DNA of 34,877 bases, taken from a virus. How positions within the stretch are numbered: position 1 is the first letter of the stretch; every line of letters starts with the position of its first letter. The position numbers and the translations under genes are program-made. The notes under the pieces were generated by a model. It was given only the letters and a program-made list of their open reading frames with translations, was not told the origin of the DNA and made no database searches. Positions 1-34,877 of this stretch are shown here, piece by piece. The DNA lies in the IMG/VR virus record IMGVR_UViG_3300044634_001023, positions 1-34,877 of that record. The stretch is one strand, 5' to 3'.

Positions 1-471
1 TTTTTTATCTATCTGCTCCAACTTCCTTTGTGCCCATTCAATCCCAACACGCCCACCCCAAGCGTCTACCATCAACCCTCCGCATCCTTCCTCATAAGGT
101 ACATCCTCATTCTGTAAGTGCCTTGCAAAACTTGCCATTCGTGCTATTGTTTCACGGCTTATCGGTTCACGTTTTGCTAGTTGGTTTGCCCTTGCCCATC
201 CTACTGGTGTTCCGCATCCTTTTGGGTTGCCGCTTTCATCTCTATACTTCAATGCACGTTTAGCGTTCTCGGTTGCGGCTTTCGGGTAGTCGGTGTATGT
301 TTCAGCGTTTAAGATTTCTTTCTGCGCTTTCAAGTCATTAGCATGGCTGTAAAGGCAAAGTCGGTATCTTTGCGCTTCGTCTTTGTATTCGCTGACCATA
401 ACATCATCACTCATGCAACGCTGCATGAAATCGTCCTTAGTTTCGTTGCTGTTTGGTTTAGGGATTGGCAT
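1..471 (-). CDS. Conserved phage protein, left-end copy (lacks only its stop codon)
   Basis: The reading frame runs from an ATG at 471 to the window edge. It gives 157 residues, the full length of the paralogous copy at 32372..32845, so only the stop codon is missing. An N-terminal module has the pattern DDFMQRCMSDDVM followed by a Y-x-D/E-x-x-QR stretch. A C-terminal module has A-x-x-ALKY, GTPVGWARA, ISRETIARM, GCGGLM-x-DAWGG and WAQRKL. Similar modules occur in phage proteins near terminase and head genes; I know no established function. By eye the copy is about 85% identical in DNA to the right-end copy, with changes concentrated in the last third (for example LAKREP against LANREP). A TATTTTTG box lies 4 nt before the ATG. 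Confidence 0.8.
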   Translation of the reverse strand, partial: MPIPKPNSNETKDDFMQRCMSDDVMVSEYKDEAQRYRLCLYSHANDLKAQKEILNAETYTDYPKAATENAKRALKYRDESGNPKGCGTPVGWARANQLAKREPISRETIARMASFARHLQNEDVPYEEGCGGLMVDAWGGRVGIEWAQRKLEQIDKK

Positions 472-475
472 GGGT

Positions 476-483
476 CAAAAATA
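476..483 (-). promoter_or_regulatory. TAnnTTTG promoter box of the left-end 157-aa gene
   Basis: On the minus strand the box reads TATTTTTG, matches the Bacteroidota -7 consensus TAnnTTTG, and is followed by ACCC and then the ATG at 471. The same arrangement is kept in the right-end copy although the DNA upstream is different. No clear -33 TTTG is visible. The spacing predicts a transcript starting at or next to the start codon. Confidence 0.4.
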
Positions 484-501
484 GTAATTAATTTTATTTC
501 T

Positions 502-646
502 GTTAGCTTAATCATTCATTAACCGCAAAAATGCGGCATAATGCACATTATATCATTCTTCTTCGGGTTCGGATATTTCTTCTTGTTCTAATTCACTAAT
601 GAAATCCATTTCATAAACTTGGATAAGTTTAACCCCATCTTCGATT
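502..646. repeat. Terminal overlap with 34733-34877
   Basis: These 145 bases match the last 145 bases of the window with two differences: A531 against G34762, and A552 against T34783. Both differences fall outside the coding part of the 97-aa gene; one is in a hairpin loop. The match marks the point where the ends would join in a circular or permuted genome, giving a unit of about 34,231 bp. Confidence 0.9.
523..551 (-). terminator. Paired hairpins after the 97-aa gene (terminator-like)
   Basis: Just after the stop of the 97-aa gene lie two inverted repeats: ATAATG/CATTAT around CA (538-551) and CCGCA/TGCGG around AAAA (523-536). The right-end copy keeps both stems; its one change here is in the second loop. 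There is no U-run on the minus strand, so a factor-independent terminator is not certain. The hairpins could equally be an mRNA end-protecting structure or a protein site. Confidence 0.35.
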
Positions 647-792
647 TCGTCAAAGGTCAATAGTTGTGGAAGTTTCAAATCACGTATTTTACGAAGCGCA
701 TCTTTGTACGTTGGTGCATACACCACAATGTTAGTGCCTTCAAAGTTTTTATAATCTAATACTTGAAAAGTCCATTGGTATAGCTGGTCCAT
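553..792 (-). CDS. Small acidic protein, unknown function
   Basis: I place the start at the ATG at 792, one base after the stop of the metallophosphoesterase gene. A longer frame to 846 would lie inside that gene and adds an unlikely N-terminus. The 79-residue product begins MDQLYQWTF, has a mixed alpha/beta-looking core (VVYAPTYKDALRKIRDL) and ends in a strongly acidic tail (ELEQEEISEPEEE). I recognise no family. It is the last gene of the replication operon that starts near 5624. Its last 31 codons are repeated at the right edge of the window. Confidence 0.75.
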   Translation of the reverse strand: MDQLYQWTFQVLDYKNFEGTNIVVYAPTYKDALRKIRDLKLPQLLTFDEIEDGVKLIQVYEMDFISELEQEEISEPEEE

Positions 793-793
793 C

Positions 794-1792
794 TTACAAA
801 ACTTTACCGTCAATAATAGATTTGTTGTACACCTCAAACTCGCCACCCTTTAATACCTTAATCACCGCAAATCCTAAATTCCATTCATTCAAAGTCAAGT
901 AGTCTGGGTTCAATTCGCAAAGGCATCCAATCACAAAAGTGCCGTGTACTTTTCCGCTGATGTTTGTCTTTAGCATCGTTTGCGTTTTATGTTTATCACC
1001 GCAGATGGTGCTTTCTCCCGAACGTAGCCACAAAGTCCGAGCCGCATTAATCCCTCCGCTACCTTTGTACTCATTGCCATGTATGGCGTAAAGTTTGCCA
1101 ATCTTCATTACTTGGTTGTTCGCTATCCAAGTGATCCCACGCTCACCAAGTCGCAGAATAGTTTGAAGTCTAAACTCCTGCATATCCAAAATAACTGGTG
1201 CTTTCACCCTTAGGTATCGCTCCCATCGCATTTCGTGATTGCCTTCCTTAAAAAATATTTTAGCTAGTGGGAATGCTTTTTGTAGCACGTCTAAAAAGTT
1301 ACGGCATATCTCAAACTCATAAGCCAAGTCACGCTTCTTTGGGTCTTGTTCGTGGAAACTAGCTTTGTGCATATCCATTATGTCCCCGAGTAAAAGAATG
1401 GTGTTTATGTTTTCTTTTTTGCCGTAGTCAAGTGCGAGAGTTAGTGCTTTGTTATTTTGGTATGGCAAATGAACATCGGATAGGACTAAAATATTGTTGT
1501 TAGCCGTTGGCATCTTATAAATGACGCTTGGCTTCTCTTCGCTTTCGGGTAGTCCGTATGGGTTTTGTGCGCTAAAATCACTTTCCATTGCCAAGTTGGG
1601 TGAAGTAGCCTTTCGGGTTTTCTTACCCATTGCACCAGTGTAGTGCCTAATAACGGTTCTTGCGTGTTCGGCATCATTAAACACTAAAGGATTTTCATTA
1701 AACATTTTCTCGGCTAAAGTATTCTTACTACTATTTGGAAACTTCTCAATATACTTCATTGCGATTAATCCTAGTTGTGTTGGCTTTGCCAT
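794..1792 (-). CDS. Calcineurin-like metallophosphoesterase
   Basis: A 332-residue protein with the ordered metal-binding motifs of the calcineurin-like phosphoesterase fold: D106-x-H108 (LSDVHLP), GD136-137 with D140 (GDIMD), GNHE at 184-187, H239 in a HGN context and a final GDKH at 265-268 where many relatives have GHTH. These residues normally bind two metal ions that cleave phosphomono- or phosphodiesters. Residues 1-95 look like a separate helical N-terminus. The gene follows a VRR-NUC nuclease in the replication operon, so a role in nucleic-acid processing is likely; the substrate cannot be read from sequence. Confidence 0.9.
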   Translation of the reverse strand: MAKPTQLGLIAMKYIEKFPNSSKNTLAEKMFNENPLVFNDAEHARTVIRHYTGAMGKKTRKATSPNLAMESDFSAQNPYGLPESEEKPSVIYKMPTANNNILVLSDVHLPYQNNKALTLALDYGKKENINTILLLGDIMDMHKASFHEQDPKKRDLAYEFEICRNFLDVLQKAFPLAKIFFKEGNHEMRWERYLRVKAPVILDMQEFRLQTILRLGERGITWIANNQVMKIGKLYAIHGNEYKGSGGINAARTLWLRSGESTICGDKHKTQTMLKTNISGKVHGTFVIGCLCELNPDYLTLNEWNLGFAVIKVLKGGEFEVYNKSIIDGKVL

Positions 1793-1835
1793 TGGCTGGT
1801 TTATTTAATTGTGGCGAAATTACCGTAATTAATTG

Positions 1836-2072
1836 TCATAATGCTTTATTTACGTATGCTTTAAATCCTAAATCATTCAACTGCTTTATTCGGTACTCCT
1901 GTAAAGGTTTCAAAGTGTCGGTCTTTTCTTTGCACTCAATAAATATAGCCTCACCGTCTTTCAAACATAATAAATCTGGAATTCCGTTTTTTGATGTCCT
2001 AATTAAATTAATCACAAAGTAACCTTTTGCCTCCATTTCTTTTATGACTTTGGTTTGGTGTTTACTTGCCAT
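1836..2072 (-). CDS. VRR-NUC domain nuclease
   Basis: A 78-residue stand-alone VRR-NUC domain of the PD-(D/E)xK superfamily. The core is visible as GIPDLL followed by a strand with FIECKEK, giving the D-x(n)-E-x-K metal-binding set, then a helix with LQEYRIKQL. Relatives are structure-specific phage nucleases, sometimes acting like Holliday junction resolvases. The start ATG lies inside the end of the upstream helicase gene (31-bp overlap), which suggests coupled translation. The partner helicase makes junction or fork processing plausible. Confidence 0.85.
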   Translation of the reverse strand: MASKHQTKVIKEMEAKGYFVINLIRTSKNGIPDLLCLKDGEAIFIECKEKTDTLKPLQEYRIKQLNDLGFKAYVNKAL

Positions 2073-3271
2073 TTCTTAAAGGTCTGCAGGACAAAGTCCT
2101 TTTTTTTAGCTACTGACTTATAAATCTGCCACTCAATCCCATCTTTAGCAAACACCCAAAATATATCACTTTGCTTTCGGTTTATAGTTGTCATTCTATC
2201 TCTCGATTGCCAGTAGCTAATCGCACTAAAATCAATATTATAATAAACTAAAGCCTCCGCACTTGACAAATTAATGCCTTCACGTCCACTTATTATTTGC
2301 AAAGCTATGGTTTTATTTGAATTATTGAATTCTTCGATGTTGTCGGTAACGTCAAAATGTTTCTTTATAGCATCCAATTCAGCAATAAATTTGTAGAATA
2401 TAGCTATTTTTTTACCTGCAAACCTTTGTTTTATTGCCACCGCTTTGCTGTCGTCAAAGTCTATTCGATTGCCGTCCTCAAACTTCACCGTTCCGCTATA
2501 CATTTGGTGAACCTTTTGCATTAACTTGACCGATGTGTCAGCTAAAACTACTCCGCTTTTACCCTCAATAATCAAATCCTTACTTAGTCGGTCAATAATT
2601 GAATAGGTTGACGGCTTCATTTCTACGGTCATGAAGTGTTCGTTTATTTTGCTCACAAACCCTGCTTCTTTTTGCGTATAGGTCAACATTATAGGCTCGA
2701 TGTACTTTATAACATTTTCGTAGCTAACCACGCTGTAATCGTTTGATGTGCCGTATGAAGTGTATTTAAGTTTGATAGTGCCGAAGTCATTGTGCCATTT
2801 GTAGAAATTCGCATAGTTTCTAAACGGTGAATAGTTGGAAACAAATAACTGATGGAAGATTTGAGCGTTGCTTTCGGGTAGTAGCGTTCCTGTCATTAAA
2901 ATAACCTTGCAACCGTTTGAGCATATTCTTTTGGCTTGTTTTGTTCTGATGCTAGGTTTCGGGAACGCTGCCAAACTATGGCTTTCGTCAAAGATTACTA
3001 GGTCGTAAATAGGTTTGTGTTTATGAAGTTGCTCGTAGTTAATTATTGTGATTGGATAGGTGTAACCTGCTGTGGCGTAGTCTTTCTCTATACTGCTAAT
3101 TGCTTTTAGCTTAGTGACAAATAAAACATTTGAGTAATTACTGCCTATTGATAGTGCGATGTGACTTTTGCCCAACCTAACCATATAATTAAGTATCAAC
3201 AAGCCTTTAGCCTTTAATATCTCGCCACCTTTAGTGACGGCTTCGGTTTGATATTCTCTTAGTTGAAACAT
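2042..3271 (-). CDS. Superfamily 2 DNA helicase
   Basis: A 409-residue SF2 helicase-like ATPase. The Q-like N-terminus is FQLREYQTEAV, motif I is at 28-37, motif II is DESH at 95-98, motif III is TGT at 127-129, and a late motif with QSRDRMTT matches the arginine-finger region. The phosphate-binding loop is odd: MVRLGKS keeps GKS but lacks the first glycine of the usual motif. The start is one base after the primase-helicase stop (TAATATG). Relatives in phages are SNF2- or DEAD-type helicases that act in replication or recombination; the exact substrate is unknown. Confidence 0.85.
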   Translation of the reverse strand: MFQLREYQTEAVTKGGEILKAKGLLILNYMVRLGKSHIALSIGSNYSNVLFVTKLKAISSIEKDYATAGYTYPITIINYEQLHKHKPIYDLVIFDESHSLAAFPKPSIRTKQAKRICSNGCKVILMTGTLLPESNAQIFHQLFVSNYSPFRNYANFYKWHNDFGTIKLKYTSYGTSNDYSVVSYENVIKYIEPIMLTYTQKEAGFVSKINEHFMTVEMKPSTYSIIDRLSKDLIIEGKSGVVLADTSVKLMQKVHQMYSGTVKFEDGNRIDFDDSKAVAIKQRFAGKKIAIFYKFIAELDAIKKHFDVTDNIEEFNNSNKTIALQIISGREGINLSSAEALVYYNIDFSAISYWQSRDRMTTINRKQSDIFWVFAKDGIEWQIYKSVAKKKDFVLQTFKKWQVNTKPKS

Positions 3272-3272
3272 A

Positions 3273-5624
3273 TTAAAAAGGTGCTTCGGTTAATTTTAAA
3301 TCAATAGAAAACCAACGCTCATGATGTGACTTTCCTTCGTTGTAATCATGGTCAACAAACCTTGCATAACTTTCAAGCCACTTTTTGAACTTCTTATTTG
3401 TTAGCCACTTTTTATAGTCTTGATACTCGTTGGTGAAGTTTTCAAAAATTGTAGTTTTATTTATACGCTCATTGTGTATTATCGCTCCGTCCTTTGTCCA
3501 TTCATAAAACTCAAATGAAGTTTCTTTGATGAACTTGCGCACCACTAGGTTATTGAACTCATTTTGAACTAAGCCGTTTGTCAAATAATACTGCAAACAA
3601 TTAACCATGTAGCTGTCAAACCTTGCCCATTCGCTTTCGCTCCAGTCATCAAAAAGTAAATGACCGAAGTGGTCTAATGGTGTACGGTTTGCGCTAAAGT
3701 AGCTACTCATTTCAATCTCAAACTTTCTACGCTCAAATGAACCCCCAACGCCACCAACGGTGTAATTGGTAGTAATTAATATTTTCGGACTTTTTTGGAT
3801 GGGTAGTTTAATCGCATCCTGTCCTTTGTACTCCAAAGTGATACCCTCAGTAATTAAGCTAAAAAGACTTTCAAAACTGAAGTTCTTTTTTACATCGTCA
3901 AACACCAGTAGTTGGCAATCGGTTGAAACGGTTTGATAAGGGAAGGACTTATTAAACTCAAATGTTTTTCCGTCAATCATGCTGACCTTTTTCATTTTGG
4001 CTATGGCGTTCCAAAATAACCCTTTACCACTTCCCCCATTCGGGTTCTCGCTTATTGTTTCATCATTAAAAATAATCGCTTTATTATTTGCTGATGTCTT
4101 AAAGGTATGCAGTAAATAACCAATTACTGACTTAAATGTGTTGTACTTTTGAATGTCTTTACCGCTAACTAACCAGATGAACTCACGGAATATAGCTGGA
4201 TGGTGGTCTGTTTCATTATACTCACGGTTTATTATTTGGTTCTTCCATACATAGTCATTTAACCTTACATAGTCTATTTGTTCAACTACGTCCTTAGTTA
4301 CTCTCAAAGCGCAGTTTGAATAGTAAATAAAACATTCAGTTGGTGTATCTTCTTTTAGCTGAATGTCGGCTGACTTTAAAAAAGATAGATAGTTTGGTGT
4401 AAAAAATTGTGGATTTCCTGCAATGTAGTCATAAGGCTTCGCCCCTATTTTATCATTGCTTAATAAATAATCAAGTACAAAATCTTTGATTTTCTTTTCG
4501 TTGGTTTCCTCAATGAAGTTTTGTTCTTTACGAATAAAAGTGTAAGTGTTACCGTTAGCTGGATAATACTTCATGAAGTTGTTTTGCTCTAGCCACCTTT
4601 TGAATTTTAAAGGACTTAATATTATTCGCCCTTTGTCGGTTATGTTCCAAAACTCATCTACTTCCATCGACCCCTTTACTCGTTCAATAGTTTCTAAGTC
4701 TTGGATTTCGATGTTATCACGTTGGAGCGATGCTTTGATTTGCTTTGGGTTCTTGCCACTTAGTATTTGCTTTTCAATCGAAGAACGGATTTGACTATCC
4801 TCAAAGAACCTGCTGTTAAACGTATTCTTACCACGTTTATAGGCTGAATTACATATCTGCTCAATCTCACTACTATCAAAGTCGCTTTCTTCGTATTTTA
4901 ATAGCTGTGATAGTGCTGTATGCTTTCCGATGCCAAAGTCATTAAAAGCCATTGCCAGTTTAAATAGGTTCTCATTTCTACTTCCGTTTTGTAGGCTGTA
5001 CTTTTTATTGAACCATTTTAAAAGGTTATCTAATATTTGACTTTCTGAACTCATAGGTACAACAACATCAACGTGCTGTTTGCCTATTTCAGTATATTCC
5101 TCCAATTCAATCGCATCCCATTGTATAGCTTCTGTGTTGATGTAAATTTCTGGGTCATAACTTTCAAAGCAGAAACGGCATATATCTTTGCCCGACTTAT
5201 CGAAGTTAGCGCAATTAAAATGACTTTCTAAAGCGTTAAAATATAAAGTAAAGTTTTCCGCATCCTTTGGTATTTTAACTAATGCTTTTACACCAAGTGC
5301 TGAAGGAGAAATAAAAGCAGAATAAACAAATGGCTCTTTACTTAGAACCTGTTTATAGTTTATGGCTTCGGCTTCGGTTTTGAATTTATCAAAGTCAAGT
5401 ATTAAGAAACCAGATGGTTCGATTAAGCCACTGACTGACCTTGTTGTGAATGTGCCGTTATAGCAAACACCTGCTAAGGACTTCTTATCCTTTTCGTCTT
5501 TTGTTTTGCGATACTTTAGGACTTTGTCTTTGCTTTCGCCTTGCTTTATTCTGTTTAGGCAAAAGTCAACTGACCTTTGGAAAGGGTTGGCAACGTCTGT
5601 TACCGATTTAAATATTGAAACCAT
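3273..5624 (-). CDS. Primase-helicase: BT4734/VirE_N-like N-terminus and D5-type helicase
   Basis: I choose the ATG at 5624 (MVSIFKSVTD), which matches the usual start of the BT4734/VirE_N family; a longer frame to 5669 adds an atypical leader. The N-terminal half carries the family's YRKTKDEKDKKSLAG and LILDFDKF motifs, expected for a primase-polymerase-like fold. The C-terminal half is an SF3/D5 helicase with the loop GGSGKG near residue 530, Walker B LLVFDD near 573 and a sensor ITTNY near 615. It is about 783 residues long. It would lay primers and unwind DNA at the phage origin, and leads the replication operon. Confidence 0.88.
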   Translation of the reverse strand: MVSIFKSVTDVANPFQRSVDFCLNRIKQGESKDKVLKYRKTKDEKDKKSLAGVCYNGTFTTRSVSGLIEPSGFLILDFDKFKTEAEAINYKQVLSKEPFVYSAFISPSALGVKALVKIPKDAENFTLYFNALESHFNCANFDKSGKDICRFCFESYDPEIYINTEAIQWDAIELEEYTEIGKQHVDVVVPMSSESQILDNLLKWFNKKYSLQNGSRNENLFKLAMAFNDFGIGKHTALSQLLKYEESDFDSSEIEQICNSAYKRGKNTFNSRFFEDSQIRSSIEKQILSGKNPKQIKASLQRDNIEIQDLETIERVKGSMEVDEFWNITDKGRIILSPLKFKRWLEQNNFMKYYPANGNTYTFIRKEQNFIEETNEKKIKDFVLDYLLSNDKIGAKPYDYIAGNPQFFTPNYLSFLKSADIQLKEDTPTECFIYYSNCALRVTKDVVEQIDYVRLNDYVWKNQIINREYNETDHHPAIFREFIWLVSGKDIQKYNTFKSVIGYLLHTFKTSANNKAIIFNDETISENPNGGSGKGLFWNAIAKMKKVSMIDGKTFEFNKSFPYQTVSTDCQLLVFDDVKKNFSFESLFSLITEGITLEYKGQDAIKLPIQKSPKILITTNYTVGGVGGSFERRKFEIEMSSYFSANRTPLDHFGHLLFDDWSESEWARFDSYMVNCLQYYLTNGLVQNEFNNLVVRKFIKETSFEFYEWTKDGAIIHNERINKTTIFENFTNEYQDYKKWLTNKKFKKWLESYARFVDHDYNEGKSHHERWFSIDLKLTEAPF

Positions 5625-5718
5625 AGTAGAAAAAAAGTGCCCCAAAGAATACAAGTGATGGAAGCACAAGCAATCGATGGGGCAATAAGTTTATAATTGT
5701 ATCTTCCATATACGCTTA

Positions 5719-5749
5719 CAAAAATAGAAATCAATAATTAATAAACAAA
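5719..5749 (-). promoter_or_regulatory. Bacteroidota-type promoter of the replication operon
   Basis: On the minus strand TTTG (5749-5746) is followed after 19 bp by TATTTTTG (5726-5719). Both boxes and the spacing fit the -33/-7 consensus of the Bacteroidota primary sigma factor. Transcription would start near 5712, leaving a leader of about 90 nt before the primase-helicase ATG at 5624. Confidence 0.75.
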
Positions 5750-5779
5750 CTATTTGTAAAATATATTTTTTGCGGCACG

Positions 5780-5946
5780 TTTGCGCCAATTTAACAAATT
5801 CATAAAATATTGATTTTCAACTGCTTAAATAGTTTTGCGCCAATAATCCGATTATTTTCGGGAAAACCTCTGGGAAAAACGTGTTTTTTAAAAAACGTGA
5901 TTTCTATAAAAGAAAATAGGAAAAGCAGGTGAATAATTGGCGCAAA
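5780..5946. repeat. Three TTTGCGCCAAT repeats in the main non-coding region (candidate origin or operator)
   Basis: The 330 bases between 5670 and 6000 hold no convincing gene. They carry two direct copies of TTTGCGCCAAT (5780-5790 and 5834-5844) and one inverted copy (5936-5946). Nearby are an AT-rich block (5727-5770), the 14-bp palindrome GTTTTTTAAAAAAC and two copies of AAAAACGTG (about 5875-5900). The region sits between the recombination and replication operons, upstream of the primase-helicase promoter. Repeats of this kind suit initiator or repressor binding, so I read it as a candidate replication origin or operator set. No protein partner is known. Confidence 0.5.
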
Positions 5947-5978
5947 TAAAAAACCCCCGATTTCTGGTCGAGGGTTAT
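5945..5978 (-). terminator. Rho-independent terminator of the recombination operon
   Basis: Read on the minus strand, a hairpin with AACCC-x-CGA arms closes over a short loop and runs straight into a T-rich tract (TTTTTTATTT). It follows the stop of the 116-aa gene by about 25 bases and separates it from the replication promoter. Confidence 0.75.
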
Positions 5979-6000
5979 TGCATGGTCAAGTAATCAATGA

Positions 6001-6351
6001 TTAATACTTCACCTTAATTAAGTCCGTAAAATCCTTTTCAAGTTCTAAAACCTTATCAATAGGTAAAAAAAACATTCGCTCGTTAATGCTGGTCACGGCT
6101 CTTATTTTCTCATCGCTGTTTTGCATCTCGGCTCGGATTACCTTTTGACTTTCAATTCCAACGTAGGAAAGTAGTTGATTCACGCCTGTGGTGTAAGCAA
6201 TTTTTAAACGATGTAAGACGTTTTTAACGCCACTGCTGCCGCTTAGTTTTAAATAATATTCATGCTCAATGTTCAGCATCTTTGAATAATAAAGTTGTCT
6301 AAATATTGACGCTGTCAGTTGGTTGAGGTGTTGTTCCTGTTGCTGTGTCAT
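6001..6351 (-). CDS. Hypothetical protein, end of recombination operon
   Basis: A 116-residue mostly helical protein with no motif I recognise. The ATG at 6351 overlaps the previous gene by 53 bp; a shorter start at 6279 (MLNIEHEYY) is possible. It has no signal peptide or membrane segment. It is the last gene before a strong terminator and is co-transcribed with Gp157 and ERF, which hints at a DNA metabolism role, but that is only context. Confidence 0.65.
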   Translation of the reverse strand: MTQQQEQHLNQLTASIFRQLYYSKMLNIEHEYYLKLSGSSGVKNVLHRLKIAYTTGVNQLLSYVGIESQKVIRAEMQNSDEKIRAVTSINERMFFLPIDKVLELEKDFTDLIKVKY

Positions 6352-6532
6352 TTTGTTTGGCTTTTAAAATTTGGTTATAATTTTCAATAATGTGTCGTAA
6401 TTCTTCAAAACAAATGTTTAAAGTTTTTCTTATCTCTTCCCAGTCGGTGCCAACCTTTCGCATTTCAAAGGCTTTTTTGTTGGCTATTAGTTCAACATGG
6501 TAAGGTTTGGTGAAATCTCTACGGTAACTCAT
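6299..6532 (-). CDS. Small hypothetical protein
   Basis: A 77-residue protein starting MSYRRDF. The central part (GTDWEEIRKTLNICFEEL) could form a helix-turn-helix-like pair of helices, while the last 20 residues are polar and probably disordered. The start overlaps the Gp157 stop by 4 bp (ATGA), which supports the gene call. The end overlaps the next gene in another frame. I recognise no family. Confidence 0.65.
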   Translation of the reverse strand: MSYRRDFTKPYHVELIANKKAFEMRKVGTDWEEIRKTLNICFEELRHIIENYNQILKAKQNDTATGTTPQPTDSVNI

Positions 6533-7014
6533 TTGACTTGCAGATTTTGCTTTTCAATAATAGTTGCACCCTCAACTATCACTCCGCTTTCAATATCGGT
6601 TTTAATGGCTGTTTTGTTCACCGTTGGTTTGTAGTCAAAGTATTTAGCATCCAAAAGGCTTTCATCAGTAATGTGGACCGACTTTGACGAACGGAAGGAC
6701 ATTTTGACTAATGGTGTCTTTACTTCGCTCAATTCGTACTTCTGCATGGCAAAACCGATAGTTTCCTTTAGTTTAGCAGTTGCACTATCAATGCCGTCTT
6801 TCATTGCCTTTAATCGCTTTATTTCAGCGTCTATTGCTTTGCTGTCTGCTTCGTTGGATAGTATCACCAATCCGTAATTAGCCGATTTCTCGGCTAACTC
6901 GGTTTGAGTGATTGCTAACTTATTAAACAATTCGTCTGTGATTTCGCCTTGTGATGCGATTAATTCATCATTTATGGCTTGTAGTTCTCCGCTAATATGG
7001 TATAGGCTTCTCAT
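6529..7014 (-). CDS. Gp157-family protein
   Basis: A 161-residue protein with the layout of the siphovirus Gp157 family. It has a long coiled-coil-like N-terminal half (residues 1-90, rich in E, K and A, with IDAEIKRLKAMKDGIDSAT). A beta-rich C-terminus follows, with the marker VKTPLVKMSFRSSKSVHI near 98-115. Family members lie next to annealing proteins and are thought to help recombination or phage resistance; the biochemical role is unclear. The start codon shares one base with the ERF stop (TAATG), so the two genes are coupled. Confidence 0.85.
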   Translation of the reverse strand: MRSLYHISGELQAINDELIASQGEITDELFNKLAITQTELAEKSANYGLVILSNEADSKAIDAEIKRLKAMKDGIDSATAKLKETIGFAMQKYELSEVKTPLVKMSFRSSKSVHITDESLLDAKYFDYKPTVNKTAIKTDIESGVIVEGATIIEKQNLQVK

Positions 7015-7565
7015 TATTTCTTAACTTTTAGGTTTAACAATTCATTTTCCATCGGTTCTAATAGTTGAAACTTCTTCTTAACGTCATCAATCGTGGCTTT
7101 GCCTTGCAGTAAAGCGTTGGTCACGTTTGTGAAGTCAACCGTTCCACGTTCTAAGAATGGTTTAGCTTGTGGCTTTGCTGGTTGCGATGCCATATTGTTA
7201 CTATCTGCATCTGCTTCCGTTTCATCAATTAGGAATAAACCGTTTAAAGCGTACTTTCTCGCATAGCTTGACGCTGTGCCAGTGCATTGTTCTGCGCTCA
7301 TTCCTTTATGCTCTGATAGTTCCGCAAAGCCTGTAACAGATAATGCCGTATCTTCGTTTTGAATAGTAGCAGTTGCCACTAAATACAACTTACTTCCAAT
7401 GGCTTGTATGCTATCGGTTAGCGTTAGTAAGCAATCGTGCTTTAGTAGAATAGGCTTTACGGCTTCTAGTATATCCTCCGCTGAACGGTACTTGTAATTG
7501 CCGAATTTGTTGACGTTGCCTTTTGGCACTTTTAGTTCGTTTTGAACTTGGATTAGTTTTTTCAT
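7014..7565 (-). CDS. erf: ERF-family single-strand annealing protein
   Basis: A 183-residue ERF-type recombinase. The conserved core is clear: FGNYKYRSAEDILEAVKPIL near 22-41, and TGTASSYARKYALNGLFLID near 95-114, followed by an acidic ETEADAD. The C-terminus is a linker and a short helical tail. ERF proteins bind single-stranded DNA and pair complementary strands, supporting genome circularisation and recombination. It sits between an SSB-like protein and Gp157, the common arrangement. The leader before the ATG contains the AACCAAACCAAA motif seen before several early genes. Confidence 0.92.
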   Translation of the reverse strand: MKKLIQVQNELKVPKGNVNKFGNYKYRSAEDILEAVKPILLKHDCLLTLTDSIQAIGSKLYLVATATIQNEDTALSVTGFAELSEHKGMSAEQCTGTASSYARKYALNGLFLIDETEADADSNNMASQPAKPQAKPFLERGTVDFTNVTNALLQGKATIDDVKKKFQLLEPMENELLNLKVKK

Positions 7566-7590
7566 AGTATTTGGTTTGGTTGGTTAATAA

Positions 7591-7875
7591 TTAAAATGGT
7601 AAATTTCCATCGTCATCAGTTGTACTCGATGACGTTGCTGGTGCTTTATAATCGCCTTTAGGTTGCCACTCATTAAGAACCGCATAATGTGTGTTACCTT
7701 GTTTGTCGGCTTCTTTACGTCTAAGCAAATCAATGTTCACGTAGCCTTTAGCGTTCGTGTGTTTGTTTAGTTCCTCGATTAATGTTTTTGCGTTTATAGA
7801 TACGCTCACCACTTCACCGAAAGTAGTTTGTTTGGACTTAATGAATAAGCCGTTAATGTAGGTCTTGTTTGACAT
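7591..7875 (-). CDS. SSB-like protein with acidic LPF tail
   Basis: A 94-residue protein ending DDDGNLPF, very like the DDDIPF tip with which bacterial single-stranded DNA-binding proteins recruit partners. The body (residues 1-70) is beta-rich with a conserved-looking YAVLNEWQPKG end, but is shorter than a normal OB-fold SSB (about 110 residues plus tail). The position directly upstream of ERF supports a single-strand DNA role. I call it SSB-like rather than a proven SSB. Confidence 0.65.
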   Translation of the reverse strand: MSNKTYINGLFIKSKQTTFGEVVSVSINAKTLIEELNKHTNAKGYVNIDLLRRKEADKQGNTHYAVLNEWQPKGDYKAPATSSSTTDDDGNLPF

Positions 7876-7878
7876 TGT

Positions 7879-8058
7879 TTATGGTTTTAAATTGTTAGAA
7901 ATAAGGTCTTGCAGTTTGCTAGTGGCAAACTCACGAGCAAATGAATAAGCGATTAAGTCGGTTAGACTTAGCTTTTGTTCGTTGGTTAGAAATGAATACG
8001 GCAAAGCGAAATGCTCATATGCTACTTCTGCTTTTACTTTCTCTAGTAGTTCGGTCAT
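7879..8058 (-). CDS. Small hypothetical protein (59 aa)
   Basis: An ATG at 8058 opens a 59-codon frame ending at TAA 7881-7879, three bases before the SSB-like gene. The product starts MTELLEKVKAEVAYEHFALP and is predicted mostly helical. The leader before the ATG is the CCAAACC type found before neighbouring early genes (AACCAAACCACT), and a TATTTTTG box lies upstream. I do not recognise a family. The tight spacing and shared leader support a real gene. Confidence 0.6.
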   Translation of the reverse strand: MTELLEKVKAEVAYEHFALPYSFLTNEQKLSLTDLIAYSFAREFATSKLQDLISNNLKP

Positions 8059-8080
8059 AGTGGTTTGGTTTAGTTGGACA

Positions 8081-8088
8081 CAAAAATA
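8081..8088 (-). promoter_or_regulatory. Possible promoter for the SSB/ERF/Gp157 operon
   Basis: TATTTTTG on the minus strand matches the -7 consensus and lies 22 nt before the ATG at 8058. No TTTG is visible at the expected -33 distance, so this is only a likely promoter. Confidence 0.4.
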
Positions 8089-8122
8089 TAAAAATAAATT
8101 AAAAGTGAAGTTTTTTTAAAGA

Positions 8123-8221
8123 TTATTTTAGTTGGCAAAGTTGCACATATTTACGAGCTACACTCAATTTGTCCATTAGGTGCTTACTTGTATCTTGTTT
8201 GTTGTCAATATTTTGTATCAT
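8123..8221 (-). CDS. Possible 32-aa peptide gene
   Basis: The 220 bases between 8059 and 8278 contain one short frame with an ATG at 8221 and TAA at 8125-8123, encoding MIQNIDNKQDTSKHLMDKL and a basic end. It has no recognisable family or strong start signal. It may be a real small early gene, or leader sequence for the operon starting at 8058. Confidence 0.25.
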   Translation of the reverse strand: MIQNIDNKQDTSKHLMDKLSVARKYVQLCQLK

Positions 8222-8278
8222 TTTTGTGTCTTGTTTTTTAGTTAATAAACTGGACAAACTGCGTGTAGCTGCAAACCG

Positions 8279-8536
8279 TTAGCAATCATAATCCCTCAAT
8301 GGCATACGTCCGTTCTTAATAAAGAAAATCTCTTGGCGTTCCTCCGCTATGTCATCGCTGTCTTTGCCGTTCTCAATCGCTTCTTCAACTTGCTTTAATT
8401 CGGTTGGGGATTTTACTTCTAAGACGGTTTCATTTTGTAACCACTTGGTGACGTTGTGCAGGAATAGTCCTTTATCGTGTACTTCGTACCATCCGCTATA
8501 AAGGTTTCCGTTTAGTTCAATTTCAAATTTTTTCAT
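8279..8536 (-). CDS. Small hypothetical protein (85 aa)
   Basis: An 85-residue protein with a beta-hairpin-like N-terminus (MKKFEIELNGNLYSGWYEV), a charged helical middle and a C-terminus RMPLRDYDC. The ATG is preceded by AATAAACCAAACT, the recurrent early-gene leader. No known domain is visible. It belongs to the block of small genes between lysis and recombination modules. Confidence 0.6.
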   Translation of the reverse strand: MKKFEIELNGNLYSGWYEVHDKGLFLHNVTKWLQNETVLEVKSPTELKQVEEAIENGKDSDDIAEERQEIFFIKNGRMPLRDYDC

Positions 8537-8601
8537 AGTTTGGTTTATTTGTTTAGTTTTGCATTAATACTTTTTTTCATAGGGTATTTGGTTAAGAATT
8601 T

Positions 8602-8626
8602 GGGCGGCTGGTTACCGCCCTTTTTT
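8602..8626 (+). terminator. Hairpin with plus-strand U-run
   Basis: GGGCGG (8602-8607) pairs with CCGCCC (8615-8620), followed on the plus strand by six T residues. It would terminate rightward transcription, though no plus-strand gene lies upstream. It begins just after the stop of the 40-aa membrane peptide on the minus strand, so it may also protect that mRNA end. Confidence 0.5.
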
Positions 8627-8747
8627 ATATCCCTTTCAGCCAACAAAGCAAAGCAATTCCTCCGCTTGTTACTACGGCATAAATAAGCAACTGAATTACT
8701 GGGTTTACTTCGTTCCAATTCTTTATGATGTGCAGGATAGTTTTCAT
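8625..8747 (-). CDS. 40-aa single-pass membrane peptide
   Basis: The ATG at 8747 overlaps the TGA of the previous gene (AATGA), a strong sign of coupled translation, and the frame ends at TAA 8627-8625. The 40-residue product has a polar N-terminus (MKTILHIIKNWNEV) and one hydrophobic helix (PVIQLLIYAVVTSGGIALLC), ending WLKGI. It is probably an inner-membrane peptide. Function is unknown; early phage membrane peptides sometimes act in host takeover or exclusion. Confidence 0.6.
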   Translation of the reverse strand: MKTILHIIKNWNEVNPVIQLLIYAVVTSGGIALLCWLKGI

Positions 8748-8956
8748 TTGTCGGATTTTTTAAAGTTATCTAATATCTCCATCGCTGTTCTAGCGCCTTG
8801 CTCCATCATTGGGAGTGCTTCGGGTAGCCATGCGTTTCCTGTGCGGTGTTTCTTTGCCGCTAGTATTCGGCTATTAAAATAACTCAAAGCCATTTCGACT
8901 TCGCTTTCTGTGCGGTCTTTTAGGTAGCTGTAAGCCTCTATTGTTGTATTGCTCAT
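8744..8956 (-). CDS. Small hypothetical protein (70 aa)
   Basis: I start at the ATG at 8956 (MSNTTIEAYSYL), which overlaps the stop of the HTH gene in the ATGA manner. An in-frame ATG at 8983 would extend into that gene. The product is 70 residues, mostly helical, with a KKHRTGNAWLPEALPMM segment. No family recognised. It is translationally coupled on both sides (HTH gene before, membrane peptide after). Confidence 0.65.
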   Translation of the reverse strand: MSNTTIEAYSYLKDRTESEVEMALSYFNSRILAAKKHRTGNAWLPEALPMMEQGARTAMEILDNFKKSDK

Positions 8957-9171
8957 TTTGTAGAATTTAAGAAGTTTAACCATGTTGTCTTTGCCTCGTT
9001 GCGCATTTCAATCATTTGTTTGATTGCTTCGTGCGCTTTCTTTGTTTTGCCGTTTAGGATGTTGTACACGGCTGTTTCGCTTACGCCTAGTGCTTTCGCC
9101 ACTTGTGCGATTGTGACGTTGTACTTGGTCAAGTCTGACCAAAGTTCTTTTAGTTGTTTGTTAGTTAGCAT
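8953..9171 (-). CDS. Small helix-turn-helix DNA-binding protein
   Basis: A 72-residue protein with a clear HTH of the Cro/C1 or resolvase type at about residues 19-41: VTIAQVAKALGVSETAVYNILNG, in short pieces TIAQVAKALG, the turn VSE, and TAVYNILNG. It has no oligomerisation or protease domain, so it is Cro-sized rather than a full CI repressor. It could regulate early genes and might bind the repeats at 5780-5946, but that link is inference. The start overlaps the end of the 56-aa gene by 11 bp. Confidence 0.75.
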   Translation of the reverse strand: MLTNKQLKELWSDLTKYNVTIAQVAKALGVSETAVYNILNGKTKKAHEAIKQMIEMRNEAKTTWLNFLNSTK

Positions 9172-9331
9172 TGTTTAGTTTGTTTATACGGTTAGAAAAT
9201 AATTGCAGTTCGCGAATTGCGATTTGGTTTAGGATGTACACCCCTTGAATATACTTGTGGTGCATCTTGTCTTTTAGTGCTTGGTTGGTTAGGCGTTGCA
9301 CTTTGTCACGCCTTGATTGTAGTTGGCTCAT
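9161..9331 (-). CDS. Small basic protein (56 aa)
   Basis: The ATG at 9331 opens a 56-codon frame to TAA 9163-9161. The product (MSQLQSRRDKVQRL, later QGVYILNQIAIRELQLFSNR) is basic and helical. It overlaps the HTH gene start by 11 bp. The leader is AAACCAAACCAAACCAACT, the clearest example of the recurrent pre-start motif. It sits directly downstream of a 31-bp element also found at 29915. No family recognised. Confidence 0.65.
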   Translation of the reverse strand: MSQLQSRRDKVQRLTNQALKDKMHHKYIQGVYILNQIAIRELQLFSNRINKLNNAN

Positions 9332-9351
9332 AGTTGGTTTGGTTTGGTTTG

Positions 9352-9382
9352 TGAGGTTGATAGGATGCCTCGCCCCTTTTTG
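9352..9382. repeat. 31-bp element, copy A
   Basis: The element is identical over 31 bases to 29915-29945. It contains GAGGTTGATAGGATGCCTC followed by GCCCCTTTTTG. In both places it lies 1-2 bases past the stop of an upstream gene and about 20-30 bases before the ATG of the next. It can form only a short GAGG/CCTC hairpin. The role is unknown: an RNA element or protein site are both possible. Confidence 0.8.
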
Positions 9383-9384
9383 GT

Positions 9385-9633
9385 TTATCGGTTTGCGTGT
9401 TTTAAAACTTGTGCAAAGTTTGTGAAAAATCTTCTTTGCATTTCTTGTGATGAATAATCAAAACAAACTTCTTTGCAAAAATCTTCAATTAAATCTTTGC
9501 CATTAGTAAATCCAGCTTTGAATGTTTGACCGTTTATTGAAAACTGAATGTCTTTATTGTATCCATTGTTTTCTAAAACATTGTAAGCTACATTCATTTT
9601 TGTAAGTTTTGCGATTAGGTTGGTAGTTGTCAT
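9385..9633 (-). CDS. Small hypothetical protein (82 aa)
   Basis: An 82-residue protein with a beta-rich middle (DIQFSINGQTFKAGFTNG) and a helical end. No known family. Its promoter and leader region resembles that of the 66-aa gene at 29947-30147, and each gene ends at a copy of the 31-bp element, though the proteins are unrelated. The first gene after the lysis cassette in the direction of transcription, with its own promoter box. Confidence 0.65.
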   Translation of the reverse strand: MTTTNLIAKLTKMNVAYNVLENNGYNKDIQFSINGQTFKAGFTNGKDLIEDFCKEVCFDYSSQEMQRRFFTNFAQVLKHANR

Positions 9634-9670
9634 AGGTTTGTTTTTTAGTTGGTTACTTAATTTCGATATG

Positions 9671-9678
9671 CAAATCTA
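9671..9678 (-). promoter_or_regulatory. Probable promoter of the small early gene block
   Basis: TAGATTTG on the minus strand fits TAnnTTTG. The flanks are shared with the promoter at 30179: GATATGCAAAT around the box, and TTCCAAACTTTTT further upstream. Here a roughly 9-base insertion moves the TTTG to 30 bp away, outside the normal spacing, so the -33 is uncertain. Confidence 0.45.
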
Positions 9679-9789
9679 AAAAGGTTTTCTGTATAAAAAA
9701 ACATTTTCCAAACTTTTTTTAAACTTTTTTTTTAGCAAAAAGCAATTACACAATGAAAAACGAATAAAAAAATACCCTAAAAAAAATAA

Positions 9790-10227
9790 TTATTTGGCTA
9801 AAATAACGCCAGTCACGCCCAAAATAACGCCCAAACCTACACCACCAACACCCCATCCAACCGACTTTATTAATGTTTTCTGCTTTTGTAGCCTTAGTTG
9901 CTTCTTTAATTCATTGCGATTATCAATGGCAATGTCTTTAGCTAAAGTGAGTAGGCTTATTGTTTCGTCTTTTAAGGCGATAACGGTATCGAGTGAGGCA
10001 ATGTATCTACGTGAAGCCATAACTACGCTATCTGCCACGCTAATGACTTTATTCGAGTGGTTTAGTTCCGCTTTGTTTCTATCGTTTAGTTCGATTTGTT
10101 TAATCAAGTCAATACGGCTAACTAAAATGCTATCTGATTTGACTTGCCCATATACTTGTGAGGCTGTCATCACTAACATTAAGGTTACGGTAAATAACTT
10201 TCGGTTTAACTTTGCGAAGGCTGTCAT
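9790..10227 (-). CDS. Secreted or membrane coiled-coil protein, spanin-like
   Basis: A 145-residue protein with an N-terminal signal-like segment (KLFTVTLMLVMTASQVYG), a long coiled-coil-like middle (about 30-115) and a glycine-rich hydrophobic C-terminus (GWGVGGVGLGVILGVTGVIL). The topology fits a protein bridging the periplasm in lysis. It is the last gene of the lysis cassette and overlaps the upstream spanin-like gene by 98 bp in another frame, recalling Rz/Rz1 nesting. No lipobox cysteine is present. I call it spanin-like by context and topology only. Confidence 0.55.
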   Translation of the reverse strand: MTAFAKLNRKLFTVTLMLVMTASQVYGQVKSDSILVSRIDLIKQIELNDRNKAELNHSNKVISVADSVVMASRRYIASLDTVIALKDETISLLTLAKDIAIDNRNELKKQLRLQKQKTLIKSVGWGVGGVGLGVILGVTGVILAK

Positions 10228-10474
10228 AAGAATATTGTTTTAATTCTAAATCGTGTTTCAATCCTGTGGCTTTCTTAATCGCTTTTAGTTCGTTAGCTTG
10301 GCTAACATCAATCGCACTTTCTAACCGTTCTATTTCTTCATTTTGTTGCTCGATTAAAATATCTCTTGCATCCATTTTAGCGTCCGTTTGCCCACCGCAA
10401 TAGCTTAGACTGGTCAATACCAATATCAAAAGAAACATGGCGTAGATTGCCACTATCCAAGGGTGTTCTTTCAT
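10130..10474 (-). CDS. Spanin-like protein with N-terminal membrane anchor
   Basis: A 114-residue protein with one hydrophobic segment at about 7-25 (IVAIYAMFLLILVLTSLSY), a cysteine at 26 followed by GGQ, and a charged coiled-coil region (EQQNEEIERLESAI). It is either an inner-membrane i-spanin or, if Cys26 is lipidated, a lipoprotein; the residue before the Cys (Tyr) is poor for a lipobox. It overlaps the endolysin stop by 4 bp. Position after holin and endolysin supports a role in outer-membrane disruption. Confidence 0.6.
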   Translation of the reverse strand: MKEHPWIVAIYAMFLLILVLTSLSYCGGQTDAKMDARDILIEQQNEEIERLESAIDVSQANELKAIKKATGLKHDLELKQYSYDSLRKVKPKVIYRNLNVSDDSLTSIWASQIR

Positions 10475-10935
10475 TGCTTATTTCTATAATGGGTTTTACC
10501 GCCAATCTTTACGGCTTCCAAAACTTGTTTACGATTAACTCCGTTTGCCCTCAAAGAAACGTGAACCCATGCAGGTTCATTGCTATCTCCGAACTCCCAA
10601 ATCAACTGGTCAAATTCTAAATCGCTTTTGATAAATTCAAATATTTGCTTATTCGTTACGCCCCCAAATATATCTGCATCAATATCAATAGCACACCCAT
10701 TGCAATGATCCGAATTAATCGAACCGCCTATCGCTTTGTTTATTTCTTTGGAACGAAAAAAAGAACTAATGCCAATCGGTTTGCCAAAGTGTTCACGAAC
10801 TTTATCAAATACATTTGTGGCTACGTTCTTCATGGCTACCAACTGCCCATCATCTGGGATGTTGTTAATCTGTTTGCGAATAGCGTAATCGCTTTTCGTT
10901 GCTTCTTTTAGGCTTACATATTTGCTTATCTGCAT
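10471..10935 (-). CDS. Endolysin, M15-family peptidase
   Basis: A 154-residue peptidase of the M15 family (D-Ala-D-Ala carboxypeptidase / L-Ala-D-Glu endopeptidase type). Zinc ligands are visible as H77 and D84 in SDHCNGCAIDID and H125 in WVHVS; SSFFRS near 58 matches the conserved substrate-side motif. It would cut the peptide stems of peptidoglycan at lysis. There is no signal peptide, so release through the holin encoded just before it is expected. The length fits single-domain phage M15 enzymes. Confidence 0.9.
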   Translation of the reverse strand: MQISKYVSLKEATKSDYAIRKQINNIPDDGQLVAMKNVATNVFDKVREHFGKPIGISSFFRSKEINKAIGGSINSDHCNGCAIDIDADIFGGVTNKQIFEFIKSDLEFDQLIWEFGDSNEPAWVHVSLRANGVNRKQVLEAVKIGGKTHYRNKQ

Positions 10936-10937
10936 AA

Positions 10938-11333
10938 CTATTCTGATTTGCGTTCTAGCATGTTAATTAAAGGCTTTAGAATGTCCAAGTTAGTAACGCC
11001 CTTTATATTCTCTCTCACGCTTTGCAATTCACTCACCGCAATAATAGCCACAACCGCTTTCACCATAAAGTCGGCATCGCCATAATAACCACCAATCACG
11101 TGAGAAATCAGTATGGCTAAGAAGTAAGATAACACCGCATAAAACTTCCTTATCATTTTGTTTGATGTAATTAGTTCGCCCTTTGTCTTTGCCGACATAA
11201 TGCCAGTAATAAAGTCAATTAAACTAATTGCACCCACAACGAACAATGTTGATTGTAATGGTGCTAAATAAGTCAATACTGCCGCTAAAGCCAGTCCACC
11301 GTATTTTGAAGAAAGTAGTTTAAAATCTATCAT
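10938..11333 (-). CDS. Holin of the phage_holin_4 type
   Basis: A 131-residue membrane protein with about three hydrophobic segments (near 12-34, 66-84 and 90-104). The signature of the toxin-secretion/phage-lysis holin family is present: LIDFITGIMSAKTKGELITS followed by a basic KMIRK stretch. It would make the inner-membrane lesions that let the M15 endolysin out. The stop is two bases before the endolysin start, and the start overlaps the 117-aa gene by 4 bp. Confidence 0.85.
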   Translation of the reverse strand: MIDFKLLSSKYGGLALAAVLTYLAPLQSTLFVVGAISLIDFITGIMSAKTKGELITSNKMIRKFYAVLSYFLAILISHVIGGYYGDADFMVKAVVAIIAVSELQSVRENIKGVTNLDILKPLINMLERKSE

Positions 11334-11683
11334 AAATTATCTACGAATGTTTGAGGGTGAATAAAGTTTTCTTCCGTTACCGTTTCGCTGTATGCCTTTA
11401 TTGCATCCCATCCGTTCCACCAATAGTTTATAATCAAAACCGCCTCATCAAAATATTCGTTTTCGCTGTCGGCTAATACTGCGCTTAATTCCCACTCACC
11501 AACGTATTCAGCAGCTAATAATCTACGTTTAAATTCTTCCTCGTGAAGCGCATTGATTTCAGCAATGTGCGCTTCTTTGTTCCATACAATAGGCAAAGCG
11601 TTTATGTAAGCGTCAAGTTCTTCAACGCTATTAAAGTATATTATTTGTCCATTCCCATCTTTGTAGCTTATCGTACTCTCCAT
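11330..11683 (-). CDS. Hypothetical protein after the tail fibre gene
   Basis: A 117-residue acidic protein with an N-terminal beta-hairpin (ISYKDGNGQIIYF), a helical middle rich in E, A and L, and an aromatic region (INYWWNGWDAIKAY). The start overlaps the end of the tail fibre gene by 16 bp. Small genes right after fibre genes are often fibre assembly chaperones or fibre-associated proteins, and that is a possible role here; no family match is recognised. Confidence 0.6.
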   Translation of the reverse strand: MESTISYKDGNGQIIYFNSVEELDAYINALPIVWNKEAHIAEINALHEEEFKRRLLAAEYVGEWELSAVLADSENEYFDEAVLIINYWWNGWDAIKAYSETVTEENFIHPQTFVDNL

Positions 11684-13875
11684 AATTCTATTGTGTATAA
11701 AGTTAATATTGAAGGTGACAATGAACTACTTTGAAAAACAATGTTTAAATAATTGTCAATAGTCCAATTTATGCTTGTTATGCTACCTGTTGAATTTGCC
11801 CCTGCTATTGCAGATAAGTCAGTAATAGCTGAAACAAACCCAAGTAATCCACTTAATCCATTTGATTGCACACTAAATCGTCTATCCAAAGGCGTTAGGT
11901 ATTGGTTTCCCGAACTTGCTGACTGATAATTTGCAATAAGAACACCAGTAATAGTTCCGCTAGTTGTGTCTATATTTGCTTTTATTTGTCGTGATGTTGA
12001 ACCTGTTGCATTTTTAGCGGCTAAAACGCTAAACTTCAAAACATCACCATTTGCAAATGTATTTGCTGGGATTAACACACTTTGCATAAAATAATCTTGA
12101 AATGGATTTGTTGATGTTATAGCACTTGCCCCCGAAAATTTCCCTACTAAACTTATTTTACTAAATCCCGAATTGTTAATTGCATCAACCGTTGGGTACT
12201 TTGCGCCTGTACCATCAACTACTAAACTATTTTGCTTATTCGCTACGTTTTCGGGAGTGAAACCCAAAGCCGTTGCGATTGTTTTGTTCTTCCAAAGTTG
12301 CGTTGAACTTTCATAAATCAAAGCATCATTATTTGCTAATGTTCCTGTATTGATGTAAACATTATGCAACTCGTCCAACTCCCAACCGTTCATAATCTTG
12401 ACGTAAATCTTGCCGTTGTTAGCGTGTGCATATTCCACGTATCCAATAATAACTATATGCCCTGTCGCTCCTGTTGGCTTTACGTTTGTTATTCGCCCTG
12501 CAACCGTTGGACTTAAATAAAGTACATCGCCATCTGCCCACGTTTCGCCCTGCAAACTTCCAGTCGTGTTTATACCTTCTAATTGCCCAACGGTCATAAT
12601 AAACCCTTCTTGATTTGCTGCTATTGTTTCGGTTACAACACCCAACGTATCTGCGCTGTTATTATCGTTATTTGCCTGTGCTAAATTAACCGCTAATCTT
12701 TGCCCCTGCGCTCCAGATACTTTCACCACTTGATAAGCGGCTTTAGTTAGTGTTGTGTTTGGTGAAACTTTATTGACTACTCTCGCCACTAAGTCAACGC
12801 CATTCTTCAAAGTTACTGAACCGCCTTTGAGAAGCGTTTGCGAACTTCCTAAAGTGTTATTCCATTCTGTTGCACCAACGGCTAATGTTCCATTCGGAGT
12901 TACATTTAACGCTACTTGGTCTGCTATTAAATTGTAAGTACCTAAATCAACATTCTGTGTTGCACCTGTGTATGGCACTAATCCGCTTATTGAAGGAATG
13001 TCGCCAGTAGTCGCAATGGTATAACTCCCTGCGGCTTTATTCGGGAACTCTAATATAATGCCAGTAGTAGTTGCGTTTGTGTTCTTTAAATTGCTTTCGT
13101 GTGCTCCGTTGCCTAATCCTAAAGAACCGTCATTACCTATGTAAGCATAAGTGTCATTTGCTTCGTTTGCCGTTCCCACATACGAGTCGGCAACTTCGCT
13201 ATAAATCCCTGCCGTATCACCTACGGTTATCATGTTCGTTGTTATACTTCCCTCGTCTGTTACTTGTTGAAGTGTTGGAACACTAGCAACTTGCAACGCC
13301 CAAACTGCCGCACTTGCTGTTTCGTCACTACAAACATAAACATCTCCATTGTCTAAAATCCATCTTGACCCAATTACAAAGCCTTTAGTTATGTCATCGT
13401 TAACCGTTGGTGTAGCTGTGAAGTTATGGCTCACTTCTCGAATGGTGAAACCATCTTGTTGCATGGTGTATAAACGCCCTGCTTCCCATTTCAATTCATA
13501 GTCTAATGAACAAACTAGCGCAACTCCTTTTGCGCCACCGTTTCCTGCATCGGTTACGCCCTTTCTTACTCTCGAACCGTTATCAAAATAAATAGCATCC
13601 CCATCACTGACAAATATATCTTCACCGTCTGTTTCGTTGCCCTCTATTAATACTTCGTTTAATGTTTGGCTACCGCCACCACCTGCAACCCAATCGCCTT
13701 GTTGATTAAGCAATAAAGTTTCATCGCCACTTTCACTAATGCCTAAACAATCTTTGACCTCTTCGCAAATGTTACTAGGTAGTTGAGTAGCTGGAAACGT
13801 CAAAACAAGTGAAACGCTTTTTGTTTCCGCTTGGATAGTTGTTGCGCTAAAGGTACAAACTATGTCAATTATCAT
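11668..13875 (-). CDS. Tail fibre / receptor-binding protein
   Basis: A 735-residue beta-rich, glycine- and threonine-rich protein, low in cysteine, typical of trimeric phage fibres. The segment GLVPYTGATQNVDLGTYNL near 300-320 is a recurrent fibre motif in Bacteroidota phages. Further on come a repeated-fold region (about 400-500) and a C-terminal domain of about 150 residues with alternating strands, likely to bind the receptor. There is no visible intramolecular chaperone motif. The gene lies between the 119-aa tail protein and the lysis cassette. Confidence 0.8.
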   Translation of the reverse strand: MIIDIVCTFSATTIQAETKSVSLVLTFPATQLPSNICEEVKDCLGISESGDETLLLNQQGDWVAGGGGSQTLNEVLIEGNETDGEDIFVSDGDAIYFDNGSRVRKGVTDAGNGGAKGVALVCSLDYELKWEAGRLYTMQQDGFTIREVSHNFTATPTVNDDITKGFVIGSRWILDNGDVYVCSDETASAAVWALQVASVPTLQQVTDEGSITTNMITVGDTAGIYSEVADSYVGTANEANDTYAYIGNDGSLGLGNGAHESNLKNTNATTTGIILEFPNKAAGSYTIATTGDIPSISGLVPYTGATQNVDLGTYNLIADQVALNVTPNGTLAVGATEWNNTLGSSQTLLKGGSVTLKNGVDLVARVVNKVSPNTTLTKAAYQVVKVSGAQGQRLAVNLAQANNDNNSADTLGVVTETIAANQEGFIMTVGQLEGINTTGSLQGETWADGDVLYLSPTVAGRITNVKPTGATGHIVIIGYVEYAHANNGKIYVKIMNGWELDELHNVYINTGTLANNDALIYESSTQLWKNKTIATALGFTPENVANKQNSLVVDGTGAKYPTVDAINNSGFSKISLVGKFSGASAITSTNPFQDYFMQSVLIPANTFANGDVLKFSVLAAKNATGSTSRQIKANIDTTSGTITGVLIANYQSASSGNQYLTPLDRRFSVQSNGLSGLLGFVSAITDLSAIAGANSTGSITSINWTIDNYLNIVFQSSSLSPSILTLYTIELWRVR

Positions 13876-14224
13876 TGCTAACCGAGTTTACTACATCACA
13901 TAATACAATGTCGGTTATCTTGTTGACCTTAAATCCTGCGTCAAAGTCGGCATCATTTACTTTTGCCACTACTTCAGCATAGACACGACCTGCAATAAAA
14001 TTAGAACTTGCACCCAAAACAATCGCTTTGACTTTGCCCAATAAACTGCTCACAACTTCCATTTCATTTAGTGCTATTTCAACTAAAATGTTTTCACGTC
14101 TTTGATATAGGTACAAAATAACATCTTCGCAGTTGCTTATTTGTATAGGTTCGCCATCTTCACCAACTAACTGAATGTTAATAGTCAAGTCTTCACCCTG
14201 CACTAATTGTTTTACTGCTCCCAT
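13865..14224 (-). CDS. Putative baseplate or fibre-attachment protein
   Basis: A 119-residue beta-rich protein starting MGAVKQLVQGEDLTINIQL, then a VILYLYQRREN strand and a helical turn. The N-terminus resembles the opening of baseplate upper proteins (BppU-like), which hold fibres, though the similarity is by eye. The start overlaps the 229-aa gene by 13 bp and the end overlaps the fibre gene by 11 bp, so the three are coupled. Confidence 0.55.
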   Translation of the reverse strand: MGAVKQLVQGEDLTINIQLVGEDGEPIQISNCEDVILYLYQRRENILVEIALNEMEVVSSLLGKVKAIVLGASSNFIAGRVYAEVVAKVNDADFDAGFKVNKITDIVLCDVVNSVSNDN

Positions 14225-14901
14225 ATTATCCGTCTGTTGTTTTCGTCAAAGTAATATTTCCTATTTTTCACACCTGCACCAATAATGCTGAACGGCAATT
14301 TGCTTTTCACTTGTTTGCAAAGTGTATCACGCTCGTAAACTACTCCATCAAGTGTCCAATTAACATCGTTTAAATAGTTAATCATTTCGTTTGCGTAGGC
14401 TGATGTTTGTCCTGCTATTGAATTAAGTAACTCCGCACGTCTTTTGTCGCTTACTTGACCGAACCCCTCTTGTTGAAACTGCTCTAATCCCCATTGTGTA
14501 CCATGCAAACCTAAATAAGGCATGTATCGCTTCATGGTGCAACCTGCTAACCAACGTTTCACAAACACATTGTAGAAGTTCATCAACTCATAATCGCCCC
14601 AGTCTGCGCTTGGTGGTGCTTCATTTACTGCGATGGCATCTAAAGCGATGTAATAAACGCCATTGTAAAATACTTTATCACCCTCAACATACGTTCTATT
14701 CGTTCTGTATTGCTGTGGGTTCGCTAGTATAGCGTTATTAATATCTTCGATTAATTCTTTCGGGAGTTCATTCTTAACGTCCAACGTCTGCGCTAATATC
14801 ACTTGTTGCTCTATCTGTGCTGTTGGTGTATTCGGACTTAACACCGCAAAGAACGGTGTTATATCCACTACGCTTATCCATGCTTTATTATTCGGAAACA
14901 T
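14212..14901 (-). CDS. Putative head-tail connector-like protein
   Basis: A 229-residue protein encoded directly after the portal. Residues 1-65 are helical. At about 70-90 lies a hairpin resembling carbohydrate-binding CBM5/12 modules (YVEGDKVFYNGVYYIAL). The rest has conserved-looking aromatic motifs (FYNVFVKRWLAGCTMKRYMPYLGLHG in parts). The position after portal suggests a connector, but the sugar-binding-like hairpin would also suit a decoration role. The assignment is tentative. Confidence 0.5.
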   Translation of the reverse strand: MFPNNKAWISVVDITPFFAVLSPNTPTAQIEQQVILAQTLDVKNELPKELIEDINNAILANPQQYRTNRTYVEGDKVFYNGVYYIALDAIAVNEAPPSADWGDYELMNFYNVFVKRWLAGCTMKRYMPYLGLHGTQWGLEQFQQEGFGQVSDKRRAELLNSIAGQTSAYANEMINYLNDVNWTLDGVVYERDTLCKQVKSKLPFSIIGAGVKNRKYYFDENNRRIIWEQ

Positions 14902-16024
14902 TTGGCATATTTATTTGAGTGTTAACAATACCATACTCGCTCAAAGTCCAATCTATACTACTGCCGTACATTGTAGCCATTGTTTCTTGAATTAACCCCT
15001 GCACTGGTTTTACGGCTTCTCTTAATTCTTTTCGTGCTTGTTCTATTGCGTTTGTGTTTCCTAAAACTGCCGCTTCGCTGTAACCTAGTAATACAGGATG
15101 AACGCCAAATAAACGGCAAATAGAACGCTCGATAATGTCACGCTTAGTGTTTGATGCTTCTAGTATTGGTTTCGGGTCTGTTGCTGTGTATGTTGGTGCT
15201 TGTTCGGGTGTTTCTACAAAGTGTGCCAAAACTCCAAAACGTGAAGTCAAGCCATCTTTATTTTTCTGCAACCCTGTGAACTGCGTCATTGCTTCTTCCA
15301 CACGCTGACGGTCTGTTAATCCATCTTCGCCTTCCGTTGTTTCATTTACTCCGCTAAACGTCATGATACCACCTAAAACAAAACCATTCAACACCGCTTC
15401 GTAATCCATCTTTGATAACTCGCTTGATGTTTTCAAGTCCTCAAAAGCCGCTAAATAATCTGGAAGTCCATAATGCCCACTATCAAAAGGATTGCCATTG
15501 TAAACGTATAGTATCTCGCCACGCCCACCAAAGTGATTGACATTTATATCCATCGCTTCAAATGTAGCTACTTCGCCCTGAAAGTCTTGCAACTCAACCC
15601 ACGCATCACGTCTATATTTGTCTGTTTGTATTGTCGGGTTATAAAACCAAGTCCCATTTATTCCACGTCTGAATTTCTGCAACGGCATCACTTCCGATTT
15701 TCCAACTCGACCGTTTCCAAGTCTTGAAACATGGATAACAACCGCATTAAAATACGACCACGAAGTTGCAAATATTCCTACAAACTTATCCGCTGTTTGC
15801 TTTGAGTTTACTTTGAACCCCGAAGCAACTGGAGAAACAAATCCATCCGCTTGAATGTACTCAGCATATTTCTTTGCGGCTTTCTTCGCTACGCCACTAT
15901 TGTTGATTGCCTCAATTAATTCTAAAGGCAAATTGTCATTCCATCCATAACGAAAATATCCATCACCTTTTTTTTCAGTAGTGACTGGCAATATGTTTTT
16001 GAATGTTCGTGTATGTTTGCTCAT
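14888..16024 (-). CDS. Portal protein
   Basis: A 378-residue protein with portal hallmarks. These include an N-terminal GYFRYGWNDNLPLELI region, the segment HYGLPDYLAAFEDLKTSSEL near 183-202, and the late motif RSICRLFGVHPVLLGYSEAA near 303-322 followed by NTNAIEQARKEL. These fit HK97/PBSX-type portals, which form the dodecameric DNA gate at the capsid vertex. At 378 residues it is slightly short. The start overlaps the GT25 stop by 4 bp (ATGA). Confidence 0.85.
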   Translation of the reverse strand: MSKHTRTFKNILPVTTEKKGDGYFRYGWNDNLPLELIEAINNSGVAKKAAKKYAEYIQADGFVSPVASGFKVNSKQTADKFVGIFATSWSYFNAVVIHVSRLGNGRVGKSEVMPLQKFRRGINGTWFYNPTIQTDKYRRDAWVELQDFQGEVATFEAMDINVNHFGGRGEILYVYNGNPFDSGHYGLPDYLAAFEDLKTSSELSKMDYEAVLNGFVLGGIMTFSGVNETTEGEDGLTDRQRVEEAMTQFTGLQKNKDGLTSRFGVLAHFVETPEQAPTYTATDPKPILEASNTKRDIIERSICRLFGVHPVLLGYSEAAVLGNTNAIEQARKELREAVKPVQGLIQETMATMYGSSIDWTLSEYGIVNTQINMPNVSE

Positions 16025-16662
16025 TGTATGCCTTTATAATTTACCTCGATTTCTTTGATAGTGCTAAACCCTTTTGGATGTATCACTAACCGTTCGTTTG
16101 GCTTAATGCAAAGGTGCGATTTTTGGTAGTCAATATAGTGACCGTCCACTATTTTTTTAGGACACGAAAGCATTTCAATTAGATTATTGTACGCTCTCTT
16201 GTGTACGATGTACGCAAACGCTCCCCACGTTTGATTTTGCTGTGTAAAGTATTGATTAAAGTAGAAAGGATTACGCCCAAACGAACCGCCCAAATAAAGG
16301 ATGTGCCAATCTTTGGGTAACTGGTTCAAATACTTTTCAAACTTACCTTTAAAATCTTTTACGAAAGTTATATCATCTTCAAAAATAGCAATGCACTCAT
16401 AACCTCTTTCTTTAGCTAGTTTAATAGCGTTCAAGTGGCTTTGAATGCACGCATATTCGTTATTCGTTACACCTTGAATTGGTGAAACTATTTCTTTGCC
16501 ATCAATGGCAATTAATCTTTCGACTTGAAGGGTCTTCCCCTTTTCTTTGGCTGTGGAATAGAAACATCCTCTAGCCTCTTGTTTGGCACTAGTGGTAAAT
16601 CGCTCTCGTCTGTCGGCACTTCGTTCAAGGTTGATAAAGACGCTGGGAACTGGGATGTTGAT
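16021..16662 (-). CDS. GT25-family glycosyltransferase, start codon not conventional
   Basis: The frame is open from 16686 to 16021 and encodes about 213 residues of a GT25-type enzyme: VFINLER with DRRERF at 16641-16597, AIDGKE near 16510, then a SHLNAIKLA helix and FEDDITF with the metal-binding EDD near 16375, and GGSFGRNPF. No ATG, GTG or TTG exists before the conserved N-terminus; the first is a TTG at 16434, which would delete 75 residues. Entry must be by a rare start (ATC 16662 fits the family length) or by -1 frameshift from the 111-aa gene at the A9 run. GT25 enzymes transfer sugars, often to lipooligosaccharide. Confidence 0.75.
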   Translation of the reverse strand: MNIPVPSVFINLERSADRRERFTTSAKQEARGCFYSTAKEKGKTLQVERLIAIDGKEIVSPIQGVTNNEYACIQSHLNAIKLAKERGYECIAIFEDDITFVKDFKGKFEKYLNQLPKDWHILYLGGSFGRNPFYFNQYFTQQNQTWGAFAYIVHKRAYNNLIEMLSCPKKIVDGHYIDYQKSHLCIKPNERLVIHPKGFSTIKEIEVNYKGIQ

Positions 16663-16847
16663 AGGCTTTTTTTTTGACCTTTTTCTTCACCCATAATGTC
16701 AAAGCAATGTGACTTTCCAAACTTGCAGCATAAGTTGTAAAGTTCTTCACTGATTTGCGTTTCTTTAGTGATAGAAACAATTTGCGTTCCTGCTCGGAAT
16801 ACGATAGAACCAACGTCTTTTTTTAGTTTAAATTTTTGAGGTATCAT
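16512..16847 (-). CDS. Small protein with AT-hook-like tail, overlaps GT25
   Basis: A 111-residue protein starting MIPQKFKLKKDVGS, with a folded-looking first 55 residues and a disordered tail ending PKKRGRPFKSKD, an AT-hook-like KRGRP motif common at the ends of small phage proteins. It contains an A9 run (16675-16667) that in its frame makes A AAA AAA, a classical -1 slip site. About 150 bases of its 3' end also encode the conserved GT25 N-terminus in the -1 frame. A good promoter lies 20 nt upstream. Confidence 0.7.
   Translation of the reverse strand: MIPQKFKLKKDVGSIVFRAGTQIVSITKETQISEELYNLCCKFGKSHCFDIMGEEKGQKKSLSTSQFPASLSTLNEVPTDESDLPLVPNKRLEDVSIPQPKKRGRPFKSKD
16667..16675 (-). promoter_or_regulatory. 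Candidate -1 frameshift (slippery) site
   Basis: On the minus strand the run reads CAA AAA AAA AGC in the 111-aa frame. Slipping back one base continues as AAG CCT ATC and enters the GT25 frame, giving QKKKPINIPVPSVFINLER. Either ribosomal slippage or RNA polymerase slippage at nine A residues could do this. Confidence 0.5.
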
Positions 16848-16863
16848 ATTTTGATTTTATTGT

Positions 16864-17472
16864 TTACAAATCTACTTTAATTAATTCCACACCGCAAATC
16901 TCGCCACGTTCAACTATCTTGTAACGTAGGCTGTTTAAGCCGTCAAACTCCCATGTGTTCTGTGTTCTATTCAATCGCTCTTTATTCGCCTTATATTCGC
17001 TTGTAATCGGTTGCTTTTCGTGTTTCAAAGACTTATATCTGTGTAACTCGAATTTAGTACGGATGTTGTTTAGTTTTGTTCGGGTGAATAGGTCATCATC
17101 TTCGCCACCCCATCCCCAATAATTATTTGAGAAGCCATTGCAAGTTAGAAATGCCTCTTCTGTAAACGCTGTCACGCCACCAAAACAAGTATCATAAGGC
17201 ACTTTGTAATTGAACTGCTCACATAAACCGCTAAAGTGGACCGCCCCATCAATAGGCTGGTTGTAATGATCTAGGCTTTCAGCTAACAAATCAACATCAT
17301 GAAAGCAAACGGTTTTATCATTGCACTCATTAAAGCCTATATTGAGCAATTTACCACGATTAAATAACTCGTTATTCGCTTGTTCCACTACTAAAATGTC
17401 AAACCCTTTGTAATGCTGTACAAATTGTTTAAGGTGGTCAAGTCTATTTCGATATGGAACTATTAGCTTCAT
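16864..17472 (-). CDS. GT7-like (beta-1,4-galactosyltransferase-type) glycosyltransferase
   Basis: A 202-residue enzyme with the GT7 pattern: VPYRNR at 5-10, FNRGKLLNIGF at 37-47, the DVD metal site at 59-61 in FHDVDLL, CFGGVTAFTEEAFLTCNGF at 96-114, and WGWGGEDDDL at 119-128. In the family these residues bind a metal and UDP-sugar and set acceptor geometry. It is a compact soluble catalytic domain without signal or membrane segment. Translationally coupled to the upstream glycosyltransferase (4-bp overlap). Sugar and acceptor cannot be assigned. Confidence 0.85.
   Translation of the reverse strand: MKLIVPYRNRLDHLKQFVQHYKGFDILVVEQANNELFNRGKLLNIGFNECNDKTVCFHDVDLLAESLDHYNQPIDGAVHFSGLCEQFNYKVPYDTCFGGVTAFTEEAFLTCNGFSNNYWGWGGEDDDLFTRTKLNNIRTKFELHRYKSLKHEKQPITSEYKANKERLNRTQNTWEFDGLNSLRYKIVERGEICGVELIKVDL
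16867..16898 (-). promoter_or_regulatory. Internal promoter for the 111-aa/GT25/portal genes
   Basis: Within the end of the GT7-like gene, TTTG (16898-16895) is followed after 20 bp by TAGATTTG (16874-16867), a full match to the Bacteroidota promoter. Transcription would start near 16860, about 13-19 nt before the ATG at 16847. Confidence 0.6.
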
Positions 17473-18110
17473 TGGTTACGGTTGATTATCGCCCACTCTA
17501 GGCATTTGTCAATTCGCTCGGTCTGCTTCACGTCTTTGCCATACTCACGACTATACCATGAATGGATGCCAATCGGTTTATCATTAATATTTATCACCGT
17601 ACTTGTGCCATCTGTTGAAGTTATCTTGGTGAAGTTAGCGTGTTTGAAGTTCAAATGTAGCCAATAAAATAACCCTGCAAACGGTTCATCTACATTGCCA
17701 TTCTTTTCGCACTGGTTTGCGTAGTCATAAACTTTTGAGTTGTCAAATTTTGGCAACTTAGTTTTAATCATGTCCACGTTAAACACATTAAAGAACGGAT
17801 TGACGTGGAAAAATGATTTGTCTCTATGGCTAATCACTCCCTTATCGGGAACACCACAATACGCAAAGTCATTTCGTATCATGTCAGCAATTACTTGGTC
17901 TATTAAGTCCTCATTGGTAACAAAGAAATCTTCGTCAGCGTTTACGATTATGCCGTTGTAATTCTCGAGAATGTGAAGGAGATAAGTCAGCGCACCATGA
18001 AAGCCTGTAAATTGTTGCAACCTTACGAAAGTATTGTCATCACGCCATAATGATTTTGCAAGGCTGTAAAGTTTATCGTTTGCGCTTCGGGTTATAATTG
18101 TTTTCTTCAT
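17469..18110 (-). CDS. Probable GT-A fold glycosyltransferase
   Basis: A 213-residue protein with a GT-A-like layout: ITRSAND near 6-12, a Rossmann-type first half and the acidic metal-site candidate NADED at 57-61 in NGIIVNADEDFF, then a C-terminal part with DEPFAGLFYW and IGIHSWYSREYG. I do not place it in a numbered family with confidence. It is coupled by 4-bp overlaps to the GT7-like gene and the 72-aa gene. It probably works with the two following enzymes on the same glycan. Confidence 0.65.
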   Translation of the reverse strand: MKKTIITRSANDKLYSLAKSLWRDDNTFVRLQQFTGFHGALTYLLHILENYNGIIVNADEDFFVTNEDLIDQVIADMIRNDFAYCGVPDKGVISHRDKSFFHVNPFFNVFNVDMIKTKLPKFDNSKVYDYANQCEKNGNVDEPFAGLFYWLHLNFKHANFTKITSTDGTSTVININDKPIGIHSWYSREYGKDVKQTERIDKCLEWAIINRNQ

Positions 18111-18325
18111 TCTGATTTGTAGGTTTCGTTGTAGTATTGTTCTAAATTAAATGGGTTTTGCCTATCCTCATCAAGTATTTTGCTTACCGCTTTTCTTATA
18201 AAATCAATTATCTGCTCCTTCTCCATTGCTTTGGCTTGTTCAAGTAATTCATCAATGTACTTTTGTTGTAAAGATACAGATGGAGCAAGTTGCTCAACCA
18301 ACCATTCTACTGCTGTTAGTTTCAT
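18107..18325 (-). CDS. Small conserved phage protein with EQYYNETY end
   Basis: A 72-residue helical protein, MKLTAVEWLVEQL at the start and NLEQYYNETYKSE at the end, with a KAMEKEQIIDFI middle. Proteins with the same opening and ending are frequent in phages and prophages of Bacteroidota; I know no function for them. It overlaps neighbours by 4 bp on both sides. Confidence 0.75.
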   Translation of the reverse strand: MKLTAVEWLVEQLAPSVSLQQKYIDELLEQAKAMEKEQIIDFIRKAVSKILDEDRQNPFNLEQYYNETYKSE

Positions 18326-18603
18326 AAAAATATCTGTTTTACTTCATTACTAAATAGTTTGACGCTATGCTCTAATTCAGTTACTCCATGCCCATCTTTC
18401 TTATTGCAAAAGCTATCAAAGTCACAACCGATGTACTCCATATCTTTAAAATACCAAACGAACGCCACGCCATTGAAAACTTTATCCGCTTTCATTCGCT
18501 CAAAACGTTTATCCGTAGCCTCGTAAATACTAGGAAAATGTTTAAGTGTGGCTAACCTTGTTAAACTTAAAAGCCAATGTCTGTACTTCTCGATTTCGGT
18601 CAT
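18322..18603 (-). CDS. Hypothetical protein (93 aa)
   Basis: A 93-residue protein with an N-terminal helical half (MTEIEKYRHWLLSLTRLATL) and a possible beta segment (GVAFVWYFKDMEYIGC). Two cysteines (CDFDSFC) lie near residue 75. No known family or signal is visible. Coupled by 4-bp overlaps to the 113-aa and 72-aa genes. Confidence 0.6.
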   Translation of the reverse strand: MTEIEKYRHWLLSLTRLATLKHFPSIYEATDKRFERMKADKVFNGVAFVWYFKDMEYIGCDFDSFCNKKDGHGVTELEHSVKLFSNEVKQIFL

Positions 18604-18941
18604 ATCAGTTTTTTATAAATATCAATCCGACCTTTAATAAACTCACACAATTCATATTTCTCCTGAGCCTTAAATTCAATTAGTGCTTTAGTCAAAGCGT
18701 ATTTATTGACCTTTAAAATCTCGGCATCGCTACTATTGTACTTCGCTATGTTAGTCGTATAATATTTCCGCATGGAAACCATTGCATCAACTAAGCATGA
18801 ACTGCAATTTCCTTTTAATTTCTTATTGAAAATTAGTGTATAGTAATATCGGATAGTTACTCCGCTTACATTGTTTACGCTACCTTTTGAGATTACATTC
18901 TCATTCAACTCATTTAAAAAAGATAGGCTTCTCACTTCCAT
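18600..18941 (-). CDS. Hypothetical protein (113 aa), probable leaderless transcript
   Basis: A 113-residue protein with a central GNCSSCLVDAMVSMRKYY stretch (a CxxC pair followed by a helix) and a helical C-terminus. The CxxC could bind metal but only one pair is present. It is the first gene of the operon that holds the glycosyltransferases. A TATATTTG box ends just 4 nt before its ATG, so the mRNA would begin at the start codon. Confidence 0.65.
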   Translation of the reverse strand: MEVRSLSFLNELNENVISKGSVNNVSGVTIRYYYTLIFNKKLKGNCSSCLVDAMVSMRKYYTTNIAKYNSSDAEILKVNKYALTKALIEFKAQEKYELCEFIKGRIDIYKKLI

Positions 18942-18945
18942 TGTA

Positions 18946-18975
18946 CAAATATAGACAAACGTACTTAAAAAACAA
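18946..18975 (-). promoter_or_regulatory. Promoter of the glycosyltransferase operon
   Basis: ATTG (18976-18973, TTG core) is followed after 19 bp by TATATTTG (18953-18946), then TACA and the ATG at 18941. The -33 overlaps the T-tract of the preceding terminator, so one operon ends and the next begins within about 50 bp. Confidence 0.6.
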
Positions 18976-18995
18976 TAGCCACTCGAAAGTGGCTA
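18966..18995 (-). terminator. Rho-independent terminator after the tail tube gene
   Basis: An 8-bp perfect stem, TAGCCACT/AGTGGCTA, closes over CGAA and is followed on the minus strand by TTGTTTTTT. It lies 30 bases after the stop of the 191-aa gene. Confidence 0.85.
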
Positions 18996-19025
18996 AAGTT
19001 TATGCAACTAAGGGAGCGAGAAGAA

Positions 19026-19601
19026 TTAAACTACTGCTTTGCTGATGTTATCCAAGTAAGCGATTGACGTAGCCAAAGAACCGCCATTCAAGAAGTATTT
19101 AGGCAAGTAGCGTTGTTCGCCACTCAAAGTCAACAACATTCCTGTGTCATCTTGTAAAGCCGTTCCAGTACCACCTGCGAATGCCGATGCTTTCAATCCT
19201 TTGTCCAATCCGTAAACTTCAACTTGGTCGTTTTCGTTTTGGAAAATAACAATCAAGTCCTTTGCTTTAAACAAAGTCTCAACTGCTTCACGTTCAGCAG
19301 GTGTAGCTGTGAAGATTTTAATCGCCGCGCTGTGGTTGAATGTGTTGGTGTTATCACCAATCACGCCTTCAATAACACCGTTGTGAGTGTAGTCTTTGCC
19401 TGTAACCGTAATCAACTTATAAGCATCGCTCGAATTGTCAACGCCCATTGTAATGGTGTTAACGTATCCGTTAGCGTCAGTTGTAGTGCTTACGACTTGG
19501 CTCTTTTGCGTTACCCAAACTCTACGGTTTACACCGCCAACTTGGTTTTCTTTTTCGCATCCTTGTCCGATGCTTTCTAATATGTCTATGCAATCTGCCA
19601 T
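19026..19601 (-). CDS. Putative major tail (tube) protein
   Basis: A 191-residue, mainly beta protein starting MADCIDILESIGQGC and ending in LATSIAYLDNISKAVV. The GGVNRRVWVTQKSQV segment and the long strand-rich middle fit tail tube subunits of Bacteroidota siphophages by eye. The gene follows the major capsid gene and is framed by two terminators, as expected for an abundant structural product made from its own transcript level. Direct family proof is lacking. Confidence 0.6.
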   Translation of the reverse strand: MADCIDILESIGQGCEKENQVGGVNRRVWVTQKSQVVSTTTDANGYVNTITMGVDNSSDAYKLITVTGKDYTHNGVIEGVIGDNTNTFNHSAAIKIFTATPAEREAVETLFKAKDLIVIFQNENDQVEVYGLDKGLKASAFAGGTGTALQDDTGMLLTLSGEQRYLPKYFLNGGSLATSIAYLDNISKAVV

Positions 19602-19620
19602 TTTATGTTTTATTTAAGAT

Positions 19621-19646
19621 ATTAAAAGGGGGATTTGCACCCCCTT
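19621..19646 (-). terminator. Terminator or attenuator between capsid and tail tube genes
   Basis: AAGGGGG (19626-19632) pairs with CCCCCTT (19640-19646) over a 7-base loop. The minus strand continues TTTTAATAT and the plus strand AATTTTTTTT. It probably reduces read-through from the capsid gene and could act in both directions. Confidence 0.75.
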
Positions 19647-19654
19647 AATTTTTT

Positions 19655-20656
19655 TTAGAAACCTGCGATTACGTTCAAGTCACCGTAGCCGTATTGGTAG
19701 TCAATCATAGCACTAGCTGGTGAGTAAACTTTGTCATCTTTACGGTCGTAGAATGGTTCGATGCTTTCAAAACCGCTTCCATCAATCATGATGTGGTGGT
19801 TTGTAGGCAAAGTCAAGATAACTCGGTTCGGGTCAGTTACACTTGGAGGCGAACCTGCTGTGCCGTAAAGTGCCAATCCTCTGTCAACGTAGTTAGCGTT
19901 AATCATTGGAATACCTTGATAAGAGATACCAGTCACACCGTTTTGGATAGATGCACGGTCAATCAAGTTGCCACCTACTGCTGTGTTGATTTGCAAGAAA
20001 CGAGACCATGCTTCATAAACTTTTTGAGTTACAATGAACGCTTTAGTTCCGTTGTCAAAAGTTTTAAGCAAATCGCTTTGTGCTGTGTAGATACCGTAAA
20101 GTGTACCTTCGATGTTTGTCAAAGACAAGTCGCTGTCAGTGATTGCACCTGCATCAACCGTTCCGTCATTACCTGCAACACCTGCTAATAGTTTTTGATA
20201 AACACCGTCCATACCGCTCAAGAAGTTAGTAGTAGATGAAGTATCAGCTAAAAACAAAGCGTAAAGCAAGTTAGTGTTGAAAGCGTTTGACTGCTTAGTT
20301 ACGATACGGTCAACAATCTCTGGTGTCAATTCACCTTTTCTCCAACCATCTGGAAGGCTATCGCCCCAAATAGATTTCACGAAGTCGGTGTAGCATTGCT
20401 CAAAAGAGAAATCCAACTCATAAGGGTCAAGAGCCTTTTTAGTGATTGGCGTTCCTGTTTTGTAATCCCATCCACAAGTTGCCTTGATAGTTGGTGCATC
20501 GGTAAATTCAGCATCAAAGTATAGTTCTTTGCCGATTTTTCCAAAGTGAATTGTGAACGGTAAAGCGTTAATCTTTGGGTCGTTCAATAGCGGTTTATAG
20601 AATACCTCATATGGTATCGAACCGTTTGCTGGTAGTGCTGTTACTGCGTTTGCCAT
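19655..20656 (-). CDS. Major capsid protein
   Basis: A 333-residue protein right after the head protease gene. It has the feel of HK97-fold capsid proteins: an N-terminal arm, a long middle with LSGMDGVYQKLLAG near 145-158, and FIVTQKVYEAWSRFLQ, PMINANYVDRG and NRVILTLPTNHHIMID in the later half. The order protease-scaffold-capsid and the strong hairpin after the gene agree. It would form the icosahedral shell, unusually without a delta domain sequence of its own since the scaffold is attached to the protease. Confidence 0.8.
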   Translation of the reverse strand: MANAVTALPANGSIPYEVFYKPLLNDPKINALPFTIHFGKIGKELYFDAEFTDAPTIKATCGWDYKTGTPITKKALDPYELDFSFEQCYTDFVKSIWGDSLPDGWRKGELTPEIVDRIVTKQSNAFNTNLLYALFLADTSSTTNFLSGMDGVYQKLLAGVAGNDGTVDAGAITDSDLSLTNIEGTLYGIYTAQSDLLKTFDNGTKAFIVTQKVYEAWSRFLQINTAVGGNLIDRASIQNGVTGISYQGIPMINANYVDRGLALYGTAGSPPSVTDPNRVILTLPTNHHIMIDGSGFESIEPFYDRKDDKVYSPASAMIDYQYGYGDLNVIAGF

Positions 20657-20687
20657 GTCTTATTTTTTTTGTTTTTAGTTTAAAAAT

Positions 20688-21248
20688 TTATTTGTTTTCC
20701 TTTTCGGCTCTACGTTTTGCGATTACTTCCATTGCTGAAAGTTTTGGCGCATCTTGGTTAGTGTTATTTGATTGACCTGCTTCGGCTTTGAAGTTCTTGC
20801 CAGTTACAAGTAACGCTTCAAAAGACTTCACCTTTGTTGCAAGTGCAACGATTTCGTTTTTGGTGTCGTTAATCAAAGTTTCTTTCTCGTTTACGATTTC
20901 TTCTTTAGCGGCAAGTTGCGCTTTCAAATCTTCGATTTGTGCGTTTGCTTCTTTTAGTTTCGCATCTTCAACTTCAACTTCAACTTCAACTTCTTTTACC
21001 GCTGTAACTACACCCTCTGCAACGGTGTAAGTAGCTGTATCTACAACGTAGTCACCATCTGCCAAAGGTGTCAACATTGTTTCGTCTTCAAATACCAAAG
21101 TGCCTTCGGTAAGTGTTGAGCCATCAAAGTGGATTACTTTGCCGTCAATAGTTTCGGTCATTGCTGCCTTAAATAGTTTTGATGTGAGTTTTGCAAGGAA
21201 TGATTTTATTCCTGTCAACTCGGCTTTGATTTCGGTTTGTTCTGCCAT
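20688..21248 (-). CDS. Possible nested scaffold protein
   Basis: Inside the protease gene, an in-frame ATG at 21248 starts MAEQTEIKAE after an AACAATTAAC leader like those of real genes. It would produce the C-terminal 186 residues alone: a short beta region, then a coiled coil (about 285-350 of the full protein). This is the well-known arrangement in lambda-like heads (C/Nu3). Expression is inferred, not shown. Confidence 0.45.
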   Translation of the reverse strand: MAEQTEIKAELTGIKSFLAKLTSKLFKAAMTETIDGKVIHFDGSTLTEGTLVFEDETMLTPLADGDYVVDTATYTVAEGVVTAVKEVEVEVEVEDAKLKEANAQIEDLKAQLAAKEEIVNEKETLINDTKNEIVALATKVKSFEALLVTGKNFKAEAGQSNNTNQDAPKLSAMEVIAKRRAEKENK

Positions 21249-21845
21249 GTTAATTGTTTTATTTTGATTAGATAAATACGCTGCTATTTTGTACTTCGTG
21301 AACGCCTTTATTTCACCGCCCATGATTTCATCTGCGAAGCCTAGTTCGATTGCTTCACTTGCTGTTAGTGTTGTTTGACGGTCTAAGATTGGTTTCAAAT
21401 CTTCGGTTGATTTGCCAGTGATAGCTGAATAGAAATTAACTATCTTATTTTCTGCACGCTTCAAATCTTCCGCTAGTGCTTCCAAGTCTTTTGCTTCCAT
21501 TGCGTTTGGTGCATCGGGCATCCAAAAAGGATTGTGAACAAAAAACTCGCTATTAGCGTACATTTTTCTTTTGCCCTTTTTACCTGCTTGGAATATAACC
21601 GTTGCGATACTTCCGCACATTCCGTTTACAATAGTGTTAACCGTAAACGGCAAAGCCATTAAACGGTCATGAATTGCAAAGCCTTCCGTTACTGAACCGC
21701 CACCGCTATTGATAAACACATTTAGTTCTTCAATATCTTGGTGCTGGTCAATGAAATTGTTTAACGTGGTCAAGTCAAAAGACGCTTCATCAAAGAAACC
21801 TTGTTGACCGATATAACCGTTAATGTATAGCGTTGCGCTGTTCAT
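20688..21845 (-). CDS. ClpP-type head maturation protease fused to scaffold
   Basis: A 385-residue protein. The first 190 residues are an S14 ClpP-like protease with a visible catalytic triad: S79 in NGMCGSIAT, H104 in FFVHNPFW, D155 in PILDRQTTL. Residues 200-385 look like a scaffold: an acidic repeat (EVEVEVEVED near 285-295, from a GAAGTT DNA repeat) and a coiled coil. The protease would process the prohead after assembly. It is divergent from the plus-strand cassette starting at 21926 and adjacent to the capsid gene. Confidence 0.9.
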   Translation of the reverse strand: MNSATLYINGYIGQQGFFDEASFDLTTLNNFIDQHQDIEELNVFINSGGGSVTEGFAIHDRLMALPFTVNTIVNGMCGSIATVIFQAGKKGKRKMYANSEFFVHNPFWMPDAPNAMEAKDLEALAEDLKRAENKIVNFYSAITGKSTEDLKPILDRQTTLTASEAIELGFADEIMGGEIKAFTKYKIAAYLSNQNKTINMAEQTEIKAELTGIKSFLAKLTSKLFKAAMTETIDGKVIHFDGSTLTEGTLVFEDETMLTPLADGDYVVDTATYTVAEGVVTAVKEVEVEVEVEDAKLKEANAQIEDLKAQLAAKEEIVNEKETLINDTKNEIVALATKVKSFEALLVTGKNFKAEAGQSNNTNQDAPKLSAMEVIAKRRAEKENK

Positions 21846-21876
21846 GATACAAAAAAACGTAGAATATCAAAGCCAA

Positions 21877-21908
21877 TTTGTTTTTGTCCTAAAATCAAAC
21901 TATGTTTG
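21877..21908 (+). promoter_or_regulatory. Plus-strand Bacteroidota promoter of the moron-like cassette
   Basis: TTTG (21877-21880) is followed after 20 bp by TATGTTTG (21901-21908). This is one of the best promoter matches in the window and the only one read rightwards. It lies 17 nt before the ATG at 21926. Confidence 0.75.
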
Positions 21909-21925
21909 TCCTAAACTTTTTAACC

Positions 21926-22105
21926 ATGTCAATCCGAAACAAATACATCAGCGCATCAGTTACGTTCGTACTATGCTATTTATTGTGCGCCTTTATTGGT
22001 GCTAACATTAACCCTTTGCAATGGTCTGAATGGGTGCGCTTATTCTTCATTGTAGCCTTGTTTATTCCTAGTCAACTAACCAAAACTATTGCAGATGGCA
22101 AGTAA
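21926..22105 (+). CDS. Small two-pass membrane protein, plus strand
   Basis: A 59-residue protein starting MSIRNKY (ATG 21926; an earlier ATG at 21902 lies inside the promoter box). Two hydrophobic segments are visible: SASVTFVLCYLLCAFIGANI (about 9-28) and WVRLFFIVALFIP (about 36-48), with a basic N-terminus. It is probably an inner-membrane protein. With the next gene it forms the only plus-strand transcription unit, placed between head and tail genes, so it is a candidate moron for superinfection exclusion or host alteration; function unknown. Confidence 0.7.
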   Translation: MSIRNKYISASVTFVLCYLLCAFIGANINPLQWSEWVRLFFIVALFIPSQLTKTIADGK

Positions 22106-22286
22106 AAAAGACGAAGCCGAAAAGTATTCAAAACAACTCAAAACGCAGTTCACGCCTTATTGGTGGAAACGTTTAGAAAGTCATTGCCAACTTCCGCAGT
22201 CAAATACAAGTGTGGCGAAGTTTGTTCGTGAAGCGGCTATTGAGAAGTATAATGAAATTTACAACTCCGATAAGTTAACCGACTGA
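22095..22286 (+). CDS. Ribbon-helix-helix-like protein, plus strand
   Basis: I start at the ATG 22095 (MASKKDEAEKY), which overlaps the membrane protein stop by 11 bp; a TTG at 22089 is in frame but less likely. The 63-residue product has a strand (QLKTQFTPYWWKRL), a helix and a second helix (SVAKFVREAAIEKYNEI), the layout of CopG/MobC-type RHH DNA-binding proteins. It may regulate its own promoter or the neighbouring late genes. Its 3' end overlaps the tape-measure stop by 28 bp tail to tail. Confidence 0.65.
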   Translation: MASKKDEAEKYSKQLKTQFTPYWWKRLESHCQLPQSNTSVAKFVREAAIEKYNEIYNSDKLTD

Positions 22287-24622
22287 TTACGGTTGTTCAC
22301 AAAATTAGTGAACTCATCGTAAACAAGTTTCGGCTGTGGCATCTTTGCTATGCTATCGCTAAACATTTTCGCCATCGTACTAGCGTTGTTCACCTCGTTA
22401 CTCATTGCCCTATCACTATATCCTCCGTCCGTTGTTGGGATGTAACCTGTGGCGAATTTCCTGTTGCCTAATTGGAAGTTCGGTCTGTTACCTACTGCCA
22501 TCTCCATCTGCGCTAAAACTGGTGCAAATCGCTCCGTTGCTTTGGCTGTCATTACACTTTCACCACGTGATAACTTTGCATCTATGCTGTCGCTTGTTGC
22601 TGTTCCTGCACCATCTAAACCAATAACGCCTGTGGCAAATCTTGGAGGTTGTTTACTTGCTATCATTCCAATTTGAACTGCTGAAAATGCTGCCGCTAAT
22701 GCTGCAAATAACGGACCTGTAACCGTACCAACTAAAGGGATTGAAGCACCCGAAGTATAAGCCGCTAAAGTGGCGTTTATACCTTGCATTACTGCCGTTG
22801 CTAATTGTATAGCTTTGTTTTCTTCAAATTGTTTACGCTTCAACTCCGCACTTTGTTTAGCATATTCTTCCTCGCTTAATGCACCACTTTTTAAAGCCGC
22901 ATCAAGTTCTTCTTGTTTACGTGCCGTTACCTCGCTAAGTATATCAGATATTGAACCGATAGTATTCAACGCTCCCCCTACAATACCTTGTATAGCCTGT
23001 ATTTGCTCGGTTTGTATTTCTTCTGCTGTCTTTGCAGTTGACTTAGTTAATTCAGTTCCTTTTTCAGCGTACTTTTCTTTTATCGCTAATAACTCCTTTT
23101 GCTTTATTTCTTCAATTTTTACCTCGCTTAATCCTAATGCTCTTAGGTCTTCAATACGCTTTTCAAAAGCCAACTCAAATAAAGCCTCCTCCTGCTCTTG
23201 ACCACTTAGCAAAGTCTTTATTCTCAACTCTTCTAAAAAGGCATTACGGTCTGCAATTTTATTTAATCGGTTGACTTCATCTTGTTCTGCTTTCTCTTTA
23301 TCAGAAATAGCTTTAGCGTCTGAAATAGCTTTTTTAGCCGCTGCGTCTGCTGCGTCTCTATTACTTTTTTCTTTTTCCTTTGCCCTTTTATCTGCCGCCT
23401 TTTGCGCTTCGGCTTCGGCTTTTTCAATTATCTTATTACGAGCATTAATCATTTTCTCGGAGAACTTATTTAATTCACCCTCTAATGATTGACGTTCTAG
23501 TAAAGCTGTTTGGTATAATTTTAATTCTTCATCGGTTAATCCTTTTGTATCTTCAAGTCTTTTACGCAACGCTAATGACCTTTGAGTGTCCTCCTCCGCT
23601 AATATTTTTAATTCGGCATCAGATATTTCTAACTTTGCTTTTAGTGCTTTGGCTTGATTGTCTATTGAGATAACATTTCGCACGTTTGCTTTCCCAAAAA
23701 TATCACGCTCCAATGCCTCCGCTTTCTCAATTAATTTAAGCCTATCTTCCTCGCTTTTAGTTCTATCTTTTGATGCAATTATTAAGGCATCAACTTGTGC
23801 ACGACCTTTGGCTTGTGATATATTAAATGCGCCTTGTGTGTCCTCTAAATCACGAAGGACGTTTAATAAATTCATTGACGAGTTAACTATATCGTCAATA
23901 CTTCCACCAGTTACTATTGCTCTAAATGCTGCGCCCAAAGCTGTTGTGCTATCCTCAACCGCATCAGCTACTGGTTTAAAATTTTCAAATACGGTTATAA
24001 GGGATTGAATACCCATTATAATCAACGGCAAACCTGTTGTAGCTAGTGCCGCACCAAAACCTTTAACGCCACCCCCTGCGGCTGTGAAACCTGCTTTAGC
24101 AGCCTCTAATCCTTTAGAAACCTCGCCAATGTTTACGCCAAATAAGTTTATTTGCTTCCCTGCTTCACTAAACCCTTGACCGTAGTTACCTACGTTACGA
24201 GTAGTGTTACCTAATGCCGCCTCTTGTTCCTTTATTACCGTATTTAATTGCTTAGCGGTTGCGATTTGTTCCTTAGTTGGCTTCGCTGTTTGGATTAATT
24301 GATTGTATAAAGCGTTGTAGGCTTTTCGGTTTTCTGCTATGCTGTTTTCTTGTGCCTTACCTGCTTTGATGTTATCCTCTGTGGCTTGGGTCATTATCTT
24401 TGTTGCACTAGTTTGTTGCACCAAAACATTGTTTAACGCCCGTTGCTCTTTCTCTAATGCCTTTACCTCAGCATTTTGTGAAATGTATTCATTGGTCTGT
24501 TGCTTCCCTGCATCAGTCAACTCCTTTAGCTTAGTCTTTGATTGGGTCAACAAGTCGTTAACGTCCTGCAATGCCGAAACGGTTGGAGTGGTGTCTATCT
24601 TAAATATTAGTGTATCTGCCAT
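22259..24622 (-). CDS. Tape measure protein
   Basis: A 787-residue protein with long heptad-rich coiled coils (about 20-140 and 270-600, rich in A, K, E, Q) and two hydrophobic regions (GLPLIIMGIQSLITVF near 200 and SIPLVGTVTGPLFAALAAAF near 640). A C-terminal domain follows. This is typical of siphovirus tape measures, which set tail length; at about 0.15 nm per residue the tail would be near 118 nm. A muramidase or peptidase domain is not visible. It follows the tail-tip genes and precedes the plus-strand cassette. Confidence 0.85.
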   Translation of the reverse strand: MADTLIFKIDTTPTVSALQDVNDLLTQSKTKLKELTDAGKQQTNEYISQNAEVKALEKEQRALNNVLVQQTSATKIMTQATEDNIKAGKAQENSIAENRKAYNALYNQLIQTAKPTKEQIATAKQLNTVIKEQEAALGNTTRNVGNYGQGFSEAGKQINLFGVNIGEVSKGLEAAKAGFTAAGGGVKGFGAALATTGLPLIIMGIQSLITVFENFKPVADAVEDSTTALGAAFRAIVTGGSIDDIVNSSMNLLNVLRDLEDTQGAFNISQAKGRAQVDALIIASKDRTKSEEDRLKLIEKAEALERDIFGKANVRNVISIDNQAKALKAKLEISDAELKILAEEDTQRSLALRKRLEDTKGLTDEELKLYQTALLERQSLEGELNKFSEKMINARNKIIEKAEAEAQKAADKRAKEKEKSNRDAADAAAKKAISDAKAISDKEKAEQDEVNRLNKIADRNAFLEELRIKTLLSGQEQEEALFELAFEKRIEDLRALGLSEVKIEEIKQKELLAIKEKYAEKGTELTKSTAKTAEEIQTEQIQAIQGIVGGALNTIGSISDILSEVTARKQEELDAALKSGALSEEEYAKQSAELKRKQFEENKAIQLATAVMQGINATLAAYTSGASIPLVGTVTGPLFAALAAAFSAVQIGMIASKQPPRFATGVIGLDGAGTATSDSIDAKLSRGESVMTAKATERFAPVLAQMEMAVGNRPNFQLGNRKFATGYIPTTDGGYSDRAMSNEVNNASTMAKMFSDSIAKMPQPKLVYDEFTNFVNNRNQSVNLSEL

Positions 24623-24623
24623 G

Positions 24624-26549
24624 TTAGTAAAGTTTTACAAGTTCAACCAATGTACTCACGTTTCTGTTCGGGTTATAACCGCTTATCTTGCTCACATAAA
24701 AATAGCTGTTGAAGTATTCTATATAAATAGGAATAGTCAAGTCAAGTTGATTAATATCGGAAGCGTTTAATCGAAGTAAGCAAGTGACTATCTTAGCCTT
24801 ATCCAAAACATCAATAAAAGACTGGTAGAAAGTAGGGATTAAATTATCATCAAACCCTAAATTGATTTCACCACTCTTTTGAAAGTGAGTTAAAAGAATG
24901 TCGGTCGTCTGTGCGCTGTTACTTGTGCCGTCTGTGTAGGTGAAGGCCACATCGTTAAACTTGGCGAATAAAATCCGCTGGTCTATTTCATCTTTAAACG
25001 TGCCGTCATCATTAAATATCTGCAAGTCTGCAACAACTAAACCGCCTGTTAATGCTTGTGTACTTGCGCTAAAGTCAATTTCAATTAGGTCTTGTTCGTC
25101 ATCTAAATTCTGGTCATCTAAAGTGATTACACCGTTTGCGAATGTTGCATTTTGATTAGGGTCGAACACTTCATCATATTGCCACGTGCAAAGGTTTCTT
25201 TGAGCGTAGCCATCAACCGCAAATGTTATCTGAGGCGTATCGGTTAGGTCTAATTTATTACTCCAATCTAAAGCGTTTGGAATGTTATCATTTAGCTTTT
25301 CAAACGGTACAATGTTAACCACTTTGTTAACCTCATCAACTTGAATTAGTGAGCAAGTCAACTTCAAATAAGTAGCTAGTAATTCGCTTTGCTTTGTATC
25401 GGGTAACAAACTATTGACGGTTGTAAATTGACGGCTTATAAAGTTAACTGACGGTAAAGCATTTACTTCAGTTGGAGTAACTACAACCGTATCTGTAATG
25501 GTTAATGAAGCATCAGCAACGGTGTAAATTGCAGCCGTTAAAAATGAAATAGTAATTGCGTTTGCATCATCTGTTAATGCTGACGGTGTAAGTGTTGCCG
25601 TTCCAGAATAAGTAAAAGTGTTTACGCCTACTACCACATCAGCCGCTAATCTTGTATCGGATATGCCTATTGAATTAACGTCTATCGTAATATTGCCTAC
25701 GATTGTAACCGTTATATTTATTACAATGTTATAAGTTACGGTTATTATATCATTTAGAATAACGCTACCATCCCAAGTTGCTATTGAACTAGGGTCAAAA
25801 TAAATATCGCTGCCACTAATTTTAGTAAGCATCATTATTTTATTTGCTGCTGCTGGTGCTGGTAAAACCAAAGTATTACCAAAGAACTCGCAGTTATATT
25901 TATCACCGTTAAAATCCCTTAACCATTCTTTACACAACGGCAAAATCATTAACTGATTTGGATAACCGTATTTTAATTTGCTTTCGTTGTTTATGGTGTA
26001 ACCTTGTGAAGCCGCCATTTGTTCTAAAAGAAACTCAATCGAAACGCTTGGTGGCTGGTAAGCAATATTGCCCAAAGCTATTGCAGTAGGTTGCTCAACA
26101 TTCAAAGCGATTGAACGTGGAACGTCTAAATCCGTTCTCGTTGCAACGTAGTTAGTCAAGGTGTGATAATAGTCATAAGCACTAAAATCAATATCAGTTA
26201 ACTTGCCATCCTTTAAAGCCGCAAAGAAATCACTATTGCCACCGTAAATGTTGACGTTGTAACCTTGTGCGCTTTCCTTTAGAGTTGCAAATGAAATCTG
26301 TTGGTCTATACCGTTGGAATAATAACGTGCTTTTAGCCTTCTATATGGCTTAGTGCCAATGTTATTTACATCATCGGGATTTTCAAATATGGCTTTATTC
26401 TTTGCCGTCTTTGGAATAGTAAATTCGGCTGACCGTACTCCGCTTCGCTTTTCAATTTCACCAATCTTCGCAATGGCGTATTCTATACTAATGTCGGCAT
26501 CAGTAGGCAAGTCAACTAACTTATCTTCGATGTATAACTCACTAGCCAT
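24624..26549 (-). CDS. Large tail-tip / baseplate protein
   Basis: A 641-residue beta-rich protein. The opening ELYIEDKLVDLPTDADISIEYAIAKIG and the SAEFTIPKTAKNKAIFENP segment are typical of the long tail proteins that sit next to tape measures in Bacteroidota phages. A threonine/isoleucine-rich internal stretch (about 280-350) looks like an inserted Ig-like or carbohydrate-facing domain. It likely forms part of the distal tail or hub. The stop is two bases before the tape-measure start and the start overlaps the 236-aa gene by 8 bp. Confidence 0.65.
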   Translation of the reverse strand: MASELYIEDKLVDLPTDADISIEYAIAKIGEIEKRSGVRSAEFTIPKTAKNKAIFENPDDVNNIGTKPYRRLKARYYSNGIDQQISFATLKESAQGYNVNIYGGNSDFFAALKDGKLTDIDFSAYDYYHTLTNYVATRTDLDVPRSIALNVEQPTAIALGNIAYQPPSVSIEFLLEQMAASQGYTINNESKLKYGYPNQLMILPLCKEWLRDFNGDKYNCEFFGNTLVLPAPAAANKIMMLTKISGSDIYFDPSSIATWDGSVILNDIITVTYNIVINITVTIVGNITIDVNSIGISDTRLAADVVVGVNTFTYSGTATLTPSALTDDANAITISFLTAAIYTVADASLTITDTVVVTPTEVNALPSVNFISRQFTTVNSLLPDTKQSELLATYLKLTCSLIQVDEVNKVVNIVPFEKLNDNIPNALDWSNKLDLTDTPQITFAVDGYAQRNLCTWQYDEVFDPNQNATFANGVITLDDQNLDDEQDLIEIDFSASTQALTGGLVVADLQIFNDDGTFKDEIDQRILFAKFNDVAFTYTDGTSNSAQTTDILLTHFQKSGEINLGFDDNLIPTFYQSFIDVLDKAKIVTCLLRLNASDINQLDLTIPIYIEYFNSYFYVSKISGYNPNRNVSTLVELVKLY

Positions 26550-27252
26550 TTTGCATAGTTATTTCAGTAGCGTAAATAATTCTTACGCTCACATCAAAAA
26601 ATTTGTCGTTTGTGTTTCGCTTGGTGAATGTTCCTGCCTCAATTAACACTGGCACTATTTCAATCGTTCCATCTTGCAATGTGTTTCTAATGTACGCTTG
26701 TGAAGTTTGCTTTAAACTTTCCATGTAAGCCAATGCCTCTTGTGGAATATCTCCTGTGGTAAGTATCTCGCTATCGGTTACGCCTCTACGTTCGCTAACG
26801 GCTGTTAGATATTGTGGCGTTTGGTATGTTTCTGCATCGGGGATCTCTGTTTCAAAAGTAGTATTGCCGTTAAATGGGAATACCGCCCAACCGCCTTGTC
26901 TTGTTAACCACGCTAACAATTTAGTGTTGCAATTAGTTGGCAAGTCAATTTGATTGTAGGCTTGTAGGTTTAACTCCACTATGTACTCCACATCAGTAGC
27001 TCCGTAGCTTAATGTCCAACTAAACGAATAGAACCCAACATCAGCATTATCTAAATCGATATTCCAACCTATTGATAAGGGGAAGTTTCCAAACTCTGTA
27101 AACCACGCTGGTGCTGAAGTGTAATTGCCATCAATACCCAAACCGTTAAATGTCGAAGCCGTTGAACCTTGCATAATAGCGTCATCGAAGAAACCTTGAA
27201 TGTTTCCGCTGTCCGTTGCATCTTTAACGTAGGTCTTGACTTTCTTAATCAT
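26542..27252 (-). CDS. Putative tail protein (236 aa)
   Basis: A 236-residue protein with mixed beta strands and aromatic motifs (NADVGFYSFSWTLSYGATDVEYI, in parts) and a late segment TQNTLQDG/EIVPVLIEAGTF. No catalytic site is visible. It lies in the tail-tip block with overlapping or adjoining starts on both sides, so a structural tail role is likely; the exact place is unknown. Confidence 0.5.
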   Translation of the reverse strand: MIKKVKTYVKDATDSGNIQGFFDDAIMQGSTASTFNGLGIDGNYTSAPAWFTEFGNFPLSIGWNIDLDNADVGFYSFSWTLSYGATDVEYIVELNLQAYNQIDLPTNCNTKLLAWLTRQGGWAVFPFNGNTTFETEIPDAETYQTPQYLTAVSERRGVTDSEILTTGDIPQEALAYMESLKQTSQAYIRNTLQDGTIEIVPVLIEAGTFTKRNTNDKFFDVSVRIIYATEITMQNG

Positions 27253-27890
27253 TAGTAAGGTATTGTCGTGTAAATAACGGTTATGTCTAATCTTCCACTC
27301 CCTGCTGTTGGATTGCCTGTTTCAATCGCCCACATTAAAGCCTTGTTTGCTATAATGCTATTTTCATCAACAGCACTATTTGCTGACCTAACCGCACTCT
27401 TATTTGCCGCTTGAGCTAACATTGTTTGAATAAGAATTAATGCATTATCACTACCGTTTAATGTATCAAGGTAAATAACTTGGCTTGTATTTGTAGCATA
27501 AGCCGCTGTAATGTATGTATATTTTACCACTGCTGAAATCGGTATAATTGCCAAACCTGCGCCTGGTGCTGCTACTAATTGCACAGGTGTTGTGTTCCCT
27601 GCCAATATCTGTGCGCTTCCAATCGCTACGCTTACGGATTGCGTACTCCCTAAACCGCTCGACATACTCGCCCAACTCGCACCGTTGTAATATTCAAACT
27701 GACTATTGTCAGTGTTGTAAATTAGTAAGCCATTCGCTGGTGTAGCGATTGCGTTCCGTTGTGCCGTTGTTAGCTGAATAGCTAAGTCTTGGTAGCTGTC
27801 AACCATGTCATCTAAGATAACTTGCTGAGGTGCGCTAAATGTACTCCCTGCAATGTCGGAAGCTAATTGTGTTTTACTTTTTATAGCCAT
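27252..27890 (-). CDS. Tail fibre-like protein (212 aa)
   Basis: A 212-residue protein whose segment LTTAQRNAIATPANGLLIYN followed by QFEYYNGASW is a widespread motif at the base of fibre-like proteins. The rest is alanine/serine-rich and beta-forming. It could be a short tail fibre or decoration of the tail tip. It shares one base with the next gene start and overlaps the 256-aa gene by 10 bp. Confidence 0.6.
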   Translation of the reverse strand: MAIKSKTQLASDIAGSTFSAPQQVILDDMVDSYQDLAIQLTTAQRNAIATPANGLLIYNTDNSQFEYYNGASWASMSSGLGSTQSVSVAIGSAQILAGNTTPVQLVAAPGAGLAIIPISAVVKYTYITAAYATNTSQVIYLDTLNGSDNALILIQTMLAQAANKSAVRSANSAVDENSIIANKALMWAIETGNPTAGSGRLDITVIYTTIPY

Positions 27891-28651
27891 GATATTTGAT
27901 TTTCGTTTATTGTTCTTGTTTCTTGTCTATCTCCATCAATAAATAGCTTGGTAAAACCGCACTCGCTAATCGAGTTGGCTTTCACATAATATCGGTTTAA
28001 ATCTTCAACCGTTAACCCACTATTAGCAACGTAGTTGAACCCCTTTAGTGAACCATTAAAAAAGTGGCGTAGATAAATGTACTCTTTGCCACCTACAATT
28101 ATCGGTCCATTATCTATGTTGTAATTAACTTCGTCTATGTTGTAAAGTATTTTGTAAGGCGTAGGGAATGCCGCTTGTGCATATCCGCTTAGGTTGAACC
28201 TTAACCGCCCATTTAGGTCTGCTTCGGGTCTGAATGTAGCGATTAGCTTGTAAGGCTGAACGGTTGACATATCCACGCCCCCTATAATCAATTCGCCACT
28301 ATTCCAACCTGCATAAACGGTCACGCTAGGCAAGTCAACAAACTCACAACCTGCACCAACGGAACTAATCACCGTACTCGGATACGCTGTTTGCAAAGTA
28401 AAGTTGCTTTGGCTTGTGATTGACTTCACCACATGGAAGCCAGTCAACGCCCCAAAGTTCCGAAAGTAGATACGGCTTCCCACTTCTAAGTCAGCACTAA
28501 ATGAAGAAGTCAACACCACTTGAATAAGACCGTTATTAGGGAAATAAAAGAATGGTCGTGTGGGTAAAGAGTACACCCATGTGAACTCTCGATGTGCGCT
28601 AACCCATTTATAAGGACGTTGGAAAAGTAAATAGTCGTTGGCTCGGCTCAT
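27881..28651 (-). CDS. Putative tail protein (256 aa), probable leaderless transcript
   Basis: A 256-residue beta-rich protein, with DYLLFQRPYKWVSAHREFTW near the start and repeated GG/hairpin patterns. Some features (VGSRIYFRNFG, GFHVVKSI) recall small beta-barrel domains of tail tip or fibre-network proteins. No enzyme motif is seen. A TAAATTTG box ends 4 nt before the ATG, so it may head its own transcript. It begins the tail-tip gene block. Confidence 0.55.
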   Translation of the reverse strand: MSRANDYLLFQRPYKWVSAHREFTWVYSLPTRPFFYFPNNGLIQVVLTSSFSADLEVGSRIYFRNFGALTGFHVVKSITSQSNFTLQTAYPSTVISSVGAGCEFVDLPSVTVYAGWNSGELIIGGVDMSTVQPYKLIATFRPEADLNGRLRFNLSGYAQAAFPTPYKILYNIDEVNYNIDNGPIIVGGKEYIYLRHFFNGSLKGFNYVANSGLTVEDLNRYYVKANSISECGFTKLFIDGDRQETRTINENQISWL

Positions 28652-28655
28652 GTTG

Positions 28656-28663
28656 CAAATTTA
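28656..28663 (-). promoter_or_regulatory. TAnnTTTG box directly before the 256-aa gene
   Basis: TAAATTTG on the minus strand is followed by CAAC and then the ATG at 28651, the same 4-nt spacing as three other loci. It lies in the only gap (51 bp) of this tail block. No -33 is clear. Confidence 0.4.
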
Positions 28664-28702
28664 AACAACTCTAAGCCGTTATTATTTTCGTGTCCTATTT
28701 AT

Positions 28703-29209
28703 TTATGCCGCCAATAATTCAAAAATCTCAGATTGAATTTCTGTAACCAATAATTGTGCAAACTCTGCTTCGATGCTTCGCTGTAATTCTTCGTTAAATA
28801 TTCCGCTAATTAAATCGCTCCCACCTGCTTGATATATGGTCGAACCCTCTTGATGTATTCGCCTTGCAATTAAGAAGGCTAAACTATCTTTGCTTATTCC
28901 ATCTGGGATAATTCCTTTGTCATCTATCCATTGCCTTATCGCACGTTTAACCGCTCCATTGCCTCCGCCTTTAGTTGGTCCTCTACCGTTTTGCAAATAT
29001 TGAATATAATCATTGCCGTAAATGCTTAGCACCGTTCCGTTGGTTACTTCAAACCGTATTGACTTGGCTAACTTGCCACTTGCGTTCACCACGCTCTCAA
29101 ACGTGCCATTTGCGCCCCTTCGCTGTATTAGCTTGGTTTGGATGTCATTTACCAACTGCTCGGTTAATTTGACCCCTAATTCGTTTAGTCGTGCTTCTAG
29201 GTTTATCAT
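28703..29209 (-). CDS. HK97 gp10-like tail completion protein
   Basis: A 168-residue protein with the HK97-gp10 pattern: GKLAKSIRFEV near 45, then YGNDYIQYLQNGRGPTKGGG near 64-83, and a helical C-terminus. Such proteins join the tail to the head at completion. It overlaps the upstream gene by 4 bp (ATGA). Length and order fit; it is followed by a tail gene cluster. Confidence 0.75.
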   Translation of the reverse strand: MINLEARLNELGVKLTEQLVNDIQTKLIQRRGANGTFESVVNASGKLAKSIRFEVTNGTVLSIYGNDYIQYLQNGRGPTKGGGNGAVKRAIRQWIDDKGIIPDGISKDSLAFLIARRIHQEGSTIYQAGGSDLISGIFNEELQRSIEAEFAQLLVTEIQSEIFELLAA

Positions 29210-29628
29210 ACCTCACAAACTTTGCTGGATTTGATTTGAAGTTGAAACCTTACAAACATTCCGTTCGTCACACCGCTAAACTGCTTGTAAAACGGTTCTG
29301 CTTCGTAGTTGCTTACTATCTTGCCGCTACCTTGTAAAGCTAGATGAAAACGCCTTTGCATCGTGTCGGCTTCGTCTGTGCTGTTTAACAAGTCATCTGC
29401 ACTATCGTGAGGCGAACCGTCAAACAGAAACGCCATTAATATATTTGGGTTCACGTCTACGCCCATATTGCTCGGGTTTTGAACACGAAAAGGGTATAGG
29501 TGTATTTGTGGCATCGGATTGTCCTTGATGGCTAAATTCGCATCGCTAACACGCCCATGATAAAACGTGCCGTTCGGGTTAATGGTTTGGCAAATGCCTT
29601 TTATGAAGTCTACGGTATCTAAGTACAT
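29206..29628 (-). CDS. Putative tail terminator protein
   Basis: I start at the ATG 29628 (MYLDTVDFIKG), 140 residues. A frame from 29655 adds an unlikely phenylalanine-rich leader inside the terminator. The protein has NPMPQIHLYPFR and a MQRRFHLALQGSG stretch, consistent with tail terminator (gpU-like) or neck proteins that end the tube. It precedes the gp10-like gene, the usual neighbour. TACTTTTG lies 4 nt before the ATG. Confidence 0.6.
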   Translation of the reverse strand: MYLDTVDFIKGICQTINPNGTFYHGRVSDANLAIKDNPMPQIHLYPFRVQNPSNMGVDVNPNILMAFLFDGSPHDSADDLLNSTDEADTMQRRFHLALQGSGKIVSNYEAEPFYKQFSGVTNGMFVRFQLQIKSSKVCEV

Positions 29629-29632
29629 AAAG

Positions 29633-29640
29633 CAAAAGTA
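29633..29640 (-). promoter_or_regulatory. TAnnTTTG box directly before the tail terminator gene
   Basis: TACTTTTG is followed by CTTT and the ATG at 29628. The preceding 30 bp are a terminator, so this box would restart transcription for the tail genes. A -33 would fall in the hairpin and is not evident. Confidence 0.4.
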
Positions 29641-29671
29641 AATAAAAAAAGCCACTTTTTAGGGTGGCTTT
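29641..29671 (-). terminator. Rho-independent terminator after the 63-aa gene
   Basis: AAAGCCAC (29648-29655) pairs with GTGGCTTT (29664-29671) and the minus strand continues TTTTTTTATTTAC. It ends the two-gene accessory unit that starts near 30180. Confidence 0.85.
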
Positions 29672-29695
29672 CTTCTTTGTGGCTTCAATATTAGG

Positions 29696-29887
29696 CTAAT
29701 AGTTTTCTCGCTTCTCAATTTCTTTTTGCACCTTGTCCATTTCAAGGTCGATAGATTTTTTTATTGACTGGCTGATGTTTTCAGCAACGTGCAGATAGTC
29801 CCGTTCTATAAGGTTTGATAATGCGGCTAACAGATTAGCCGTTTCTAATAGCGTGTTATTGCTTACGCTTGTGTGTTTTGTTTTCAT
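29696..29887 (-). CDS. Small helical protein (63 aa)
   Basis: A 63-residue protein, helical and charged at the end (DLEMDKVQKEIEKRENY). No family recognised. The leader contains AAACCAAACCAAACCAACC before the ATG, and a copy of the 31-bp element lies just upstream. It is followed by a strong terminator, so it ends a two-gene accessory unit inside the late region. Confidence 0.6.
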   Translation of the reverse strand: MKTKHTSVSNNTLLETANLLAALSNLIERDYLHVAENISQSIKKSIDLEMDKVQKEIEKRENY

Positions 29888-29914
29888 AGGTTTGGTTGGT
29901 TTGGTTTGGTTTTT

Positions 29915-29945
29915 TGAGGTTGATAGGATGCCTCGCCCCTTTTTG
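29915..29945. repeat. 31-bp element, copy B
   Basis: Identical to 9352-9382, placed between the stop of the 66-aa gene (29949-29947) and the leader of the 63-aa gene. The neighbouring leader, GGTTTGG-rich on the plus strand, is also alike, while the genes on either side are unrelated to those at copy A. Confidence 0.8.
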
Positions 29946-29946
29946 T

Positions 29947-30147
29947 TTAAAGACTATATTTAAAACCTTTTGCCGATGCTAATGTGTACCAATACTCTAT
30001 TGGATATTGATTAAAGCCATGTTTTTCTGTTATGAAAAGTATTGTGTTATTAAGCATATTTAAACTAACTCTTTTGTAGCTAGATAATTCAGCGTTTAAT
30101 AATTCTACAAATAATGTCTGTAATTGTGTTGATGGTGTGTTTTTCAT
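29947..30147 (-). CDS. Small hypothetical protein (66 aa)
   Basis: I start at the ATG 30147 (MKNTPSTQLQTLF), 66 residues; an in-frame ATG at 30195 would lie upstream of the promoter box. The product is mostly helical with NQYPIEYWYTLASAKGF near the end. No family recognised. The leader and promoter resemble those of the 82-aa gene at 9385-9633. Confidence 0.6.
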   Translation of the reverse strand: MKNTPSTQLQTLFVELLNAELSSYKRVSLNMLNNTILFITEKHGFNQYPIEYWYTLASAKGFKYSL

Positions 30148-30178
30148 AGGTTTATTTTTTATTTGGTTAAATGATATG

Positions 30179-30211
30179 CAAATATAGCTAAACATTTTTT
30201 ACACTTCCAAA
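30179..30211 (-). promoter_or_regulatory. Promoter of the late accessory unit
   Basis: TTTG (30211-30208) and TATATTTG (30186-30179) are 21 bp apart. The flanking sequence (GATATGCAAAT and TTCCAAACTTTTT) is shared with the promoter region at 9660-9720. Confidence 0.6.
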
Positions 30212-30235
30212 CTTTTTCTAAACTTTTTTTAAAGT

Positions 30236-30526
30236 TTATTTTTTAAACATTTTCTGCTGTTGCTGTTGTGCCGCTTGTAAATCTTTTTGATACATCGACT
30301 TTTCAAAGTCGTGAAGGAGAATGTCGTAAATTAAAGTCGCCTGCATATTTGTGACCTCTTCAATAGTTTTGCCCCATCTGTCCATCATGGCAAAGATAGT
30401 TGCCTTTGCTCCGAACTTCTTGAACCTATCAACATTCGCTATTGCCTCCGCTTGACTTGGTTTGTAGTCGTTCAATCTTTTATAACGCTCAAAGAACTTT
30501 TTGAGTGCAGAAAAAAAAAAGCGCAA
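30236..30526 (-). CDS. Tail assembly chaperone, frameshift extension (T part)
   Basis: This frame has no plausible start of its own (the first codon is a TTG inside the upstream gene) and is reached from the 148-aa gene by a -1 shift on ten T residues (30520-30511). The extension of about 93 residues has DYKPSQAEAIANVDRFKKFG, DRWGKTIEEVTNM and a glutamine-rich end (AAQQQQQK). This is the arrangement of the lambda G/GT chaperone pair, which guides tape-measure and tube assembly. Confidence 0.7.
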   Translation of the reverse strand: MRFFFSALKKFFERYKRLNDYKPSQAEAIANVDRFKKFGAKATIFAMMDRWGKTIEEVTNMQATLIYDILLHDFEKSMYQKDLQAAQQQQQKMFKK

Positions 30527-30918
30527 ATCGGATTAGCCTCATCAGTAGGCACTTCGCTAAAGTCAATTTCAGTATAAATCTTCGCAATGCCAATCAAAGC
30601 GTCCTTCGGTTTGTCATGTTGAAGGAGTAAAGACTTCGCCATCTCTAGTTTGCCGTAGCTTTCACGCCCAATGTCAATCTCTTTATCTTTTTCTAAGTAA
30701 GCGTTTGGTGCTTCGTGCATAAATTGTAATGCCGTAAATAACGCTCCTAGTGCTTCGCTGTTTAACTTGTTTAATGTTGTGGTCGGCACACCTAGTAAAC
30801 AACTAGCTTGGTCAAGTGCTGTTTCATGGTTTAAAAACTCGATGTACTTCTTAAACGGTACATCACCCCAATTAGTCGGGATGTTTATGATCTCCTCGTT
30901 TATTTTCCCTTGTATCAT
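30472..30918 (-). CDS. Tail assembly chaperone (G-like part)
   Basis: A 148-residue protein with the pattern of phage tail assembly chaperones: INIPTNWGDVPFKKYIEFLN near 11-30, LLGVPTTTLNKL near 42-53 and a helical body. Its last codons cross a T10 run (30520-30511) where a -1 slip would fuse it to the frame at 30236-30514. It overlaps the large terminase stop by 4 bp. Its place far from the tape measure (6 kb) is unusual. Confidence 0.7.
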   Translation of the reverse strand: MIQGKINEEIINIPTNWGDVPFKKYIEFLNHETALDQASCLLGVPTTTLNKLNSEALGALFTALQFMHEAPNAYLEKDKEIDIGRESYGKLEMAKSLLLQHDKPKDALIGIAKIYTEIDFSEVPTDEANPICAFFFLHSKSSLSVIKD

Positions 30919-32069
30919 ATCAAACTGTTTTTTCTTATTCCTGTGCTTGTTTTGTGCTTGGTTAGAAACGCAAAGCCATAAAGAAATCCGTCAAGTGCGT
31001 GATTAAATGCATCAACTGGTATTCCTGCTTTTTTATCGTTCCAAATATAGTTAGATAATTCTTTTCGCAAATTGTGCGATGTTGGTGTTATTATTATTTT
31101 ATAGTTGTTCGCACTTGGTATCATTTCTGATGAACCTCTACAATAATCGGTACATGGTTTTATATTTAAACCCTTTCGCCTTAAATCATCAACTAATCTA
31201 TTTTGTTGACCATGACTATCACCCACGATTATATCAGTCGGCTTTTGGATTAGTTGGCTATTAAGTTTGAAAAGGTCATCAGTACCTAGTTTATCAACTC
31301 CATAATACTCTTCGTGCAAATATATAACCTTTTGGTTATTGTCAACCGCCACTTTGACTAAGGTTGTCGGGTCAACACTAAAGCCATAATCTTGACCGTA
31401 AACGTATGGGAGTGAATTGTCAAAATCTCCCATCGTCCAATTCGTGAAGATTGCGCCTTGTCGGTTTGCACGTTCACCACTTCCGTAAATTGTCCACCAA
31501 TATTGATTTGACTTTCTGCTTTCGATGTCCTCGATTTGTGACTGAGTTAAAAACGGATTGTCTTTATAAGTGGTCACTAATGGTGGATGCTTTTCAATGT
31601 AAGGGTCAAGCCAATGTTCTAAACCTAGTGCAGGATTGTAGTCGGCTATAATTCGGTATCGTGTACGTGGGAATAACTGGTCGATAGTTTCTTGTGGGAA
31701 CTGGTGCGCCTCGTTAATCCAAAGAATGTCACGACTTCGACCATGTATCTTGTCGGGAGTATCTGCACCGTAGTAGCTTATCGTGTTGCCGTTTAACTCG
31801 TAGGTGTGATCAGTCTTATTGTGAAACTTATCATGATATAAATCCAAACTCAATAGCACGTCTTTGAAGTCTTTCCACGCTGTTGCCTTTAGTGCAGTAA
31901 ACGTATCACGAACTAAGTCTATTTCCATTCCAGTGTAAAGCAAACAGAAGTCAATTAGAAAGTAAATAGTAGCATAAGTCTTTCCGCTACGTGTACCGCC
32001 TTGCAAAAGGATTATTCGTTGCTCGTTAATCTTATCATGTAAATAATCAAAGTTAGGATTGGCTTTCAT
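30915..32069 (-). CDS. terL: Terminase large subunit
   Basis: A 384-residue packaging motor. The ATPase has GGTRSGKT at 24-31 and Walker B ILWINE at 115-120. The RNase H-like nuclease has acidic residues D227 in YGQDYGF, D284 in IVGDSHGQQ and D353/D360 in DAFNHALDG. It pumps DNA into the prohead and cuts concatemers. It overlaps the small subunit by 17 bp and the chaperone gene by 4 bp. The imperfect overlap of the window ends would suit headful packaging, but that is inference. Confidence 0.92.
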   Translation of the reverse strand: MKANPNFDYLHDKINEQRIILLQGGTRSGKTYATIYFLIDFCLLYTGMEIDLVRDTFTALKATAWKDFKDVLLSLDLYHDKFHNKTDHTYELNGNTISYYGADTPDKIHGRSRDILWINEAHQFPQETIDQLFPRTRYRIIADYNPALGLEHWLDPYIEKHPPLVTTYKDNPFLTQSQIEDIESRKSNQYWWTIYGSGERANRQGAIFTNWTMGDFDNSLPYVYGQDYGFSVDPTTLVKVAVDNNQKVIYLHEEYYGVDKLGTDDLFKLNSQLIQKPTDIIVGDSHGQQNRLVDDLRRKGLNIKPCTDYCRGSSEMIPSANNYKIIITPTSHNLRKELSNYIWNDKKAGIPVDAFNHALDGFLYGFAFLTKHKTSTGIRKNSLI

Positions 32070-32322
32070 TTGACTTCATAAACGGTGGGAGTTCTTTTTT
32101 GTGAACCTCAACATTTGCGTTTACTTCGGTTGGGATTAGTTTAGCTGCTATCTTGTAAAACTCAGTAGGGTTCTCTTTTCCCCACGATAATAGGTTTGCT
32201 TTCGGGTCGGCTTGTAAATCATCAAACACGGCTAAAACGGTTTCTTTGACCGTTCTAGTTAATTTATTTGGAGTGCCTTTAACCTTGCCGCCTATTTTTT
32301 GATGTCCTTTCTCAAATCCCAT
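32053..32322 (-). CDS. terS: Terminase small subunit
   Basis: An 89-residue protein with the typical opening FEKGHQKIGGKVKGTPNKLT, then a helical part (VKETVLAVFDDLQ) and a YKIAAKLIPTEV segment, as in small terminase-like proteins of Bacteroidota phages. It would recognise the packaging site and hand DNA to TerL, whose gene it overlaps. It is shorter than many small subunits. Confidence 0.7.
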   Translation of the reverse strand: MGFEKGHQKIGGKVKGTPNKLTRTVKETVLAVFDDLQADPKANLLSWGKENPTEFYKIAAKLIPTEVNANVEVHKKELPPFMKSNESQS

Positions 32323-32349
32323 TGTCCACTATTTTATACTATTTTAGTG

Positions 32350-32357
32350 CAAAGATA
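32350..32357 (-). promoter_or_regulatory. Possible promoter for the terminase genes
   Basis: TATCTTTG on the minus strand matches TAnnTTTG and lies 27 nt before the small terminase ATG. No -33 TTTG is seen at the right distance. Confidence 0.35.
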
Positions 32358-32371
32358 AAATAAAACATTAA

Positions 32372-32845
32372 CTAAGTCTTATCTATCTGTTCTAATTTTC
32401 TTTGTGCCCATGCAACTCCCTCATCACCGCCCCATGCGTCCCACATTAAACCACCGCATCCATCTTTGTAAGGTACTTTGCTGTTTTGTCTATGCCGTTC
32501 AAATGATGCCATTCGTGCTATTGTTTCACGGCTAATTGGTTCACGGTTTGCTAGTTGGTTTGCCCTTGCCCATCCTACTGGTGTACCGCATCCTTTTGGG
32601 TTTCCACTTTCATCTCTATATTTTAAAGCACGTTTAGCGTTCTCGGTTGCGGCTTTCGGGTAGTCGGTGTACGTTTCAGCGTTTAAGATTTCTTTCTGCG
32701 CTTTCAAATCATTTGCATGGCTGTATAAACAAAGTCGGTATCTTTGCGCTTCGTCTTTGTATTCGCTGACCATAACATCATCACTCATGCAACGCTGCAT
32801 AAAATCGTCCTTGCTTTCGTTGGTTTTTGGTTTAGGTATTGGCAT
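32372..32845 (-). CDS. Conserved phage protein, right-end copy
   Basis: The complete 157-residue version of the gene cut off at the left end, ending EQIDKT. It carries the same two modules: DDFMQRCMSDDVM with Y-x-D-E-x-QR early, and GTPVGWARAN, ETIARMASF, DGCGGLMWDAWGG and WAQRKL late. Function unknown, though similar proteins lie near packaging and head genes. It starts 3 nt after the 156-aa gene stop and has a TATTTTTG box 4 nt before the ATG. Confidence 0.75.
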   Translation of the reverse strand: MPIPKPKTNESKDDFMQRCMSDDVMVSEYKDEAQRYRLCLYSHANDLKAQKEILNAETYTDYPKAATENAKRALKYRDESGNPKGCGTPVGWARANQLANREPISRETIARMASFERHRQNSKVPYKDGCGGLMWDAWGGDEGVAWAQRKLEQIDKT

Positions 32846-32848
32846 GGG

Positions 32849-33319
32849 TCAAAAATAGTAATTAATTATTGCACTATTATCTTTTAAGAAATCAAAGGTA
32901 TAACATTTAAACTTAGTCCCATCAAAATTAGTTTTTTCTACTCCATTTTCCTTTAACTTATTCCTAATTTTATCAATATCAAACAAAATATACTTTATTA
33001 TTTTTTCTTCGTTTTCAGATAAAACACCATAAAAATAAATTTGTCCTTTGCCGTCAATTAGTTTATCAATTTCTGTTAATCCACCATTTTTTGCCCTGCT
33101 TCTAATTGTGATGTCATTGTAGTTTCTGTATTTAAAAGACCTTATCCTAACAGATATTTGTATGTCTGCGCTAAAATATAAATCAAAAGATAGTTTAGTG
33201 TCTTCAACTTCTGAACTTTCATTAACAACAAAACAATTTTTAGGTAAATTACTAATGTTTTGGTAAACGATAGACTTGATGTCATTAATAAATTTGCGCT
33301 CTAATTCCCTAATTTCCAT
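32849..33319 (-). CDS. Unknown protein, possible nuclease partner of the methyltransferase
   Basis: A 156-residue protein with a helical N-terminus, a strand-rich core (KLSFDLYFSADIQISVRIR, then NDITIRSRA, TEIDKLIDGKGQIYFYG) and a helical end. The D...VRIR arrangement and TEIDK could be a variant PD-(D/E)xK-type site, and the gene overlaps the methyltransferase by 11 bp, so a restriction-type role is possible. I do not recognise the family with confidence. It belongs to the cassette missing from the left end. Confidence 0.55.
   Translation of the reverse strand: MEIRELERKFINDIKSIVYQNISNLPKNCFVVNESSEVEDTKLSFDLYFSADIQISVRIRSFKYRNYNDITIRSRAKNGGLTEIDKLIDGKGQIYFYGVLSENEEKIIKYILFDIDKIRNKLKENGVEKTNFDGTKFKCYTFDFLKDNSAIINYYF
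32850..32857 (-). promoter_or_regulatory. TAnnTTTG box of the right-end 157-aa gene
   Basis: TATTTTTG, then ACCC, then ATG at 32845, the same as in the left-end copy. It overlaps the stop of the 156-aa gene. Confidence 0.4.
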
Positions 33320-34580
33320 TGATGTAATTATTTGCTATGTTAAACATTTCTTTGTCTAATTCAATACCCAGACATTTCGCTTTTAATTCATTGCAAACTT
33401 TTACGGTGCTTCCTGAACCCATAAATGGGTCAACAATAAAATCACCATCAGTAAATGAAACCTCTAGTATTTGTTTTATTAGTTCGTTTGGCTTTTGGGT
33501 AGGGTGTACCATTTTTGAAGTGTGCAATCTTGGAACACTAATTAAATTGCCTCTTCTATTGTTTACAAGCTTTTTACCTTTAACACAATAGATAACTATT
33601 TCAGTCTGATTGCCCCAGTCATTATCTAAATCACCACTCCCTTTGTTGCCTTTGTCCCAAACAATGGGCGTTTTGATAGTAAAATATTTACTTATAATTG
33701 TTTCAAAATTACTAAATACTGCCCAACTGCAAAAGAAATATAGGTGTGAGTTTTCGGCTGTTTTTCTTTGCAATACCTCACAAGTTTTATCCAATAAGTC
33801 AAAGGCTTCATCCTTTCCATCGTTTAGTAATCCTCTTTTTGTTATTGTATTATCATAAATTGAACGATTAGAAACATAATCAATTCCATAAGGTGGGTCT
33901 GTTAAAATTATATCAATGCACCCATCTTCTAGGGTTTCTAAAACTTCTAGGCTATTACCTAAAATAATGTTGTCGCTCACCTTTGTTTCAACTCTTGCTT
34001 CTAAAACCTTTGCGGTGTGTTCGGCTTTCTTTTCCTCCTTCTTTATTTCTTGATAGGCTTGGTTAATGCTTATTTCGCCAGTGCTTAATTGTGCTTTTAC
34101 TTCGGGCGTTGCTACGGCTTCAATCTTCTTTACCTTTGCAATAGTATCGTGTGAAACATTGGCAACCTTTGCAACTTCTTTTCGTGTTTCAATAGGTTCT
34201 ATCTTAACCTCCGCAGATTTCTGCTTACCTTTACCATCTGAAAGTTTTAAATTTTCCTTTGCCCTTTCACTAAATACACTTTCTAATTGCAAGGCTAAAA
34301 CACTTCGTTGATAGTTGCTTAAATTTCTGCGCCCAAACTGGTTGTTTATCATCCATTCTTTTACATCATTTTCGCTTTCAAAATGTTTACTTTCGGTTTC
34401 AAACTTCAACTGGTGCTTTGTAGCTATTTCAAAGCGATTATGCCCATCAATTATAAAACCATTCCAAGTAATTATTTTTTCCCTTATACCTTCGTCTAAA
34501 CAATTTTGTTCTAATTGATTAAATTCTTCTGCTGTTAAAGCTGGTATTAACTTTTTAAATTCTTCTTTGATTTTTAACAT
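33309..34580 (-). CDS. ParB-like domain fused to DNA methyltransferase (beta class)
   Basis: A 423-residue two-domain protein. Residues 1-110 are ParB-like, with DGHNR at 45-49 and NNQFGRRNLSNYQRS near 79-93. A HTH (TRKEVAKVANVSHDTIAKV) lies near 132-150. The C-terminal methyltransferase has DPPY at 228-231 (motif IV) before DPFMGSGST at 384-392 (motif I), and HPTQKP at 359-364, the beta-class order for N6-adenine or N4-cytosine enzymes. It would protect phage DNA from restriction or act with the 156-aa protein. Long structured leader upstream. Confidence 0.88.
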   Translation of the reverse strand: MLKIKEEFKKLIPALTAEEFNQLEQNCLDEGIREKIITWNGFIIDGHNRFEIATKHQLKFETESKHFESENDVKEWMINNQFGRRNLSNYQRSVLALQLESVFSERAKENLKLSDGKGKQKSAEVKIEPIETRKEVAKVANVSHDTIAKVKKIEAVATPEVKAQLSTGEISINQAYQEIKKEEKKAEHTAKVLEARVETKVSDNIILGNSLEVLETLEDGCIDIILTDPPYGIDYVSNRSIYDNTITKRGLLNDGKDEAFDLLDKTCEVLQRKTAENSHLYFFCSWAVFSNFETIISKYFTIKTPIVWDKGNKGSGDLDNDWGNQTEIVIYCVKGKKLVNNRRGNLISVPRLHTSKMVHPTQKPNELIKQILEVSFTDGDFIVDPFMGSGSTVKVCNELKAKCLGIELDKEMFNIANNYINGN

Positions 34581-34590
34581 AGTATTTTTT

Positions 34591-34649
34591 TAAAATAAAA
34601 CGCCCTTATCAAATCCACCGCATCTCACTTCGGTTTCATTAACAAGGGC
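34591..34649 (-). terminator. Terminator-like hairpin in the methyltransferase leader (possible attenuator)
   Basis: On the minus strand GCCCTTGTTAA (34649-34639) can pair with TTGATAAGGGC (34612-34602), 11 bp with two wobbles, followed by GTTTTATTTTA, just before the ATG at 34580. The loop holds GTGAGATG (34628-34621), complementary to CATCTCAC (34679-34672) upstream, so two interlocked or alternative folds are possible. It may instead simply end upstream transcripts. Confidence 0.45.
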
Positions 34650-34689
34650 AATATTTTTCTCGGCTTATAATGTGAGATGAACCGTTATG

Positions 34690-34697
34690 CAAATATA
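34690..34697 (-). promoter_or_regulatory. Possible promoter of the methyltransferase cassette
   Basis: TATATTTG matches TAnnTTTG and would leave a leader of about 105 nt before the ATG at 34580. No convincing -33 is present. Confidence 0.35.
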
Positions 34698-34732
34698 ATA
34701 AAATAGTTCAATTATTTTCTTTTAATCATTCC

Positions 34733-34877
34733 GTTAGCTTAATCATTCATTAACCGCAAAAGTGCGGCATAATGCACATTATTTCATTCTTCTTCGGGTT
34801 CGGATATTTCTTCTTGTTCTAATTCACTAATGAAATCCATTTCATAAACTTGGATAAGTTTAACCCCATCTTCGATT
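34733..34877. repeat. Terminal overlap with 502-646
   Basis: The last 145 bases repeat 502-646 with two differences. This includes the end of the 97-aa/79-aa gene and both hairpins after it. The junction with the methyltransferase cassette falls just upstream of GTTAGCTTAATC. Confidence 0.9.
34784..34877 (-). CDS. Small acidic protein, right-edge partial copy
   Basis: The last 30 codons and stop of the gene seen whole at 553-792 lie here, identical in DNA over 94 bases. The gene is cut by the window edge. If the genome is circular this is the same gene, read twice. Confidence 0.85.
   Translation of the reverse strand, partial: IEDGVKLIQVYEMDFISELEQEEISEPEEE

Follow-up and report, generated by a model that had tools for sequence, protein, structure and literature searches.

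Why do the same two neighbouring genes lie 8 nt apart at one end of a viral contig (494-501) but 1,865 nt apart at its other end (32868-34732)? The contig, hereafter the window, is the whole of an IMG/VR virus record of 34,877 bases, and its ends overlap each other: each carries a gene for a 157-aa protein and a gene for an acidic protein. A sequence-only reading had noted a methyltransferase (MTase) cassette between these genes at one end only, and both the spacing, which we recomputed, and the two junctions, as judged by alignment of the left end with the right, agreed with that description. The three parts named as cassette contents, a ParB-MTase gene, a 156-aa gene and a structured leader, were all located. 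The cassette lies in an exchange locus beside the terminase; the fixed point of this locus is the conserved 157-aa gene, with site A upstream and site B downstream of it. The features of the locus are as follows.

1..471, minus strand: 157-aa gene, left (empty-A) allele; the contig stops after GATAAAAAA
494..501, no strand: empty site A
553..846, minus strand: acidic-protein gene, left copy; conserved anchor upstream of site A
32372..32845, minus strand: 157-aa gene, right allele (cassette strain); single-copy anchor between sites A and B, with a weak match to phrog_2859, of unknown function
32846..32867, minus strand: conserved right flank of site A (AATTAATTACTATTTTTGACCC), containing the stop of the 156-aa gene
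32868..34732, minus strand: site-A cassette, made up of promoter, leader, ParB-MTase gene and 156-aa gene
32849..33319, minus strand: 156-aa gene, partner of the MTase gene, which it overlaps by 11 nt
33309..34580, minus strand: ParB domain plus N6/N4 DNA methyltransferase, 423 aa; PF01555 at E 3e-27, ParB PHROGs in the N-terminal half
34733..34877, minus strand: conserved left flank of site A with the end of the acidic-protein gene, right copy

Pairwise alignment of 5-493 at the left with 32376-32867 at the right gave 433 identical positions of 491 (88%), and the 157-aa proteins of the two ends share 90% identity; the sequence-only reading had put the gene at about 85%. On the acidic-gene side, 498-646 and 34729-34877 agree at 146 of 149 positions, and 553-646 is an exact copy of the final 94 nt. 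The left end breaks off exactly at GATAAAAAA, the last bases common to the relatives, which continue past this point as TAA, TAG or GAC variants leading to different site-B contents. A stop at the point of divergence, together with an exact 94-nt repeat, is what one would expect of an assembly graph at a strain branch.

With the 157-aa, MTase and acidic proteins as queries, we retrieved about 30 unique related IMG/VR contigs, which form one lineage. The ParB-MTase with its 156-aa gene occupies site A in the window, L003, L084 and L085, and the empty allele, with an 81-nt gap, is found in L004, L006, L009, L010, L011, L171, L182 and others. L003 is 99.8-99.9% identical to both window ends (99.8% from 498 on) and shows in one piece the acidic-protein gene, the leader, the MTase gene, the 156-aa gene, the 157-aa gene, terS and terL, passing from sequence of the window-left type into the cassette of the window-right type without a second 157-aa gene. 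L084, nearly identical to the window, agrees with L003 for its extent. These comparisons support the reading of the window ends as alleles of two strains, brought together where the assembly broke. The window would derive from a tailed phage of Bacteroidota, the assembly of which was interrupted at a locus that varies between strains, leaving alleles of co-occurring strains at its ends; the view that both alleles were in one sample is based on the contig itself and its relatives.

The enzyme in the cassette is a predicted N6/N4 DNA methyltransferase, its PF01555 match scoring 96.3 bits against a curated cut-off of 26.7 and its motifs, DPPYGID and then DPFMGSGST, placing DPPY ahead of FxGxG in the beta-class order. 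Other contigs of the lineage carry other enzymes. Site A is empty or holds one of three MTase types, the second being a helicase-MTase (L005, L008, L178, L186 and L187; as two genes in L185 and L189) and the third an MTase of 207-227 aa (L172 and L190; cut in L181). Site B contains nothing but terS, or a constant ParB domain with a variable modification enzyme: ParB-MTases with differing central regions (L004, L007, L009, L010, L011 and L179), a C5 MTase (L006), Mom (L173 and L190), a TET-associated glycosyltransferase (L188), or an operon with an FkbM methyltransferase and a Tet/JBP oxygenase (L171, L174, L175 and L176). Site B of L012 (379-3061) has ParB, a TAGT-like glycosyltransferase, Sulfotransfer_2 and an oxygenase-like gene in one operon, the product of which is possibly a sulphated hypermodified base, and that of L182 and L183 has a GIY-YIG endonuclease and no modification enzyme. 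The families exchanged are N6/N4 MTases, C5 MTase, Mom (PF25680), TAGT (PF20691), Tet_JBP (PF12851) and FkbM. Among the contigs in which both sites are readable, nine have only A filled and 15 only B (Fisher p 3e-5, an optimistic value as the contigs are related); occupancy is near-exclusive but not strict, because L190 fills both sites and L184 neither.

Some further observations were made on these genes. The site-B ParB-MTases of L004, L007, L009 and L010 are nearly identical at the N- and C-termini but not in their central part, a pattern that a swap of the recognition domain would produce. A promoter block with a short 5' leader at 30162-30242 (minus strand) of the window is about 83% identical to copies before the helicase-MTase in L005 (3575-3646) and L008 (3560-3639), possibly a recombination patch. 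At 16021-18110 of the window, consecutive glycosyltransferase-like genes lie amid structural genes.

The flanks of site A are conserved, with ...TTAATGAATGATTAAGC on one side and AATTAATTACTATTTTTGACCC ahead of the start of the 157-aa gene; the latter is common to the empty allele, the ParB-MTase allele and L172. The end of the 156-aa gene (its last residues and stop, ...NYYF*) falls within the flank that the empty allele also has, and in the relatives L124 and L115 this gene ends differently. The empty allele carries its own short stretch (about AGAAATAAA) in place of the cassette, so the swap is not a clean insertion.

Two explanations for the window ends had been offered from the sequence alone, namely two phage variants meeting at the assembly join and a diverged tandem duplication. 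The former is supported in that the cassette and empty alleles lie on separate contigs and L003 joins both ends. The latter, a single genome in which the 157-aa and acidic genes are duplicated and diverged with the cassette in one copy, would explain why both copies are on one contig, but the 157-aa gene is single-copy in every contig showing it (about 30 lineage contigs, none with two), and the near-identical L003 and L084 run from the acidic-protein gene directly into the cassette. One 157-aa copy per contig together with alternative contents at A and B thus argues for strain alleles, and the duplication was rejected as barely credible. The cassette could also be imagined as a transposon-like or homing element that inserts itself: it is AT-richer (about 32% versus 38% GC), brings a promoter and leader of its own, and varies in presence at a single site. 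However, neither terminal inverted repeats, a target duplication, an integrase or homing nuclease nor a recombinase was found at the cassette, unrelated MTase modules sit in the same flanks, and the empty allele has its own filler. With neither repeats nor target duplication, a self-mobile element was rejected as very improbable. Of the earlier proposal of a mobile unit gained or lost precisely, the exchange between alleles stands and the precise gain or loss gives way to replacement: since the flanks are conserved, terminal repeats are absent and the 156-aa stop lies inside the shared flank, we infer that the alleles arose by allelic replacement through recombination in conserved flanks.

The 156-aa protein may be an endonuclease or an inhibitor, or else a partner that confers specificity. 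Were it an endonuclease, the cassette might be a compact restriction-modification system that attacks competitors rather than hiding the phage. The 156-aa gene lies directly downstream of the MTase gene in nearly all the closest MTase relatives, its family has the invariant residues D40, D46, S56, R58, R60, D69, E83 and K86, and the predicted order of secondary-structure elements resembles a PD-(D/E)XK core, with a faint similarity to PvuII, all of which would suit such a system. Yet no PDB fold matched below E 0.1 in spite of a confident AlphaFold model (pLDDT 89.5), Pfam and PADLOC gave no endonuclease match, there is no clear D/ExK triad, and downstream of many more distant MTases no 156-aa gene can be recognised; we consider a restriction-modification system unlikely. 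The best viral match is an uncharacterized Salinibacter phage protein. In the allelic replacement that we favour, modules would be exchanged by recombination within the conserved flanks, presumably altering resistance to host restriction. The anti-restriction benefit suggested by the sequence-only reading fits this locus well, because nearly everything exchanged there modifies DNA, and is presumed from the known function of the enzyme families.

The MTase gene of the cassette is preceded by a leader (34592-34684) that has the form of a two-hairpin intramolecular kissing loop between the promoter and the start codon, and a second leader of this kind was found elsewhere in the window. Their elements are listed below.

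34690..34697, minus strand: -7 promoter element of the Bacteroidota type, TATATTTG
34661..34684, minus strand: hairpin P1; its loop 34672-34679 (CAUCUCAC) is S1, which pairs with S1'
34602..34649, minus strand: hairpin P2/P3, terminator-like, with the internal loop AUGAA/GGAUU
34592..34601, minus strand: U-run (GTTTTATTTT) after P2
5719..5726, minus strand: promoter element of the primase leader, TATTTTTG
5629..5713, minus strand: second kissing-loop leader, upstream of the primase gene (ATG at 5624)

A short linker separates P1 from P2/P3, whose apical loop 34621-34628 (GUGAGAUG) is S1'. As in an intrinsic terminator, a G+C-containing hairpin and a U-run are present between promoter and start codon. 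In the primase leader, the P1 loop 5703-5709, ATGGAAG, pairs with CTTCCAT, the apical loop of the hairpin at 5639-5683, and a U-run comes next; sister phages show a compensatory change from ATGGAAG/CTTCCAT to ATGCAAG/CTTGCAT, and a third allele has a different loop.

The base pairing of the leader is an evolved structure, as shown by covariation beyond that of shuffled and slid controls. When 10 leaders were aligned, 96.9% of cells were paired and 16 of 26 pairs had changed on both sides, with a covariation of 0.59 against 0.22 for shuffled and at most 0.08 for slid alignments. For an out-of-sample test, viral contigs were fetched by the P1 hairpin alone, which gave 12 leaders, one of them (L206) in the same contig as the known L151. 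All 12 had the full 8-nt S1' downstream, compared with 0.33% for shuffled S1, and all 12 had 6-9 consecutive T residues behind P2. A second set of 15 leaders, eleven of which were fetched by the P1 pattern alone (again including L206, which shares the contig of L151), showed S1-S1' paired at 100%, five of the eight pairs double-changed and a covariation of 0.51 versus 0.15. Our first pseudoknot scan used loose thresholds and also matched coding sequence on the other strand, and its low scorers were discarded. A promoter-anchored descriptor applied to all loci gave 76 matches on the bait strand and eight on the other, whereas shuffling the promoter-proximal sequence left 3-5 matches. After de-duplication and a stricter filter, 52 unique leaders remained; they fall into 32 clusters and use 34 S1 sequences.

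Relatives of the MTase gene that have their own promoter share this leader architecture with a different sequence, and those closely behind another gene have no leader. Genes downstream of leaders include ParB-MTases, DUF6291 and other replication-initiator-like genes, and HNH/NUMOD4 endonucleases, and the leader precedes early replication genes in the cultured Flavobacterium phages elemoE 6-9C, elemoC 14-1A and filifjonk9-1, in the last of these at 13.87 kb, and in the cultured Olleya phage Harreka_1. The HNH/NUMOD4 homing-endonuclease-like genes with a kissing-loop leader lie around 3520 of L195 and around 4919 of L177. A second sub-family upstream of the MTase, in which P1 is longer and is separated from P2 by an additional hairpin, was seen in L135, L143, L144, L147-L150, L152 and L153. 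L163, a contig of a Vicingaceae genome, has two kissing-loop leaders (4888 and 6740), a ParB-MTase, a 156-aa homologue and a DUF6291-like gene; it lies in a bacterial genome assembly and is probably a prophage or phage contig. The strict P1 pattern occurred in none of 296 Bacteroidota host genomes, and the leader model R1 in none of 46 and none of 395; the R1 negatives are weak because R1 also missed the Vicingaceae genome holding the weak copies of L163. Rfam 15 gave no match at the gathering score and only chance-level matches below threshold. A known riboswitch or other Rfam RNA was rejected, as no Rfam family fits the leader.

What would such a leader do? In the cassette allele, the MTase gene has its own promoter and a leader RNA at its 5' end, in which the P1 loop kisses the apical loop of the second hairpin, whose U-run comes shortly ahead of the start codon; the kissing complex would set the terminator fold and with it the amount of mRNA for the MTase or, elsewhere, for replication. 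Since a terminator-like hairpin sits between promoter and start codon, the leader may well be a cis-acting transcription attenuator. No alternative antiterminator conformation was identified in it, and kissing and the terminator are not mutually exclusive; attenuation is for these reasons one of several possible functions. It is conceivable, with a somewhat smaller likelihood than one would give an even bet, that the leader instead acts on translation or on the stability of the RNA, or that it is a binding site for a protein or metabolite, in the manner of a riboswitch or an autoregulatory element. Unpaired TATA in the P1 loop, and AAUGAA and GGAUUU in the internal loop, are conserved in the main sub-family, and the hairpin ends only about 10-45 nt ahead of the start codon, which would suit this function, but these unpaired bases are not conserved in other sub-families, and the U-run after P2 in 12 of 12 out-of-sample leaders is not needed for translational control. 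Action in trans, by which terminated RNAs of ~100 nt would kiss other leaders or RNAs of other phages, appears improbable. The P1 and P3 loops are complementary between separate RNA copies too, making intermolecular pairing possible in principle; at the four two-leader loci from the scan and in the window, however, the S1 sequences share no 6-nt core, and such unrelated loop pairs favour an interaction in cis.

Taken jointly, we consider it quite probable that the window ends are strain alleles, that the locus is an exchange site for DNA modification, and that the leader of its MTase gene forms a kissing loop, for which attenuation is the proposed function. We also lean, by a little, towards the broader idea that a class of cis-regulatory RNA not described before is common to Bacteroidota phages, namely intramolecular kissing-loop attenuators with private loop pairs before early replication, homing-endonuclease and exchangeable modification genes; as the class precedes exchangeable modification genes, it would follow from this idea that modules arrive with built-in expression timing. 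Our literature search, covering mainly open papers, found no published description of the leader or the swap site, so that an earlier one is possible. The natural populations of one phage lineage seem to swap whole modification chemistries at one place, namely N6/N4 and C5 methylation, Mom, glycosylation and Tet/JBP oxidation, and thereby offer a natural series for testing each DNA modification against host restriction. Because the leader occurs in the cultured phages filifjonk9-1, elemoC, elemoE and Harreka_1, the timing of early and modification genes in Bacteroidota phages becomes testable at the bench.

The enzymes are of known families, and the place at which they are swapped is an accessory hotspot of the phage genome that specialises in DNA modification. 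The enzymes at A and B belong with the orphan MTases and hypermodification operons of phages (PF01555, PF25680, PF20691 and Tet_JBP PF12851), mostly above curated cut-offs; here, however, unrelated enzymes interchange at two sites flanking the 157-aa gene, and the ParB domain is constant at site B. Phage accessory-gene hotspots likewise have conserved flanks, variable content and mosaic exchange, whereas the content here is almost entirely DNA modification and the occupancy of the two sites is near-exclusive. The leader shares its 5' position and an intrinsic-terminator-like hairpin with terminator-linked cis-regulatory leaders, such as riboswitches and protein-binding attenuators, but differs from them in its private kissing pair (34 sequences) between the loop of a 5' hairpin and the apical loop of the terminator-like hairpin. 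Long-range pairing within a short leader is known from the H-type pseudoknot riboswitches SAM-II and SAM-V and from the pseudoknotted autoregulatory leader of T4 gene 32. The SAM-V model scored 15.8 bits on one leader against a gate of 41 bits, and, unlike in these pseudoknots, S1 here lies in a closed hairpin loop.
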